Of a stretch of DNA of 64,000 nt, positions 1-64,000 are shown in pieces. A model generated the notes under the pieces. That model was not told the DNA's origin and did no database searches. It saw only the letters and a list, made by a program, of their open reading frames with translations. Both the position numbers and the translations under genes were made by a program. The stretch spans positions 248,001 through 312,000 of the forward strand of contig NZ_MUNV01000011.1 of the NCBI RefSeq assembly GCF_002001125.1, in the 5' to 3' direction. Source of the stretch: Rhodanobacter sp. B04. Its GTDB lineage: Bacteria; Pseudomonadota; Gammaproteobacteria; Xanthomonadales; Rhodanobacteraceae. Position 1 is the first letter of the stretch; every line of letters begins with the position of its first letter.

Positions 1-915
1 GTCGAACGCGACCTTGGTGTTCACCGGGTTCTTCGGCGTCTTGTACATGATCATCCAGGTGGTGGCGGTGATCGGCCATGCCTGGGCGCCCGGTGCATTG
101 GTCATGATCAGGTTGAAGTCCTTGGCGCTGGCCCAGTCCGCGGTGGCGGCGGCGGCGGCGAAGGCATCGGCGCTCGGCTTGATGAAGTTGCCGGCGGCGT
201 TCTTCATGTCGACCCAGGCGATCTTGTTCTTCACGGCGTAGGCGTATTCCACGTAGCCGATCGCACCCGGGATCTGGTTCACGTACTGCGACACGCCCTC
301 ATTGCCCTTGCCACCCACGCCGGCCGGCCATTCCACGGCGGTGCCGAATTTCACCTTGCTCGCCCATTCCGGGCTGACCTTGGACAGGTAGTTGGTGAAG
401 TTGAACGAGGTGCCCGAACCGTCCGAACGATGCACGACGGTGATCTTGCCGGCAGGCAGCTTCAGCCCGGCATTCAGCGCGGCGATCTTGGGATCGTTCC
501 AGTTGTTGATCTTGCCCAGGAAGATGTCGGCGAGGGTGGCGCCATCGAGCTTGATCTGGTCGGCCTGCACGCCGGCGATGTGGACCACCGGCACGATGCC
601 GCCGACCACGATCGGGAACTGGCCGAGGCCGAACTGCTGCAGATCCTCGGCCTTCATCGGGGCATCGGACGCACCGAAGTCGATCGTGCCTTCCTTGATC
701 TGCGCAATGCCAGCGCCGGAACCGACCGACTGGTAGTTGAGATGGTTGCCGGTCTTTTCGGCATACGCGGCCGACCACTTGGACATGACCGGATAGACGA
801 AGCTGGAACCGGCGCCGGTGATGTCGGTGGCCTGCGCGGCCATGCCGAAGCTCGATGCCGCGGCAAGCGCTGCGACGGCGGCGAATCGAATCGGGAATTT
901 GCGGGAGGTCAACAC
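1..915 (-). CDS. pstS: Phosphate ABC transporter substrate-binding protein PstS (3' end cut by window edge)
   Basis: Periplasmic phosphate-binding protein that feeds the PstCAB importer. Translation from the GTG at 915 gives a basic N-terminus, a hydrophobic stretch and a probable signal-peptidase site after AQA (about residue 29). Phosphate-binding segments follow: TGAGSSFVYP, SVGSGAG and RSDGSGTSFNF. AAGGAG lies 5 bases before the GTG (8 before an alternative TTG at 912). 305 codons are visible and the C-terminus lies beyond the left edge, where pstC/A/B would be expected from the usual operon order. Family assignment is secure; the exact start is less so. Confidence 0.93.
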   Translation of the reverse strand, partial: MLTSRKFPIRFAAVAALAAASSFGMAAQATDITGAGSSFVYPVMSKWSAAYAEKTGNHLNYQSVGSGAGIAQIKEGTIDFGASDAPMKAEDLQQFGLGQFPIVVGGIVPVVHIAGVQADQIKLDGATLADIFLGKINNWNDPKIAALNAGLKLPAGKITVVHRSDGSGTSFNFTNYLSKVSPEWASKVKFGTAVEWPAGVGGKGNEGVSQYVNQIPGAIGYVEYAYAVKNKIAWVDMKNAAGNFIKPSADAFAAAAATADWASAKDFNLIMTNAPGAQAWPITATTWMIMYKTPKNPVNTKVAFD

Positions 916-976
916 GGTAGCTCCTTGGAGGGACGAGAGGATGCGACCCCGCCATTTCAGGCTTTTCGTATTGCCA

Positions 977-1009
977 TTGGATGAAATGAATGTTTCAGAC
1001 AGATGACAA
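977..1009 (-). promoter_or_regulatory. Possible Pho box upstream of pstS
   Basis: Read on the minus strand, three 11-base direct repeats follow each other: TTGTCATctgt, CTGAAACattc and ATTTCATccaa. The 7+4 periodicity is that of PhoB sites (CTGTCAT-N4 units). The first unit matches well and the others are weaker. Position, 60-95 bases before the pstS start, suits a PhoB-activated promoter. No -10 element was resolved. Confidence 0.4.
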
Positions 1010-1082
1010 CGATGGGTCGGCTGTCACGTCGATCGCATGAAATCGCTCCGCGACCGCTGGCAAATCCCGTCCTGTGGCGGTT

Positions 1083-1742
1083 TCAGGCCGCATCCAATCC
1101 ACGCTGCGCCTGTTCGAGCGATTCAAGCCGGCGCCAGCGGTTGACCACGCTGCAGAACAATTCGGCGGTTCGCTCGGCGTCATATACCGCCGAATGTGCC
1201 TCGCGGCTGTCGAACGGCAGGCCTGCCGCCAGTACCGCCTTGCTCAATACCGTCTGGCCAAACGCGAGGCCGCCGAAGCTGACGGTGTCGAAGCAGCTGA
1301 ACGGGTGGAACGGATTGCGCTTGTGGCCGGTGCGGCGCACCGCCTGGTTGAGGAAGCCCAGGTCGAATGCGGCGTTGTGTCCCACCAGGATGGCCCGCTG
1401 GCAACCTGCCTCGCGCACCGCCTCGCGCACCACATGAAAGACATGGTCCAGTGCCGACCGTTCGGCCAGTGCGCCGCGCAGCGGATTGTAGGGATCGATG
1501 CCGGTGATCTCCAGCGAGCGCGGGTCCAGGTTCGCGCCCGGAAACGGCTCCACGTGCGTCGACACCGCGGGTTGCAGGCGCAGCCAGCCGTCGGCATCCA
1601 TCGACAGCGGAACGGCTGCAATTTCCAGCAGGGCGTCATGTTCGGCATCGAAACCGCCCGTTTCGACATCGACCACCACGGGAAGAAAGCCGCGGAAGCG
1701 CTCGGCCATGCGCATGGTTACAGAGGAAGAGAGATCAGGCAT
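1083..1742 (-). CDS. rnt: Ribonuclease T (DEDD 3'-5' exonuclease)
   Basis: A 219-residue DEDD-superfamily exonuclease. RNase T trims tRNA and other stable RNA 3' ends. Visible catalytic motifs are [10 protein letters not shown] (D25, E27), [11 protein letters not shown] and, near the C-terminus, [14 protein letters not shown], which supplies the general-base His and last Asp of the DEDDh type. Length matches RNase T (about 200-220 aa) rather than the longer DNA polymerase III epsilon subunit. In-frame Met codons at residues 10 and 12 are alternative starts. No strong ribosome-binding site decides between them. It stands alone between pstS and a divergent porin. Confidence 0.88.
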
Positions 1743-2102
1743 CGAACAAGCATAGCAGCAGCGTCCCGGCGCCCATCCTCAGCCTGCACAAAGACGCGGC
1801 GGGGCCAGGGACACGGCAATACGCATCGACCACTTGACTACATATTGTCTGTACGAGGCTGCATGTATTCAAAGCCAGGGGCGCTGTCATTGCGCGGTAC
1901 GCGCTTGGTGGCGCAAGAGTTTTCGTCGGCGACACGCACTGTTGCACCGTAATCTGATTGTCATTTGCGATTTACGCGAGTGTCACATTCATCACACAAA
2001 CTTAATACAAGCGCGGTGCAGCTGATCCGTCTCTGGCTCCTGATGGCCATGGGTGAAGTGCCGCAGCACGACATTCTCGTCCCCGATGCGGAGCTTCCAA
2101 TC
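1743..2102 (+). promoter_or_regulatory. Intergenic region between rnt and porin with CRP/Clp-like box
   Basis: This 360-base divergent region has no credible gene. At 1981-1996 it carries TGTCA-CATTCA-TCACA, one mismatch from the CRP/Clp consensus TGTGA-N6-TCACA. TTGTCAT at 1958-1964 resembles half a Pho box. A -10-like TAATAC follows at about 2003, but its spacing to the CRP-like box does not fit a standard activated promoter. The regulator is therefore undecided. Confidence 0.35.
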
Positions 2103-3449
2103 ATGCGCAACAAAATCGTCGCCGTAGCCATCGCTGCCGTGCTCGGCACACTCAGTGTCAGCGCGCACGCTGATGACAGCACCATCAATACCTTCAGTGA
2201 CCTTTTCACCCAGGGTCATGTGGATGGCGAGCTTCGCCTGTACGACTTCAACCGCAGCTATGACTACGATGTTCCGGCGAAGCCGAGTGCCCATGCGTTT
2301 GGCGGTTCGATCCTGCTCAACGCTCAGACCGCTTCGCTGGATGGCTTCAGCGCCGGCGCGTCGCTGATCAGCGCGAATTCGCTGGGCTCGCTCGCGGACA
2401 ATCCGAAGCGGGTCGATACCACCTTGATGGGCGCCAGCGATTCGCTGTCGGCGCTGAGCCAGGCTTACCTGCAGTACAAGAACGACTGGGTCACGGCACG
2501 TGCCGGTTACCAGTACCTCAATACGCCCTGGATGGGCAACAGCGATGGTCGCCTGCTGCCCAATTCGTATGAAGCCTTGAGCGCCGTGTTCACGCCGGTG
2601 AAGGGCTGGAACATCATCGGTATCCGCGAACTCAGCTACAAGAGCCGCACCTCCAGCGATTACTTCAACGACAACAACTACTACGCCAGCGCCTACCAGG
2701 GCGACACGCTTTACGGCGGCAACCAGGGCCTGCCGTTGACGGCGAAGCAGACCAGCGGTACCTGGGCCTTGGGCACCACCTACGTCGATGGCGGCCTGAA
2801 GGCGCAGGGCTGGTACTACGACTTCCTCGACTTTGCCCGCATGGGCTACGTCGACGGCAGCTATGTGTTCAAGACCGGCACCGGCTTCGACCCGGTCATC
2901 GGTTTCCAGGGCTTGACCGAAAGCGGCGGCGGTTCCGACAACGTGCTGGTGGCCAACAAGCTGAAGATCAACGGCGTCGCCGGCACCAAGGTGGACAGCA
3001 GCGCCTGGGGCGCCAACCTCGGTGTGGTGATCCCGAACGGCCGCTTCGACCTGTTCTACAACAAGCTCGACCAGCAGTCCGGCGGGGCCATCGGCGACGG
3101 TTCGATCATCTCGCCGTTCACCGCCAGCTACGCCACCGACCCGCTGTACACCACCTCGATGATTCGTGGCCTGGTGGAAGCTGGCCCGGGTCACGCCTGG
3201 AAGGCCAAGATGACCTACGGCTTCTTCGACAACAGCCTGCAGCTGGTCGGTGCTTACGCCAAGTACACCACGGATCTGAACGGCGACTTCCACGATACCT
3301 ACTTCGACATCATCTACAACTTCAGCGGCTTCCTCAAAGGCTTCCAGATCCGCGATCGCTGGGAAAAATCCTCGGGCGGCATCAACAACCTGAATCCGGG
3401 CAACAAGCCGTTCACCTACAACCGCGTGATGCTGACCTACAAGTTCTGA
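2103..3449 (+). CDS. OprD-family outer membrane porin
   Basis: A 448-residue beta-barrel porin. The N-terminus MRNKIVAVAIAAVLGTLSVS is a Sec signal peptide with probable cleavage after AHA. The mature part opens with an acidic stretch and GHVDGELRLYDFNRSYDY, the conserved start of OprD-type barrels. Alternating aromatic strands follow, and the protein ends in YKF, the terminal-Phe signal for outer-membrane insertion. OprD porins pass small organic solutes or amino acids; the substrate here cannot be read. An upstream in-frame extension to 1965 is possible but would bury the signal peptide, so ATG 2103 is preferred. A terminator follows at 3570. Confidence 0.85.
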   Translation: MRNKIVAVAIAAVLGTLSVSAHADDSTINTFSDLFTQGHVDGELRLYDFNRSYDYDVPAKPSAHAFGGSILLNAQTASLDGFSAGASLISANSLGSLADNPKRVDTTLMGASDSLSALSQAYLQYKNDWVTARAGYQYLNTPWMGNSDGRLLPNSYEALSAVFTPVKGWNIIGIRELSYKSRTSSDYFNDNNYYASAYQGDTLYGGNQGLPLTAKQTSGTWALGTTYVDGGLKAQGWYYDFLDFARMGYVDGSYVFKTGTGFDPVIGFQGLTESGGGSDNVLVANKLKINGVAGTKVDSSAWGANLGVVIPNGRFDLFYNKLDQQSGGAIGDGSIISPFTASYATDPLYTTSMIRGLVEAGPGHAWKAKMTYGFFDNSLQLVGAYAKYTTDLNGDFHDTYFDIIYNFSGFLKGFQIRDRWEKSSGGINNLNPGNKPFTYNRVMLTYKF

Positions 3450-3569
3450 TCGACGATGACACAGCTGTCATGCCGCTGATCGGAAATTGTCACAGCGGCA
3501 TGGCAAGCTGGAACCATCGAGACTGAACTTATCAAGAGTTATCGCAAGGGAGTTCGACCCAAGGACGGA

Positions 3570-3600
3570 AAACGGCGGGCACAGCCCGCCGTTTGCTTTT
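3570..3600 (+). terminator. Intrinsic terminator after the porin gene
   Basis: Ten-base perfect stem AAACGGCGGG / CCCGCCGTTT with a 5-base loop (CACAG), followed by GCTTTT. It lies between convergent genes and may serve both strands. Confidence 0.8.
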
Positions 3601-3673
3601 CTGGAATTGGCGCATGCCGTTTTGCAGGCATGACGAGATCGGGCGGATGGAGTGCGTCGGATCCGCCCGGCGT

Positions 3674-5173
3674 TCAACGCGCCGCGGCCACCGGATCACC
3701 CTCCGGCGGCTTTCCCGTGGTTGTGTTGCTCCAGCCGCCACCCAGTGCACGGATCAGGTTCACGCTGGCTTGCAGGCGACGCGTACGCACCTGCTCGGCA
3801 TTGCGCTTGGCCTGCAGGTAGCTGGTTTGCGCGGTGACCACGTCGAGATAGTTCACCACGCCTTCGCTGTAGCGGTTGGTGGCGATCTGCGCCGCTTCCT
3901 TGGCGGCCGCCGCGGCATCGTCCTCGTCGTGCGCTTCGCGGCTGAGGTTGGTCAGCAGCGAGAGGTTGTCTTCCACCTGCTGGAAGGCATTGAGCACGGT
4001 GACGCGGTACTGCCCGGCGGCTTCATCGAACGCGGCCCTGGCCTCGCGCTCCTTCGCATGCCGCAGGCCACCATCGAAAATGCTCAGCGCACCGATAGGA
4101 CCCAGTGCCCACATCCGGTTGCCGGCGGTCAGCAGGCTGCCATTGCCGGTGTTCTGCCAGCCGAACAGGGCCGACAGGCTGAAGCTGGGATAGAACGCGG
4201 CGCGGGCGACGCCGATATCGGCATTGGCCGCAAACGTGCGTCGTTCGGCGGCAGCGATATCCGGGCGCCGCTCGAGCAAGGTGGATGGAATGCCCGCTGG
4301 AATCGTCGGCAGTCCGATCTGGATATCGGAGGCCGGCAGCGAGAAGCTCGATGCCGGTACGCCGATCAGGGTGGCGATGGCATGTTCGGTGAGCGCACGC
4401 TGCGCCGTCACCTCGGCGGCCTGCGCCATGGCGTCCGACAACTGGTTCCTGGCGCGCGATACCGAGAGTCCCGAGGCGATGCCGCCGGCCATGCGGTTTT
4501 CGGTCATGGTCAATCCCTTGCGGTAGGCATCCAGCGAGTTGTCGAGGATGTGCGCCTGGATGTCATAGCCGCGCAGCAGGATGTACAGATCGGCGAGTTG
4601 CGACTGCAGGCTGAGCCTGGCCGACGCCAGGTCGGCATCGGCGGCCTGCGCCTGCGCCTTGCCTGCGGCGACCTCGTTGCGCACGCGGCCCCAGAAATCG
4701 AACTCGTAGTCCGCGGAAAACTGGGCGGTGTTGGCGTCGTACTCGTCAGGTTGCCCATTGCCGCGCAAGGGTCGGTTGTTCGACTGGCGATTATTGGTCG
4801 GACTGGCCCCCACGCCCAGATGCGGAAACAGTTGCGAGCCGACTTCACCCTCGTAGGCATGTGCCATGTCATAGCGCGCCAGCGCCACCGACAACGACGG
4901 ATTGCTGGCGTCGAGACGCCGTTCCAGGCCATCCAGCGTGGTGTCGTTGAAGACCTGCCACCAGTCGCCGCGCGTCTGCGTATCGGCCGGGGCAGCGACG
5001 GTCCACAGCCCGCCGGCTTCCTTGTAGCCCGTTGGAATGTCGAGCGCAGGCCGTTGATAGGTCGGGGCCAGCGAGCAGCCAGCCAGCGCGGTCACCACGC
5101 AGCCGGCAAGGAAATGGCGGCGAAGCGTTGACCAGCCGAACGAGGGGGTGAGGTTTCCGGTGCGGACAGGCAT
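3674..5173 (-). CDS. RND efflux outer membrane factor (OprM/NodT-type lipoprotein)
   Basis: A 499-residue outer-membrane channel, the third component of a tripartite RND pump. A lipobox (LAGC, Cys33) precedes the family hallmark SLAPTYQRP. Two repeated helical domains follow, with LLERRPDIAAAERR typical of the second OEP repeat. The ATG at 5173 is chosen because it sits 4 bases after the adaptor stop and places the lipobox normally; an upstream in-frame start at 5200 would overlap the adaptor. It is last in the permease-adaptor-channel operon. Substrate unknown. Confidence 0.93.
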   Translation of the reverse strand: MPVRTGNLTPSFGWSTLRRHFLAGCVVTALAGCSLAPTYQRPALDIPTGYKEAGGLWTVAAPADTQTRGDWWQVFNDTTLDGLERRLDASNPSLSVALARYDMAHAYEGEVGSQLFPHLGVGASPTNNRQSNNRPLRGNGQPDEYDANTAQFSADYEFDFWGRVRNEVAAGKAQAQAADADLASARLSLQSQLADLYILLRGYDIQAHILDNSLDAYRKGLTMTENRMAGGIASGLSVSRARNQLSDAMAQAAEVTAQRALTEHAIATLIGVPASSFSLPASDIQIGLPTIPAGIPSTLLERRPDIAAAERRTFAANADIGVARAAFYPSFSLSALFGWQNTGNGSLLTAGNRMWALGPIGALSIFDGGLRHAKEREARAAFDEAAGQYRVTVLNAFQQVEDNLSLLTNLSREAHDEDDAAAAAKEAAQIATNRYSEGVVNYLDVVTAQTSYLQAKRNAEQVRTRRLQASVNLIRALGGGWSNTTTGKPPEGDPVAAAR

Positions 5174-5177
5174 CAGG

Positions 5178-6371
5178 TCAACCCCGCTTGGGTTGCGCAT
5201 GTGGAGCGTCGGTCAGCGCGGTCGTCGTGGCGAGGCGCACCTGGTCGCCCTGCGCCAGCGAATCCGGCGGATGGTCGATGATGCGGTCGCCCGGTTGCAG
5301 GCCGTGATCGATTTCCAGCGTGTCACCCAGGTCCATGCCGATATGCACGTCGCGCAGTTGCACGCGGTTGCCTGCGCCCAACACGGCGATTTGCGGGCCG
5401 GCGGCACGGAAGATCAGCACCGTCGCCGGCACGGTGATCAGGTGCGTATTCACGGATACCGGCAGATTCACTTCCGCATAGTCACCGGGCAGCAGCGCGC
5501 CGTTCGGGTTGGGCGCCTCGAATTGCGCCAGCAGCGAACCCGAGGCCTGATTGACCGAAGCCGACGAGCCGATCAACGTGGCCTTGTAGGTCACACCGGG
5601 ATGTTCGAGCACGCTCAGGTCGACCGTCATGCCCGGCTTGATCGAGGACGCGTAGCTTTGCGGGATGCGCACGTACAGGCGCATCTTGCTGGTGTCGGCC
5701 ACGGTGAACAGCGCCGGACTGCTTTCGCTGGTCGCCGAGATCAGGTCGCCGATGTCGGTACTGCGGCTGGTGACGGTGCCGCTGAAGGGCGCGGTGATGT
5801 GCTTGAACGATTCCAGCGCCGCCAGCCGGTCCAGGTCCGCCTGGGCGGACAGCACGTTGGCCGCCGCCACCGCGGCCTCGCCGCTCTTTTCATCGGCCTC
5901 CTGCTTGGAGACGGAGTTGGAGGTCAGCAGGTGCTGCCAGCGCTGGCTGGTGACCTGGGCCAGGTGCTCGTCCGCTTTGGCGCGCACCAGCACGGCCTTG
6001 GCCTGGTCGTATTGCTGGTCCAGCTCGGGCGTGTCGATGACGCCGAGGGTGTCGCCGGCATTCACCGTGCTGCCGATGTCCTTGCTCCAGCTTTTCAGGT
6101 AGCCGCTGACGCGCGCGTGGATCGGGGCGCTGATCCATGCCTCGATGTGGCCGGGCAGGGTCATGTGATGCGCATCCGCCGAAGTCAGCGGCACGACCAG
6201 TTGCACGGTGGGCAGTTCCTGCGCATCCGTCCAGGTCACCAGCTGGCGATAGTCGTGTGCGCGCACGGCCAGCCCGACCGCCGTGGCCACGACCGCTGCC
6301 GCCAGCGTGATCGCGATGGCGAGCCGCAGGCGCGGCGGTTGCTGTGCCGGCTCGTTGGCTTTATGCGACAT
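5178..6371 (-). CDS. RND efflux periplasmic adaptor (membrane fusion protein)
   Basis: A 397-residue HlyD/AcrA-type adaptor that bridges the inner-membrane permease and the outer-membrane channel. One N-terminal transmembrane or signal segment (about residues 16-37) is followed by the lipoyl/barrel segment ISAPIHARVSGYLKSWSKDIG. A coiled-coil hairpin, the return segment ITAPFSGTVTSRSTDIGDLI and beta-barrel/proximal domains come next. The start overlaps the permease end by 11 bases and the stop is 4 bases from the channel gene, so the three are co-translated. No Cys lipobox is seen, so anchoring is by the N-terminal helix. Confidence 0.93.
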   Translation of the reverse strand: MSHKANEPAQQPPRLRLAIAITLAAAVVATAVGLAVRAHDYRQLVTWTDAQELPTVQLVVPLTSADAHHMTLPGHIEAWISAPIHARVSGYLKSWSKDIGSTVNAGDTLGVIDTPELDQQYDQAKAVLVRAKADEHLAQVTSQRWQHLLTSNSVSKQEADEKSGEAAVAAANVLSAQADLDRLAALESFKHITAPFSGTVTSRSTDIGDLISATSESSPALFTVADTSKMRLYVRIPQSYASSIKPGMTVDLSVLEHPGVTYKATLIGSSASVNQASGSLLAQFEAPNPNGALLPGDYAEVNLPVSVNTHLITVPATVLIFRAAGPQIAVLGAGNRVQLRDVHIGMDLGDTLEIDHGLQPGDRIIDHPPDSLAQGDQVRLATTTALTDAPHAQPKRG

Positions 6372-9300
6372 GGGTATTTTCTCCGAGCAGGGGCGTCATG
6401 GATGCGACGCGTTGTTCCTTGCCGTGGACGATGCTGAAGATCACCGGCACGAACAGCAGGGTGGCGAAGGTGGCGAACAGCAGGCCGCCGATCACGGCCA
6501 CGCCGAGCGGCGAGTTCTGTTCATGACTGAGCGCCATCGGCAGCATGCCGATGATCATCGCCAGCGCGGTCATGCAGACCGGGCGGAAGCGGGTGAAGCC
6601 GGCTTCCAATGCAGCCTTGATCGAATCGCCATGTTCGGCCAGCCGCTCGCGACAGAAGCTCACCACCAGGATCGAGTTGGCGGTGGCCACGCCCATGCAC
6701 ATGATCGCGCCGGTCAGCGCCGGCACCGACAGCGTGGTATGGGTGACGAACAGCATCCACACGATGCCGGCCAGCGCGGCAGGCAGCGCGGTGATGATCA
6801 CGAACGGATCCAGCCACGACTGGAAGTTGACCACGATCAGCAGGTAGATCATCACCACCGCGCCGAGCAGGCCGAACAGCAGGCCGCCGAAGGCCTCGTT
6901 CATGGTGCCGACCTGGCCGCGCAAGGTGATCATCGTGCCCTTGGGTCGGGTCGAGGCGAACTCGGCCAGCACCTTGTTCACGTCATGGGCGACTGCACCG
7001 AGATCGCGGTCCTGCACCGAAGCGTAGATGTCGAACGAGGGCAGGATGTTGTAGTGCGAGACCACCGCCGCGCTGGGTTCGCGGGTGAAGCTGGCGATGC
7101 CGCCCAGCATCTGGCTGCCCTTGTTGCTGGACGAGGTCACCGGCAGCCGCGCCAGGTCGGCCATCGAGTCCATCTTGTATTGCGGGGTGGCCGCGACGAT
7201 GGCATAAGAGACGCCATTCTTCGGGTTCAGCCAGAACGCGGGTGCCACCTGGCCGCTGCCGGCCAGCGAGGCGACCATGCTGTTGGTGACATCGCGTTCG
7301 GTGATGCCCAGGGCGTCGGCGCGGGTGCGATTCACCTGCACGTCGAACTGCGGATAGCTGGTGCTCTGCTGCAGGCGCACGTCGGCAATGCCTGGAACGG
7401 CACGCAGGCGCTTCATGATCTGGGTTGCATACGCTTCGTTCTCGGCGCTGTTGCGGCCGGTGATCGACACGTCCAGCGGCGCGGGCGCACCGAAATTCAG
7501 GATCTGGCTGGTCATGTCGGCCGGCAGGAAGGCGAACTCGGTGCCGGGGAATGCCTTGGGCAACTGCTCGCGCAACGCCTTCACGTAATCCGCGGTCGGC
7601 CCGTGGCCTTCCTTCAATTCGATCTGGATGTCGCCGTCCTGCGGCCCGATGGTACCGGTATTGCTGTAGACCAGGTTGACGCTGCTCAGCGGCAGGCCGA
7701 TGTTGTCGATCACCGAGTCGAGCTGGTTGGCCGGAATGATCCGGCGGATGGCTGCCTCGATATGATCGAACTCCGCGGCGGTTTCCTCCACCCGGGTGCC
7801 CATCGGCGCGCGCACGTGCAGGGCGATCGAGCCGGTATCGACGGCGGGGAAAAAGTCGCGTCCGAGAAACGGCACCAGCGCGAACGAGATCAGCACGAAG
7901 CCGAGGAAGCCCAGGATGAAGTTGCGGCGATGGGTCAGCGCCACGCCGAGCATCGCGTAGTAGGCGTCGCGAATCCGGGTGAAGCGGTGCTCGAATTTCA
8001 GCTGGAACACAATCGCCTTGCGCACGAGCAGGTTGCGATGGGCATGATGCTGGTCGCCCTCGTGATGGTTGATGTAGCCGTCTTCCGGATGGTCGCCGAG
8101 GCCTTTCTCGGTGACGTGCGGCTTCAGCAGATACATCGCCAGGGTCGGCACCAGCGTGCGCGACAGCACGAACGACGAGGCCATCGCGAAGATCACCGCC
8201 AGCGCCATCGGCCGGAACAGGAAGCCGGCGATGCCGTCGAGCATGAACATCGGCACGAACACGATGCAGATGCACAGCAGCGAGACGAACGCGGGCGTGA
8301 CGATCTGCCTGGCGCCGTCCATGATCGCCGTGCGCACGTCCTTGCCCTGTTCGAGGTGCCAGTTGATGTTCTCGATGGTCACCGTCGCATCGTCGACCAG
8401 GATGCCCACGGCCAGCGCCAGTCCGCCCAGCGTCATCACGTTGAGGGTCTGGCCGGTGACTGACAACAGGGCGATCGATGACAGGATCGCCAGCGGAATC
8501 GACACCGCGATGATGACGGTGGAGCGCCAGCTGCCGAGGAAGATCAGGATCATCACCGAGGTCAGCAGCGCCGCGATGATGCCTTCGCGCGCGACCGAGG
8601 CGATTGCCGATCTCACGAACACCGACTGGTCGTTGAGCATCGAGATCTTCAGCGACGGCGGCATCGTCTCTTCGATCAGCGGCATCAGCTTCTTGACGCC
8701 GGCGACCACGGCCAGCGTGGATGCGTCGCCGGTCTTCAGGATCGGCATCAGCACCGCGCGCTTGCCGTCCACGCGTACCACGTTGTTCTGCGGCGGCGAG
8801 CCGTCGCGCACGTGGGCGACCTGGCCGATGGTGATGGTGGCGCCGTTGACCGTCTTGATCGGCAGGTTGTTCAGCGCGGCGAACGCCTCCGGGCTGTTGT
8901 TGAGCTTGACGTTGTATTCGTAGGTGCCGATCTTGGCGGTGCCGACCGGGATGATCTGGTTCTGCGACGCCAGCGCATTGGCGACGTCCTGCGCCGACAG
9001 CCCCTTGGCGTCGAGCGCCTGCGGATCGAGATCGAGCGTGATCTGGCGCTGCTTGCCGCCATAGGGCGTGGGGATCGCCACGCCGTCCACCGAGGTCAGC
9101 GTGGTGCGCACGTCGTTCTGCGCGATGTCGCGGATCTTCGATTCGGACAGCGCCTTGCTCGACAGGGCCATCTGCAGCACCGGTACGGTCGAGGCGTTGT
9201 AGTTGAGGATCAATGGCGGCGTGATGCCGGGCGGCATCTGCTTCACCACCGTCTGCGAGATCGAGGTGACCTGCGCGGTGGCGGTGCGGATGTCGGTGCC

Positions 9301-9597
9301 GGGCTGGAAGAAGATCTTCACCACGCCGGCGCCGGGCAGCGACTGCGACTCGATGTGCTCGATGTTGTTGACCGAGGTGGTCAGCGTGCGCTCGTAGTAG
9401 TAGATGATGCGGCCAGACATCTGGTCCGGCGGCATGCCCTTGTAGGTCCACACCACGCTGATCACCGGGATGCCGATGTTCGGGAAGATGTCCGTCGGCG
9501 TGCGCAGGGCCGCGAGCGGTCCCGCGATCAGGATGGCCAGCGCCAGCACGATGAACGTATAAGGCCGTGACAGCGCCAGGCGAATGAGACCAAGCAT
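6361..9597 (-). CDS. RND-family efflux permease (HAE1-like)
   Basis: A 1078-residue proton-driven inner-membrane pump. It starts MLGLIRLALSRPYTFIV, the usual first transmembrane helix, and shows the AcrB-like porter pattern: two copies of a helix, a large periplasmic loop and five to six helices. Typical segments are TPTDIFPNIGIPVISVVW, LGGLALAVGILVDDATVTIEN in TM4 (proton-relay Asp pair) and GVATANSILVVSF in the second half. AGGAAG precedes ATG 9597. It is first in an operon with the adaptor and channel and lies next to a two-component system on the same strand. Drug or solvent export is likely by family; the substrate is not readable. Confidence 0.93.
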   Translation of the reverse strand: MLGLIRLALSRPYTFIVLALAILIAGPLAALRTPTDIFPNIGIPVISVVWTYKGMPPDQMSGRIIYYYERTLTTSVNNIEHIESQSLPGAGVVKIFFQPGTDIRTATAQVTSISQTVVKQMPPGITPPLILNYNASTVPVLQMALSSKALSESKIRDIAQNDVRTTLTSVDGVAIPTPYGGKQRQITLDLDPQALDAKGLSAQDVANALASQNQIIPVGTAKIGTYEYNVKLNNSPEAFAALNNLPIKTVNGATITIGQVAHVRDGSPPQNNVVRVDGKRAVLMPILKTGDASTLAVVAGVKKLMPLIEETMPPSLKISMLNDQSVFVRSAIASVAREGIIAALLTSVMILIFLGSWRSTVIIAVSIPLAILSSIALLSVTGQTLNVMTLGGLALAVGILVDDATVTIENINWHLEQGKDVRTAIMDGARQIVTPAFVSLLCICIVFVPMFMLDGIAGFLFRPMALAVIFAMASSFVLSRTLVPTLAMYLLKPHVTEKGLGDHPEDGYINHHEGDQHHAHRNLLVRKAIVFQLKFEHRFTRIRDAYYAMLGVALTHRRNFILGFLGFVLISFALVPFLGRDFFPAVDTGSIALHVRAPMGTRVEETAAEFDHIEAAIRRIIPANQLDSVIDNIGLPLSSVNLVYSNTGTIGPQDGDIQIELKEGHGPTADYVKALREQLPKAFPGTEFAFLPADMTSQILNFGAPAPLDVSITGRNSAENEAYATQIMKRLRAVPGIADVRLQQSTSYPQFDVQVNRTRADALGITERDVTNSMVASLAGSGQVAPAFWLNPKNGVSYAIVAATPQYKMDSMADLARLPVTSSSNKGSQMLGGIASFTREPSAAVVSHYNILPSFDIYASVQDRDLGAVAHDVNKVLAEFASTRPKGTMITLRGQVGTMNEAFGGLLFGLLGAVVMIYLLIVVNFQSWLDPFVIITALPAALAGIVWMLFVTHTTLSVPALTGAIMCMGVATANSILVVSFCRERLAEHGDSIKAALEAGFTRFRPVCMTALAMIIGMLPMALSHEQNSPLGVAVIGGLLFATFATLLFVPVIFSIVHGKEQRVASMTPLLGENTHVA

Positions 9598-9778
9598 GGT
9601 GAACTTCCTGCAGCTTCGGCGTGACGGGCACAGCCGCACAGCGATGCGCTGGCCGCACTCCGCCGATCGTTGTGGTGATTCAGGGAATGACGGGCGCGGT
9701 CAGGATCGACTGCGCGGATTCATTGGCCGTTGATGTTTCATGGTGATGACCGTGGGGCATGCGGCAAGAGATGAGTGC

Positions 9779-9791
9779 CATCTGACAGATG
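9779..9791. promoter_or_regulatory. Perfect short inverted repeat upstream of the RND operon
   Basis: CATCTG-A-CAGATG, a 6-1-6 perfect palindrome, lies about 180 bases before the permease start. The rest of the 289-base gap to the histidine kinase holds no recognisable gene. A dimeric regulator could bind it, but OmpR-family regulators such as the neighbouring one usually use direct repeats. Confidence 0.25.
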
Positions 9792-9886
9792 CATCATCGC
9801 AAGCGAGTCTTGTGGGAACCTTTTGCGCGTTCCACCGCCATGGCGGCAGTCATCCGGCATTCGGTTTCGGCGCAGGAAACCGGCGC

Positions 9887-11278
9887 TCAGGCCGAGGCGG
9901 CAAGCATATGTATGCGCACCTGCAGGCCCTGGCCGTAAGGAGAGGCGAGCAGCTCGATGCGGGCGTCGTGCAGTTCCACCGCGCGCTGGACGATGCTCAG
10001 TCCAAGGCCATAGCCGCGGGATTCGGTCTCAGCGGCACGATGGAACCGCTCGAAAACGACGTCCCTGCGCTCGGCCGGGATGCCCGGGCCATCGTCGCAG
10101 ATGCTGATGGTCACCTGGTTGCCGTGCTGCTCGATCGAAACCTCGACCCGGCCCGCCTGCTGGGTGTAGCGCAGGGCGTTCTCGATCAGGTTGCGGAACA
10201 TCGAGGTCAGTGCGGCCTCGTGCCCCTGGACCCACAATGCGTCCATGTCGTGGTTGAGGCTGAGTGCAATGTCCTTGTCGGCGATCACCGGGGCCAGCTC
10301 CTCGATCACTTCGGTGGCAAGGCTGACCAGGTCGAGGCGCACCCGCTGCTGCGAAGCTGCGCCTGCTTCCAGCCGCGCGAGCGCGAGGATCTGTTCGACC
10401 CGTCGCGCCAGCCGCGCGAGGCTCTGCTGCGCACTCTGCAGGGTGAACTCGATCTCGCGCGGGTCATCGGCGAGCTGTGCGCTTTCCAGATGGATCATCG
10501 TGGCCGTCAGCGGCGTGCGCAGCTCGTGCGCCACATCGCTGGCGAACCGGTGCTCGCGCTCGATGGTGTCTTCCAGCCGGCCCAGCTGCTGGTTCAGGGT
10601 GACGACGAGCGGAGTGATCTCGCGCGGCGTGTGTTCGACCGCGATCGGCTGACGGCTTCCGGGGGTGCGCATTCCCAGTTGCTCGGCAAGCAGGGCCAGC
10701 GGGCGCAGGCCGCGCTTGACGGCCAGACTTGCCAGCAGCGCGAGCAGTGGCAGGCCGATGAACAACGGCAGGCTGTGTTCCATGACCAGGGCACGGGTGA
10801 TCTCGCGGCGGTTGTCATAGCGCTCGCCGATGCGTATCACCAGCCCGGCCTGGTTCTGCAGGGTGAACGTGCGCCACGTCTGGTCCTGCAGATCGATATC
10901 GCGGAACCCGCGTTCCTCGGCCAAGGGTGCCGCCAATTCTGAAAAATTGGACGTGGCCGCAAGCAGCTTGCCGCGTGCGGTATACGCCTGGAAGCCGACT
11001 TCCGGTTCGTAGTTGTGCTTGTGCACGCGCACCAGCACCGCACCGCGCAGCGCCTCGGCCGGCAACGCGGCATCCGGTGAGTCGGTTGCGAGGGAGGCCG
11101 GTGCCTGCGCAAGCAATGCACCCACCGTGCGTCCGGCCTGTGCCAGCCGCCCGTCGAGCAACTGGTCCATCTCGCGCAGCTCGCGCTGGTAGCTCAGCAC
11201 GCCGAGCGGGATCAGCACTCCGATCTGCACGGCAATGATCAGCCAGGTCAGCCGCGTGCGCAGGCTTGCCGTTTTCAT
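9887..11278 (-). CDS. Sensor histidine kinase (QseC/PmrB-type)
   Basis: A 463-residue inner-membrane sensor kinase. TM1 is at about residues 10-30, then a periplasmic sensor of about 130 residues, TM2 near 170-190 and a short linker. The phosphoacceptor box HELRTPLTATMIHLESAQ has His251. The N box FRNLIENALRYT and the ATP-lid segments DDGPGIP and GYGLGLSIVQR follow. It is paired with the response regulator ending 24 bases upstream and precedes the RND efflux operon on the same strand, so control of that pump is a reasonable inference. Confidence 0.92.
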   Translation of the reverse strand: MKTASLRTRLTWLIIAVQIGVLIPLGVLSYQRELREMDQLLDGRLAQAGRTVGALLAQAPASLATDSPDAALPAEALRGAVLVRVHKHNYEPEVGFQAYTARGKLLAATSNFSELAAPLAEERGFRDIDLQDQTWRTFTLQNQAGLVIRIGERYDNRREITRALVMEHSLPLFIGLPLLALLASLAVKRGLRPLALLAEQLGMRTPGSRQPIAVEHTPREITPLVVTLNQQLGRLEDTIEREHRFASDVAHELRTPLTATMIHLESAQLADDPREIEFTLQSAQQSLARLARRVEQILALARLEAGAASQQRVRLDLVSLATEVIEELAPVIADKDIALSLNHDMDALWVQGHEAALTSMFRNLIENALRYTQQAGRVEVSIEQHGNQVTISICDDGPGIPAERRDVVFERFHRAAETESRGYGLGLSIVQRAVELHDARIELLASPYGQGLQVRIHMLAASA

Positions 11279-11303
11279 TCGGGCCTGCTCATTCGGGCCT
11301 GCT
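11276..11303. repeat. 14-bp perfect tandem duplication at regulator/kinase junction
   Basis: CATTCGGGCCTGCT occurs twice back to back (11276-11289, 11290-11303) and begins a third time. It fills the whole spacer between the regulator stop and the kinase start. On the coding strand each copy ends in an ATG, so two five-codon mini-ORFs (MSRPE) precede the kinase start. This looks like a recent slippage product. Confidence 0.85.
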
Positions 11304-12007
11304 CATTTGGCTTCGCGCGGAATCATGTAGCCGATGCCGCGCACGGTGCGGATCGCTTCGGGGCACAGCTTGCGGCGCAGCCAGTGCACCTGCACCTCGA
11401 TCGCGTTGCGCTCCACCACGGTATCCAGTCCGTAGACCGAGTTTTCCAGCGCCTCGCGGCGCACGATGTGGCCGGCACGTTCCATCAAGGCCTGCAGCAG
11501 CGAGAATTCGCGGCGGGTCAGGCTGACCTGGTTGCCGCGGAACTCCACTTCGGCGGTGGCCAGGTTCAGGCGCAGGCCGCCGGCCTCGATCAGGTTGTCG
11601 GCCATACCGCGGACCCGGCGGGTGAGTGAACGGATGCGTGCCACCAGTTCACCGACATGGAAGGGTTTGACCAGATAGTCGTCGGCGCCGAGGTCCAGGC
11701 CGCGGATGCGGGTTTCCAGCGCATCCCGTGCAGTCATGATCAGGATCGGCGTCTTCACGCCGTCGCGGCGTGCCTCGAGCAGCACGTCCATGCCATCCAT
11801 GCCCGGCAGGCCGAGATCGAGCAACACCAGGTCCGCTGTGGGGTCGCGCAGCGCGCGCGCAGCCTCCTTGCCATCACGCAACCAGGTCACGGCATAGGAC
11901 TGCTGCACCAGGGCATGCCTGATCGCCTCGCCCAACTGGTTGTCGTCTTCCACCAGCAGTATGTGCACGTCGGTTACCTGCGAGCCAGGGTCTTCAAGTG
12001 AAACCAT
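11303..12007 (-). CDS. OmpR/PhoB-family response regulator
   Basis: A 234-residue response regulator. The receiver domain opens with VHILLVEDDNQLG (acidic pair), has phosphoacceptor Asp64 in LLDLGLPG, the conserved Thr in IMTARD and the switch Lys in DDYLVKPF. The C-terminal winged helix contains LTRREFSLLQALM, VVERNAIEVQVHWLRRKL and TVRGIGYMI. No good ribosome-binding site precedes ATG 12007. An internal GTG at Val14, where the domain begins, is an alternative start. It is co-transcribed with the downstream kinase. Confidence 0.93.
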   Translation of the reverse strand: MVSLEDPGSQVTDVHILLVEDDNQLGEAIRHALVQQSYAVTWLRDGKEAARALRDPTADLVLLDLGLPGMDGMDVLLEARRDGVKTPILIMTARDALETRIRGLDLGADDYLVKPFHVGELVARIRSLTRRVRGMADNLIEAGGLRLNLATAEVEFRGNQVSLTRREFSLLQALMERAGHIVRREALENSVYGLDTVVERNAIEVQVHWLRRKLCPEAIRTVRGIGYMIPREAK

Positions 12008-12049
12008 CCGGGCACATTCTGGACAACCAAGCTTGTCGTTACCTTTAAG

Positions 12050-12673
12050 TCAGCGGTTGTCCAGGGTCGCCCCGGTCAGCAGGCCGCGCGCCAGCATGCT
12101 GCACTGGCGCCGGTACAGCAGCAGCTGCCACTGGCGACCGCCGACCTGTCGCCACAAAACCGCCGAACGCACCGCGGCCAGCAGGTTGCTGCGCACCTTT
12201 TCCACCACGCTGGACTGTTGCAGCTGCTGCGGATTGCCGCTGACCATCACCCGTGGCTTCAGCGTGGACAGGGTGGAGGCATACAGCTCGGCCAGCCGGC
12301 TGGTGACCTGCGCCGAATCCCGGCCGAAATGCTCGACCTGCCGCTGTGCGGCGAGGATGCCCTGCTGCAGCTTGTCGAGCAGTTCCGGCCGGCCCGACAG
12401 GCTGCGCTCCAGCCTCATCACGGTCACCACCATGCGCGTCACCGACATGTTCGGTTCGCTTTCGTCGAGCTGTCCGATCAGGTTGCGCAGGCCGATCCGC
12501 ACATTGGAGATATTGCCGTAGACGCCGACCACCGATGGGGCGTCGATGCGGAACACGCTGGCAATGCCGGCTTCCATCGCGCCTTCGTCGCAGCGCCCTT
12601 CGTTGGCCAGCTGCTGCGCCAGCGCACAGGCCTGGTACAGGCCGGCGAGGGCAAGCACACGCTCTTCATTCAT
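12050..12673 (-). CDS. hflD: High-frequency lysogenization protein HflD homolog
   Basis: A 207-residue HflD-family protein, mostly helical and peripheral to the inner membrane. In E. coli it modulates phage lambda CII stability; its housekeeping role is unclear. The start MNEERVLALAGLYQACALAQQLA and the segment PQQLQQSSVVEKVRSNLLAAVRSAVLW are typical. The gene follows mnmA by 10 bases, the same nudJ-mnmA-hflD order as in E. coli, which supports the call. The next E. coli gene, purB, is absent: the two-component system follows instead. Confidence 0.88.
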   Translation of the reverse strand: MNEERVLALAGLYQACALAQQLANEGRCDEGAMEAGIASVFRIDAPSVVGVYGNISNVRIGLRNLIGQLDESEPNMSVTRMVVTVMRLERSLSGRPELLDKLQQGILAAQRQVEHFGRDSAQVTSRLAELYASTLSTLKPRVMVSGNPQQLQQSSVVEKVRSNLLAAVRSAVLWRQVGGRQWQLLLYRRQCSMLARGLLTGATLDNR

Positions 12674-12683
12674 GGAAAAGGTT

Positions 12684-13832
12684 TCAAGCACGGGATTGCG
12701 ATTCTCTTGCGGTGAATGAGGCGGCGGGAGCGAACGCCGGCAGCAAGCCGCCGTACGGCGCATCGGTGGCGGCGATCACGGCGCCGCCGAGACAGATGTC
12801 GTCATCGTAAAGGACCACGGATTGTCCCGGGGTGACGGCACGCTGCGGTTCATCGAAGCGGACTTCCAATCCGTCCTGCAGCACGCTGACGCTGCAGGCC
12901 TGATCGGGCTGGCGATAGCGGGTCTTGGCCGTGCAGCGAAATGCCGCTGCCGGCGCGCTGCCGGCGACCCAGGTCGGCGTTTCCGTGTGCAGCCGCTGCG
13001 AGTACAGCCAGCGGTTCTCGCCGCCCTGGGCCACGTACAGCACGTTCGCCGGCACATCCTTGCCGACCACGTACCACGCCTCGCCGCCGGCACCGTGGCG
13101 ACCGCCGATGCCCAGTCCGTTGCGCTGGCCCAGGGTGTAATACATCACGCCCTGGTGCTCGCCGATCAGTTCGCCGTCGGGCGTGCGCATCTCGCCGGCG
13201 CGGGCCGGAATGTACTGGGCGAGGAAGCTGCGGAAATCGCGCTCGCCGATGAAGCAGATGCCGGTGGAATCCTTTTTTGCATGCGTCGGGAGTGCTGCCT
13301 CGCGAGCGAGCTCGCGTACGCGCGGCTTCTCGATTTCTCCCAGCGGAAACAAGGTAGCGGCAAGTTGCTGCTGACCCAGCGCATGCAGGAAATAACTCTG
13401 GTCTTTTGCCGCATCGACCGCGCGCAGCAGGCGGTAACGACCTTCGTGGCAATCGACGCGGGCGTAGTGACCGGTGGCGATCTTGTCGGCGCCCAGTGCA
13501 CGGGCTTCGTCCAGGAAGGTCTTGAACTTGATCTCGCGGTTGCACAGCACGTCGGGGTTGGGCGTGCGCCCGGCACGGTACTCGGCGAGGAAATGCTCGA
13601 ACACGCCGTCCCAGTAGGCCGCGGCGAAGTTGCGGGCGTGGAACGGGATGCCGAGTCGGCCGCACACGGCCACGGCGTCCTTGCGGTCGGCGTCGGCGCT
13701 GCACGGGCCGGCACGGTCGTCCTCTTCCCAGTTCTGCATGAACAGGCCTTCGACCGTGTAGCCGGCCTGTTGCAGCAGCAGTGCGGCGACCGAGGAGTCG
13801 ACGCCGCCGGAGACGCCAAGCATCACCTTCAC
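12684..13832 (-). CDS. mnmA: tRNA-specific 2-thiouridylase MnmA
   Basis: A 382-residue ATP-dependent enzyme that makes the 2-thio group at U34 of tRNA-Lys, -Glu and -Gln. The PP-loop [14 protein letters not shown] is near residue 6. Catalytic Cys97 is in [12 protein letters not shown], and the second catalytic Cys is in [12 protein letters not shown]. The GTG start at 13832 overlaps the stop of the upstream nudJ by four bases (GTGA), which decides the start and implies translational coupling. The length is normal. Confidence 0.95.
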
Positions 13833-14314
13833 GTCGGGCCACCTTCCGGCAGCCAGTTCAGCGTGTCCAGCGGCAGTCGCTGGCCGGCCAGCCAGGCGTC
13901 GATGCTCAGCAGCACCATCGGGCTGCGCAGGCGATCGCCCAGCGCAGCGATCTCGGCACGGGTAAGCCACAGCGCGCGGCGAATGTCGGTGTCCAGCGGA
14001 CGATCCGGGTCGTGGCTGAGCGCGCGGGCGGCGAAGCTGAAACGCACCACCGCATCGCCATGCTCGGTGCTGCGCCACTGGTGCACGCCGATCAGGTGCT
14101 GCAACTCGACCGTCCAGCCGGTTTCCTCCAGCGTTTCGCGCAAGGCCGCCGTCGCAAGGCTTTCGCCATCATCCAGATGACCGGCCGGCTGGTTGTAGGC
14201 GAGCCGGCCGTTCACTGCCTCTTCCACCATCAGATAGCGGTCGCCGTCAGCCACCACGCAGGCGACGGTGACGTGCGGGCGCCAGACCTCGGCGGGGCAG
14301 ACGGAATCGGACAT
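13829..14314 (-). CDS. nudJ: NUDIX hydrolase, NudJ-type
   Basis: A 161-residue NUDIX pyrophosphatase. The Nudix box is [20 protein letters not shown] followed by TGW, matching GX5EX7[21 protein letters not shown] at the N-terminus and position directly upstream of mnmA and hflD match E. coli nudJ, which cleaves hydroxymethylpyrimidine pyrophosphate and other phosphates. ATG 14314 gives the normal NudJ length; upstream in-frame Met codons at 14353 and 14386 are less likely. Its stop overlaps the mnmA start. Confidence 0.85.
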
Positions 14315-14397
14315 GGATGCGACCGGGCACTGGAAAAACACACATTGTGCCATTACCTCTGCCGGTGCATCGCTGCGGCCGTGCATCCACGGCGGCG

Positions 14398-14403
14398 TAT
14401 ACT
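14398..14403 (+). promoter_or_regulatory. Probable -10 element for clpS-clpA
   Basis: TATACT lies 31 bases before the clpS start in the divergent gap from nudJ. No convincing -35 hexamer stands at the right distance. Confidence 0.35.
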
Positions 14404-14433
14404 TCGTACCAGAGCTCGATTACCCAAGAAACC

Positions 14434-14760
14434 ATGGCCCACGAATCCGAACATGAGCACGACAGCGGCCGCGGACTGGCGCTGGAGACCGCCAAGCCTG
14501 AAGTGGCACGACCACCGCTGTTTCAGGTGCTGCTGCTGAATGACGACTTCACCCCGATGGATTTCGTGGTCGAGGTGCTGCGCAGTTTCTTCAATCTGGA
14601 CCAGGAGCAGGCGGTACAGGTGATGCTGCACGTGCATACCCGTGGCCGGGGCGTGTGCGGTGTGTTTACCCGGGAGGTGGCCGAGACCAAGGTGACCCAT
14701 GTGAACGAGTATTCACGCTCCCATCAGCACCCTTTGTTGTGCACTATGGAAAAGCTCTGA
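14434..14760 (+). CDS. clpS: ATP-dependent Clp protease adaptor ClpS
   Basis: A 108-residue N-recognin adaptor that delivers N-end-rule substrates to ClpAP. After a flexible N-terminal tail, the core shows [20 protein letters not shown] (the Asn-Asp-Asp substrate pocket), [19 protein letters not shown] and [10 protein letters not shown], all diagnostic. ATG 14434 is chosen because upstream in-frame residues are not ClpS-like. clpA follows 66 bases later, the usual pair. Confidence 0.96.
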
Positions 14761-14826
14761 GCGACCCCATTTCGTGCTCATCGCGGCGCTGAAGGCCGCT
14801 CAACATTGCAAGCGGAGACGATCCGA

Positions 14827-17106
14827 ATGTTCAGCAAGGATCTGGAAGTCACCATCGGCCATTGCTACAAGCAGGCCCGCGAACAGCGCCATGAGTTCAT
14901 GACGGTGGAGCACCTGCTGCTGGCGCTGACCGAAAACCAGTCGGCGGTCGGTGCCCTGCGTGCCTGCGGCGTGGATCTGCCGCGGCTGTCGGGCGAACTC
15001 GAACGCATCATCGCCGAGACCGTGCCGGTGCTGCCGCACGGCGACGAGCGCGATACGCAGCCCACGCTGGGCTTCCAGCGCGTGCTCCAGCGCGCGGTGT
15101 ACCACGTGCAGTCCTCGGGACGGAAAGAGGTTACTGGCGCTAACGTGCTGGTGGCGATCTTCGGCGAGAAGGATTCGCACGCGGTGTATTTCATGCACCA
15201 GCAGGAAATCACCCGGCTCGACGTGGTCAATTACATCTCGCACGGCATCGCCAAGATCGGCGACGAGCCGGCGGCCGGCGTGTCCGGCGGCAGCGAGCGC
15301 GAAGGCGAGGAGGGCGGCGAGCCGAAGGGCAATCCGCTGCACGAGTTCGCCAGCAACCTCAACGAGCTGGCGCTGGAAGGCAAGATCGACCCGCTGATCG
15401 GGCGCACCGACGAGATCGAGCGCACCATCCAGGTGCTGTGCCGCCGGCGCAAGAACAACCCGCTGTATGTCGGCGAAGCCGGCGTGGGCAAGACGGCGCT
15501 GGCCGAAGGTCTGGCCAAGCGCATCGTCGACGGCGAAGTGCCGGAAGTGCTGGAAAGCGCCACGATCTGGTCGCTGGACCTGGGCGCGCTCGTGGCCGGC
15601 ACCAAGTACCGCGGCGATTTCGAGAAGCGCCTTAAGGGCGTGATCGCCCAGCTGAAGAAGCAGCCGGGCGCGATCCTGTTCATCGACGAGATCCACACCA
15701 TCATCGGCGCCGGTTCGGCGTCGGGCGGCACCATGGACGCCAGCAACCTGATCAAGCCGATGCTGGCTTCGGGCGAGCTGCGCTGCATCGGTTCGACCAC
15801 GTTCCAGGAATACCGCGGCGTGTTCGAGAAGGACCGCGCGCTGGCCCGCCGTTTCCAGAAGATCGACGTGGTCGAGCCGACCGTGGCCGACAGCATCGAG
15901 ATCCTCAAGGGCCTGCGCTCGCGCTTCGAGGAGCATCACCACGTCGCCTATACCAACGAGGCGCTGAAGGCCGCGGTGGACCTGTCGGTCAAGCACATTC
16001 CCGACCGCCTGCTGCCGGACAAGGCGATCGACGTGATCGACGAGGCGGGCGCACGCCAGCGGCTGCTGCCGCTGGATCAGCGCAGCGGCAAGGTCGACGT
16101 GAGCGAGGTCGAATACATCATCGCCAAGATGGCGCGCATTCCGGCCAAGCAGGTGTCGGCGTCGGACCGCGACGTGCTGCGCAATCTGGAGCGCAACCTC
16201 AAGATGGTGGTGTTCGGCCAGGATCCGGCGATCGAGGCGCTGGCCGCATCGATCAAGATGGCCCGTTCGGGGCTGGCCGATCCGTCCAAGCCGATCGGCT
16301 GCTTCCTGCTCGCCGGCCCCACCGGGGTGGGCAAGACCGAGGTGACCAAGCAGCTGGCGATGCAGCTGGGCATCGAGATGATCCGCTTCGACATGTCCGA
16401 GTACATGGAAGGCCATTCGGTGTCGCGGCTGGTCGGCGCGCCTCCGGGCTACGTCGGTTTCGACCAGGGCGGCCTGCTGACCGAGGCGGTGACCAAGCAT
16501 CCGCATGCGGTGCTGCTGCTGGACGAGATCGAGAAGGCGCATCCGGATGTGTTCAACATCCTGCTGCAGGTGATGGACCGTGGCGTGCTGACCGACACCA
16601 ACGGCCGCGAGGCGAACTTCAAGAACGTGGTGGTGGTGATGACCACCAACGCGGGTGCCGCGATCGCGGCGCGGCGCAGCATGGGCTTCGTCGAGCAGAA
16701 GCACGAGTCGGATGCGATGGAAGTGATCCGCCGCATCTTCACGCCGGAGTTCCGCAACCGGCTGGACGCGATCATCCAGTTCAGCGCGCTCGACTTCGAG
16801 CACATCCTGCGCGTGGTCGACAAGTTCCTGATCGAGCTGGAAAGCCAGTTGACCGAGAAGCAGGTCAGCCTGGACGTGGATTCCGAAGCCCGCCGCTGGC
16901 TGGCCGAGCACGGTTTCGACCCGCAGATGGGCGCACGTCCGATGGCGCGGGTGATCCAGGAGAAGGTGAAGCGCGCGCTGGCCGACGAGCTGCTGTTCGG
17001 CAAGCTGGCCGAGGGCGGCAAGGTACGCCTGAGCGTGCGCGACGGCGAGCTGCGGGTCGACTGCGAGGCGATCGAGAAGCTGCCGGCCGTGGTCGAGCCG
17101 GGCTGA
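14827..17106 (+). CDS. clpA: ATP-dependent Clp protease ATPase subunit ClpA
   Basis: A 759-residue AAA+ unfoldase that partners ClpP. The N-domain (MFSKDLEVTIGHCYKQAREQ) binds ClpS. The first AAA module has Walker A GEAGVGKTA and Walker B ILFIDEIHTIIGAG. The second has Walker A GPTGVGKTEV and Walker B LLLDEIEKAHPDVFN. No long middle domain is present, which separates it from ClpB. GGAG lies 8 bases before ATG 14827. A terminator follows at 17134. Confidence 0.97.
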   Translation: MFSKDLEVTIGHCYKQAREQRHEFMTVEHLLLALTENQSAVGALRACGVDLPRLSGELERIIAETVPVLPHGDERDTQPTLGFQRVLQRAVYHVQSSGRKEVTGANVLVAIFGEKDSHAVYFMHQQEITRLDVVNYISHGIAKIGDEPAAGVSGGSEREGEEGGEPKGNPLHEFASNLNELALEGKIDPLIGRTDEIERTIQVLCRRRKNNPLYVGEAGVGKTALAEGLAKRIVDGEVPEVLESATIWSLDLGALVAGTKYRGDFEKRLKGVIAQLKKQPGAILFIDEIHTIIGAGSASGGTMDASNLIKPMLASGELRCIGSTTFQEYRGVFEKDRALARRFQKIDVVEPTVADSIEILKGLRSRFEEHHHVAYTNEALKAAVDLSVKHIPDRLLPDKAIDVIDEAGARQRLLPLDQRSGKVDVSEVEYIIAKMARIPAKQVSASDRDVLRNLERNLKMVVFGQDPAIEALAASIKMARSGLADPSKPIGCFLLAGPTGVGKTEVTKQLAMQLGIEMIRFDMSEYMEGHSVSRLVGAPPGYVGFDQGGLLTEAVTKHPHAVLLLDEIEKAHPDVFNILLQVMDRGVLTDTNGREANFKNVVVVMTTNAGAAIAARRSMGFVEQKHESDAMEVIRRIFTPEFRNRLDAIIQFSALDFEHILRVVDKFLIELESQLTEKQVSLDVDSEARRWLAEHGFDPQMGARPMARVIQEKVKRALADELLFGKLAEGGKVRLSVRDGELRVDCEAIEKLPAVVEPG

Positions 17107-17133
17107 ACCGGTTCGTGAAATGACGGGCAAAGC

Positions 17134-17158
17134 AAAGGCGGCGCATTGCGCCGCCTTT
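17134..17158 (+). terminator. Intrinsic terminator between clpA and infA
   Basis: Eleven-base perfect stem AAAGGCGGCGC / GCGCCGCCTTT with a 3-base loop, lying between convergent genes. The A-rich and T-rich flanks let it act in both directions. Confidence 0.8.
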
Positions 17159-17222
17159 CGTTTCCAGCACCTTCGTATCGGATCTTCCCCGTTGCGTTTC
17201 AGCGCATCAGGATCAGATCGGA

Positions 17223-17441
17223 TTACTTCATGCGATACGTGATACGGCCCTTGCTCAGGTCGTACGGGGTCATTTCGATCTTGACCTTGTCGCCGGTGAG
17301 GATGCGGATGTAGTGCTTGCGCATGCGACCGGAGATGTGGGCGATGATCACGTGCCCATTCTCAAGTTGCACACGAAACATGGTGTTGGGCAGGGTCTCC
17401 TGGACCGTGCCTTCCATTTCGATGACGTCGTCTTTGGCCAT
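17223..17441 (-). CDS. infA: Translation initiation factor IF-1
   Basis: The 72-residue protein beginning [20 protein letters not shown] is a full-length IF-1, an S1/OB-fold protein that binds the ribosomal A site during initiation. It contains [20 protein letters not shown] and ends KGRITYRMK, as in other proteobacteria. It stands next to clpA, as in E. coli, in convergent orientation. The stretch behind its start (17442-17565) holds no gene. Confidence 0.97.
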
Positions 17442-17565
17442 GTGTTCCGGGGTTCACGCACAGCCGTCATGGCTGCGTAAGCCGTCGATTATGCCATGGA
17501 TTGTGGTTCTGGTTAAAGAAACATCAGGTGGCGCCCCGGGGCCATTCAGCGCATCCCGGCGACGA

Positions 17566-17841
17566 TCAGGCGAAATGTTCGTCCAGCTTGCGCCGGATTT
17601 CCTGTTCGACCATCCCCTTCAGCGGGGAGAACATCAGCCCGAGCTCGGCATGGACCTGGATCGCATCGCTGCCGACGTCGATGGTGCCGCTCACGCCGGG
17701 TCGCGAGAAACGCAGCGTGTCGCCGTGCCATTGCCCGTCCACGCCGAGCTTTTCGCGCATCCGCTCGGCCACCTTGTCGACCACGGCACGGGCCTCGGCA
17801 ATCGGCAGTTGATGCGGACGGCGGATGTCGATCTTGGGCAT
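17566..17841 (-). CDS. Polyhydroxyalkanoic acid system family protein (small)
   Basis: A 91-residue protein resembling the PHA_gran_rgn family often annotated 'polyhydroxyalkanoic acid system protein'. It starts MPKIDIRRPHQLPIAEARAVVDKVAERM and continues with a DGQWHGDTLRFSR strand pair and VSGTIDVGSDAIQVHAELGLMF. No phaC or phasin gene is in the window, so a PHA role is not supported by context. A single ATG 17841 fits; the longer upstream reading frame overlaps the divergent FHA gene and is unlikely. Confidence 0.65.
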   Translation of the reverse strand: MPKIDIRRPHQLPIAEARAVVDKVAERMREKLGVDGQWHGDTLRFSRPGVSGTIDVGSDAIQVHAELGLMFSPLKGMVEQEIRRKLDEHFA

Positions 17842-17920
17842 GGCAGGCTCCGGGCAAATTCGCATCTTAATGCCATGCGGCTGCATGCTAGAGTTTCGCG
17901 GTCTTTCCGGCGGTTGATCC

Positions 17921-18688
17921 ATGCGTATCGAATTCCCCAATGCGGCCCGTGAGGATTTCCACTGGGCGCAGGCGCAGTTGCGTATCGGCAGCGCGCCCGA
18001 CAATGACCTCGTGCTTGCGGCCAGCCAGGCTGCGCCCCGGCACCTGCGCATCCAGCAGGATCGCAGTGGCTGGGTGCTGCAGGTCTTGCCGTCGGCGGAT
18101 CGCATCTACGTCAATGCCCGGCCGGTGCGCGAGCGTGCATTGCTGCGTCCCGGCGATGTGGTCAGCGTGGGGGACTGCCGCATGCTGCTGCGGGCTGATG
18201 AGGATCCCTCGTCGCGTGCGCCGCTCAACGTGTCGGAACAAGGCCGCTGCACGGTGGCACTGCGTGCGGTAGCCGGCCCGCTGTCCGGCCGTGTCCTGCC
18301 GTTGCAGGACAGCCTGGAGCTGGGGTCGCAGGGACGTTGTCCGCTCGAGCTGCCGCAAGGCGATGTCGCCACGCTGCGCATTTCCTGGCAGGACGGCCAG
18401 CTGTTGCTGGAAGCCATCCAGTCATCCGCACGCCATCCGTTGCGGGTCAACGGCGTCAACGTGGAGAAGCTGGCGCTGCAGCCGGGCGATCAGATCGGCC
18501 TGGCGATGCACCGCTTCGTGGTCGATGGGCCGGGGATGGAGCCGGAGCCGGAGATCGTGCTGCCCGAGCCGCTGCCGGAGCACTTGCCGGAGGAGGCTGC
18601 CGGCCCGACAGGCGAGGTGTGGTGGCTGATCGTCACGGCCGCGGTGCTGGCACTGGGTATTGCGCTGGTGCTGCTGATTCGTTTCTGA
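17921..18688 (+). CDS. Tail-anchored protein with two FHA-like domains
   Basis: A 255-residue protein. Residues 1-95 form an FHA-like beta-sandwich (RIGSAPDNDLVL, then INARPV-type and LRPGDVVSVGD segments). A second, more diverged FHA-like unit covers about 110-205 (LELGSQGRCPLELP, LRVNGVNVEKLALQPGDQIGL). A Pro/Glu-rich linker leads to a single C-terminal transmembrane helix (about 233-253) ending in RF, so both FHA units face the cytoplasm. FHA domains bind phosphothreonine. It is first in a same-strand group with another FHA protein and a Ser/Thr kinase, the likely source of its ligand. Domain calls are by eye. Confidence 0.75.
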   Translation: MRIEFPNAAREDFHWAQAQLRIGSAPDNDLVLAASQAAPRHLRIQQDRSGWVLQVLPSADRIYVNARPVRERALLRPGDVVSVGDCRMLLRADEDPSSRAPLNVSEQGRCTVALRAVAGPLSGRVLPLQDSLELGSQGRCPLELPQGDVATLRISWQDGQLLLEAIQSSARHPLRVNGVNVEKLALQPGDQIGLAMHRFVVDGPGMEPEPEIVLPEPLPEHLPEEAAGPTGEVWWLIVTAAVLALGIALVLLIRF

Positions 18689-18812
18689 GGCCGCCGGCAG
18701 CACGGCAGATTCCCGCGGTCGTGGAGGCGGTCGTCCGGAATCGTGACGCACAGCCGGAAACGACCTCGCGGCCGGCTACAATGCCAAGCAGATCCAATGC
18801 TTGAAACATCCC

Positions 18813-19337
18813 ATGGATAATCCGCGCCCCATATCGCCTGCTGCTTCCGGAAAGCGTTCCTCCGGTCCGCAGGGAACGCGATTCTTCGCCCAGGAGGATC
18901 TGCGTCAACTTGCGTCCGAGGCGGGTGAGGCATCCGAGGCGCGTGCCAGCGTGCACAAGCCGGTTCTGGAGAGCATCAGCCCGGAGCTTGGCGGGCGACG
19001 CTTCCCCGTTCTCCCTGGCCGCCAGTCGATCGGCAGACTTGCCAGCAACAATATTGTCGTCAATGGCCCAAGCGTCTCCTCTTCGCATGCGTGGATCATG
19101 AATCAGCAGGGGCGCTGCGTCATCATGAACACGTTGTCCACCAACGGCACCTTCGTGAATGGCAAGCGGATACACCAGGCAACCCTCAAGCACGGCGATC
19201 GCATCCGCCTGGGGCAGGTCGAGCTGGTGTTTCTCACTCGTGATCGCCACTCGCCCGCTTCCAGGCACCTCGTTCGCCTTGCGATCGGGTTGGTCGCGCT
19301 GATCGGCCTGGGCGTGTTGGCTTGGTGGCTGCTCTGA
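18813..19337 (+). CDS. Tail-anchored FHA-domain protein
   Basis: A 174-residue protein. A disordered N-terminus of about 55 residues is followed by a canonical FHA domain: FPVLPGRQSIGRLASNNIVV, then PSVSSSHAWIM and LSTNGTFVNGKRI. It carries the conserved Gly-Arg, Ser-x-x-His and Asn-Gly-Thr phosphothreonine-binding signature. The C-terminus is one transmembrane helix (LAIGLVALIGLGVLAWWLL), giving a cytoplasm-facing receptor. An in-frame TTG at 18801 is an alternative start. The kinase gene begins 10 bases downstream, so co-translation and kinase-partner function are likely. Confidence 0.85.
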   Translation: MDNPRPISPAASGKRSSGPQGTRFFAQEDLRQLASEAGEASEARASVHKPVLESISPELGGRRFPVLPGRQSIGRLASNNIVVNGPSVSSSHAWIMNQQGRCVIMNTLSTNGTFVNGKRIHQATLKHGDRIRLGQVELVFLTRDRHSPASRHLVRLAIGLVALIGLGVLAWWLL

Positions 19338-19347
19338 TGCCGCCACG

Positions 19348-21051
19348 ATGAATGAGCATGCGTGGCCATCAACCCTTGGGCGCTATCGCATCGAGGGAAT
19401 TCTTGGCGAAGGAGCGATGGCGGTCGTCTATGCCGGTTTCGATCCCGGCATCGAACGGCAGGTAGCCATCAAGTGCCTTCACCGCGAGGTGGCTTCCGAT
19501 CCCGGCTACCGGCAGCGTTTCCTGATCGAAGCCCGTGCGGCCGGCAATCTGACCCATCCTCACATTGTCACGATTTTCGACGCGGGCGAGACGGACGACG
19601 GTCGCTCATATATCGCCATGGAGCGTCTCTCCGGCGAGACGCTTGCCAGCCGGATTGCCAGCGAAGGGTTGCCGCCACTGCCAGTGATCATCGAACTGGC
19701 TACGCAGATCGCTGCCGCACTCGATTACGCCCACGTTCAAGGTGTCATCCATCACGACATCAAGCCGGAAAACATCATGCTGGCCGAGGGCTGGCATTAC
19801 GCCAAGATCAGCGATTTCGGCATTGCCGACCGCGCAGGGATGCACGATGCCGCACTAGGGGAGCGCGCCGAGATTGGTGGTACGCCCGCCTATATGGCCC
19901 CGGAGCGCATGCGTGGCGAGCCAGCCGATGCACGATGCGATCTGTTTTCGCTGGGCGTGGTGCTTTACTGGATGCTCACCGGCAAGTTGCCCTGGTCGGA
20001 AACCGTAGACGTGCGACGCCTGATCAGGGAGCGGCAACGCTCACCACGTCCGGCGGTCGAACCACTTGATCCAGCCACACCGGCGATCTTGATCGACATC
20101 GTGCACACCTTGCTGGCGCCCACGGCCTCGGCACGTTACCAACGTGGCAGCGAAGTCGTCGACGATCTGCGCATGGCAAGCCGCGAATATGAGCGCTTGC
20201 GCCAAAAGCCGCTGGCCAACCGCATCATCTCGCTGCGTCTGCGCTGGGCGGGTGCCCTGGGAATCACGCTGTGCCTGGTCCTGCTGCTGGGCCTGGCAGC
20301 GATCTATGCCAAGCAGAACAAGGCCGTCACCGGTCTTGCGCTGGATTTCGGCAGTTCCCTGGGACGCATGGTCGCCAGCGAGTCAGCGGAGAACCTGTTG
20401 CTGGGCGATCACGCCGCTACCCGCGCGCTGGTGGAAGATGTCGCGCGCAACCAGCAGATCCATTATCTCGCGATTGCCGATCGACATGGCGACATCGTCG
20501 CCAGCACCCGGCAAGCGGAAATCGGGCAGAAACTGTCTGCGCCGGGCGAGCAGAAATACCTGTCGTCGGCATATGGCATCGAGAGTTATCGCGGCGAGAT
20601 CGTGGACGGTGCGCATCGTGACGAGATGCTGTTGTTCGACGTACCGGTCAGCTACCAGGCAAAGGCCGTCGGTGAGCTACGCCTGGGCGTCAGCAATGAG
20701 CCATTGCGCATCGCCCAGAAAACGACCTTGTGGGTGATCGTTGCCGTTCTCGTGCTGACCCTGACGGCCCTGGTCGGCGCCGCCTATTGGCTGTTCAGGC
20801 GGCCGCTGGCCCTGCTGGACATGCTCGGCGACGCGTTGCTCAGGGTCGCCCGGGGAGATTTCAACCACCGCATCCGCCTTGAGCGCAGGGATGAATTGGG
20901 TCGGTTGTTCACCGCGTTCAATCTGATGAACGGCGCGCTGCAGACACGACAGCACCCGGCAGGGCAGACACCCCGTCCTGCCGTGGCGGATGACGCCGCA
21001 CAACCGACGCAACTCATCACGCCAGCCGCTGCCGATGAAGAAGCGACCTGA
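19348..21051 (+). CDS. Membrane Ser/Thr protein kinase with periplasmic sensor and C-terminal HAMP
   Basis: A 567-residue protein. The N-terminal Hanks-type kinase has a Gly-rich loop (GEGAMAVV, 20-27), Lys42, a catalytic loop HHDIKPENI (Asp137, Lys139, Asn142; HHD instead of HRD), DFG Asp156 and an APE-like PER at the end of the activation segment. TM1 is at about 298-318. A periplasmic domain (about 320-455) and TM2 (about 458-482) come next, then a HAMP-like segment (FRRPLALLDMLGDALLRVARGDFNHRI) and a short tail. The sensor half resembles histidine-kinase or chemoreceptor input modules, but the output domain lies before TM1, not after HAMP. No PASTA repeats. The two FHA genes upstream are probable readers. 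Confidence 0.88.
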   Translation: MNEHAWPSTLGRYRIEGILGEGAMAVVYAGFDPGIERQVAIKCLHREVASDPGYRQRFLIEARAAGNLTHPHIVTIFDAGETDDGRSYIAMERLSGETLASRIASEGLPPLPVIIELATQIAAALDYAHVQGVIHHDIKPENIMLAEGWHYAKISDFGIADRAGMHDAALGERAEIGGTPAYMAPERMRGEPADARCDLFSLGVVLYWMLTGKLPWSETVDVRRLIRERQRSPRPAVEPLDPATPAILIDIVHTLLAPTASARYQRGSEVVDDLRMASREYERLRQKPLANRIISLRLRWAGALGITLCLVLLLGLAAIYAKQNKAVTGLALDFGSSLGRMVASESAENLLLGDHAATRALVEDVARNQQIHYLAIADRHGDIVASTRQAEIGQKLSAPGEQKYLSSAYGIESYRGEIVDGAHRDEMLLFDVPVSYQAKAVGELRLGVSNEPLRIAQKTTLWVIVAVLVLTLTALVGAAYWLFRRPLALLDMLGDALLRVARGDFNHRIRLERRDELGRLFTAFNLMNGALQTRQHPAGQTPRPAVADDAAQPTQLITPAAADEEAT

Positions 21052-21112
21052 GGTATTCCATTCTTTCTTGCCGCCTGTCGAGCGGCAGGCCAGGTCGAAT
21101 GCATGGTGGAAC

Positions 21113-22030
21113 TCAGATCTGTTTCAGTCGATGCTTGAGTTCGAGTGCGCGTGCCCGGTAGATGACCGCCGGCTCGTAATTCGGGTTGATGGCCAGGATG
21201 CGATCCCATAGCGAGATGGCCTGGTCCAGTTGCTGGTCGCGGTACAGCACGATCGCACGCTCGTGGTAGGAGGACAGCAGTTGTTCGCGCAGCGCAACTG
21301 CCTGTGGTCCAACCGGTTTCAGTCCAGGATCGATCGACAAGGCTTCGCCGAGACGCGCCATCGCCTGATCGTTCTGCCCTTGATCAAGCAGGGACAGACT
21401 CTCCCGCTGCAATCGCTGTGCCTTCGCCGCAGGCAATTCACTGGCAGATGCCTCGCCGCCGGGTGCCGTCAATGCGTCGCCGACGGATGCATTCGGGGCG
21501 GCGCCCGTCGTCGCTGATGCAGCGGGATTTGACGCAGGCAGGCGTATCGTTTCGCCCGTGCGCAACACGGAAGGATTGGCCGATCCGTTGTAGCGCGCCA
21601 GGATCAGGAACGCCCCGGGGTCGCCCAGATAGCGTGCGGCCAGCGTGCTGTAAGAGTCGCCAGCCTGCACGACATAGGTACGCGAGCGGGTGCCAAGCGC
21701 CTGCTTGGGGTCGACCGTAAGCTGGTGCAGCATGGCCTGCGCGGGGCGGTCGCCAGGATGCTGTGCCAGATATTGCCTCAGATCCTGTTCGCCATCGTTG
21801 TAGTGGCCAAGTTGCAGCTCATTGACGATCGCCGCGAACGAGAGCGTGCGGCCAGTCTCCGTCCGGGTGGGTGGTGGCGTGCTCGCCGTAGCCGGATTTC
21901 CGCCGGCCTTCGATTTGAGGGCGTTGACCTGGGCGCAGCCTGTCACGCCCAAGGCAGCCAACAGAATGGCGACGAGGGCGGCTTGCCTGAACCACGATCC
22001 GTCGAAACGGAATTGCCTCGCCAATGTCAT
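21113..22030 (-). CDS. LysM- and TPR-containing lipoprotein
   Basis: A 305-residue envelope lipoprotein. A signal sequence ends in lipobox GVTGC. Then come a Pro/Thr linker, a short helical repeat (ELQLGHYNDGEQDLRQYLAQHPGD), a LysM domain (TYVVQAGDSYSTLAARYLGDPGAFLILARYNG) that would bind peptidoglycan, an Ala/Ser/Gly-rich linker and C-terminal TPR-like repeats (RLGEALSIDPGLKP, ISLWDRILAINPNYEPA). ATG 22030 gives the best signal peptide; longer in-frame starts exist up to 22354. It lies convergent to the Ser/Thr kinase, 61 bases apart, so a functional link is possible but unproven. Confidence 0.8.
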   Translation of the reverse strand: MTLARQFRFDGSWFRQAALVAILLAALGVTGCAQVNALKSKAGGNPATASTPPPTRTETGRTLSFAAIVNELQLGHYNDGEQDLRQYLAQHPGDRPAQAMLHQLTVDPKQALGTRSRTYVVQAGDSYSTLAARYLGDPGAFLILARYNGSANPSVLRTGETIRLPASNPAASATTGAAPNASVGDALTAPGGEASASELPAAKAQRLQRESLSLLDQGQNDQAMARLGEALSIDPGLKPVGPQAVALREQLLSSYHERAIVLYRDQQLDQAISLWDRILAINPNYEPAVIYRARALELKHRLKQI

Positions 22031-22151
22031 ACGCCCCCGCCGGTTGCTGGTGACCTGTTCGCCAGGCCGTGCCAGCATTGTAACGGCTGCCCTCATCGCC
22101 CGCTCCGCTTCCTCGCTCGCCCGCAGTATCGAGCCGCTGTGAAGCGCCATG

Positions 22152-22182
22152 TTGACCACCCCATGCTGCGCCGCGCCATAAT
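22152..22182 (+). promoter_or_regulatory. Probable sigma-70 promoter for serC
   Basis: TTGACC (22152-22157) and CATAAT (22177-22182) are separated by 19 bases and lie 33 bases before the serC start. The hexamers are good; the spacer is slightly long. Confidence 0.45.
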
Positions 22183-22214
22183 GCACGGGACACCATGACG
22201 GGACGCAACAGCAC

Positions 22215-23300
22215 GTGAGCAGAGTCTGGAACTTCAGCGCCGGTCCGGCAGCGTTGCCGCAGGCGGTACTCGAACGCGCCCAGCGCGAGATGCTGGACTG
22301 GAATGGCAGCGGCGCCTCGGTGATGGAGCAGTCCCATCGCGGCAGGCGCTTCACCCAGATGGCCGCGCAGACCGAGGCCGAGCTGCGCTCGCTGCTGGCG
22401 ATTCCCGCCGACTATGCCGTGCTGTTCCTGCAAGGCGGCGCCACCCAGCACTTCGCGCAGATCCCGATGAACCTGGCCGGCGCCGACGACTGCGCCGACT
22501 ACATCGTCAGCGGCCACTGGGGCGCGAAGGCAGTCAGCGAGGCGGCACCGTATCTGCGGGTGAACGTGGCGGCCAGCGGCGAGGCCGAACGCTATCTGAA
22601 GCTGCCGCCTCGCGAAAGCTGGCGGCTCGATCCGCAGGCCGCCTATGTGCACTACACGCCGAACGAGACGATCCACGGCGTGGAATTCCACGATGTTCCC
22701 GATGTGGGCGCGGTGCCGCTGGTGGCGGACATGTCGTCGAACATCCTGTCCGAGCCGCTGGATGTCTCGCGCTTCGGGCTTATCTACGCCGGCGCACAGA
22801 AGAACATCGGCCCCTCCGGGCTGGTGGTGATGATCATCCGGCGCGACCTGCTGCAGCGGGCTGGGCGCCCGATGGCGAAGATCTTCCGTTATGCCGAGCA
22901 TGCGGCGAACGACTCGATGCTCAACACGCCGAATACCTGGGGCTGGTACCTGGCCGGGTTGACTTTCCAGTGGCTGCAGGAGCAGGGCGGCGTCGCCGCG
23001 ATCGGCGAGCGCAACCGCGCCAAGGCGAAGCTGCTGTACCAGGCCATCGACGGCTCGGACGGTTACTACCGCAGCCCGGTCGATCCGGCGGCCCGATCGC
23101 GCATGAACGTGCCGTTCACCCTGCACGATGGCGCGCTGGATGCGGTGTTCCTGAAGGAGTCGGAAGCTGCCGGCCTGCTCGCGCTGAAGGGGCACAAGGC
23201 CGTCGGGGGCATGCGCGCATCTCTGTACAACGCGGTGCCGCTGGAAGCGGTGCAGGCGTTGACGAGCTTCATGAAGGATTTTTCGCAGCGGCACGGATGA
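22215..23300 (+). CDS. serC: Phosphoserine aminotransferase SerC
   Basis: A 361-residue PLP enzyme converting 3-phosphohydroxypyruvate to phosphoserine in serine biosynthesis; it also acts in the DXP-dependent pyridoxal phosphate route. It begins [22 protein letters not shown], has [11 protein letters not shown] near residue 35, and the PLP-lysine motif [13 protein letters not shown] with Lys196. The start is GTG 22215. pheA and aroA follow in the same direction, matching the serC-(pheA)-aroA group of many gammaproteobacteria. Confidence 0.96.
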
Positions 23301-23375
23301 TTGGCCATGGAGGCCGCATTTCGGGCATGATGTCTGTCCATCATTTGGACTTCTTTACTTCCAGGCGGCCAAAGC

Positions 23376-24464
23376 ATGACCGATCCAAAAACATCGCTGA
23401 GCGAGATGCGCGAACGCATCGACAGCATCGACCGGCAGATCCAGCAGCTGATTTCCGAGCGCGCCAACCATGCGCAGACGGTAGCGAAGGTGAAAGGCTC
23501 GGGGCTTTCGGCGATCGATTATTACCGTCCCGAGCGCGAGGCGCATGTGCTGCGCATGGTGGTGGATCGCAACCAGGGGCCGTTGTCCGATACCGAGATG
23601 GTGCGGTTGTTCCGCGAAATCATGTCCTCCTGCCTGGCGCAGGAAGACCCGCTGAAGATAGGCTTCCTCGGACCGGAGGGCACGTTCAGCGAGCAGGCCG
23701 TGCGCAAGCATTTCGGCCATGCCGCCTACGGGTTGCCGCTGGGCAGCATCGAGGAAGTGTTCCAGGAAGTCGCTGCCGGCCACGCCGACTTCGGCGTGGT
23801 GCCGGTGGAGAACTCCGGGCAGGGCATGATCCAGGTCACCCTGGATATGTTCCTCACCTCCGCAGCCACCATCTGCGGCGAAGTGGAACTGCGTGTGCAC
23901 CAGTGCCTGCACTCGCAGGCCGGCAAGCTGGAAGACGTCAAGCGTGTCTACGCGCATGCGCAGTCGCTGCAGCAGTGCAAGACCTGGCTGCGCATCAACC
24001 TGCCGGGCGTCGAGTGCATCGCGGTGAGCAGCAATGCCGAAGCAGCGCGGCTGGCAAGGCATGCCGACGATGCAGCCGCCATCGCCGGCGAGACCGCCGG
24101 CAAGGTCTACGGCCTCAAGACCGTGGCGCAGGGCATCGAGGATCGCGCGGACAACACCACGCGTTTCCTGGTGATCGGCCGCTCGCTGTTCCCGCCGTCC
24201 GGCAACGACCGTACCTCGCTGCTGATCACCGTGAACGACAAGCCGGGCGCGTTGTACGACGTGCTCAGCCCGTTCGCCAAGCATGGCGTCAGCCTGAACC
24301 GGATCGAATCGCGGCCGGCGCATACCGGCAAGTGGCAGTACGCATTCTTCATCGACGTCTCCGGTCATATCGACGATGCCACCTTGCAGGCGGCCGTGCA
24401 GGAGATCGGCGAGTCGGCGGCCACGATACGCGTGCTGGGTTCCTACCCGGTGGCCTTGCCCTGA
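23376..24464 (+). CDS. pheA: Bifunctional chorismate mutase / prephenate dehydratase (P-protein)
   Basis: A 362-residue enzyme of phenylalanine synthesis. Residues 1-90 are an AroQ-type chorismate mutase (LSEMRERIDSIDRQIQQLISERA, YYRPEREAHVLR). Residues about 95-275 are prephenate dehydratase, starting IGFLGPEGTFSEQA and ending with the catalytic-region motif DNTTRFLVIGR. The last 75 residues are an ACT regulatory domain with the Phe-binding ESRP motif (NRIESRPAHTGKWQYAFFID). Feedback inhibition by Phe is expected. It is the middle gene of serC-pheA-aroA. Confidence 0.96.
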   Translation: MTDPKTSLSEMRERIDSIDRQIQQLISERANHAQTVAKVKGSGLSAIDYYRPEREAHVLRMVVDRNQGPLSDTEMVRLFREIMSSCLAQEDPLKIGFLGPEGTFSEQAVRKHFGHAAYGLPLGSIEEVFQEVAAGHADFGVVPVENSGQGMIQVTLDMFLTSAATICGEVELRVHQCLHSQAGKLEDVKRVYAHAQSLQQCKTWLRINLPGVECIAVSSNAEAARLARHADDAAAIAGETAGKVYGLKTVAQGIEDRADNTTRFLVIGRSLFPPSGNDRTSLLITVNDKPGALYDVLSPFAKHGVSLNRIESRPAHTGKWQYAFFIDVSGHIDDATLQAAVQEIGESAATIRVLGSYPVALP

Positions 24465-24512
24465 CATGGCGCACGACCGCTGCAAGGCGCGATCGCGCAC
24501 GGAGAACTTCGC

Positions 24513-25835
24513 TTGAATCCCATCGACCAGCGCAGTCTGGACTGGAACAGTCGACCGGGTCGGCCGTTGCACGGCAGCGTGCCAGTACCCGGTGACAAGT
24601 CCGTTTCGCACCGCGCATTGATGCTCGCGGCGATCGCCGAAGGGGACTCGCGCATTCGAGGCTTCCTCGAAGGCGAGGACACTCGCGCTACCGCCGCCGT
24701 GCTGGCGCAGCTCGGTGTGCATATCGAGACGCCCGCGGCGGGCGAACGCGTGGTGCGTGGCGTCGGCCTGCATGGCCTGCGTGGCACGACGCAATCGCTG
24801 GACTGCGGCAACGCCGGCACCGGCATGCGCCTGCTGACGGGTCTGCTGGCCGGACAGGCGTTCGACAGCACCTTGGTCGGCGATACATCGCTGTCGAAGC
24901 GGCCGATGCGCCGGGTCACCGAGCCGCTGGCGTCGATGGGCGCGCGTATCGTTGCGCACGATGGCTTGCCGCCGTTGCAGGTACGTGGCGGCCAGTCATT
25001 GCGTGGCATCCGTTACGAGCTGCCGGTGGCCAGTGCCCAGGTGAAGTCCGCGCTGCTGCTGGCGGGCCTGTATGCAACTGGCGAAACCGAGATCATCGAG
25101 CCGCACCCGACCCGCGATTACACCGAGCGCATGCTGGCCGCGTTCGGTTGGCCGATCGATTTTTCGCCAGGCCGCGCGAAACTTGGCGGCGGTCATGCCC
25201 TGCATGCCACCGATGTCGACGTGCCGGCCGATTTTTCCTCAGCGGCATTCTTCCTGGTCGCGGCCAGCATCGTGCCGGGTTCCGCGTTGCGTTTGCCGGC
25301 GGTCGGCCTCAACCCGCGCCGGACCGGGCTGCTGCAGGCGCTGCGCCTGATGGGCGCGGACATCACGGTCGAGCACGAACGTGAGGCTGGTGGCGAGCCG
25401 GTCGGCGACCTGCTCGTGCGTCATGCGCCGCTGCGCGGCATCGAGTTGCCGGAGGCGCTGGTGCCGGACATGATCGACGAGTTCCCGGTACTGTTCATCG
25501 CTGCCGCCGTGGCCAGTGGCCGTACGGTGATCCGTGGTGCCGCCGAATTGCGGGTGAAGGAGTCCGACCGCATCGCGACGATGGCCCGTGGCCTGCGCAC
25601 GCTGGGCGCGATGATCGAGGAGACTGCGGATGGTGCCATCATCCATGGCGGGCAGCTGGGTACCGGCACGGTGGAAAGCCATCTCGACCATCGCATCGCG
25701 ATGAGCTTCGCAGTGGCCGGGCTGGTCGCCAGCGGCCCGGTGCGGATCAACGACTGCACTCACGTCGCCACCTCGTTCCCGGGTTTTCTGGAACTTGCCA
25801 ACGGCTGCGGCTTCGCGCTGCAGGTGGCCGACTGA
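24513..25835 (+). CDS. aroA: 3-phosphoshikimate 1-carboxyvinyltransferase (EPSP synthase)
   Basis: A 440-residue shikimate-pathway enzyme joining shikimate-3-phosphate and PEP. Family motifs: PGDKSVSHRALMLAAIAEG, LDCGNAGTGMRLLTGLLAGQ, GDTSLSKRPMRRV, ELRVKESDRIATM and DHRIAMSFAVAG. TTG 24513 is taken as start because GGAG lies 8 bases before it and the family N-terminus fits; no ATG stands at the right place. It follows pheA by 48 bases. Confidence 0.95.
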   Translation: MNPIDQRSLDWNSRPGRPLHGSVPVPGDKSVSHRALMLAAIAEGDSRIRGFLEGEDTRATAAVLAQLGVHIETPAAGERVVRGVGLHGLRGTTQSLDCGNAGTGMRLLTGLLAGQAFDSTLVGDTSLSKRPMRRVTEPLASMGARIVAHDGLPPLQVRGGQSLRGIRYELPVASAQVKSALLLAGLYATGETEIIEPHPTRDYTERMLAAFGWPIDFSPGRAKLGGGHALHATDVDVPADFSSAAFFLVAASIVPGSALRLPAVGLNPRRTGLLQALRLMGADITVEHEREAGGEPVGDLLVRHAPLRGIELPEALVPDMIDEFPVLFIAAAVASGRTVIRGAAELRVKESDRIATMARGLRTLGAMIEETADGAIIHGGQLGTGTVESHLDHRIAMSFAVAGLVASGPVRINDCTHVATSFPGFLELANGCGFALQVAD

Positions 25836-25895
25836 ACTGCAATCAGGAACGTGTATTGTTGATGCCAGTCTCACCGCCCGGTTGAAGGCCTTGCC

Positions 25896-26672
25896 ATGTC
25901 CAACGCTGTGCCGCCGTTCATCGTCGCCATTCCCGCCCGCTACGGCTCGACCCGTCTGCCGGCCAAGCCGCTGCGCGAGATCGGTGGCGTGCCGATGGTG
26001 GTGCGGGTAGCGCAGCGAGCACTGCAGGCCGGCGCCCGTCAGGTGGTGGTGGCGGTGGACGATCAGCGCATCGCGGATGTGCTGGCCGGGCAGGGCGTGG
26101 ATATCTGCATGACGCGCAGCGACCACGCCTCGGGCAGCGACCGGCTGGCCGAGTGCGCGGCGCTGTACGGCTGGGCCGAGGACAGCATCGTGGTGAACCT
26201 GCAGGGCGACGAGCCGTTCGCGCCGGCTGCCGGCATTCGCGCCGTGGCCAAGGCACTGGCCGGCGACAACGCGCCGATGGCCACCCTGGCGACGCCGATC
26301 ATCGACGCCGAGGAACTGTTCGATCCAAACGTGGTGAAACTGGTGCGTGGGGTGAATGGACGCGCGCTGTACTTCAGTCGTGCGCCGTTGCCGTGGGCGC
26401 GCGATGCGTTTGCCGTCGACCGGCATGCGCTGCCGTCCGGTTCGCCGTTCCTGCGGCATATCGGCATCTATGCGTACCGTGCAGGATTCCTGGATCGCTA
26501 TACCCGCCTGTCGCGCACGCCGCTGGAACAGACCGAGTCGCTGGAACAGCTGCGTGTGCTCGAGCACGGCCATGCGATTGCGGTACGTCTGACGCCGGAG
26601 CCATTCCCGCCCGGCATCGATACCGAGTCCGACCTGGAGCGTGCCGAGCAGTGGTTGCTTACGCATCGGTGA
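25896..26672 (+). CDS. kdsB: 3-deoxy-manno-octulosonate cytidylyltransferase KdsB
   Basis: A 258-residue cytosolic enzyme that activates Kdo as CMP-Kdo for lipopolysaccharide inner-core assembly. It begins [24 protein letters not shown], the nucleotide-binding signature, and contains [33 protein letters not shown] and [14 protein letters not shown]. This confirms a Gram-negative outer membrane. It lies 60 bases after aroA on the same strand and may share its transcript. Confidence 0.96.
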
Positions 26673-26716
26673 ATCACCATATGGGTGGCATCGACCGCAG
26701 TCGCTAGAATGCCGCC

Positions 26717-28543
26717 ATGCCATCCCTGCAACCGCCACCCTTCGACGGCAAGGCCTTCGTCCGCACGCTCACTTCCTCGCCCGGTGTCTATCGTCACTTC
26801 GACGCCGCCGGCGACCTGCTTTACGTCGGCAAGGCCGGCAATCTCAAGAAGCGCGTCGGCAGTTATTTCCTGAAGCCGCGGATGGAACCGCGCATCGCCG
26901 CGATGGTGGCGCAGATCGCGCGCGTCGAGATCACCGTGACGCGCACCGAGGGCGAGGCGTTGCTGCTGGAGTCGCAGCTGATCAAGTCGCTGAAGCCGCG
27001 CTACAACATCCTGCTGCGCGACGACAAGAGCTACCCGTACATCTACCTCTCCGGCGGCGAGGACTATCCGCGGCTGGCGTTCCATCGCGGTGCGCGCAAC
27101 CTGCCAGGGCGCTACTTCGGGCCGTACCCGAGCACCTACGCGGTGCGCGAGAGCCTCAGCCTGATGCAGAAGCTGTTCAAGGTGCGCCAGTGCGAGGACA
27201 GTTACTACCGCAATCGCTCGCGGCCGTGCCTGCAGCACCAGATCGGCCGCTGCACCGCGCCGTGTGTGCAGCTGATCAGCGTCGAGGATTACCGCAGCGA
27301 CGTGCGCCATGCCGAGATGTTTCTGGAAGGGCGCAGCAATGCGGTGATCGACGAACTGGCCGAGGCGATGGAGCGCGCCAGCAAGTCGCTGCAGTTCGAA
27401 CGGGCGGCAACCTTGCGCGACCAGGTGGCCGCTCTGCGCCAGCTGCAGGCGCAGCATCACGTGCACGGCGCCAGCGCCGACATGGACGTGATCGCCTGCC
27501 GCATCGAATCGGGCATGGCCTGCATCAGCGTGCTGTTCTTCCGCAACGGCATCAGCCTCGGCACGCGCGACTTCTTTCCGCGCCTGCCGCTGGATGCCGA
27601 GCCGGCCGACGTGCTGGCCCAGTTCATCGCGCAGTACTACCTCGACCGGCCGGTGCCGCGCGAGCTGATCCTTGGCGAGCCGATTGCCGATCAGGACATC
27701 CTGGCGGAACTGCTGGCCGAGCAATCCGGCCATGCGGTCGAGCTGAAATCCAGCGTGCGCAGCGATCGCGCACAATTCCTGCAGATGGCCGAGCGCAATG
27801 CGCAGGCTTCGCTGACCGCCCGGCTGGCCAGCCGGCAGACGCTGGGCGCACGCTTCGACGATTTGCAGAAAATACTCGAACTGGCTGCATCGCCACGCCG
27901 CATCGAGTGCTTCGACATCAGCCATACCATGGGCGAGGCGACCGTCGCCTCGTGCGTGGTGTTCGGCCCCGAGGGGCCGGAGAAGTCGAATTACCGGCGC
28001 TTCAATATCGCCGGGATCACGCCCGGTGACGATTACGCTGCCATGCACCAGGCGCTGACCCGACGTTTCCGCAAGGTTGCCGAAGGCGAGGGTGTGCGCC
28101 CGGACATCCTGCTGATCGACGGCGGCAGCGGGCAGGTGGCGCAGGCACTGGATGTGCTGCGGGATCTCGGAGTCACGGGTATCGAGGTGGTCGGTGTTGC
28201 CAAGGGGCCTGGGCGTCGTGCGGGCGAGGAAACCCTCGTGCTTGCCGACTCCGGGCGAGAGCTGCATCCAGGCTCGTCATCCCCCGCCTTGCATCTGGTC
28301 GCCGCCGTACGCGACGAAGCCCATCGCTTCGCCATCAGCGGTCATCGCAAGCGACGCGAGAAGGCGCGCGAGCGCAGCGTGCTGGAGGATGTCCAGGGCA
28401 TCGGCGCGCGTCGCCGCTCGGCACTGCTCAAGGCCTTCGGCGGCCTCGCCGGCGTGGAGAGCGCCGGCGTCGAGGAGCTGATGCAAGTCAAGGGCATCGA
28501 TCGCGGCCTGGCCGAGCGCATCTATGCCAGCCTGCATGGCTGA
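26717..28543 (+). CDS. uvrC: Excinuclease ABC subunit C (UvrC)
   Basis: A 608-residue nucleotide-excision-repair endonuclease. Domains in order: GIY-YIG nuclease (about 12-95: SSPGVYRHFDAAGDLLYVGKAG), a Cys-containing region (CLQHQIGRCTAPCV), a UVR motif (about 205-240), the RNase H-like second nuclease domain (FDISHTMGEATVASCVVF, ILLIDGGSGQV) and tandem helix-hairpin-helix at the C-terminus. A -10-like TAGAAT sits only 8-13 bases before the ATG. pgsA follows, a classic gammaproteobacterial pair. Confidence 0.97.
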   Translation: MPSLQPPPFDGKAFVRTLTSSPGVYRHFDAAGDLLYVGKAGNLKKRVGSYFLKPRMEPRIAAMVAQIARVEITVTRTEGEALLLESQLIKSLKPRYNILLRDDKSYPYIYLSGGEDYPRLAFHRGARNLPGRYFGPYPSTYAVRESLSLMQKLFKVRQCEDSYYRNRSRPCLQHQIGRCTAPCVQLISVEDYRSDVRHAEMFLEGRSNAVIDELAEAMERASKSLQFERAATLRDQVAALRQLQAQHHVHGASADMDVIACRIESGMACISVLFFRNGISLGTRDFFPRLPLDAEPADVLAQFIAQYYLDRPVPRELILGEPIADQDILAELLAEQSGHAVELKSSVRSDRAQFLQMAERNAQASLTARLASRQTLGARFDDLQKILELAASPRRIECFDISHTMGEATVASCVVFGPEGPEKSNYRRFNIAGITPGDDYAAMHQALTRRFRKVAEGEGVRPDILLIDGGSGQVAQALDVLRDLGVTGIEVVGVAKGPGRRAGEETLVLADSGRELHPGSSSPALHLVAAVRDEAHRFAISGHRKRREKARERSVLEDVQGIGARRRSALLKAFGGLAGVESAGVEELMQVKGIDRGLAERIYASLHG

Positions 28544-28615
28544 ATGCATGAACCTGTTTTCACTCGTTGATGCCATACGGGCATGCGACACTGTGGCAAA
28601 TATCCGGAACGAATC

Positions 28616-29209
28616 ATGCGCATCAACCTGCCGACCTGGCTGACCCTGTTTCGCGTCGCACTGCTGCCGGTCATGGTGGTGGTCTTCTATGCACCATTTC
28701 GCGGACACAACATCACGGCGGCGATCGTATTCGTGCTGGCGGCGGTGACCGATTGGCTGGATGGTTACCTGGCGCGCCGGATGAACCTCACCTCGGCGTT
28801 TGGCGCGTTCCTCGATCCGGTAGCCGACAAGCTGATGGTGGCGGTGACCCTGTTCCTGCTGGTGGAATCCCACCGCGGCGGCTGGCCCGGCATCCTGATG
28901 GCCGTGACTGCCGCGGTGATTGTCGGGCGCGAGATCAGCGTATCGGCGCTGCGCGAATGGATGGCCGAAATCGGCATGAGCGCCACCGTCAAGGTGGCCC
29001 TGGTCGGCAAGCTCAAGACCGTCATGCAGATGGTCGCGCTGGTGGTGCTGATCGTGCAGCATGAAAAGGCCGCCGAGGCGCTGCGGCTGTACCACATCGG
29101 CGAGGCACTGCTGGTGATTGCCGGCGTTCTCACCATATGGTCCGGCCTGTACTACCTGCGCGCCGCGTGGCCGATCCTGCGCGGCGACACGCCAGGCAGC
29201 AAAGGCTGA
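28616..29209 (+). CDS. pgsA: CDP-diacylglycerol-glycerol-3-phosphate phosphatidyltransferase PgsA
   Basis: A 197-residue inner-membrane enzyme for phosphatidylglycerol synthesis. The CDP-alcohol phosphotransferase signature DG-x2-AR-x8-G-x3-D-x3-D is complete in DWLDGYLARRMNL followed by TSAFGAFLDPVADKL. Several hydrophobic helices surround it. The start MRINLPTWLTLFRVALLP is typical; ATG 28616 is preferred over an upstream in-frame start at 28583. tRNA genes follow as in E. coli. Confidence 0.96.
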   Translation: MRINLPTWLTLFRVALLPVMVVVFYAPFRGHNITAAIVFVLAAVTDWLDGYLARRMNLTSAFGAFLDPVADKLMVAVTLFLLVESHRGGWPGILMAVTAAVIVGREISVSALREWMAEIGMSATVKVALVGKLKTVMQMVALVVLIVQHEKAAEALRLYHIGEALLVIAGVLTIWSGLYYLRAAWPILRGDTPGSKG

Positions 29210-29223
29210 TCCGCGAAATGGGC

Positions 29224-29251
29224 TTGACGATCCGCATTCACGTATTAGAAT
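29224..29251 (+). promoter_or_regulatory. Promoter of first tRNA-Gly
   Basis: TTGACG, 16 bases, then TAGAAT, ending 13 bases before the tRNA. A GC-rich discriminator (GCGCGGCTCC) follows, as expected for stringently controlled tRNA genes. Confidence 0.7.
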
Positions 29252-29264
29252 GCGCGGCTCCAAT

Positions 29265-29340
<76 letters not shown>

Positions 29341-29349
29341 GTTTTTCTG

Positions 29350-29384
29350 CAAAGCCCCGACATGTTTGGGGCTTTGTCGTTTTC
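29350..29384 (+). terminator. Terminator after tRNA-Gly copy 1
   Basis: Nine-base stem CAAAGCCCC / GGGGCTTTG with a 9-base loop, followed by TCGTTTTC. Confidence 0.7.
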
Positions 29385-29447
29385 GACGTGTGCCTGGCCA
29401 GCTGCCGGGTTCGGCGAAAGCGGATCGACAAAACGATGTTGCGGCTA

Positions 29448-29475
29448 TTCACAAGCGTCATCGTTCTGTTATGAT
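29448..29475 (+). promoter_or_regulatory. Promoter of second tRNA-Gly
   Basis: TTCACA, 16 bases, then TATGAT, ending 13 bases before the tRNA. The same GCGGCTCC discriminator stands before both copies. Confidence 0.6.
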
Positions 29476-29488
29476 TCGCGGCTCCGAT

Positions 29489-29564
<76 letters not shown>

Positions 29565-29571
29565 GTTTCAC

Positions 29572-29605
29572 GCAAAGCCTCGGTTCACCGGGGTTTTGCT
29601 TTTTT
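29572..29605 (+). terminator. Terminator after tRNA-Gly copy 2
   Basis: Twelve-base stem GCAAAGCCTCGG / CCGGGGTTTTGC (two G-T pairs), a TTCA loop, and six T immediately after. Confidence 0.85.
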
Positions 29606-29647
29606 AAAAGCACCTGCGATCATCACGATCGCGATGCACCGAGCAAT

Positions 29648-29721
29648 GGCCTGGTGGCAGAGTGGTCATGCAGCGGCCTGCAAAGCCGCGTACGCCGGTT
29701 CGATTCCGACCTAGGCCTCCA
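29648..29721 (+). tRNA. tRNA-Cys (anticodon GCA)
   Basis: A 74-base cloverleaf with acceptor GGCCTGG / CTAGGCC (one G-T pair), anticodon arm GCGGC-CTGCAAA-GCCGC giving GCA, and encoded CCA. The T stem GCCGG / CCGAC has one C-A mismatch. It matches E. coli cysT in position. The leuZ gene that follows in E. coli is not here; a tRNA-Leu lies 8 kb away at 37447. Confidence 0.93.
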
Positions 29722-29737
29722 TTGCAAACCAAGACTT

Positions 29738-29760
29738 AGGCGCCCCAGGGCGCCTTTTTC
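29738..29760 (+). terminator. Terminator after tRNA-Cys
   Basis: Eight-base stem AGGCGCCC / GGGCGCCT closed by CA (in practice a slightly larger loop), followed by TTTTC. Confidence 0.8.
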
Positions 29761-29905
29761 TTTGGCTTGATGCGAGTATCAAACCCGCCTTTGACATCTG
29801 TTGTTCAGCGAAAACCCCACGTAAGCTTCCGTGAAGGCCGCCGACGCGAGTTCTGGCGCAGCCATACGGGCCTTTGCAGACGACGGGTCGTCACGGGGAA
29901 AACGG

Positions 29906-31228
29906 ATGTTTGGTTACTACCTCGAACTGGCTGTGCGCAGCCTGCGGCGAAGCCCTGGCCTCACCGCACTGATGATCCTGTCGATTGGCTTCGGCGTGGC
30001 GGTGTCGATGACGACGTATTCGGTATTCCGCGGTCTGTCCGGCGATCCGATCCCCTGGAAGTCGTCACGACTGTTCGTGCCGCAGATCGACGCATGGGGC
30101 CCGGGTTTTCGCGGCCCGGGCGACGAGCCTCCCGATGCACTGGGCTACACCGATGCGATGGCGCTGATGCGCCAACATCGGGCCACCCGGCAATCGGCGA
30201 TCTATCCGGTTGCACCGTCCGTGATGCCGACAGGCACGAGCCGGAACCGCAGCCCGGTTCCACTCGATGGCTATGCGGTCTACGGCGAATTCTTCCCCAT
30301 GCTGGATGTGCCGTTTCATTACGGCCATGGCTGGAGCGCCGACGACGATGTCAAGCAGTTGCCGGTGGCGGTGATCAGCGACAAGCTCAACCAGCAGGTT
30401 TTCGGTGGCGGCAACAGCGTCGGCAAGGCGATCGATATCGACAATCACGACTATCGTATCGTCGGCGTGATGAGCGACTGGGATCCGCAGCCGCGCTTCT
30501 TCGATGTGCATCCCGGCTACAGTGTCCGCGACCCCGATGTGTTCCTGCCGTTCCGGCATTCGGTTGCGATCCGTATGATCAACGACGGCTGGGACGGTTG
30601 CAGGAAAGGCACGAGCGATCCTCAATCCGACTTCGCCGGGCTTCAACACTCGGATTGCGTGTGGATCGCCTATATGGCCGAACTGAGTGATGCGGCGGCC
30701 GCACGACGGTATCGGCAATATCTCGATGATTATGCAAGCGAGCAGCAAAGAGCTGGCCGCTTTCACTGGGCGCCGAACAACCGTCTGCGCGACGTGCCGG
30801 CGTTTCTCGATTACGAGCAGGTCGTACCCCGCGACACCAAGGTCTCGCTGCTGGCAGCACAAGGCCTGTTGATTGTGTGCCTTGTGAACACGATCGGCTT
30901 GCTGCTGGCCAAGTTCCTGCGCCGCAGCGGCGAGATCGCCGTGCGGCGCGCGCTGGGCGCATCGCGCAAGGCGATCTATGCACAATTCCTCACCGAGGCT
31001 GGTGTCATTGGGGTCGGAGGCGGCGTCCTGGGGCTGCTGTTTACGGCCATGGGCGTGCTCTGCCTCGGTCAGGTCTTGCCTGCATCGTTCGCCGCGCTGG
31101 CGAGGATCGACCCCGCCTTGCTTTCGCTCACGCTGCTGCTTGCCGTGACCGCCACCTTGCTCGCAGGCCTTTACCCTACCTATCGCGCTTCGCGCGTACA
31201 GCCCGCATGGCAGTTGAAGGCATCGTGA
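29906..31228 (+). CDS. MacB/FtsX-type ABC transporter permease
   Basis: A 440-residue inner-membrane protein. An N-terminal helix (about 15-40) is followed by a large periplasmic MacB-like core of about 260 residues and three C-terminal helices containing VRRALGASRKAIYAQFLTEA, the coupling-helix motif of FtsX/MacB permeases. GGGGAA precedes ATG 29906. It forms a pair with the next permease (10-base gap). No ATP-binding subunit or membrane-fusion partner is adjacent, which is unusual. The core has Cys residues in DGCRKG and HSDCVW. Confidence 0.85.
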   Translation: MFGYYLELAVRSLRRSPGLTALMILSIGFGVAVSMTTYSVFRGLSGDPIPWKSSRLFVPQIDAWGPGFRGPGDEPPDALGYTDAMALMRQHRATRQSAIYPVAPSVMPTGTSRNRSPVPLDGYAVYGEFFPMLDVPFHYGHGWSADDDVKQLPVAVISDKLNQQVFGGGNSVGKAIDIDNHDYRIVGVMSDWDPQPRFFDVHPGYSVRDPDVFLPFRHSVAIRMINDGWDGCRKGTSDPQSDFAGLQHSDCVWIAYMAELSDAAAARRYRQYLDDYASEQQRAGRFHWAPNNRLRDVPAFLDYEQVVPRDTKVSLLAAQGLLIVCLVNTIGLLLAKFLRRSGEIAVRRALGASRKAIYAQFLTEAGVIGVGGGVLGLLFTAMGVLCLGQVLPASFAALARIDPALLSLTLLLAVTATLLAGLYPTYRASRVQPAWQLKAS

Positions 31229-31238
31229 GGATCGCGCC

Positions 31239-32474
31239 ATGAGCGTTCATCCGATCCTGGCTGCATTGCGACGGCACAAGGTCGCCGTGCTACTGATCGT
31301 GCTGCAAATCGCGCTGACGCTGGCGATCGTCGCCAATGCGATCTTCATCATCGGCCAACGTATCGAGCGGATGGATCGCCCGACAGGTCTTGACGAGAGT
31401 GGTCTGATCCGGGTCTTGCAGCAATGGCCAGGGGCGCCCAGTGGCGATGATGCCGGCACCATCGAGCAGCTCGACGTCCTGCAGCGCACCGATCTCGATA
31501 CGTTGCGGAGCCTGCCGGATGTGCAGGACGTCGCTGCATCGACAAGCACCCCCTTGCTGGGCGGGTATACGGCCGGCGATATCACCCTCGATGCGGGCCA
31601 GAAAGGCATATCCGTGCAGGTGGCCTATTACTACGGCGACCAGCACTTGCGGCCCACCCTGGGCCTGCACCTGATCTCCGGTCGCGACTTCGAGGCCAGC
31701 GAGATCCGCAACGGACGTGCTCAGGCCGGCTCGCCCGTCGTCATCGTGAGCAAACCCGTGGCCGACAAGCTCTTTCCGAACGGCAACGCACTCGGCCAGA
31801 CGGTGTACCAGGATGGCAAGCCATCGACCATCGTGGGCATCGTCGAGCGGCTGCAGACACCGAGGCAGTCGGACAGCAACTGGGCCTACAACTCGGTGCT
31901 GGAGCCGTTACGTGCCGATGACGCCTATGCAGGCTATGTGGTGCGCGCGCGTCCCGGGCGCGAGCAAGCGGCGATGCGTGAAATACGCAAGGCGCTGTTC
32001 GCAGTCAACCCGATGCGCCTGATGCCCGAGCCCTGGGCCGGTATCCATTTGTTTTCCGAGATACGCGCCAGGGCTTATCGCCAGGATCGCGGCATGGCGT
32101 TGCTGATGAGCGTGATTTGCGTGATTCTGCTTTGCGTCACCGCCGCAGGCATCGTCGGCCTGACCAGTTTCTGGGTGGGTCAGCGATACCGGCAGATTGG
32201 CGTACGGCGTGCACTTGGTGCCCGCAGGATCGACATCCTGCGTTACTTTCAGGTCGAGAACCTGCTGATCACCGGAGGCGGTGCGGTAGCCGGCGCGCTG
32301 TTTGCGTTTGGCCTCAACGCATGGCTGATGACGCATTACGAGATGACGCGTCTTCCGGTGTTCTTCGTAGCCATAGGCGTGCTTGTCATGCTCGCGCTCG
32401 GCCAGGCCGCGGTGCTGGTGCCTGCACGCCGTGCTTCCAACGTACCGCCGGTCGTGGCGACACGGTCGGTTTGA
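31239..32474 (+). CDS. MacB/FtsX-type ABC transporter permease
   Basis: A 411-residue partner of the preceding permease with the same topology: one N-terminal helix, a periplasmic core and three C-terminal helices. The coupling motif is IGVRRALGARRIDILRYFQVENLL. Both end at a short cytoplasmic tail containing P(A)RRASNVPP-type residues. The ATPase that should energise this heterodimer is not in the neighbourhood. Downstream lies a decayed hydrolase fragment, which may mark a deletion endpoint. Confidence 0.85.
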   Translation: MSVHPILAALRRHKVAVLLIVLQIALTLAIVANAIFIIGQRIERMDRPTGLDESGLIRVLQQWPGAPSGDDAGTIEQLDVLQRTDLDTLRSLPDVQDVAASTSTPLLGGYTAGDITLDAGQKGISVQVAYYYGDQHLRPTLGLHLISGRDFEASEIRNGRAQAGSPVVIVSKPVADKLFPNGNALGQTVYQDGKPSTIVGIVERLQTPRQSDSNWAYNSVLEPLRADDAYAGYVVRARPGREQAAMREIRKALFAVNPMRLMPEPWAGIHLFSEIRARAYRQDRGMALLMSVICVILLCVTAAGIVGLTSFWVGQRYRQIGVRRALGARRIDILRYFQVENLLITGGGAVAGALFAFGLNAWLMTHYEMTRLPVFFVAIGVLVMLALGQAAVLVPARRASNVPPVVATRSV

Positions 32475-32531
32475 GTTTCGAATCCTTCGGCTCGGGGAGG
32501 GCTGCAAACGTGATGTATCGCTAATCGGCCG

Positions 32532-32744
32532 CGATTCGTACCGAACATCTTCGATGCGAAACCGTCCGACTACCAGAAGACCACGCAGCGCGCATGGCAC
32601 ACTCCGGGCGAGGCCAGCTTCATCAGCCTGCCGGTAGTGGAGGCGTTGCAGGACTTCCCGATGGGGCGCCGTCGCGTGATTCGTCCGTGGCGGCGCAACC
32701 ATCACGTTTTCTTCCCGGGGGATTCGGTCTCATCTGTGGTCTGA
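32532..32744 (+). pseudogene. Fragment resembling the C-terminus of a CocE/NonD-type hydrolase
   Basis: An open frame without a start codon reads RFVPNIFDAKPSDYQKTTQR, then AWHTPGEASFISLPVVE, before unrelated sequence and a TGA at 32742. From memory this matches the extreme C-terminal beta-sandwich of X-Pro dipeptidyl-peptidase/CocE hydrolases (pattern FVPNIF-A-P-DY-KATQRVYH...LPVV). Everything upstream of that domain is missing and a TGA precedes it in frame. It is best read as a relic left by a deletion. Confidence 0.5.
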
Positions 32745-32760
32745 ACCTCAGGAGACCGGC

Positions 32761-33417
32761 ATGCGCAAACGTCACGTGACCCCCCGAATCGCTACCGGGC
32801 TTGTGCTCGGCGTCGTGATGCTGACGGCAGTCCATGCTGCTGCAGCGGTGGCGCCGAGCAAGGCCGATGCCACGTTCATGCAGGATGCCTCGGCAGCCGG
32901 CATGGCGGAGGTCGACATGGGCCAGTTGGCCCTGAAGCAGTCTTCGGATGCCAAGGTGAAGGCACTTGCGCAGCGTCTGGTGGATGACCATGCCAAGGCG
33001 GACGATCAGCTCAAGGCCCTGGCGGCGAGCAAGCAGGTCACGTTGTCCACGACATCTTCGAGCGATGTGCAGAAGGAAGAAAAAGATCTGCAGGCGAAGA
33101 GTGGCAGTGCTTTTGACCAGGCTTGGTTGAAAGACATGGTCAAGGACCACCAGAAGGCGCTCAAGGCATTCAACCAGGAGGGCAAGAAGGGCACCGATGC
33201 CGATGTTCGCCAGTTTGCGCAGGCCACGTTGCCGACGCTCAACGATCATCTGAAGACGGCGAAAGACCTGGCTGCCGTCTACGATGCGCGTGACAAGTCG
33301 ATGGATCAGACCACCAAGTCGTTCTCGAACGATCCGATGAATAACAACCCAGCCATCACGCCCACGGCGCCGGCGACACCGGTCGTGGCGCCGGCAACCA
33401 AGAGTGGCCAGCATTGA
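32761..33417 (+). CDS. DUF4142 exported protein
   Basis: A 218-residue protein with a signal peptide (LVLGVVMLTAVHAAAA). It has a four-helix ferritin-like DUF4142 domain: DATFMQDASAAGMAEVDMGQLALKQ, VKALAQRLVDDHAKADDQL, AWLKDMVKDHQKALKAF and ARQFAQATLPTLNDHL-like end (actual VRQFAQATLPTLNDHL). The tail is Pro/Thr/Ala-rich and disordered. AGGAG lies 6 bases before the ATG. The family is periplasmic, common in proteobacteria and often stress-induced; its biochemical role is unknown. It is a single-gene unit. Confidence 0.85.
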   Translation: MRKRHVTPRIATGLVLGVVMLTAVHAAAAVAPSKADATFMQDASAAGMAEVDMGQLALKQSSDAKVKALAQRLVDDHAKADDQLKALAASKQVTLSTTSSSDVQKEEKDLQAKSGSAFDQAWLKDMVKDHQKALKAFNQEGKKGTDADVRQFAQATLPTLNDHLKTAKDLAAVYDARDKSMDQTTKSFSNDPMNNNPAITPTAPATPVVAPATKSGQH

Positions 33418-33508
33418 TCCTGTCGCCAGCAGTCGGCACGGCCAGCGCGTGACCTGCCTCTGTTGGTTGACTCACCGGTTGATCCAGGATCGGCAAAGCC
33501 TGCGCGAA

Positions 33509-35404
33509 CTATCTCGGGGCTTCCTCCAGGGCTGCAACGTGCAGCCGGAGAATTCGGCGCAGCTCCAGGATTGCGGCGGGTGTTTCCTGCACGCTGTGCC
33601 ATGACGGGATGGCCAGTTCGGAGTCGGCACCGTCCAGGTGCGCGCTCTTGTAGGGCACCAGGCCGTCGTCGCTGTCCTGCAGCGGACCTTTCGATTTATA
33701 GACGCCGACGATGGTGTGATAGCGCACGCGCGGCGAGATCGGCAGGTTCGCGGCCGCGACGATGAACGGGTCGGTGTCGCTGAGGTTGTCGATGCCGTTG
33801 GGGATGCGCAGCGGCGATCCCTTGTTGGCATCGTCCTTCAGCAGGTCGGACAGGCTGGCCACTTCCTTCAACACGCTGACCGGCAGGCGGACCAGGTTGC
33901 CGATCCAGCGTGCCAGCCGGTGCTGCGCGTAGGGCGTGCCGCGATGCGGCGCGGCCAGGAACACGGCACGGGTTACCTGCGGCATCGGGGTGAACTGCAG
34001 ATAAGGCGCGAGGCGTTCGTGCAGCCTGGCGCGTTTCGCCGGCGAAAGATTCGCACGCGCCGGCACCAGGCTCCACAGCCGGTCGCCGCTGGACGACACC
34101 AGCAGCCGCGCGATCAGGCCGCCCATGCTGTGCCCGATCAGCACCATGTTCTGCGACGCACGCGCATGGCCGGACGGGTCGAAGTGCTGCAGCGTGGCAT
34201 CGAGTGCCTTGCGGATATTGGCGAGGTTGACCGCGACCGGTGCGTTGGTGGGGTAGTAGATCTCCCACACCTGGTAGTTGCGGCGCAGCTCCTCGTCACC
34301 CATGACTTCGTTCGCCACGTTGATCCATGCTTCCGGGCTGCTGCCCAGCCCATGCAGCATCACCACGGTCAGGCGGTTGGGGTCGTACGGCTGCATCATC
34401 AGCACGCGCGGCGTCGTGATGCCGCCCTCGCGGCCGAGCAGGGAACGGATCGACTGGCTGGCGAAGCCGGAGCGGGCCAGCCAGATGCCATAGGCTGCGG
34501 TGAAGTTGGCGCCCAGCGGCACCGTGCGACCGCCGATCGTGATGGTGTCGTCGCGGTAGGGATCCCGCACCAGCAGGCGGACCTGCCTGGTCGCCAGCAC
34601 CTCGTCCAGCGTGCCGCCATCGAAGACCAGCGCGCCGGTCATCGATGCATAGTCGGGTTCGCGCCATGGCACATCGTCGTCTGGCGCTTCCGGCGGTGTC
34701 ACGGCAACGAAGTCCGAACCGAAACCATCGCGCTGGTAGACGTTGCGCAGACCCTTGAAGCGCAGGTCGGCGGCTGGAATGAGTTCCGTGGGGGCGCGCG
34801 CGTTGTCGGCCAGCCGCAGGTCGCTCTGCGGGCGCATCACGGTCCAGCCGGCCAGCGAGGTCTGCGTCCATTGCGTGCCCAGCTGCGGCAGTTCCTGGAA
34901 GAAGCGGCTCACCGCGCGCTGCACCGCAAAGTTGTAGAAACCGATCACCTGCACCTGGCGCAGCGCGAAGGCGCGGTCGGCCGGCGCGCGTGCGGTATAG
35001 AACAGATAGGCGTAGGCATAGCGTGCGGACTGCAGGAATGCATCGAGGGTCTCATCCTCCATGGTCACGCCGGCCTTGGCCCGGTCTGTGCGAACCGCCT
35101 TGGCCAGCCATAGTTCGGAAAGCGCAGACAGCCGCTGCTCGTCATTCAGTCCCGGCGAATGCGCCACGGTATCCGTGCAGGCGGCAAACTCGCGCTTGCA
35201 GCTGTCGACAGTCAAGGCAACGACATTGAGCGCCTGTACCGTACGGTCGCTCAGCCGATTGGCACCGATCACATCGGCACGCCGCTCGTTGATGTAGTCG
35301 TGCGTCTTGACGCGGCTTACCCCGACCATCGCACAGGCGTTGAGGCAAAGCAGCACGACTAGGGCGGCGCATCGCATGATCCAGGTGCGCGTTCCACGTT
35401 TCAT
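33509..35404 (-). CDS. Alpha/beta-hydrolase lipoprotein
   Basis: A 631-residue predicted lipoprotein. The signal sequence LVVLLCLNAC ends in a Cys (LNAC lipobox). The N-terminal half (about 30-330) is helical and not recognised. The C-terminal half is an alpha/beta-hydrolase: oxyanion-region VVMLHGLGSSPEAW, nucleophile elbow GHSMGG (Ser426), FLAAPHRGTPYA, and an acid/His end near DDGLVPYKS and IPSWHSVQ. Likely an outer-membrane or periplasmic esterase/lipase; substrate unknown. ATG 35404 is chosen because it starts the signal peptide. Divergent from the DUF4105 gene. Confidence 0.8.
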   Translation of the reverse strand: MKRGTRTWIMRCAALVVLLCLNACAMVGVSRVKTHDYINERRADVIGANRLSDRTVQALNVVALTVDSCKREFAACTDTVAHSPGLNDEQRLSALSELWLAKAVRTDRAKAGVTMEDETLDAFLQSARYAYAYLFYTARAPADRAFALRQVQVIGFYNFAVQRAVSRFFQELPQLGTQWTQTSLAGWTVMRPQSDLRLADNARAPTELIPAADLRFKGLRNVYQRDGFGSDFVAVTPPEAPDDDVPWREPDYASMTGALVFDGGTLDEVLATRQVRLLVRDPYRDDTITIGGRTVPLGANFTAAYGIWLARSGFASQSIRSLLGREGGITTPRVLMMQPYDPNRLTVVMLHGLGSSPEAWINVANEVMGDEELRRNYQVWEIYYPTNAPVAVNLANIRKALDATLQHFDPSGHARASQNMVLIGHSMGGLIARLLVSSSGDRLWSLVPARANLSPAKRARLHERLAPYLQFTPMPQVTRAVFLAAPHRGTPYAQHRLARWIGNLVRLPVSVLKEVASLSDLLKDDANKGSPLRIPNGIDNLSDTDPFIVAAANLPISPRVRYHTIVGVYKSKGPLQDSDDGLVPYKSAHLDGADSELAIPSWHSVQETPAAILELRRILRLHVAALEEAPR

Positions 35405-35577
35405 GCTGCGTCCTGTCCATTCAGCCGGGTGGTTGCGGGATTGTAGCCATCGTGGGTTATCCCGACGACTCCATGCATGACGGCCGATCCGCGGCGACTG
35501 GAGCCGGCCGCCTGGCGTTGTGTTCGCGTGGCCAAAGCTGCACGCTTGGAGCATTGGCCGACCTGGCGGGAACAAAC

Positions 35578-36573
35578 ATGCTGAAGAAGCTCCGCACGAT
35601 CGGCAGGATGGCGTTCATCGCCCTGGTTGCGCTGGTCACATGCTGTTCGGGCGCGTGGGGCGCGCTCGCGCTCTGGTACCAGCTGCCGGGCAGCATCATC
35701 ACACGGACAATCGGCAGCGCGATCTGGATGGTTGGCGTGATCGCACTGGTCACCCTGGCGGTCAACCGGCGCAGCTGGCTGCCAGCTGGCTTCTATGCCG
35801 TGATCTATGCGGTGCTGCTGTGCTGGTGGGCCAGTATCGCGCCATCCAACAACCGGACCTGGGCAGACGATGTTTCCCATCTGCTCACCGGCACGGTGCA
35901 GGGCAGTCAAGTCACCTTGAACAACGTGCGCAACTTCAACTGGCGCACCGACGACGACTACGACGCCCGCTGGGAAACCCGTCGCTACGACCTGGATCAT
36001 CTGGCCACGGCCGATGCGGTGCTGTCGTACTGGGGCAGCGCGGCAATCGCGCACGCGATGATCTCGTTCGGCTTCGACGACGGCAGCCACGTGGTTTTCT
36101 CGGTGGAGATCCGCAAGAAGCGCGGCCAGCAGTATTCGGCAATCGGCGGTTTCTTCAAGCAGTTCGAAACCATCCTGGTCGCGGCCGATGAGCGCGACAT
36201 CATCCGTGTACGCACCAATGTACGTGGCGAGGACGATTACCTGTATCCGCTGCGCATGGACAGGGCGGCCATGCGCGCGCTGTTCCTTTCCTACGTAAGG
36301 GGCGCGAACACGCTGGCCGTGACGCCGGCCTTCTACAACACCATCACGTCGAACTGCACGACCATCGTCTATCGCATGGCCAAACAGATCGAGCCGGGCC
36401 TGCCACGCGACATCCGCCTGCTGCTGACCGGCTACCTGCCGGAGTACCTCTACAAGGTGGGCGCGCTGGATCGAAGCGTGCCGATCGCGGAACTGCGACA
36501 GCGCAGCCGCATCACCGAGAAGGCAAGAAGCAGCTCGGGAGACGATTTCTCCACGGCGATACGGGCCAGCTGA
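35578..36573 (+). CDS. DUF4105 (Lnb N-terminal-like) membrane protein
   Basis: A 331-residue protein with three hydrophobic segments in the first 95 residues. A periplasmic DUF4105/Lnb-type domain follows: VRNFNWRTDDDYDARWETRRYDLDHL, WGSAAIAHAMISFGFDDGSHVVFSVEIRKK and YNTITSNCTTIVYRMA. The invariant Cys (SNCTT) and His (IAHAMISF) look like the catalytic pair of a papain-like fold. In Bifidobacterium, Lnb is a lacto-N-biosidase; DUF4105 proteins in proteobacteria are uncharacterised. ATG 35578 is chosen over an upstream GTG at 35452 that would add 42 non-conserved residues. Confidence 0.78.
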   Translation: MLKKLRTIGRMAFIALVALVTCCSGAWGALALWYQLPGSIITRTIGSAIWMVGVIALVTLAVNRRSWLPAGFYAVIYAVLLCWWASIAPSNNRTWADDVSHLLTGTVQGSQVTLNNVRNFNWRTDDDYDARWETRRYDLDHLATADAVLSYWGSAAIAHAMISFGFDDGSHVVFSVEIRKKRGQQYSAIGGFFKQFETILVAADERDIIRVRTNVRGEDDYLYPLRMDRAAMRALFLSYVRGANTLAVTPAFYNTITSNCTTIVYRMAKQIEPGLPRDIRLLLTGYLPEYLYKVGALDRSVPIAELRQRSRITEKARSSSGDDFSTAIRAS

Positions 36574-36665
36574 GATCAGCCGGCGCCATGGGATCGGCTG
36601 GCCGATCGGCAATGGGCCAGTGCGGCCATCGTCGGCGCAGGCCTCGCCGCAAGCCTGACAGGCTG

Positions 36666-36926
36666 TCAGCGCTTCTTCACACGTGAGGATTTTGCTTCGT
36701 TCGCGGAAATGAGTTGCTGCAAATAAGCAATGCCTTCTTCCTCCGGGAAAAAGGCCACGACATCGGCGACGGTCAATTTGTGACGCTTTTGCAGCGCCAG
36801 GAATTCGGACTTTGCCTGGTCCATTTTCGTGCCGCCGGATGCCTTCGATGGCAGTTGCTCATGTTTGTTGTCGAGTGCGGCGAGTTCTTCCTGAAAACGT
36901 CGGAATGCGTCTTTGGAGGCGGTCAT
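36666..36926 (-). CDS. Small charged hypothetical protein
   Basis: An 86-residue protein, highly charged, beginning MTASKDAFRRFQEELAALDN and ending in the basic tail SSRVKKR. A helical first half and the phrase RHKLTVADVVAFFPEEEGIAYLQ give a weak H-NS-like feel (helix plus short C-terminal motif), but no diagnostic signature is present. The ribosome-binding site is weak. It lies alone between convergent and small genes. Function not recognised. Confidence 0.5.
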   Translation of the reverse strand: MTASKDAFRRFQEELAALDNKHEQLPSKASGGTKMDQAKSEFLALQKRHKLTVADVVAFFPEEEGIAYLQQLISANEAKSSRVKKR

Positions 36927-37049
36927 GGGCGGTTGCTGGATTGCCTGCGTGGAGTCTCATTGTCGCATGTCGACATCGCATGCAAATCCACGGCTTGTGC
37001 ATCTCACATGGCCCAGCCTGCCTGTCGATCCATGCCCTGGCCACACCAC

Positions 37050-37080
37050 GCAAAAGGGCCGCACCCGGCGACCCTTTTGC
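37050..37080 (-). terminator. Hairpin downstream of small genes
   Basis: Nine-base stem GCAAAAGGG / CCCTTTTGC with a 13-base loop. The A/T-rich arms could terminate transcription from the gene at 37119, although no T-run follows on that strand. Confidence 0.45.
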
Positions 37081-37118
37081 TTTCAGGCGGTGGGCCCCGA
37101 AATGGGGCCGTGGAAATA

Positions 37119-37328
37119 TCAGGCTTGCGGATCGGCGGCCTGGGCATCCGCCTCGGCCGATTCACCTTCCTTCTTCCCGACCAATTCCTCAAGCGCACCG
37201 GCACCCTTGAAGCCGGCAACCGCAGCAATGCCTTTCGTCAGAAGTCCCGCATTCGGATCGAGCTTCTCTGCGCCTTCCACAGCTGCCACCGCACCAACAA
37301 CTTCACCCAAGGTATCCAGAATTCCCAT
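37119..37328 (-). CDS. Small hypothetical protein, Ala/Gly-rich
   Basis: A 69-residue protein beginning MGILDTLGEVVGAVAAVEGA with an amphipathic, Gly/Ala-rich N-terminal helix and the acidic tail ESAEADAQAADPQA. GGAGG lies 5 bases before ATG 37328, a strong ribosome-binding site that favours real expression. No transmembrane segment is certain. Not recognised. Confidence 0.6.
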   Translation of the reverse strand: MGILDTLGEVVGAVAAVEGAEKLDPNAGLLTKGIAAVAGFKGAGALEELVGKKEGESAEADAQAADPQA

Positions 37329-37446
37329 GACGACCTCCACGCTGGTTGGACGAGGAGAAAGCATGATGTAAAAACCGTTACTGAAGGGTGAATGCAGAGG
37401 CCGCCGCTACCGGCGGACTCTTGAGTGCAAGATATTTCGGAAGTGT

Positions 37447-37533
37447 TGGTGCCCGGAGCGGGGGTCGAACCCGCATAGCCTTGCGGCCGAGGGATTTTAA
37501 GTCCCTTGCGTATACCAGTTTCGCCATCCGGGC
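37447..37533 (-). tRNA. tRNA-Leu (anticodon TAA)
   Basis: An 87-base class II tRNA on the minus strand. Acceptor GCCCGGA / TCCGGGC, discriminator A and encoded CCA are intact. The anticodon loop CTTAAAA gives TAA, reading UUA/UUG. The long variable arm (CTCGGCCGCAAGGCTATG region) is typical of Leu. UUA is rare in a genome of this GC content. Confidence 0.95.
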
Positions 37534-37609
37534 CGGATGTTCGAGCGCACGGCAGACGGGGCTGCAGGCGGCGCGAATCGTAGCATGTGTGCCGCCTGCA
37601 ACCTGCAGG

Positions 37610-38842
37610 TCAGAGCAGGCTCTTGACGATGTGGATGCCGGCGCTGTACTCGCCGATGATCGTGCCCACGCTGACCAGGAAGAAGTTGAGCAGGGTGCGC
37701 GCGACGCGGTTCTTCCACCAACCGCTCCAGTGCACAATGTCATCGCGCAGGCTGTCGAAATCGACCACGCGCGGGCGACGGACCCAGGCTTCCGCCATCG
37801 CGCTGATGCCGCCGGCAGGAATGCCGGGGCGGAACGGTTTGATCGGTGCGGCGATGAAGGCGGCGAGGATGCTGAGCGGGTGGCCGCCGGCGGCCACGGC
37901 ACCGAGTGCGGCAAAGCCGCCGGTGAACAGCACCCATGCGGTCAGTGCCTGGGTACCCAACGCGGCATTGCGATGAAAGGCGAAAGCGATCGCGGCAAAC
38001 ACCAGCAGCACGACGCCCGCGGCCAGCCATTTCGGCCAGCGTGCCTTGGGCGGCGTGGCGGCCAGTTCGGCGACCTTGGTGGCCGGGTCGTCCTGCCCGG
38101 TGCGCAGCAGTTCGCACAAGCCCTTGAGATGGCCGGCACCGATCACCACCAGCACGCGTCGCGGTTCGCCGGTCGCCGAGCGGGCAGCGTCCTGGCGCAG
38201 GCGTGCGGCCATGAATGCATCGCGCTCGCTGATCAGGCTTTGAAACAGTGGCTTCGATTCGCTGGCGAATTCGCTGAACGCGCTTTCCAGCAAGTCGCCC
38301 TGTTTCAGTTTCTCGATCTCACCCTGTTCGATTTCCTCACGCTCGAACACGCTGGCCAGCAGACCACCGAGCAGACCGAAGCGCTGCCAGAAGCCGACGC
38401 TGTGCCAGGCCCGCTTGAGCGTGGTGCCAACCTCGCGGTCGATCAGCCAGACCGGCAGATGGCGTTGGTCGGCCCCGTCCATCGCTGCCTTCATCTCGGC
38501 ACCGGGCTGGATGCCGGACTGGTCGGCCAGGCGCTTCTGGAAGGTCGACAGCACCAGGCTGGCGGCGACCATGCCGGCCTTGCCCTGGCGGATCACCTTG
38601 AACAGATCCATCTGCTTGAACGCTTCCGGATCGCGCATGCTCTGCGCGCGGCTGTCGCACAGCTCGATCGCCACCGCATCGAAATGCTCGTGTGCCAGCA
38701 GTGCCTCGACGGCGTCCACGCTGCTGCGGGAGACATGCGCGGTGCCGAGCACCACATACTCCACACCGTCACGCTGCACGCGCTCGATCGGCTGGCCCTG
38801 CAAGGCAGGCAACAGGGCAAGGTCGGTTTCGGGAACACTCAT
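37610..38842 (-). CDS. TraB/PrgY-family membrane protein
   Basis: A 410-residue TraB-family protein. The N-terminal domain carries the conserved GTAHVSRSSVDAVEALL and VAIELCDSR motifs and a later IGAGHLKGL. The C-terminal third has about four transmembrane helices (for example AAGVVLLVFAAIAFAF and LNFFLVSVGTIIGEY). Family members include enterococcal pheromone-shutdown TraB/PrgY and archaeal homologs; the GxxH and E motifs suggest a metalloprotease-like fold, unproven. It stands 81 bases from the aguB-type gene on the same strand. Confidence 0.85.
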   Translation of the reverse strand: MSVPETDLALLPALQGQPIERVQRDGVEYVVLGTAHVSRSSVDAVEALLAHEHFDAVAIELCDSRAQSMRDPEAFKQMDLFKVIRQGKAGMVAASLVLSTFQKRLADQSGIQPGAEMKAAMDGADQRHLPVWLIDREVGTTLKRAWHSVGFWQRFGLLGGLLASVFEREEIEQGEIEKLKQGDLLESAFSEFASESKPLFQSLISERDAFMAARLRQDAARSATGEPRRVLVVIGAGHLKGLCELLRTGQDDPATKVAELAATPPKARWPKWLAAGVVLLVFAAIAFAFHRNAALGTQALTAWVLFTGGFAALGAVAAGGHPLSILAAFIAAPIKPFRPGIPAGGISAMAEAWVRRPRVVDFDSLRDDIVHWSGWWKNRVARTLLNFFLVSVGTIIGEYSAGIHIVKSLL

Positions 38843-38923
38843 GCGATCAGCAGGCCGGTCTCAGTGGGAAATCCAAGCATGGGGACGCTGGCCATGCGGA
38901 ACAAGCCGCGCGGGTATGCGGCC

Positions 38924-39814
38924 TCAGTCACGGAAACGCCGGAGCAGGTCGGCATAGGCGTCGATGCGGCGATCGCGCAGGAACGGCCAGATCCGCCGCA
39001 CGTGCTCGCTGCGCGCCAGGTCGACCTCGGCCAGCAGCAGCTCACGCCCGCCGGTGCCAGCCTGCGCCAGGAACTCGCCCTGCGGACCGGCGACAAAGCT
39101 GGAGCCCCAGAACTGGATGCCGGCGCCAACAGCGGAGGGATCAGCCTCGTAGCCGGTGCGGTTGCACGACAGCAAGGGCAGGCCGTTGGCTACCGCGTGG
39201 CCACGTTGCACGGTGATCCATGCGTCGCGCTGGCGATCTTTTTCAGCCTGCGCATCGTTCGGGTCCCAGCCGATCGCGGTGGGATAGAGCAGCAGTTCGG
39301 CACCGGCCAGCGCCATCAGTCGCGCCGCTTCCGGATACCACTGGTCCCAGCACACCAGCACGCCGAGCCGGCCGACCGAGGTGTCGATCGGCTCGAAGCC
39401 GAGATCGCCCGGCGTGAAGTAGAACTTCTCGTAGAACGCCGGATCGTCCGGGATGTGCATCTTGCGGTACTTGCCGGCGATCGCGGCCGAGCGGTCGAAC
39501 ACCACCGCGGTGTTGTGATACAGCCCGGTGGCGCGCTTCTCGAACAGCGAGGCGACCACCACCAGCTTCAGCTCCTCGGCCAGCTTGCCGATGCGCGCGC
39601 TGCCGGGACCGGGGATCGTCTCGGCCTGGTCGAAGACCTCGACCGATTCGTGCTGGCAGAAATACGGGCCGTTGTGCAGCTCCTGCAGCAGCACCAGCTC
39701 GACGCCGGCGGCGGCCGCTTCACGCAGGCCGGCCTCGATCGCGTCGAGGTTGGCGTCGCGGCTGCCGCGGTCGGTTTCCTGCAGCAGGGCGACCTTGAGG
39801 GTCTTGCGGGTCAT
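38924..39814 (-). CDS. aguB: N-carbamoylputrescine amidase (carbon-nitrogen hydrolase)
   Basis: A 296-residue nitrilase-superfamily enzyme converting N-carbamoylputrescine to putrescine, CO2 and ammonia. The Glu-Lys-Cys triad is visible: Glu in VLLQELHNGPYFC, Lys in AGKYRKMHIPDDPAF and Cys in LGVLVCWDQWYPEAARLM. The YFCQHES phrase is typical of AguB. ATG 39814 gives the normal start. Together with aguA, 66 bases upstream in the same direction, it completes the agmatine-to-putrescine route. Confidence 0.94.
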   Translation of the reverse strand: MTRKTLKVALLQETDRGSRDANLDAIEAGLREAAAAGVELVLLQELHNGPYFCQHESVEVFDQAETIPGPGSARIGKLAEELKLVVVASLFEKRATGLYHNTAVVFDRSAAIAGKYRKMHIPDDPAFYEKFYFTPGDLGFEPIDTSVGRLGVLVCWDQWYPEAARLMALAGAELLLYPTAIGWDPNDAQAEKDRQRDAWITVQRGHAVANGLPLLSCNRTGYEADPSAVGAGIQFWGSSFVAGPQGEFLAQAGTGGRELLLAEVDLARSEHVRRIWPFLRDRRIDAYADLLRRFRD

Positions 39815-39880
39815 CGGCTTCGATCCTGACTTGGCTGTTCGTATGGGCAACCCGCGAAGTTTAGCGGATGCCGCCAAACC

Positions 39881-40915
39881 TCAGGCCAGGCCGGCCGGCA
39901 ACTGCATGGTGATGCAATGCAGGCTGCCGTTCTGCCAGATCAGCGGACGGCAGGGCACCTGCACGATCTCGCGGCCCGGATGGGCCGTCCCGATGATGCG
40001 TGCGGCCTCGTCATCGGCCGGGTCGCCATAGGCCGGCACCAGCACGGCGCCGTTGACGATCAGGTAGTTCGCATAGGAAGCGGCAAGCCGGCGACCTTCG
40101 TCGAGAATGGGCTTCGCCCACGGCAGCGGGTATAGCTCGTACGGGCGGCCGTCGACGGTGCGCAAGGCGGCCAGTTCGCCGGCCATCCGCTGCAATTCGT
40201 CGTGATGCAGGTCGTTGGGGTCATCGCAGGCCTGGAACACGATGCGCTCGTCCGGCGCGAAGCGCGCCAGCGTGTCGATATGCGCGTCGGTGTCGTCGCC
40301 TTCGAGGTAGCCGTAATCCAGCCACAGCACGCGCGTGGCGTGCAGGCTGTCGCGCAGGATCGCGCTCATCTCCTCGCGCGACTGCTCGGGGTGACGCTGG
40401 ACCAGGCAGCGCCAGGTGGTGAGTACGGTGCCCGCGCCATCACTCTCGATACCGCCACCTTCCAGCGCCCAGTCGATGCGTTTGTGCGTGGCATGGCCGA
40501 GGACGCCGGCGTCGACCAGCCCGGCGATCAGCGCGTCGTCCTGTTCGGCGCCGAACTTGCCGCCCCAGCCGGTGAAGCGGAAGTCGGTGAGCTGGAATCC
40601 ATCTTTGCCGGCTTTCAGCGTGATCGGGCCGGAATCGCGCAGCCAGGTGTCGTCGTACGGCAGTACGACGAAGCGGATACGGGCCAGGTCGACCTTGGCG
40701 TCGTGCAACTGGGCCTCGACGTGAGTCTGCAGGGCGGGGTCAGCCACCACGATGATCAGCGCTTGGAAGCGCGTTACGGCAGCCGCCAGCGCCACATAGG
40801 TGGTTTCCACCGCGGCCAGGCGTTCGGCCCAGTCGGTGTCGGCGTGCGGCCACGCGATCAGTACCGCGGCCTGCGGTTCCCATTCCGCCGGCAGGCGCAA
40901 AGAGGGGTTGGTCAT
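39881..40915 (-). CDS. aguA: Agmatine deiminase
   Basis: A 344-residue peptidyl-arginine-deiminase-fold enzyme that hydrolyses agmatine to N-carbamoylputrescine. Family motifs: EPQAAVLIAWPHADTDW, DDTWLRDSGPI, DWALEGGGIESDG, DYGYLEGDDTDAHIDTLARF and catalytic Cys334 in NGSLHCITMQ. The last is slightly changed from the common GGNIHC form. ATG 40915 is chosen; an upstream in-frame extension to 40996 lacks similarity. It forms an operon with aguB. Confidence 0.95.
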   Translation of the reverse strand: MTNPSLRLPAEWEPQAAVLIAWPHADTDWAERLAAVETTYVALAAAVTRFQALIIVVADPALQTHVEAQLHDAKVDLARIRFVVLPYDDTWLRDSGPITLKAGKDGFQLTDFRFTGWGGKFGAEQDDALIAGLVDAGVLGHATHKRIDWALEGGGIESDGAGTVLTTWRCLVQRHPEQSREEMSAILRDSLHATRVLWLDYGYLEGDDTDAHIDTLARFAPDERIVFQACDDPNDLHHDELQRMAGELAALRTVDGRPYELYPLPWAKPILDEGRRLAASYANYLIVNGAVLVPAYGDPADDEAARIIGTAHPGREIVQVPCRPLIWQNGSLHCITMQLPAGLA

Positions 40916-41053
40916 GCGGGGTGTCTCATGCAGTCGGGGGTGCCGGGACTTAGCACCGGACTGCGAATTGTACGACGAGGTGATCGTCGCACACACAAAA
41001 ACGCGGCCGGTGTCACCGCCGGCCGCGTCGTCGGAAACCGGATCAGGACGGGA

Positions 41054-41407
41054 TCAGTTGGCGGCGGTCGGGTTGGTGTTGTTGCCGGCTGGCGTGTTGA
41101 GCACCGAGTGGATCACGTGCTCATGCTCGAAATACACGATGAAATTCGAGTATTCCCAGCGGTTGATTTGCGGGTGCTTCGCGGTATCGCCGCCGCGTGG
41201 CGACAGCTTGCGCTGTGGCGTGCCCCAGGTTCGCTCGACCTGGGCCATGCTCATGCCGCGGCTGGGCAGGTTCATGCCCTTTTCTTCCTGCACGCGATGG
41301 ATCAGCAGGCTGTCGCCACCGGCCGCGACGGCGGTCTGCGGAGCGGCAAAGGCGGCGCCAGCGACCAGCATGGCGACGATCGGCAGACTGTACGTGAACT
41401 TGACCAT
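41054..41407 (-). CDS. Small exported protein of unknown function
   Basis: A 117-residue protein with a clear signal peptide (MVKFTYSLPIVAMLVAGAAF, cleavage near AFA or AVA). The mature part is short: IHRVQEEKGMNLPSRGMSMAQVERTWGTPQRKLSPRGGD and NRWEYSNFIVYFEHEHVIHSVL. The pattern 'G-M-x-x-V...WG-P...W-Y-x-x-x-V-F-x-x-x-V' recalls SmpA/BamE-type domains, though no lipobox is present. GGGAG precedes ATG 41407. Apparently monocistronic. Confidence 0.75.
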   Translation of the reverse strand: MVKFTYSLPIVAMLVAGAAFAAPQTAVAAGGDSLLIHRVQEEKGMNLPSRGMSMAQVERTWGTPQRKLSPRGGDTAKHPQINRWEYSNFIVYFEHEHVIHSVLNTPAGNNTNPTAAN

Positions 41408-41643
41408 GGCTCCCCTCTCCAGACAAGGCTGTATGCGGCGTCGTTGTAGCAGAACTACCCAGGCTACGCCACGTTGTGGCAAGCATAATGTCGACTATAG
41501 CCGTGCCGGTTCGTGCCGTTTGCGATGGGTTGGGCATTCGGCCATCGCGCGGGCATAACCAGCCGGTTCGTCGAGAATAGCGCCATCACCGCTATCATGG
41601 GCGGCTGCGGGCGATTGCCCGCCCGGTTTGGATACTGTTTTTC

Positions 41644-43563
41644 ATGATTTCCTTTCGACATTTTGCCTTGCGCCGCGGCAGCCGGCTGCTGCTTTCCGAT
41701 ATCGATCTGGTGATCCAGAGCGGGTGGCGCCTGGGCGTGATCGGCCGCAACGGCTGCGGCAAGTCCAGCCTGTTCGCCGCCTTGCAGGGCAAACTGGAAA
41801 GCGATGCCGGCGAACTGGACATGCCAGGCAAGCTGCGGCTCGCCTCGGTGGCGCAGGAAACCCCGGCGCTGCCGGATGCCGCGATCGACTACGTGCTGGG
41901 TGGCGACGAGGAACTGGCCGAGGCGATGCGCGACGAGGCCGACGCCGGCGAACGTGGCGACATGGAGGCGATGGCGAAAGCGCACCACCGCATCGAGGAG
42001 CTGAACGGCTACGACGGTCGCGCCCGTGCCGGCCGCCTGCTGCATGGCCTGGGCTTTCCGCCGGAAACGCATGAGCGCGCGGTCAAGGAATTTTCCGGCG
42101 GCTGGCGCGGGCGCCTGAACCTGGCGCGCGCGCTGATGTGTCCGTCCGATCTGCTGCTGCTCGACGAGCCGACCAACCATCTCGACCTCGACGCCGTGCT
42201 GTGGCTGGAAGAATGGCTGCGCCGCTACCAGGGCACCTTGCTGATCATCTCGCACGATCGCGAATTCCTCGACGGCGTGATCACCCACACGCTGCACCTC
42301 AACGACGGCAAGGCGAAGCTGTATACCGGCAACTACAGCGCGTTCGAACGCCTGCGCGCCGAGCAATTGCGCCAGCAGCAGATCTCGCACGAGCGCGAGC
42401 AGGCCGAGCGGGCGCACCTGCAGTCCTTCGTCGACCGCTTCAAGGCCAAGGCCAGCAAGGCCAAGCAGGCGCAGTCGCGCATGAAGCGGCTGGAGAAGCT
42501 GGCCGGCACCGAGGCGGTGCGTGCCGAGCGACCCTTCAGTTTCCAGTTTCCGGCGCCGGGTCGGTTGCCCGATTCGATGCTGCAGCTGGAAGACATCACG
42601 GCTGGCTACCCGAGCCGGGACGGCGATGGCATCAACATTGTCCTGCGCGACGTTGGCTTCAGCCTGGAAGCGGGCGAGCGGATTGGCCTGCTTGGTCCCA
42701 ACGGCGCCGGCAAATCCACCCTGGTGAAAACCCTGGTCGGCGAGCTCGAGCCGTTCAGCGGCGAGCGCAAGGTGCACAAGGACCTGAAGATCGGCTATTT
42801 CGCCCAGCACACGGTGGAGAGCCTGCGCGAAGGCGCCAGTCCGCTCGATCACCTGATGGACAAGGCGCCGGGCGTGGCCACCCAGGTCATGCGCGACTTC
42901 CTCGGCACCTGGAATTTCGCCGGCGATCGCGCGTTCGAGTCGGTCGACGGTTTCTCCGGCGGCGAGCGCGCGCGTCTGGCGCTGGCGCTGATCGCGTGGG
43001 ACAAGCCGAACCTGTTGCTGCTGGATGAGCCGACCAACCATCTCGACCTCGACATGCGCGAGGCGCTGGCCGATGCGCTGGCCGACTTCGACGGTGCGCT
43101 GGTGCTGGTTTCGCATGACCGGCACTTGCTCGGTATGGTCTGCGACAGTTTCTGGCGTGTTGCCGATGGCGTGGTGGAAAGCTTCGACGGCGATCTGGAC
43201 GATTACGCACGCTGGCTGAAAACGCGCGGCGCGGCCAACAAGAAGGCCGCCAAGGCTGGTGCAGCGGCCAAGCCGGTGATCAAGATCGTGCCGGAGGAAA
43301 CGCCCGAAGAGCGCCGCCGCAACGCGGCCGCCCAGCGCGAGAACGAGAAGAACTCGCGCCAGCGGGTGAAGCGGATCGAGACCCGCACGGCCAGCATCGA
43401 AACCGAACTGGCCGCGCTGGAGAGCCAGCTGGCTGATCCGGCCACGTACAACGGCCCCACCCAGGAAATGATGCGGCTGGGACAGCGCCAGACCGAACTG
43501 CGCCGCGAGAAGGAAGCGCTGGATGCGGAATGGCTGGAACTGTACGAGCGACTGGAAGCCTGA
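41644..43563 (+). CDS. yheS: ABC-F family ATPase YheS
   Basis: A 639-residue soluble protein with two ABC ATPase domains and no membrane segment. Domain 1: Walker A GRNGCGKSS, signature FSGGWRGRLNLARAL, Walker B LLLLDEPTNHLDLDAV. The interdomain linker is charged (RFKAKASKAKQAQSRMKRLEKL). Domain 2: Walker A GPNGAGKST, signature FSGGERARLALAL, second DEPTNHLD. A C-terminal coiled coil follows. The N-terminus and linker resemble E. coli YheS. ABC-F proteins act on the ribosome. The rpfE-type gene starts 2 bases after its stop. Confidence 0.93.
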   Translation: MISFRHFALRRGSRLLLSDIDLVIQSGWRLGVIGRNGCGKSSLFAALQGKLESDAGELDMPGKLRLASVAQETPALPDAAIDYVLGGDEELAEAMRDEADAGERGDMEAMAKAHHRIEELNGYDGRARAGRLLHGLGFPPETHERAVKEFSGGWRGRLNLARALMCPSDLLLLDEPTNHLDLDAVLWLEEWLRRYQGTLLIISHDREFLDGVITHTLHLNDGKAKLYTGNYSAFERLRAEQLRQQQISHEREQAERAHLQSFVDRFKAKASKAKQAQSRMKRLEKLAGTEAVRAERPFSFQFPAPGRLPDSMLQLEDITAGYPSRDGDGINIVLRDVGFSLEAGERIGLLGPNGAGKSTLVKTLVGELEPFSGERKVHKDLKIGYFAQHTVESLREGASPLDHLMDKAPGVATQVMRDFLGTWNFAGDRAFESVDGFSGGERARLALALIAWDKPNLLLLDEPTNHLDLDMREALADALADFDGALVLVSHDRHLLGMVCDSFWRVADGVVESFDGDLDDYARWLKTRGAANKKAAKAGAAAKPVIKIVPEETPEERRRNAAAQRENEKNSRQRVKRIETRTASIETELAALESQLADPATYNGPTQEMMRLGQRQTELRREKEALDAEWLELYERLEA

Positions 43564-43565
43564 GC

Positions 43566-44489
43566 ATGCCCGCCGGCGCGAAGCCATCGCTGTCGTTGTG
43601 GCTGCCCGCGTCGACGCATGTCGAACCGGGCCATCCGCTGCGCGAGCTGCTGGCGCGCGCCGATCGCCTGGCCGAGGGTGCGGCCGGCTATCTCGGTGGC
43701 CTCGGCGAGCATTTCCAGGGCGTCGATGCGGCATTGCCGGCAGCGGCGCTGACCCGCGAATTTCTCGCCGGCGATGCGGGTGATGCTACCTGGCTGGCGG
43801 CCGACCCAGCCTGGGTACAGCCGGATATGAACGGCGTGCGGCTGCTGGCCTGCGGTCGGCTGCAACTGGAGATGGCCGAAGCGCAGGCGCTGGCCGCCGC
43901 GTTGTTGCCGGTATTCGACGAAGCCGGTCTGCGACTGGATATTTCCACGCCGGATCGCTGGCATCTGAGGTTGCCGCCGGGCACGCCTTTACCAGCCTTC
44001 GCCGCACCCGAGCAGGCGCTGGGCGAGGACCTTTCGCAGCACCTGCCTGCCGGTGCGGAAGGGCGCCGCTGGCGCGTGCTGCTCAACGAGATCCAGGTGC
44101 TGCTGCACCAGCATCCACTGAATGCACAGCGGCGTGCACGTGGCCTGGCGCCGGTCAACAGTCTGTGGCTGTGGGGCGGCGGCCGTCTGCCGGGACCGCT
44201 GCACAGTGATCTGCATGGCGTGATCAGCGACGACCTGCTGCTGCATGCGTTGGCTGGACACGCCGGTGTCGCGCAGCAGGCACGCACCGTCGACACCGTG
44301 GCCGCCGCCAGCGCCGGCTGGCTGATCGACCTGCAGGATCTGCCGGCTGACGAGATCGCAGCGCACTGGTGGGCGGCGCTGCAGCCGCTGTTCGATCGGC
44401 AGCCGGTCGTGCTGCATTTCGCCAGCGCCGAGCGCTGGCAGCGCAAACCCTGGCATCGCTGGCGCTTCTGGCGCGGAGCAGGGCGTTGA
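43566..44489 (+). CDS. RpfE-type conserved protein
   Basis: A 307-residue cytosolic protein beginning MPAGAKPSLSLWLPASTHVE. It has LAADPAWVQPDMNGVRLLACG, LLNEIQVLLHQHPLNAQRRARGLAPVNSLWLWGGG and YLHGVISDD-type segments (here DLHGVISDDLL). This pattern is that of the 'regulatory protein RpfE type' family in Xanthomonas, often mislabelled phosphoglycerate mutase. Xanthomonas rpfE also lies by recJ. The biochemical function is unknown. Its stop overlaps the recJ start by four bases (TTGA). Confidence 0.75.
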   Translation: MPAGAKPSLSLWLPASTHVEPGHPLRELLARADRLAEGAAGYLGGLGEHFQGVDAALPAAALTREFLAGDAGDATWLAADPAWVQPDMNGVRLLACGRLQLEMAEAQALAAALLPVFDEAGLRLDISTPDRWHLRLPPGTPLPAFAAPEQALGEDLSQHLPAGAEGRRWRVLLNEIQVLLHQHPLNAQRRARGLAPVNSLWLWGGGRLPGPLHSDLHGVISDDLLLHALAGHAGVAQQARTVDTVAAASAGWLIDLQDLPADEIAAHWWAALQPLFDRQPVVLHFASAERWQRKPWHRWRFWRGAGR

Positions 44490-46198
44490 GCGCGCTGCAA
44501 GTGCGCCGACGCGAGAGCAAGGGCGCGCCCAGCGGTTGGCCAGCCTCGGTGCATCCGGTATTGCAGCAGGTCTACGCTGCCCGCGGTGTATTGGATCCCA
44601 GTCTGGCCGAGCACCGGCTGGCCCGGCTGCTGTCGCCACAGACGCTGGGTGGCATGGCGCAGGCTGTCGAGCTGCTGGTCGAGGCCATCCGCAGCGACTG
44701 GATCATCCTGATCGCGGGCGATTACGACTGCGACGGTGCCACCGGCACCGCGGTGGCCGTGCGTGGGCTGCGAATGCTTGGTGCGCAGCGGGTCAGCTAT
44801 GCCATCCCCAATCGTTTCGTCCACGGCTATGGGCTGAGCCCTGCGCTGGTCGAATCACTCCAGCCGACACCGCAACTGATCGTCACCGTCGACAACGGCG
44901 TGGCCAGCGTGGCCGGCGTGGCGGCGGCCAAGGCACGCGGTATCCGCGTCATCGTCACCGACCATCACCTGCCCGGCGAGCAGTTGCCGGCCTGCGATGC
45001 GATGGTCAACCCCAATCTTGCCGGTGATGCTTTTCCCAGCAAGGCGTTGGCCGGGGTCGGCGTGATGTTCTATCTGCTGCTGGCTTTGCGCGCGCGGTTG
45101 CATGAGCAGGGTGCCTTCGGTGACACCAAACCCGACCTGTCGGTGCTGCTCGACCTGGTCGCACTGGGTACAGTGGCCGATCTGGTGGCACTGGATTTCA
45201 ACAACCGCGTGCTGGTCGAGGCCGGCCTGCAGCGCATCCGCAGCGGTCGCGCCTGTGCCGGCATCAGCGCGCTGGTCGAGTCCGGCAGGCGCAGTGTGGC
45301 GACGCTGTGCTCCAGCGACCTCGGCTTCGTCGTCGGCCCGCGCCTCAATGCGGCGGGACGGCTGGAGGACATGCGCCTGGGCGTCGAATGCCTGCTCACC
45401 GACGACGTGGCGCAGGCACGCCGCCATGCCGGGCAACTCAACGCGATCAATCTGGAACGCCGCGACCTGCAGGCGTCGATGGTGGCCGAGGCCGAGCAGA
45501 TGGTGGCGGGCATGACCGACATCGACGCGATCGGCGTGGCGCTGTACGAGCCGAGCTGGCATGCCGGCGTGGTGGGCCTGGTCGCCTCCAAGCTGAAGGA
45601 TCGCCTGCATCGCCCGGTCATCGCGTTCGCGCCGGCCAGCGAGGACGACACCGGCAGCCTGCGCGGTTCGGCGCGTTCGATCGCCGGGTTCCACATCCGC
45701 GACGCGCTGGCCGCGATCGACGCACGCCAGCCGGGCCTGATCGAACGCTTTGGCGGTCATGCGATGGCGGCCGGGTTGAGTCTCAGGACCTGCGACTACC
45801 CGCGCTTCGCCGAAGCGTTCGACGCGATCGCACGCGAACTGATCGACGCCGAGCGGCTGCAGGCGGTGCTCTATACCGACGGCGAACTGCCAGCGGGGGC
45901 GCTCTCGCTGGAGTTGGCCCGGCAACTGCGCGAGGCTGGCCCGTGGGGTCAGGCTTTCCCCGAACCGCTGTTCGAGAACCTGTTCGCATGCAACAGCTGG
46001 AAAGTGATGGGCGAAAGGCACCTGCGCCTGCAGCTGCGCGACCCGCGCGACGGCAGCGTGCATGATGCGGTGATGTTCAACGCCTATCACGGTCAGCCAC
46101 CGCCGTCGCTGCTGCGTGCGGTCTACGAACTGGGCATCAACGACTGGCAGGGGCGGGAAACGCCACGTCTGCTGTTGCGGCACATCGAGTCGACCTGA
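44486..46198 (+). CDS. recJ: Single-stranded-DNA-specific exonuclease RecJ
   Basis: A 570-residue DHH-family 5'-3' exonuclease in recombination and mismatch repair. Motifs: AGDYDCDGATGTAVAVRGL, VTVDNGVASVAG, VTDHHLPGEQLPACDAMVNP, DLVALGTVADLVAL, and DHHA1-type RFGGHAMAAGLSL. The TTG at 44486 is chosen because it overlaps the upstream stop (TTGA) with GGAG 7 bases before, giving the usual RecJ length; the frame extends further upstream without similarity. Confidence 0.95.
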   Translation: MSALQVRRRESKGAPSGWPASVHPVLQQVYAARGVLDPSLAEHRLARLLSPQTLGGMAQAVELLVEAIRSDWIILIAGDYDCDGATGTAVAVRGLRMLGAQRVSYAIPNRFVHGYGLSPALVESLQPTPQLIVTVDNGVASVAGVAAAKARGIRVIVTDHHLPGEQLPACDAMVNPNLAGDAFPSKALAGVGVMFYLLLALRARLHEQGAFGDTKPDLSVLLDLVALGTVADLVALDFNNRVLVEAGLQRIRSGRACAGISALVESGRRSVATLCSSDLGFVVGPRLNAAGRLEDMRLGVECLLTDDVAQARRHAGQLNAINLERRDLQASMVAEAEQMVAGMTDIDAIGVALYEPSWHAGVVGLVASKLKDRLHRPVIAFAPASEDDTGSLRGSARSIAGFHIRDALAAIDARQPGLIERFGGHAMAAGLSLRTCDYPRFAEAFDAIARELIDAERLQAVLYTDGELPAGALSLELARQLREAGPWGQAFPEPLFENLFACNSWKVMGERHLRLQLRDPRDGSVHDAVMFNAYHGQPPPSLLRAVYELGINDWQGRETPRLLLRHIEST

Positions 46199-46291
46199 TC
46201 TTGGTGGACTGATTCCTCCGCCTGATCCGCTCGCACGTTTTTCACGCGATGCGGATCATGCTGATAGCCAACCCATCAACGGAGAACGCTG

Positions 46292-46663
46292 GTGATCGCA
46301 CAGATCGAGGGACTGCCGCCAGGCACGCTGGGTTTCCGCGCTCACGGCCAGGTCACGGCGGCCGACTACGAGAACATCATCGTGCCGGATGTCGAGGCGG
46401 CATTCGCGCTCAACCGCAAGTTGCGCGTGTTGTATGTCACCGCCGAGGATTTCACCGGGTTCGATCCCGGCGCGATGTGGGACGACGTCAAGATGGGCAT
46501 GCGCCACTTCAGTGGCTGGGATCGTGTGGCGCTGGTGAGCGACGTGCCCTGGCTGCGCACGACCACGGCGGCGATGAGCTTCATGCTCCCCGCCGAGATC
46601 CGCCTGTTCCACCTGAACCAGCTGGACGAGGCGACACGCTGGATCACCGAACCGTCGGTTTGA
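46292..46663 (+). CDS. SpoIIAA-like (STAS-fold) protein
   Basis: A 123-residue protein of the SpoIIAA-like family. It has LGFRAHGQVTAADYENIIVPDVEAAF, LRVLYVTAEDFTGFDPGAMWDDVKMGMRHFSGWDRVALVSDVPWLRT and FHLNQLDEATRWI, the typical core. These are small cytosolic STAS-like proteins, common beside stress and metabolic genes, with no assigned reaction. The start is GTG 46292 with GGAG a few bases upstream. It lies just before the asnB leader region but ends before it. Confidence 0.85.
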   Translation: MIAQIEGLPPGTLGFRAHGQVTAADYENIIVPDVEAAFALNRKLRVLYVTAEDFTGFDPGAMWDDVKMGMRHFSGWDRVALVSDVPWLRTTTAAMSFMLPAEIRLFHLNQLDEATRWITEPSV

Positions 46664-46718
46664 AGGAACACCCATCCAGTCACTTGCGGATGGACGTCCA
46701 ATCTGTTCTAGTCGAACC

Positions 46719-46841
46719 ATGCATCCGATGATTGCCAACCCCCAGACCGCTACCGCGCCTTCCGCGCGGAGCCTTGTGCCGGCTGGCAACAATAACAATC
46801 GCGCGAACAATAACGCCAACTGTTGGCGGGCTCTCGCGTAG
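46719..46841 (+). CDS. Asn-rich leader peptide of asnB
   Basis: A 40-codon ORF (ATG 46719 to TAG 46839) in which codons 24-34 read NNNNRANNNAN: eight Asn in eleven, then CWRALA. A shorter 21-codon version from GTG 46776, with GGAG 4 bases before it, is equally or more likely to be the real start; both carry the Asn run. Random coding in a GC-rich genome would rarely give AAC/AAT runs. The peptide stops 26 bases before an intrinsic terminator and 152 bases before asnB. It is inferred to be a translation sensor of Asn-tRNA charging, not a functional protein. Confidence 0.8.
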   Translation: MHPMIANPQTATAPSARSLVPAGNNNNRANNNANCWRALA

Positions 46842-46905
46842 CTTCAGGTTTGCAGAAACATACGCGAAGAAGGCCCGCCCAGTGCGGGCCTTCTGCTTTT
46901 TGTTT
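46814..46905 (+). promoter_or_regulatory. Transcription attenuator of asnB (three competing hairpins)
   Basis: Segment 1:2 pairs CGCCAA (46814-46819) with TTGGCG (46823-46828), overlapping the last Asn codons. Antiterminator 2:3 pairs GGCGGGC (46825-46831) with GCCCGCC (46873-46879) and TCGCGTA (46834-46840) with TACGCGA (46861-46867), 14 base pairs in all. Terminator 3:4 is an 11-bp perfect stem, AGAAGGCCCGC (46868-46878) with GCGGGCCTTCT (46884-46894), followed by GCTTTTTGTTT. Each structure excludes the next. A ribosome stalled on Asn codons would free segment 2 to form the antiterminator. One reaching the stop codon would cover segment 2 and allow termination. Confidence 0.8.
46868..46905 (+). 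terminator. Intrinsic terminator of the asnB leader
   Basis: Eleven-base perfect stem, 5-base loop CCAGT, and a T-rich tail. It stands 89 bases before the asnB start, in the same direction, with no gene end nearby that needs it. It is therefore a regulatory rather than an end-of-operon terminator. Confidence 0.85.
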
Positions 46906-46993
46906 CATGCGAATTCATTCGCAAAATGCCAAACCGGCCATCCAGGACCGGACTTTTCAACCAAAGAAATATCCAACCCAAAGGACAGCAAGC

Positions 46994-48676
46994 ATGTGTG
47001 CGATCTTCGGAATGTTCGACCTGCAGCCGGGCGACGACCTGGCCACGTTGCGCCGGCAGGCGCTGGAAATGTCGCAGCGCCAGCGCCATCGCGGGCCGGA
47101 CTGGAGCGGGGTGTACGTCGACGCCGGGGTGATCCTGGTGCACGAGCGGCTGGCCATCGTCGATCCAGCCAGTGGTGCCCAGCCGCTGCGTTCGCGTGAC
47201 GGTGCGCTGGCCCTGGCGGTGAACGGCGAGATCTACAACCACCAGGAGCTGCGTGCGCACAGCAGCTATGACTTCACCACCGGCTCGGATTGCGAGGTGA
47301 TCAATGCCTTGTATCGCGAGCAGGGCACAGCCGGATCCCTCACCGATCTGGTCGGCAAGCTCAACGGCATCTTCGCGTTTGCCTTGTGGGACGGCGAAGC
47401 TAGGCGTCACGTGATCGCTCGCGATCCGATCGGGGTCTGCCCGTTGTACTGGGGGCACGATGTTGAGGGCCGCTTGTGCGTAGCTTCGGAGATGAAGGCG
47501 CTGGTGGGCGTATGCGCTGACGTAGCGCCGTTTCCGCCAGGCCATGTGTACGACAGTGTCGAGGGCGAATTGCGCCGCTACTATCACAAGCCGTGGCGCG
47601 ACTACGCGCATACGCAAGGCCACGAGGTCGCGGCGCCGGCCTTGCGTCGGGCCTTCGAGCAGGCCGTGCATCGTCAGTTGATGACGGACGTCCCTTACGG
47701 CGTGCTGCTTTCAGGCGGGCTGGATTCCTCGCTGGTGGCTGCCTGCGCCGCGCAGTTCGCCCGGCATCGCATCGAGGAAGGCGATCGCACCGAGGCCTGG
47801 TGGCCGCGCCTGCACTCGTTCGCGATCGGGCTGGACGGCTCGCCGGACCTGGCGGCCGCGCAGATCGCCGCCGATGCGCTGGGCACGGTGCATCACGGCT
47901 TCGTCTACACGTTCTGGGAAGGCATGGACGCGCTGCCGGAGGTGATCCGGCATATCGAGACCTACGACGTCACCACCATCCGCGCCGCCACGCCGATGTA
48001 CCTGCTGGCGCGTCGGATCAAGGCTATGGGCGTGAAGATGGTGCTGTCCGGCGAAGGCTCGGACGAGTTGTTCGGCGGCTACCTGTACTTCCACAAGGCA
48101 CCGTCCGCCGAGGCGTTCCACGAGGAGACCGTGCGCAAGCTCGATGCGTTGCACAGCTACGACTGCCTGCGCGCGAACAAGGCGATGATGGCCTGGGGCG
48201 TGGAAGCGCGCGTGCCGTTCCTAGACCTGGAATTCATCGACGTGGCGATGGGGTTGGATGCGAGGCACAAGATGGCAGGGCAAGGACGGATCGAGAAAGC
48301 GGTGCTGCGCGAGGCGTTCACGGGCGCACTGCCGGACTCGATCCTGTGGCGGCAAAAGGAGCAGTTCAGCGACGGCGTCGGCTACAGCTGGATCGACGGC
48401 CTGAAGGCGCATGCCGAACAGGCGGTCAGCGATCGCGAATTCGCCGCGGCAGCGGCACGCTACCCGTTCAACACGCCAGCGACCAAGGAGGCGTATTTCT
48501 ACAGGCGCATCTTCGAACAGCATTTTCCCGGCGAAGCCTGTGCGGCCACGGTGCCGGGAGGCAAGTCGATCGCCTGTTCCTCGCCGGCGGCGCTGGCATG
48601 GGATCCCGCCTTCGCGAACACGGCCGATCCGTCCGGTCGTGCGGTGCGCGGCGTGCACAGCCACGCACTGGCTTGA
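46994..48676 (+). CDS. asnB: Glutamine-hydrolysing asparagine synthetase AsnB
   Basis: A 560-residue enzyme making Asn from Asp, Gln and ATP. After processing, Cys2 (MCAIFGMF) is the glutaminase nucleophile. The N-terminal class II amidotransferase shows RHRGPDWSG and ALAVNGEIYNHQELR. The synthetase domain has the pyrophosphate loop LLSGGLDSSLVAA and VLSGEGSDELFGGYLYFHKAP. It is full length. It lies behind the Asn-rich leader and attenuator, so expression should rise when charged Asn-tRNA falls. ATG 46994 is fixed by the need for Cys2. Confidence 0.96.
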   Translation: MCAIFGMFDLQPGDDLATLRRQALEMSQRQRHRGPDWSGVYVDAGVILVHERLAIVDPASGAQPLRSRDGALALAVNGEIYNHQELRAHSSYDFTTGSDCEVINALYREQGTAGSLTDLVGKLNGIFAFALWDGEARRHVIARDPIGVCPLYWGHDVEGRLCVASEMKALVGVCADVAPFPPGHVYDSVEGELRRYYHKPWRDYAHTQGHEVAAPALRRAFEQAVHRQLMTDVPYGVLLSGGLDSSLVAACAAQFARHRIEEGDRTEAWWPRLHSFAIGLDGSPDLAAAQIAADALGTVHHGFVYTFWEGMDALPEVIRHIETYDVTTIRAATPMYLLARRIKAMGVKMVLSGEGSDELFGGYLYFHKAPSAEAFHEETVRKLDALHSYDCLRANKAMMAWGVEARVPFLDLEFIDVAMGLDARHKMAGQGRIEKAVLREAFTGALPDSILWRQKEQFSDGVGYSWIDGLKAHAEQAVSDREFAAAAARYPFNTPATKEAYFYRRIFEQHFPGEACAATVPGGKSIACSSPAALAWDPAFANTADPSGRAVRGVHSHALA

Positions 48677-48745
48677 GCGGTTTGCTATCCTGTAGCGCTT
48701 TACCGACGGCGTTTTCCAACGCCTGCCACTTCAATTGGTTCAACC

Positions 48746-49871
48746 ATGATCGAAATCAATCCGATCCTCGCGCAGATCGCGGACCTCCGGGGCCGCGTCG
48801 AGTCGCTTAGGGGGTATCTTTGACTACGCTACAAAAAGCGAACGTCTGGAAGAAGTAAGCCGCGAACTGGAGAGCCCGAACGTCTGGGACGATCCGGCGC
48901 GTGCACAGGAACTGGGCCGCGAGCGCGCCCGCCTGCATGCCATCGTCGATGGCATCGACACGCTGACCGCGGGTCTGACCGACGCCGGCGACCTGCTGGA
49001 GATGGCTGTTGCCGATGGCGACGAGGACACCGCCAACTCGGTGGTCGGCGACCTGGCCAAACTCGACGCGCAGGTGAGCAAGCTGGAGTTCCAGCGCATG
49101 TTCTCCGGCAAGATGGACGCCACCAATGCGTTCGTCGACATCCAGGCCGGCGCCGGCGGCACCGAGGCGCAGGACTGGGCCGAGATGCTGCTGCGCATGT
49201 ACCTGCGCTGGTGCGAGTCGCGCGGCTGGAAGACCGAGCTGATGGAAGTCAGCGGCGGCGACGTGGCCGGCATCAAGTCCGCCACGTTCCGCGTGGAAGG
49301 TGACTACGCCTATGGCTGGCTGAAGACCGAGATCGGCGTGCACCGGCTGGTGCGCAAGAGTCCGTTCGATTCGGACAACCGCCGGCATACCAGTTTCACC
49401 TCGGTGTTCGTGTCGCCGGAAGTCGACGACGACATCGACATCGAGATCAATCCGGCCGACCTGCGCACCGACGTGTACCGTTCGTCCGGTGCCGGTGGCC
49501 AGCACGTCAACAAGACCGAGTCGGCCGTGCGCATCACGCATATCCCGACCAATACCGTGGTGGCCTGCCAAACTGGTCGCAGCCAGCATCAGAACCGCGA
49601 TACGGCGATGAAGATGCTCGCTGCCAAGTTGTACGAACTCGAGCTGCAGAAACGCAACGCTGAGAAGGACGCGCTGGAAGCCACCAAGTCGGACATCGGC
49701 TGGGGTAGCCAGATCCGCAACTACGTGCTCGACCAGAGTCGCATCAAGGATCTGCGCACCGGCATCGAACGCACCGATACGCAGAAGGTGCTGGATGGCG
49801 ATCTGGACGAATTCATCGAGGCCAGCCTGAAATCCGGCCTGGAAGCGGGCGCCAAGCGCATCGATGCGTGA
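48746..49871 (+). CDS. prfB: Peptide chain release factor 2, with programmed +1 frameshift
   Basis: Reads 48746-48820, then shifts +1 and continues 48822-49871, giving 374 residues. The zero frame encodes 25 residues ([20 protein letters not shown] and five more) and meets TGA at 48821. Skipping one base resumes [22 protein letters not shown]2 recognises UGA and UAA: the SPF tripeptide (RKSPFDSDN) gives stop-codon specificity and GGQ ([14 protein letters not shown]) catalyses peptide release. An annotation starting at the in-frame Met at 49002 would lose the N-terminal domain. It lies between asnB and lysS, as prfB-lysS in many gammaproteobacteria. Confidence 0.97.
48807..48824 (+). promoter_or_regulatory. 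RF2 programmed frameshift site
   Basis: The site is TTAGGGGGTATCTTTGAC: an internal Shine-Dalgarno-like AGGGGG, three bases, then CTT-TGA-C. This is the conserved autoregulatory slip site: low RF2 leads to pausing at TGA and a +1 shift onto GAC. Confidence 0.95.
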
Positions 49872-49917
49872 GTACGGATACGCTGAATCGGCTCGATCAC
49901 CGACGAGGAATCCCGGC

Positions 49918-50244
49918 ATGAACAGCAAGAAAATCTGCGCAATCCTTGTCGCATTCGCCGCGCTTGCAGCGTTCGATGGCACGGCTGGGGCGCAGCAGAG
50001 CTCATCCGGCCAGGGCGTCAAGCAGGATGCCAAGGCCGTCGGCCACGGCGTCGCCAACGGCGCTCGCGATGTCGGTCACGTGACCAAGCACGTCGCCGTC
50101 TCGGTCGGGCATGCCGGGAAAGAGGCTGGCCTCGGCATCGGGCACGGCGCGAAGAAGGCCGGTCTCGCCGTCGGCCACGGCGCGCGCGACGGTTGGAATG
50201 CGACCAGGCACGCGGTCAAGCATGTGCTTCACAAGGACGATTGA
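49918..50244 (+). CDS. Small exported protein with 11-residue repeats
   Basis: A 108-residue protein. The signal peptide is ICAILVAFAALAAF with cleavage near AGA (residue 25). Residues 30-106 divide into seven consecutive 11-residue units, of which four begin VGH and one IGH (for example VGHAGKEAGLG, IGHGAKKAGLA). The units are rich in Gly, His, Lys and Ala. Such hendecads form amphipathic helices and occur in LEA-type desiccation proteins; that comparison is only by pattern. GAGGAA precedes ATG 49918. It lies between prfB and lysS. Confidence 0.7.
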   Translation: MNSKKICAILVAFAALAAFDGTAGAQQSSSGQGVKQDAKAVGHGVANGARDVGHVTKHVAVSVGHAGKEAGLGIGHGAKKAGLAVGHGARDGWNATRHAVKHVLHKDD

Positions 50245-50349
50245 CGGCGCTACCGTTCCGAAAAAATCCTCCCATGTTGTTTGCAACCCAAACCATAAAC
50301 AGAAAAGCGTCCGCCACCTGGCGCGAGCGCCGACAGCAACGGAATCCCC

Positions 50350-51882
<1,533 letters not shown>

Positions 51883-51955
51883 GCGGCCATGGCGCAGCCA
51901 TCGTGACGCGGCTACCGCGTTGCGATGCGCTTCCATGTTGAAGGCATGTCGTGCG

Positions 51956-53089
51956 TCACATCGCGTCCTCGCGTACCTGGCCGATCAGCAGGAACCTCCT
52001 CTGCTTCAGCCGCAGGAACGGCTTCTCGACCAGATGATAGGTCGTCGCCGAAACCAGCAACGTGGCACCGGCGATGTAGATGAACAGCATGAAGTCGGGC
52101 AGATGCTCGGCCAGCCGTGCCTCGGACGGCTGGATGTCCAGCCGCAACACGACCGCAATGATGAACACGGCGTGCCACAGATAGATCGAATACGACCACA
52201 GGCCGATCCGGTGCAGCAGCGGATTGACCACCAGCGTGCGGAAAACCGGCTGCAGGTCGATCACCGCGATCAGGAATACCGCCCACAGGATCGATAGGTA
52301 CAGGTAATGCTTGTACCAGTACACGAACTGCAAAACACCTAACAGGCGCAGGCCGCGAAGCGTGATCGCATCGAGCAGCACCAGTGCGCCAACTGCAGCG
52401 AGCGTGCCCAGCCAGAGACGCTTCTTGCGGTCCATGCCACGCAACGCAGCGCCATGGTGGTGGTGCAGCCACGCCGCAGCTATGCCCACCGCAAACTGTG
52501 GCCAGCGGCCCAGCAGGGAGTTGCGTTGGTCGGCCCAGAATCCGATTGCGCTCGGCGAGGCGGTTTTCAGATAGCACACGCACAGGCATGCCAGTGCGGC
52601 TACGAGCAGCATGCGCCCCCAGCGCTGGCGGGCGAGCCAGACCAGGATAGGGAGTGCCAGGTAAAACTGCACTTCGACCACCAGGCTCCACCAGACGATG
52701 CCGAACGGGGGCAGGGTGGCGAGGCCGATGTCCCGGAACACGGCTGCGTGCAGCGCGGCCTGCCAGTCGCCACTCCACGCTGCGCCGGCCAGTACCACGA
52801 GGTAGTACATGGGCAGGATGCGCAGTGCGCGATTGCCGAAGAACTGCCCGAGCGCCAGCGGGCTTCCGCGAAAAAACGGCAACGACAGCAGAAAGCCGCT
52901 CAGGACGAAGAACAGATCCACGCCAGTGCTGCCACCGAACAGCAGGGCGGTGGCGAAATGTGCGTGCGGATCGGGCGCATAACCGCGCAGCGAGCCGAGA
53001 AAGTGGTAGAAGAAAACCAGGGTGATGGCGATGCCGCGCAGCGATTCGCACTCGTTCAGCCGATCGTGCCGATCACCGGTCATGTTCAA
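51956..53089 (-). CDS. Acyltransferase family 3 (OafA-type) membrane protein
   Basis: A 377-residue integral-membrane O-acyltransferase with about ten helices. The signature near the N-terminus is [20 protein letters not shown], with the catalytic-type His, followed by [21 protein letters not shown] and [15 protein letters not shown]. These are diagnostic of acyltransferase 3, which decorates polysaccharides or lipopolysaccharide with acetyl or other acyl groups. No glycosyltransferases adjoin, so the target is unknown. Met1 or Met3 may start it. It points against lysS. Confidence 0.9.
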
Positions 53090-53183
53090 GCGATTCCTTC
53101 ATGCAAGGTCGGCCGATGGGCTTGCGTCGGGGCGATTTCATCTAGAATCCGCAGATTCTACCTGCTGCGCGAGTCTGTCCATC

Positions 53184-53483
53184 ATGTGGTACGCGATCAT
53201 CGCGGAAGATTGTCCCGGCTCGCTGGAGCAGCGCCTGGCCGCACGCCCGGCGCATCTCGGCCGGCTCAACGCCCTGCAGGACGAAGGGCGCATGTTGCTG
53301 GCCGGGCCCTTCCCGGCGATCGAATCGGAGAACCCCGGCCCGGCGGGCTTCACCGGCAGCCTGATCATCGCCGAATTCCCCTCGCAGGCCGAGGCGGAAG
53401 CCTGGGCAGGGGCCGATCCCTACGTGGCAGCCGGCGTGTACGCCCATGTCACGGTCAAGCCATTCCGCAAGACGCTGCCGTGA
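53184..53483 (+). CDS. YciI-family protein
   Basis: A 99-residue small dimeric alpha-beta protein. It begins [44 protein letters not shown] with the conserved His (ARPAHL) and Asp/Glu of the YciI active-site-like cleft, and ends [15 protein letters not shown]. Reactions are mostly unassigned. ATG 53184 is chosen. The BolA-type gene overlaps its stop by four bases (GTGA), a pairing common in gammaproteobacteria. Confidence 0.9.
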
Positions 53484-53743
53484 GCGCGGCGATGGTCGAG
53501 GAAATCCGCCGCCGGCTTGCCGAGGCGTTGCTACCGGTCGAGCTGGAAGTGTCCGACGAAGGCCACAAGCATGCCGGCCATGCGAATGCGGGCAAGGGGC
53601 ATTATCACGTGCGCATCGTCAGTGCCGCGTTCGGCGGCATGTTGCCGCTCAAGCGCCATCGCATGGTCTATGCCGCACTGGATGGATTGATGGACAACGG
53701 TATCCACGCGCTGTCGATCGACGCCCACGTGCCCTCGAGGTGA
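53480..53743 (+). CDS. BolA-family protein
   Basis: An 87-residue BolA/IbaG-type protein, partner of monothiol glutaredoxins in iron-sulfur trafficking. It carries [28 protein letters not shown] and the signature [27 protein letters not shown] with conserved His residues. The GTG start at 53480 overlaps the upstream stop; an internal ATG at 53492 is an alternative. No glutaredoxin is adjacent. Confidence 0.9.
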
Positions 53744-53929
53744 GCACAGGCCTGTCGCCCACTGCTGATCTCGGGCAGCGTGTCAAGGTGCCGCGTTGGC
53801 GACGCCAGCTACGTGGAACCGCATGAGCGGAGCAACCTGTCACCAGGCAGGGGTTGAATTGAGGCCGCCGGGTTCCGGCAATCCGGTTGGGGCGCCCCGG
53901 TCGCGGAATGTGGGAAATCCGCCGTGCCT

Positions 53930-53935
53930 TATACT
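53930..53935 (+). promoter_or_regulatory. Probable -10 element upstream of smc
   Basis: TATACT lies 28 bases before the smc start. The rest of the 219-base gap after the BolA gene shows nothing else recognisable and no firm -35. Confidence 0.35.
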
Positions 53936-53962
53936 GTCGCGATCCGTTGACCGAAGTCCCGT

Positions 53963-56900
53963 ATGCGCCTGAGCACGATCAAACTCGCCGGTTTCAAGTC
54001 CTTCGTGGACCCGACCACCCTGCACCTGCCGAGCAACATGATCGGCGTGGTGGGCCCGAACGGCTGCGGCAAATCCAACATCATCGACGCGATCCGCTGG
54101 GTGATGGGCGAGAGCGCGGCCAGCCGCCTGCGCGGCGACTCGCTGACCGACGTGATCTTCTCCGGCTCCAATTCGCGCAAGCCGGTGGGGCAGGCCACGG
54201 TCGAGCTGATCTTCGACAATGCCGACGGCTCCATCCAGGGCGAGTACGGCCAATACGCCGAGATCTCGGTGAAGCGCCAGGTCACCCGCGACGGCCAGTC
54301 CGCGTACTTCCTCAATGGCGCGCGCTGCCGCCGCCGCGACATCACCGACCTGTTCCTCGGCACCGGCCTGGGCCCGCGCAGCTACTCGATCATCGAGCAG
54401 GGCATGATCAGCCAGATCATCGACGCGCATCCGGAAGAATTGCGCATGCATCTGGAGGAGGCCGCCGGCATCTCCAAGTACAAGGAGCGCCGCAAGGAAA
54501 CCGAGAGCCGCATCAAGGCCACCCGCGAAAACCTCGACCGCGTGCGCGACGTGCGCGACGAGGTCGACAAGCAGCTCGAACACCTCAACCGCCAGGCGCG
54601 TGCCGCCGAGCGCTGGAAGGCGCTGAAGGAAGAGCAGACGCGCAAGGAAGCCGAGCTGCGGGCACTGGAATACCGCGGCCTGAAAAGCCAGCACGACGGC
54701 GAAGGCGCAGGCTTGTCCGCCGCCGAGATCGAGATCGAGAAACAGCTGGCCGGCCAGCGCGAGATCGAGGCGCAGCTGGAAAGCGTGCGCGAGCGCCACA
54801 CCGATGCCAGCGAGCATCTGAATGCGGTGCAGGCCGACGTCTACAAGGTCGGCGCCGAGATTGCCCGCGTCGAGCAGCAGGTGCGGCACAACCGCGAGAA
54901 TGCCGATCGGCTGCAGCGCGCGCATGGCGACGCCGAGCGCGAGCACGCCGAGCTGGCCGCGCACATCGCCACCGATCGCGAGCAGATCGAAACCCTGCGC
55001 ATGGCGCTGGCCGAGGGCGAACCCAAGCTCGAAGCCCTGCAGCAGATGCAGGACGACACCGCCGAGGCACAGCGCAGTACCGAGGCCAAACTGGCCGACT
55101 GGCAGCAGCGCTGGGACAGCCACACCCGCAACGCCGGCGAATCCAACCGCGCGGCCGAGGTGGAGCGCACCAAGCTCAACTACCTGGACCGCCAGGGCAT
55201 CGACCTGTCCCGGCGCCGCGAGGCGCTGGAAGCCGAGCAGAAAGCCACCGACGTGGCTGCGCTGGATGCTGCCGGCGAACAGCTGCACAACGAACACGAC
55301 ACCCAGCGCGAACGCGTCGAAGCCCTCGGCAGCCTGCTCGACCAGCACAAGTCCAGCCACGAGAAAGTGCAGGACGAGGAACGCCAGGTGCAGTCGGCGC
55401 TGAACGAGGCGCGCCAGCAGTTGCAGGCCGCGCGCGGTCGGCAGGCTTCGCTGGAAGCACTGCAGCACGCCGCGCTCGGCCAGGAAGAAAGCGCCGCCAG
55501 CGGCTGGCTGAGCCGGCTCGGGTTGGACAAGTCGCGCCGCCTGGGTGAATCGCTGCAGGTCGAGGCCGGCTGGGAGACCGCGGTGGAAACCGCCTTGAGC
55601 GGCTTCATCGATAGCGTGCTGGTCGACGGCGCGCATGCCATGGCCGGCGAATTCCATGCGCTGGAGAACGCCGACGTCGCACTGCTCGATGTCGCTGATG
55701 GCGGTGCCAACACCGCCGGCACGCTCGCTGCGCATGTGCGCGGACCGGCTGCGGCGCTGGCGATCCTCGGCCATGTGCTGACGGCCGAATCGCTTGCCGA
55801 CGCCCATCAGCGGGTAGCATCGCTGTCCGCACTGGCACCGTACCAGTCGGTGATCACGCGCAACGGCGAATGGCTGGGTCCTGGCTGGGCGCGCGTGCGC
55901 CGGGCGCAGAGCAGCCAGGTCGGCGTGCTGGCGCGTGAACGCGAGATCCGCCTGCTGGCCGAGCAGATCGCCACGCTGGAAGCGCAGCTGGAAGAATCCA
56001 GCGAACGTCTGGATACCTTGCGTACCAGCAAATTCGAGGCCGAGCGTGCCCGCGACGACGCCCAGCGTGAGCTGTACGCGGCGCATCGGCGCCAGTCCGA
56101 GCTGGCCGGGCAGCTGCAGAGCCATCGCGGCAAACTGGAGACAGCCCGTGCCCGCGCCGAGAAAGTCACCGGCGAGTTGAACGATCTGGCCACCCAGCTC
56201 GATGAACTGCAAGGTCAGACCCGCGACGCGCGCGCGCGACTGGACGAATCGGTTGGCCTGATGGGCGACCTGGAAGACCAGCGTCGTGAGCTGGAAAACG
56301 AGCGCCGTGCCTTGCTGGAAGCGCGCGAGGAAGCGCGCATGAATGCACGCGAAGCCGCCGACCAGTCGCACTCGCTGGCACTGGCACTGGAATCCAAGCG
56401 CTCCTCGCTGGCTTCACTGGAGCAGGCGCTGGGTCGCATGGATGCCCAGTTGCGCCAGATCGAGGCGCGCCGCAACGAGATCACCGAACAACTTGCTGCC
56501 GGCTCCGATCCGATTGCGGAGCTGGAATCCGAGCGCCAGACCTATCTGGACCAGCGCCTGCTGGTCGACAAGCAGCTGGTGGAGGCGCGTCGCGCGCTGG
56601 AAGACTGCGATATCGCCTTCCGCAAGCTGGAACAGCAACGCCATCTGGCGGAGCAGGGCCTGTCCACCCTGCGCGAGAGCCTGTCCGAGAAGCGCCTCGC
56701 CGCGCAGGCGCTGCAGCTGCGTGCCGATCAACTGGCCCAGGCGATCGCCGCCTCGGGCCTGGAACTGGAAACCCTGCTGGCCGAACTGGCCGAGGACATC
56801 GACGCCAACCAGTGGCGTCAGCAGCTCGTCGACCTTGGCCAGAAGATCGTGCGGCTGGAGCCGGTCAACCTCGCCGCGATCCAGGAGCATGCCGAGCAAA

Positions 56901-57472
56901 GCGAGCGCAAGACTTATCTGGACAACCAGCTGGCCGATCTGGTCAGCGCGATGGAAACGCTGGAGGGCGCGATCAAGAAGATCGACCGCGAGACGCGCCA
57001 GCGTTTCAAGGAAACCTTCGACAAGGTCAACGCCGGCGTGCAGGAACTGTTCCCGCGCCTGTTCGGCGGCGGCCATGCCTACCTCGAACTGACCGGCGAC
57101 GACCTGCTCAACACCGGCGTGTCGATCATGGCGCGCCCGCCCGGCAAGCGCGTTTCCAACATCACCTTGTTGTCCGGCGGCGAGAAGGCGCTGACCGCCG
57201 TATCGCTGGTGTTCGCGATCTTCAGCCTCAACCCTGCGCCGTTCTGCCTGCTCGACGAGGTCGATGCGCCGCTGGACGAAGCGAACGTCGGCCGCTTCTC
57301 CAGCATGGTGCGCGAGATGAGCGAGAAGGTGCAATTCATCTTCATCAGCCACAACAAGGCCACCATGGAAGCGGCCACCCAGCTGTGCGGCGTCACCATG
57401 CGCGAGCCGGGCGTGTCGCGACTGGTGCAGGTGGATCTGGCCGAAGCGGCTAAACTGGCAGGCGCTGCCTGA
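53963..57472 (+). CDS. smc: Chromosome segregation protein SMC
   Basis: A 1169-residue condensin ATPase. The N-terminal head begins MRLSTIKLAGFKSFVDPTTL with Walker A GVVGPNGCGKSNIIDAIRWVMGE split across 28-50. Two long coiled coils flank a hinge (about 500-660, ESLQVEAGWETAVETALSGF). The C-terminal head has signature LLSGGEKALTAVSLVFA and Walker B PFCLLDEVDAPLDEAN. Enterobacteria use MukB instead, so smc next to zipA supports a Xanthomonadales/pseudomonad-like origin. Kleisin genes (scpA/B) are not in the window. Confidence 0.97.
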   Translation: MRLSTIKLAGFKSFVDPTTLHLPSNMIGVVGPNGCGKSNIIDAIRWVMGESAASRLRGDSLTDVIFSGSNSRKPVGQATVELIFDNADGSIQGEYGQYAEISVKRQVTRDGQSAYFLNGARCRRRDITDLFLGTGLGPRSYSIIEQGMISQIIDAHPEELRMHLEEAAGISKYKERRKETESRIKATRENLDRVRDVRDEVDKQLEHLNRQARAAERWKALKEEQTRKEAELRALEYRGLKSQHDGEGAGLSAAEIEIEKQLAGQREIEAQLESVRERHTDASEHLNAVQADVYKVGAEIARVEQQVRHNRENADRLQRAHGDAEREHAELAAHIATDREQIETLRMALAEGEPKLEALQQMQDDTAEAQRSTEAKLADWQQRWDSHTRNAGESNRAAEVERTKLNYLDRQGIDLSRRREALEAEQKATDVAALDAAGEQLHNEHDTQRERVEALGSLLDQHKSSHEKVQDEERQVQSALNEARQQLQAARGRQASLEALQHAALGQEESAASGWLSRLGLDKSRRLGESLQVEAGWETAVETALSGFIDSVLVDGAHAMAGEFHALENADVALLDVADGGANTAGTLAAHVRGPAAALAILGHVLTAESLADAHQRVASLSALAPYQSVITRNGEWLGPGWARVRRAQSSQVGVLAREREIRLLAEQIATLEAQLEESSERLDTLRTSKFEAERARDDAQRELYAAHRRQSELAGQLQSHRGKLETARARAEKVTGELNDLATQLDELQGQTRDARARLDESVGLMGDLEDQRRELENERRALLEAREEARMNAREAADQSHSLALALESKRSSLASLEQALGRMDAQLRQIEARRNEITEQLAAGSDPIAELESERQTYLDQRLLVDKQLVEARRALEDCDIAFRKLEQQRHLAEQGLSTLRESLSEKRLAAQALQLRADQLAQAIAASGLELETLLAELAEDIDANQWRQQLVDLGQKIVRLEPVNLAAIQEHAEQSERKTYLDNQLADLVSAMETLEGAIKKIDRETRQRFKETFDKVNAGVQELFPRLFGGGHAYLELTGDDLLNTGVSIMARPPGKRVSNITLLSGGEKALTAVSLVFAIFSLNPAPFCLLDEVDAPLDEANVGRFSSMVREMSEKVQFIFISHNKATMEAATQLCGVTMREPGVSRLVQVDLAEAAKLAGAA

Positions 57473-57479
57473 GGAACTC

Positions 57480-58475
57480 ATGATGACGATGCAACCCGTG
57501 CTCGCCTTCGCCTGGAACGCCGCTGTCGGTGTTCCGCTGCTGATCGTCGGCCTGATCGTGCTGGCGCTGATCTGGCTGTTCGGCCAGCCGAAGAAGGAAC
57601 AGGGCAAGCGTCGTCCTGCCCCCAGTGAGCACCTTGGCGAACGGCGCGAGCCCACCTTGGGCGACAACCCCAGCCTGGCCGACGATCCGGTGTTCAGCGC
57701 GCTCGACCGTGCGGGACACGGCGGCCGCCATCCGGATGCCCCCGAACTGCAGCAGGGTGAGCTGGAAATCGGCCTGCGCGAGGAACTCGAGCGGCTGGGT
57801 GCCACGCTCTCCGGCGAGCGTCATGGAACGGCGCCAAAGCAGTCTGCAGCGGAACGTCCGGCCCTGGCCGGCCATGCGGCTTCCATCGTGGATGCCTTGC
57901 GTGCGCCCAGTTCCGATGAACCGGCGCCGCGAACAGCTGCCGCGGGCATGCCGGCGGCTGCGCCAGCGACGACCGCCGCCCCGAGGGTCCCGCCACGCTC
58001 GGACCTCGGGCGCCGGCCGAGCCAGCTACCGGTTGAGCGCATCGTCACGCTGTTTGTGGTGGCGCGCGAGGGAGCGCACTTCAATGGCCCGGATCTGGTC
58101 GTGGCTTCCGAAAAAGCCGGCCTCGAATTCGGCGACATGGGCATCTATCACCGCCTGCTCGACGGCAAGCGCGAACTGGGTCCGATCTTCAGCGTGGCCA
58201 ACATGCTCAAGCCAGGCAATTTCGACCTGGGCCGGCTGGATGCGTTGCACACCCCCGGCGTGAGCTTCTTCATGACCTTGCCTGGTCCCCTGCCGGCACT
58301 GGATGCGTGGGACGCGATGCTGCCCACGGCACAGCGCCTGGCCGAACTGCTGGATGGCCACGTACTCGACGAAGAACGCAACGCGCTCGGCCGCCAACGC
58401 ATCGCCCACATCCGCGACCAGCTGCGCGGCTGGGACCGCGACCACGAAGGCAAGGAAATCATCTTCGGTCGCTGA
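57480..58475 (+). CDS. zipA: Cell division protein ZipA
   Basis: A 331-residue inner-membrane tether for FtsZ. One N-terminal helix (VPLLIVGLIVLALIWLF) is followed by a long Pro/Ala-rich disordered linker (about 40-175). The C-terminal ZipA domain has RIVTLFVVAREGAHFNGPDLV, LEFGDMGIYHRL, IFSVANMLKPGNFDL and TPGVSFFMTLPGP. GAGGAA precedes ATG 57480, 8 bases after smc. ligA, which usually follows smc-zipA, is missing. Confidence 0.94.
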   Translation: MMTMQPVLAFAWNAAVGVPLLIVGLIVLALIWLFGQPKKEQGKRRPAPSEHLGERREPTLGDNPSLADDPVFSALDRAGHGGRHPDAPELQQGELEIGLREELERLGATLSGERHGTAPKQSAAERPALAGHAASIVDALRAPSSDEPAPRTAAAGMPAAAPATTAAPRVPPRSDLGRRPSQLPVERIVTLFVVAREGAHFNGPDLVVASEKAGLEFGDMGIYHRLLDGKRELGPIFSVANMLKPGNFDLGRLDALHTPGVSFFMTLPGPLPALDAWDAMLPTAQRLAELLDGHVLDEERNALGRQRIAHIRDQLRGWDRDHEGKEIIFGR

Positions 58476-58689
58476 TCGAACGTACGGTCAAGTGGCACTT
58501 CGCCTTGTCAGGCGCATCCATCGTCGGGAGCAGCCCATTCCATTCATGGCACGGGGGAATGGACGCGCAGCGTGGGCAGCGCATTCCCGCGCAAGCGCGG
58601 GGCTGTGATTTTGCATGTCCAAACCTGACGGCAGGCCAGGCAACTGGCCAGTTCGTCGCGCGCGCGGCCCGTGCGGCGCCGCTCCTGGA

Positions 58690-59181
58690 TTACCGGCAGA
58701 CCAGCACCGGAACCTTGCTTTGCAGCAGGACCTTTTGCGTCTCGCTGCCCAGCATCAGCCGGTTCAGGCCATGCCAGCCATGGGTGGCCATGACGATGAG
58801 GTCGCAATGGTATTCGTTGACCGCCTCCACAATGGCTTGATGGGGGCGTTCACCGAAGGCGTAGTGGCATTCGCAGGGTACCTGCGCGGCCTTGGCCAGT
58901 TTTTTGGCTTCGTCCAGGTAACGCGAAGCGGTTTGCACCGCCTGCTGGCTGAAACTCAGCTCTGCCGTGGCGAGAAGTTCAGTCATGTAGGCGATGGAGT
59001 TGAACGGCGGCACTACGTGCAACGCCAGCACTTTGGCGCCGAACGTCTTCGCCAGCTCCAGGCCCATGCCGAAGGCTCGCAGCGAGAGATCCGATCCGTC
59101 GATCGGGAGCAGCAGGTGCCGGAATAGCGGCTTCGGCTGCACGCCGGTGGATTCGTGGCGCATGGCGGTTGCAGCGAGCAT
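58690..59181 (-). CDS. Universal stress protein (UspA family)
   Basis: A 163-residue single-domain Usp beginning, after a short tail, LFRHLLLPIDGSDLSLRAFGMGLELAK. It ends DLIVMATHGWHGLNRLMLGSETQKVLLQSKVPVLV, the ATP-binding G-x2-G...GS signature. ATG 59181 is preferred because GAGGGC precedes it and the FNR-type box at 59267 would put transcription start near 59232, downstream of the other candidate starts (59241, 59280). 58476-58689, between it and zipA, holds no gene. Confidence 0.88.
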   Translation of the reverse strand: MLAATAMRHESTGVQPKPLFRHLLLPIDGSDLSLRAFGMGLELAKTFGAKVLALHVVPPFNSIAYMTELLATAELSFSQQAVQTASRYLDEAKKLAKAAQVPCECHYAFGERPHQAIVEAVNEYHCDLIVMATHGWHGLNRLMLGSETQKVLLQSKVPVLVCR

Positions 59182-59266
59182 GGATAAGGCCCTCAAGGTC
59201 TTGGTGATGTTGCGCCTGTGCTCAGGCGTGGCGGGTTTCATGATGTTCCGCGCAGTTGCCGCGATA

Positions 59267-59280
59267 TTGATCGCGGTCAA
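59267..59280 (-). promoter_or_regulatory. FNR/Anr-type box (near-perfect)
   Basis: TTGAT-CGCG-GTCAA, one mismatch from TTGAT-N4-ATCAA. With a centre at -41.5, the start point for the minus-strand usp is near 59232, and CATCAT lies at the expected -10 position (59240-59245). Confidence 0.65.
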
Positions 59281-59332
59281 GTCATCGAGTGATTCCGTGC
59301 CGCGCCTGGGCAGGGGAAATGGTGCCGATCAA

Positions 59333-59346
59333 TTGATCAGCATCAA
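59333..59346 (+). promoter_or_regulatory. FNR/Anr-type box (perfect)
   Basis: TTGAT-CAGC-ATCAA, a perfect match to the FNR consensus. A class II start point would be 59381, with TAACCT at exactly 59369-59374. It drives the group beginning at 59403. It stands 53 bases from the divergent box at 59267. Confidence 0.75.
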
Positions 59347-59402
59347 GATGATGCTTGGACGGCTTGCGTAACCTGTCGCCGGGTTGAGCAGAAAGGCAAG
59401 CC

Positions 59403-59612
59403 GTGATGAACATGCTGAAACTTCAGGGATCCGCAACGCGTGCTGTCGGCGTGAGCGAACGTTTTTGCTGGCGGCTTCGAGCCGGCATGGACGATCTGTT
59501 CTGCCCGCAGCGCATCGGATACGCGCTCAAGCCGGTGCCGGTGAGGAGCAAGGATGCATCAGGCGAGCGTTCACATGTCGCCGCGCGGGCATCCAGGCGA
59601 GGCGCGCCGTGA
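59403..59612 (+). CDS. Small hypothetical protein in stress operon
   Basis: A 69-residue ORF starting GTG 59403 or ATG 59406, just after a perfect FNR box and a predicted start point. It reads MMNMLKLQGSATRAVGVSER followed by a Trp/Cys-containing middle (FCWRLRAGMDDLFCPQ) and a basic tail. No family is recognised. Support for reality comes from AAGG before the start and a four-base GTGA overlap with the next small gene. Confidence 0.4.
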   Translation: MMNMLKLQGSATRAVGVSERFCWRLRAGMDDLFCPQRIGYALKPVPVRSKDASGERSHVAARASRRGAP

Positions 59613-59794
59613 AAAGCCTGTCATCCACACCTGCGTTTTCGATGCTGTCGACCTGCCTTTTGCTGATTGCAGCAAGCAGCGCCCTGATCAGCATGGTCAG
59701 GGGCAACGAATCCATCTGGTCAGCGACGGACTGGATCGGCGGTATCTGCTCGATCGCGCTGGTGGTCAGCCTGGTCAACGACGCACGCAAGTAA
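59609..59794 (+). CDS. Small two-helix membrane protein
   Basis: A 61-residue protein from GTG 59609, overlapping the upstream stop by four bases. Two hydrophobic helices (STCLLLIAASSALISMV and IGGICSIALVVSLV) flank a short polar loop. No family recognised. It ends 30 bases before a Usp gene and probably belongs to the same FNR-controlled transcript. Confidence 0.5.
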   Translation: MKSLSSTPAFSMLSTCLLLIAASSALISMVRGNESIWSATDWIGGICSIALVVSLVNDARK

Positions 59795-59824
59795 ACAACG
59801 TTTCGCCCAACTTCGGGGTATCCG

Positions 59825-60262
59825 ATGTTCCAGAATATCCTCCTGCCTACCGACGGCTCGGATCAGTCGCTGCGCGCCGCGCGCCTGGGCATCGCGCTGG
59901 CCAAACAGACCGGTGCGCGTGTGCATGCCTATCATGTATTGGCGCCGCTGGCGGTCGTCGCCTATTTTTCGGATCTGATCCGGCATGCTCCTGATGGCTA
60001 TCGCGAGGAAGCGGTCAAGTGCGCGCAGCAGAAGCTCGAGGCGATCCACGCACTGGCGAGAGAGGCCGACGTGCCGTTCGAAGGCGACTACGCCTTCGAT
60101 CATCGTCCCTATAGCGCCATCATTGCTGCGGCCCGACGCTACGATTGCGACCTGATCGTGATGGGCACGCATGGCCGCACGGGATGGGATGACCTGGTGC
60201 TTGGCAGCGAAGCCAACAAGGTACTGAGTTGCGCCGACATCCCGCTGCTTGTGTGCCACTGA
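59825..60262 (+). CDS. Universal stress protein (UspA family)
   Basis: A 145-residue single-domain Usp: MFQNILLPTDGSDQSLRAAR at the start and DLIVMGTHGRTGWDDLVLGSEANKVLSCADIPLLV at the end, with the complete G-x2-G-x9-G-S ATP-binding signature. It is of the same type as the Usp at 58690. It follows the two small genes by 30 bases, so it probably shares their FNR-type promoter. The 213 bases after it hold no gene. Confidence 0.92.
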   Translation: MFQNILLPTDGSDQSLRAARLGIALAKQTGARVHAYHVLAPLAVVAYFSDLIRHAPDGYREEAVKCAQQKLEAIHALAREADVPFEGDYAFDHRPYSAIIAAARRYDCDLIVMGTHGRTGWDDLVLGSEANKVLSCADIPLLVCH

Positions 60263-60475
60263 TGTGACGGTTGCGAGTGAACTCCCGGTACCGCGACTCG
60301 CCTGGAGATTCCGGCGGATGACAGGACGAAATCACGGTGTGGCTCGCTGAGCAGGGTGCGTGGCGGCAGGAATCGACCGGTGCTCGTGGAGCGTCGAATG
60401 CCCTGCATCGACAGGCCAGACAAGCACGAACTCGCGGTCTGTTTGCGCGGGCGTCAATCCGGTCGATGCGGGCAG

Positions 60476-60489
60476 TTGATCGAGATCAA
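60476..60489 (+). promoter_or_regulatory. FNR/Anr-type box (perfect)
   Basis: TTGAT-CGAG-ATCAA, a perfect consensus. A class II start point falls at 60524 and TAGTCT sits exactly at 60512-60517. It should drive the genes at 60571 and 60868. Confidence 0.75.
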
Positions 60490-60570
60490 CCAGCGCGCTC
60501 CCGGGGCCGCGTAGTCTCCGGACATGGATGGGCCCGATCGTGAGCCCTCCCGGAATGGAGCAGAAAAGGT

Positions 60571-60783
60571 ATGTCGCCCAGCGATCTTCATCAAGCCACC
60601 GAGGCGATCGGCGATGCCAAGTCGACTTGGATGCAGAGGATGCTGGGGGCCGAGGTGTTTCCAGGCGGAGCGAGAGCGCTTTCACTGCCCGTTTCGCCCG
60701 AGGCTCGCGCCAACGCTTGCGATTTCGTCAAGCGACTATCGCCGGAGACACAACGCATCCTCAATGAGTCCAGGCAGCAGTGA
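60571..60783 (+). CDS. Small hypothetical protein in stress operon
   Basis: A 70-residue protein (MSPSDLHQATEAIGDAKSTW, then MLGAEVFPGGARALSLPVSPEARANACDFVKRLSPETQRIL). It looks soluble with a helical C-terminus and carries no known signature. AAAGGT precedes the ATG, and it lies 47 bases after the predicted FNR-dependent start point. It is followed by a tandem Usp gene. Confidence 0.6.
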   Translation: MSPSDLHQATEAIGDAKSTWMQRMLGAEVFPGGARALSLPVSPEARANACDFVKRLSPETQRILNESRQQ

Positions 60784-60867
60784 ACGACTTGCTGCGGTGT
60801 GAAGTGAAGGGCGATGCCGGGTTGCCATCGGCGTCGAGTCGGGATGCCGCACAAGCGGAGAGACATG

Positions 60868-61746
60868 ATGGCCGAATTGCCAGAGCAGCCAACCGCGGAT
60901 GATGGAAAGTCGCGTGCACGCGGCCCGATGCCGGTTGCAAATATCGTGGCATTTCTGACGTCAGGCACCCCTTGGAGCCCAGCTGCGGCGATGGGCGCTT
61001 CGTTGGCTTCGCACTATGGTTCGGTACTGACAGGCTGCTACGTGGATCCCTGTCTGCGTGATTTGAGTGTGCCGGATGTCGAGTCGACGATCCACACGCC
61101 GGGTCGTGGCGAAGTTCTTTTCGATACGCCGAGCGCGCCCGACTTCATGCTCTTTGCCAGCCAAAACCGCGTCGCCAAGACGAACTGGGCTGTGGTGCAG
61201 GCAGATGTTGAAGGCGCCATCACGCAGCTCGCCGCCTGGCACGATCTGGCGGTGGTTGAAAGCGACATGATGCAAGCAAACGAGTTGCTGACCTTCCTGA
61301 CCCATCTTTTGTGGACCAGCCGACTGCCCTGCATCCTCCTGCCGAAGCCATGCACAGGCTTGCCGCCCTTCGAGTGCATCGTGGTCGGCTGGAATGGCAG
61401 CCCTCAGGCTACCCGCGCCATTCACGCAGCACTGCCATTCCTGCTGGATGCCAAAGAGGTCTGGATCATGGATGGGGCCGACGGGGAGGGCGATGTCGAT
61501 GCCGATCTGCCCAGGTTCGATCCCTTTCGGTTTCTCGCGCAGCACGGTGTAACGGCCCGTCGGCGCCGATTTGACAGTGATGCGGCGATCGTCGGGGGCG
61601 CTTTGATATGGGAGGCTCAACAGCTTCGTGCGGATTTGTTTGTGCTTGGCGCATTCAGCCATTCGCGGCTTCGCGAACGCGTGGCGGGCGGTGTGTTCAG
61701 GTGCATGCTCGAGAACTCGAAGATACCGTTGCTGCTGCAGCACTGA
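60868..61746 (+). CDS. Tandem-domain universal stress protein
   Basis: A 292-residue protein with two Usp-like halves. The first (about 20-140) is degenerate (ANIVAFLTSGTPWSPAAAMGASLA). The second (about 160-292) starts FECIVVGWNGSPQATRAIHAAL and ends DLFVLGAFSHSRLRERVAGGVFRCMLENSKIPLLLQ. The ATP-loop GxxG is replaced by SHSR, so nucleotide binding is uncertain. ATG 60868 has GGAG 7 bases upstream; 60865 is an alternative. Its closest relative in the window is the protein at 61912. Confidence 0.85.
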   Translation: MAELPEQPTADDGKSRARGPMPVANIVAFLTSGTPWSPAAAMGASLASHYGSVLTGCYVDPCLRDLSVPDVESTIHTPGRGEVLFDTPSAPDFMLFASQNRVAKTNWAVVQADVEGAITQLAAWHDLAVVESDMMQANELLTFLTHLLWTSRLPCILLPKPCTGLPPFECIVVGWNGSPQATRAIHAALPFLLDAKEVWIMDGADGEGDVDADLPRFDPFRFLAQHGVTARRRRFDSDAAIVGGALIWEAQQLRADLFVLGAFSHSRLRERVAGGVFRCMLENSKIPLLLQH

Positions 61747-61911
61747 TCGCCAGGCGTCAGCAGGGTGAACCCCGGTTTCTCCCGATGCTTTTGCAGGTCG
61801 CGATACTGCAGGGTGTCATCGCTGCTGCGTGGATTGCGCCCGGGATGGCATGTCATCGCCGCAGGCCACAGCGCCGACCGCCTGCCTGGCGAAGGCGTCA
61901 TTCTCGCCGGA

Positions 61912-62796
61912 TCAGTGTTGCATGAAGACGGGAATATCAGCGTTCGCCATGACATGCCGGGTCGCACCGCCGAGCACCCGCTCGCGGATACGCGAATGCC
62001 CGTAGGCACCCATCACCAGCAGGTCTGCTCGCACCTCGTGCGCTTTTTGAAGAAGGCTCTTGCCGGCTTCAATCGCCGGTACGCTGATGCAATGCGGCTT
62101 TGCGGCAATGCCATGATGCCTCAGGTAGGCAATGGGGTCTGGCTCCGTCACGCCGACCTGGTCGTGGTAAGGCATGCGCACTTCACCGTTGACCACGATC
62201 ACCTGCTTGGCGAGCTGAAGCAGCGGCAACGCGCTATGCAGGGCGCGGGTGCCTTCGACACTGCCGTTCCAGCCGACCACGATGCGATCGAAGCTGACGA
62301 CATCGTCCCAGCGTGGAGGCAGCACCAGGCAGGGCACGTGGCTGCTCAACATGCCTTCGCCGAGGATATCGAACACGCCTGTCTCACCGACCATGTCACG
62401 CTCGATGACGGCCAGGTCGTGCCAGGCGCCGAGCTTGCGCAAGGTAGGCGCGATCGACGTATGCGTCACGACCCATGAGGTGTGTTGCGCACCGAGTTCC
62501 TTGGCGAAGGCATGAAAGGCGGCGGATTCGTCCGAATACGTGTACTCCCCATCGGTCAGCAGACTCATCACCGTAGGGTCGGATTCGCAAGCACGCTGGT
62601 CGCGCAGGCTGCTGGGTACGTAGCAGCCAGTGACATGGGCATTCCAACGCGCCGCGAGATCGATGGCGGTCAGCAGCGCCGCACTCCATGGCCCAGTGGA
62701 TGTGACCATGGCCAGGATGTCGTTGAATTGCAGTGCCGTGCGCCTCGCCACGGTCGACCTCGCGCGGGATGTTTCATCGGATTGATTGGCGAGCAT
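61912..62796 (-). CDS. Tandem-domain universal stress protein
   Basis: A 294-residue protein with two Usp-like halves, like the gene at 60868 but on the other strand. The second half begins FDRIVVGWNGSVEGTRALHSAL and ends DLLVMGAYGHSRIRERVLGGATRHVMANADIPVFMQ. GGAGG lies 8 bases before ATG 62796, which decides the start. It follows the GNAT gene by 33 bases and so should share its promoter. The 165 bases between it and the convergent Usp hold no gene. Confidence 0.88.
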   Translation of the reverse strand: MLANQSDETSRARSTVARRTALQFNDILAMVTSTGPWSAALLTAIDLAARWNAHVTGCYVPSSLRDQRACESDPTVMSLLTDGEYTYSDESAAFHAFAKELGAQHTSWVVTHTSIAPTLRKLGAWHDLAVIERDMVGETGVFDILGEGMLSSHVPCLVLPPRWDDVVSFDRIVVGWNGSVEGTRALHSALPLLQLAKQVIVVNGEVRMPYHDQVGVTEPDPIAYLRHHGIAAKPHCISVPAIEAGKSLLQKAHEVRADLLVMGAYGHSRIRERVLGGATRHVMANADIPVFMQH

Positions 62797-62829
62797 GGCG
62801 ATACCTCCTGCAAGGGAATGCACGGGCTT

Positions 62830-63378
62830 TCACAGGGCCAGCGAATACACCACCGAGCGCGGATCTTCCGGATGTGCTTCGTGCGTGAAGCCAAGATATT
62901 TGGCGAGTTCGCGCATGGGCTCGTTGTTGACGTCGTCGATCGAGAACATCCGGGTCAGCTTTTGCTTGCGCGCCACATCGATGAGATGGCGCATGAGGAG
63001 TACGGCCAGGCCGCGATTTCGCCAGTCATCAGCCACCGTGATGGCGCATTCGCATTGCTTGCTGTCGCCGGTGGTCGCATAGCGGCTGATGCCGACTTCA
63101 CGCAGCTGGCCGTTGTCGTGGGCCATCGCCACGAAAGCCATGTCGTGGACATAGTCGACATGCATCAGATGGTCGAGCAGAGCCTTGCCAGGCTCCTTGA
63201 AATCGCCCAGGAAGCGGAAGCGTCGTGCCTCGGGCGAGAGCCGCCGGATGAACTCCTCTTCCATGGCACGATCCTTCGGCTGCAACGGGCGCACCAGCAC
63301 TCGCGTTCCGTCGCGCAGTGATTCGATCCAGTGATCACCTTCAAGAACGGCCGGCGGTTGTTTTGCGGTGGCAGACAT
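62830..63378 (-). CDS. GNAT-family N-acetyltransferase
   Basis: A 182-residue GNAT acetyltransferase. It begins, after a short tail, with RDGTRVLVRPLQPKDRAMEEEFIRRLSPEARRFRFLG, a start shared with the acetyltransferase part of Pat-like protein acetylases. It has CECAITVADDWRNRGLAVLLMRHLIDVA, where the acetyl-CoA loop is R/Q-x-x-G-x-G/A. Lysine acetylation of metabolic enzymes is a possible role; not shown. First gene of a two-gene unit with the tandem Usp. Confidence 0.88.
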   Translation of the reverse strand: MSATAKQPPAVLEGDHWIESLRDGTRVLVRPLQPKDRAMEEEFIRRLSPEARRFRFLGDFKEPGKALLDHLMHVDYVHDMAFVAMAHDNGQLREVGISRYATTGDSKQCECAITVADDWRNRGLAVLLMRHLIDVARKQKLTRMFSIDDVNNEPMRELAKYLGFTHEAHPEDPRSVVYSLAL

Positions 63379-63457
63379 GGCGAAAACCTCGCAGCGTGGT
63401 AGGAAGCCCTTTGCCAGGGCTGCACTTACCTTTTAGCGAGACGGCGCCCGCGGGCAC

Positions 63458-63471
63458 TTGACGCCGATCAA
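63458..63471 (-). promoter_or_regulatory. FNR/Anr-type box (one mismatch)
   Basis: TTGAC-GCCG-ATCAA. For the minus-strand GNAT gene a class II start point is near 63423, and TAAAAG lies at 63430-63435 on the minus strand, the right place for a -10. Confidence 0.6.
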
Positions 63472-63527
63472 GTGAAACAGAGATCGCGGCCTTTGCTGCC
63501 TGCTTGTCCGGGCTGCGTCGATAGCGG

Positions 63528-63541
63528 TTGACCCAGATCAA
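63528..63541 (+). promoter_or_regulatory. FNR/Anr-type box (one mismatch)
   Basis: TTGAC-CCAG-ATCAA. For the plus-strand usp a class II start point is near 63576. The -10 region there is weak. Confidence 0.55.
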
Positions 63542-63601
63542 GACGCATGAGTAATGCCGGGATGAGTGTTGATGCAACGAATTCAGTCACGGTGCGCCGC
63601 C

Positions 63602-64000
63602 ATGTTGGAAATCCTCATCAACACAGAAGAGATGAGCAACGACAATCCCGTGGTGCGAACGGGCCTTGCGCTGGCGAGCCGCCATGGCGCCTATGCGACG
63701 GGCCTCAACATCGTCGAGGTGTTTCCGTCGTCCATGGCCATGCCCGATGTCATGGCCGTGCTGGAGACGGAGGAGTACGAAGCCAGGCAATGCGCTGCCT
63801 GGTGGTCGGATCAATGCCGCGAACATGGCGTCCAGGGTGGCTGGGAAGTGATCCGTGGTGTCTATGTGCCGGCGCTGGCGCGACGTTCGTGCATGGCGGA
63901 TATCACGGTAAGCCGCTTGCCGAATCGCGAGGCCGGCTATCCCCCGGGCATGGATTACATGACGCGCGTCTTGCTTGCGGCGGCATCGCCGATGCTGCTG
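63602..64000 (+). CDS. Usp-like protein, cut by the right window edge
   Basis: 133 codons are visible from ATG 63602: MLEILINTEEMSNDNPVVRT, GLALASRHGAYATGLNIVEVFP and later WEVIRGVYVPALARRSCMADITV. The beginning resembles the first, degenerate half of the tandem Usp proteins nearby. The second half, if present, lies beyond the window. An in-frame ATG at 63572 would precede the predicted transcription start, so 63602 is preferred. Divergent from the GNAT gene, with an FNR-type box for each direction between them. Confidence 0.65.
   Translation, partial: MLEILINTEEMSNDNPVVRTGLALASRHGAYATGLNIVEVFPSSMAMPDVMAVLETEEYEARQCAAWWSDQCREHGVQGGWEVIRGVYVPALARRSCMADITVSRLPNREAGYPPGMDYMTRVLLAAASPMLL

Follow-up and report, generated by a model that had tools for sequence, protein, structure and literature searches.

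Leader-peptide attenuators are known in Proteobacteria for trp, his, thr, leu, ilv, and phe, and the T-box leaders of Firmicute asparagine genes respond to the charging of tRNA-Asn. A term search through the main text of a survey of attenuators that discusses leader-peptide systems gave no hit for "asparagine," "asnB," or "asn" (PMC2965389), and the passages of PMC5009743 and PMC5864092 that mention asparagine do so in other contexts. We found no leader-peptide attenuator for asparagine in the open-access literature searched, as represented by titles and the opening lines of abstracts, a scope that most subscription papers fall outside. The original prediction for the locus described here, that an asparagine attenuator in front of asnB may be undescribed, therefore stands within the open-access literature searched. 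We regard the locus as very probably a conserved, Asn-specific member of the leader-peptide attenuators, provisionally without earlier description.

The window is a stretch of 64,000 nucleotides from Rhodanobacter sp. B04, in which asnB is preceded by the elements listed in Table 1. We conclude that these elements very probably act on asnB as a ribosome-mediated transcription attenuator whose signal is charged tRNA-Asn. Conservation among relatives, a competing duplex, and the gene content all support the trp/his-type layout, with Asn codons before an asparagine synthetase, that had been proposed for this site, and from them we infer regulation. The AsnB product carries asparagine synthase and glutamine amidotransferase domains (PF00733, PF13537, and PF13522) and scores over the cut-off of TIGR01536; a single gene of this genome exceeds the AsnB cut-off. 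Both the short ORF with eight Asn in eleven codons and the 11-bp intrinsic terminator with its T tail were recovered as described. The antiterminator, given earlier as 14 bp, is also present, with 13 pairs by our count and a few more in the computed duplex. The fold of the 185-nt leader, proposed at the outset as a check, is more stable than those of shuffled sequences (z = -2.64). Terminator-like sites number four on both strands of 46400-47100, two of them being this terminator, compared with 0.6 +/- 0.7 in shuffles. The gene 5' of the leader (46292-46663, same strand) is SpoIIAA-like, and a scan of the + strand between the two found no terminator-like site, so that read-through into the leader is possible. 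Checked for repeats in its own genome, the segment 46903-46972 matches only itself and is single copy.

Table 1. Features of the asnB leader region, in window positions
Feature	Position	Strand	Remark
-35 element TTGCGG of the predicted leader promoter	46684..46689	+	conserved across leaders
-10 element TCTAGT of the predicted leader promoter	46707..46712	+	6 nt 5' of the leader ATG
asn leader ORF, 40 codons (MHPMIANPQTATAPSARSLVPAGNNNNRANNNANCWRALA, then stop)	46719..46841	+	no Pfam match
Control codons NNNNRANNNAN, eight Asn in eleven	46788..46820	+	relatives keep the Asn columns as AAC/AAT
Small 1:2 hairpin spanning the final Asn codons, 6 bp, CGCCAA/TTGGCG	46814-46819/46823-46828	+	
Strand 2, antiterminator 5' side	46825..46840	+	extends into the leader stop codon
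Strand 3, antiterminator 3' side	46861..46879	+	46868-46878 doubles as terminator 5' arm
Antiterminator pairing	46825-46831/46873-46879 plus 46835-46840/46861-46866		13 pairs counted
Intrinsic terminator with T-rich tail	46868..46901	+	11-bp stem at 46868-46894
Shine-Dalgarno-like AAAGGA of asnB	46980..46985	+	
asnB, glutamine-hydrolysing asparagine synthetase, 560 aa	46994..48676	+	ATG at 46994

To place the arrangement among relatives, we considered 80 named asnB loci, from which three (L025, L027, and L063) were left out because their sequence is cut off just 5' of asnB. The arrangement was found in 76 of the remaining 77 loci with upstream DNA: in 75, the leader and terminator lie within the stretch that was read, and in L050 the leader lies further upstream, at ~440 nt and behind a repeat array. 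L073, which has no leader, has only 250 nt of upstream DNA. The named loci come from Rhodanobacter, Dyella, Frateuria, Dokdonella, Fulvimonas, and Pinirhizobacter, the others being metagenome-assembled genomes or carrying broader or odd labels. Among 151 genomes surveyed across the order, whose families are numbered f1, f2, and so on (f2 is presumably Xanthomonadaceae), 90 have a close AsnB, and upstream DNA was read for the 89 other than the window. Besides the window, the leader was found in 19/20 genomes of f1, 22/23 of f2, and 3/3 of f3 (45/47 with the window). In L152 (f1) and L141 (f2), AsnB is at 64% identity and the 500 nt read hold no leader; these asnB genes are possibly acquired or displaced copies. 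Judged by Asn density, 42 of 43 genomes of five other families (f5, f6, f8, f10, and f11) have nothing comparable, with at most 3 Asn per 12 codons; L148 has only 325 nt of upstream DNA. Outside the three main families, L139 (f8) is a weaker but real candidate: NTINTTNN occurs in a short ORF, a strong terminator separates this ORF from asnB, and the duplex reaches -15.8 kcal/mol (z = -3.09). Its promoter-like TTGACA/GATAGT sits further from the in-frame ATG, and it may not be leaderless.

A covariance model built on the f1 leaders, run against 200 genomes of the order, found a single full-length match scoring at least 50 bits in at least 31 genomes. Of the 31 listed full-length matches, 22 precede an asnB placed in the survey (placement was checked for these 22). 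Among the matches listed, many weaker ones cover the terminator only, and full-length ones of ~28-35 bits occur elsewhere. The f1 terminator core thus resembles other terminators of these genomes, as these terminator-only matches indicate, and its conservation alone is weak evidence. AsnB orthologs at E up to 1e-120 number five among 232 genomes of the class, own order included, one of them (G274) from outside the order. Separately, repeats were seen in the gap between the attenuator terminator and asnB. Units of ~50 bp, recognized by eye (GGCCATGGATGGCCGGTATGCCGGAAACGCAGGAGCAGTTTCCGGC and variants), occur in L050 (as an array), L002, L031, L035, L039, L044, and L052. A second type, approximately GCGCGnnnCCATnCGCGC followed by a CCGGCCATCCATGGCC-like palindrome, occurs in one to three copies in L008, L009, L010, L013, and L040.

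All 110 distinct leaders, which remain of 120 once 10 exact duplicates are set aside, combine an Asn-rich ORF, a terminator-like hairpin, and a competing duplex; conservation of the Asn run in related genomes, which was to be looked for, extends over three families. The best 12-codon window of the present leader holds 8 Asn, and the 43 orthologs from the five other families gave 1-4. In control stretches (420 nt from the same loci, three frames, best 12-codon window; n = 1,340), this count was four or fewer in 1,339 and six in one, and the exact 33-nt Asn run has one copy in the genome. Over the final 20 codons of each of 108 non-redundant leaders, we counted 663 Asn codons in total (351 AAC and 312 AAT) versus 5 AAG and 1 AAA, and the two shifted frames of these leaders have 5 and 13 AAN codons. 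AAC and AAT switch freely within the Asn columns of relatives. Elsewhere, apart from a C-terminal tail that is bound into the RNA structure and tracks strand 2, the peptide differs between genera in both sequence and length (20-45 codons). Fourteen of the 108 leaders have an Asn density of only 3-4 per 12 codons, which is inside the chance range and, because leaders were chosen by their best Asn window, is biased upward in such weak cases; these 14 are assigned by their shared anatomy. AAT, otherwise a minor codon, accounts for 47% of leader Asn codons (312/663) and 15% of those in asnB genes (69/473; 67 loci), a roughly 3-fold difference in which related sequences are treated as independent.

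We then compared the paired elements of the leaders. Alignment A1 holds 80 of the 88 non-redundant f1 leaders; the divergent L059, L070, L072, L075, L076, L078, L079, and L093 were dropped by hand, which makes f1 look more uniform. Alignment A2 holds all 17 f2 leaders, and the 3 f3 leaders are outside both. For the terminator, 98.6% of cells in f1 are paired and 82 changed on both sides (26.4 in shuffles), and in f2 the corresponding changes are 15 (4.8 in shuffles). Terminator tails have 3-10 T per 11 nt, with low values (3-4 T) in 18 of the 110 leaders. For the antiterminator, 90.0% of f1 cells are paired, compared with 29-60% when the strands are slid, and 90.3% are paired in f2. Its covariation within families is slight: two pairs changed on both sides in f1, a number equalled in 266/500 shuffles, and two in f2, equalled in 44/500. 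The stronger argument lies in the co-change of strands 2, 3, and 4 between families: they read GGCGGGC/GCCCGCC/GCGGGCC in the window and in a large part of f1, and GATGCGGG/CCCGCATC/GATGCGGG in f2, where strand 2 matches this sequence exactly in 8/17 leaders. L124 has a base change in strand 3 and a compensating one in strand 2 (GC to AU), and its terminator retains a wobble pair. The duplex between leader and terminator averages -24.5 kcal/mol over the 110 leaders and has z < -2 against shuffled leader segments in 89; the other 21 miss this mark, the weakest at 0.02. Controls for duplex, hairpin, and promoter alike were mononucleotide shuffles.

Three stems had been expected to show compensatory changes and to exclude one another in turn. 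Compensation is evident in the terminators of f1 and f2, and slight in the antiterminator within families; the 1:2 hairpin gains no statistical support from the relatives. Exclusion holds between the upper half of the antiterminator and the terminator; in the fold of the window, the lower helix (46861-46866) coexists with the terminator, so it is the upper helix that makes the switch. The 1:2 hairpin itself exists in the window and is less well supported as a conserved third element: across the 108 leaders its stability is ordinary relative to shuffles (median z = -0.49) and its register differs among relatives. It is the weakest part of the arrangement.

In 64 of 108 leaders, the distance from the start of strand 2 to the end of the stop codon is 16 nt; the last Asn codon begins a median of 11 nt 5' of strand 2, and across all 108 a single Asn codon lies at or past the start of strand 2. 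As in an attenuator, the 5' strand of the antiterminator is located 3' of the control codons. Given the footprint of a ribosome, one stalled on the Asn codons would leave strand 2 exposed, whereas one at the stop codon would cover it.

The original prediction depends on transcription that does not start downstream of 46841, and a conserved promoter is predicted just 5' of the leader ORF instead. Its -35 element begins with TTGC in 103 and TTGT in 5 of the 108 non-redundant leaders, the spacer is 17 nt in 95, and in 100 the leader start codon follows the -10 element after 6 or 7 nt. A promoter score of 10 or more was reached by 85/108 leaders and 0/1,752 control ATGs, with a score that was set after the data had been viewed, favors spacers of 17 nt, and served as well to pick among in-frame start codons. 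The predicted transcription start would fall at or beside the A of the leader ATG. In the 18 nt before the start, pairing with the anti-Shine-Dalgarno sequence amounts to -5.3 kcal/mol for asnB versus -0.1 for the leader ATG, and pairing of -4.5 kcal/mol or better is found for 20/108 leaders versus 100/108 asnB starts. Given a predicted promoter that, in 100 of 108, ends 6-7 nt from the start codon and, in most cases, no Shine-Dalgarno sequence, translation probably begins on a leaderless mRNA.

In 10/17 f2 and 3/88 f1 leaders, the -35 element is overlapped by a palindrome, G[C/T]AACnGTT[G/A]C, located ~43 nt 5' of the leader start, which suggests that some species may have a further regulatory protein. 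This observation would favor a different sensor, be it an Asn-binding RNA, a regulatory protein, or a T-box, that drives the terminator while the Asn run is incidental. A T-box covariance model had no match in 46000-47500 (Rfam 15, E up to 10), and conservation of Asn at the level of codons is unexplained without translation; we consider such a sensor very unlikely. The best Rfam match was Trp_leader (RF00513), which we rejected as sub-threshold because it scored 23.7 bits where the gathering cut-off is 41.

The predicted promoter is also relevant to another explanation, in which the product of the Asn-rich ORF is a small peptide with a function of its own, in trans or otherwise, and the hairpin merely insulates asnB as an ordinary terminator. 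Expressed from that promoter, the ORF would yield a peptide of 40 aa, and peTrpL is a leader peptide reported to act in trans (PMC7298713). However, the variation of the peptide between genera outside the Asn codons and tail argues against a function of its own, a pure insulator has no need for a competing duplex that overlaps the end of the ORF, and in L011 only 28 nt separate the terminator from asnB, leaving scant space for a second promoter. We regard this explanation as very improbable. Finally, short AACAAT repeats are low in complexity, but a chance AAY-rich stretch beside an unrelated terminator has a negligible likelihood given an Asn density all but absent in controls and three families that conserve Asn with AAC/AAT switching instead of a fixed repeat.

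We therefore return to attenuation by a ribosome that reads the Asn codons. RNA polymerase would start at or beside the leader AUG, with a ribosome following it. When asparagine is ample, the ribosome would pass the Asn codons to reach the UAG at 46839 and cover strand 2; strand 3 could then pair with strand 4, and transcription would end near 46901. A shortage of Asn-tRNA would instead hold the ribosome on the Asn codons and leave strand 2 free to pair with strand 3, which would block the terminator and allow asnB to be transcribed.

The signal in this scheme depends on how asparagine and Asn-tRNA are made. AsnRS is over the cut-off in 31/31 genomes of f1, the one family covered. With positive controls included, GatB was found in 0/12 genomes and AsnA in 0/11, all but one of the 12 genomes coming from f1-f3. 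Transamidation as a source of Asn-tRNA would undermine the mechanism, and the lack of GatB in these 12 genomes argues against it. With AsnRS present and neither GatB nor AsnA found, charged tRNA-Asn should report free asparagine, whether supplied by this asnB or by uptake.

Queuosine modifies the tRNA wobble base and has a role in decoding, and tgt was found in 11/11 genomes. An extended version, which we hold to be unlikely, is a leaderless Asn attenuator whose AAU-enriched control codons also read the quality of tRNA-Asn decoding (e.g., queuosine), with a terminated RNA that serves as a small translatable mRNA, perhaps acting in trans.

If attenuation at asnB is confirmed, asparagine would join the amino acids sensed by leader-peptide attenuation, with conservation in at least three families and a simple logic in which the window genome has one detected synthetase and the genomes covered have AsnRS but neither GatB nor AsnA. 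The leader would be a natural reporter of Asn-tRNA charging, and its more than 100 natural variants would serve to follow the co-evolution of control codons, leaderless initiation, and terminator competition.

Compared with the trp, his, thr, leu, ilv, and phe attenuators, the locus shares end-product codons in a short ORF, an antiterminator opposed to a terminator, a position 5' of a biosynthetic gene, and the geometry of stall site and stop codon. It differs in having Asn codons before asnB, in being found in one order where sought, in a 1:2 hairpin that is not clearly conserved, and in a leader mRNA that probably lacks a 5' UTR. T-box leaders likewise link the charging of tRNA-Asn to asparagine genes and differ in that their RNA binds the tRNA directly. 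The rli60 leader of ilv-leu in Listeria shares ribosome-mediated attenuation, a short leader peptide, a terminator, and an antiterminator, whereas its control codons are for branched-chain amino acids, its host is a Firmicute, and its leader has a ribosome binding site (PMC5864092). With regard to initiation, the relevant comparison is trpL of Sinorhizobium meliloti, whose RNA is stated to begin with the ATG of the leader ORF, a start that is only predicted here, and which differs in its Trp codons and in preceding trpE(G) (PMC7298713).
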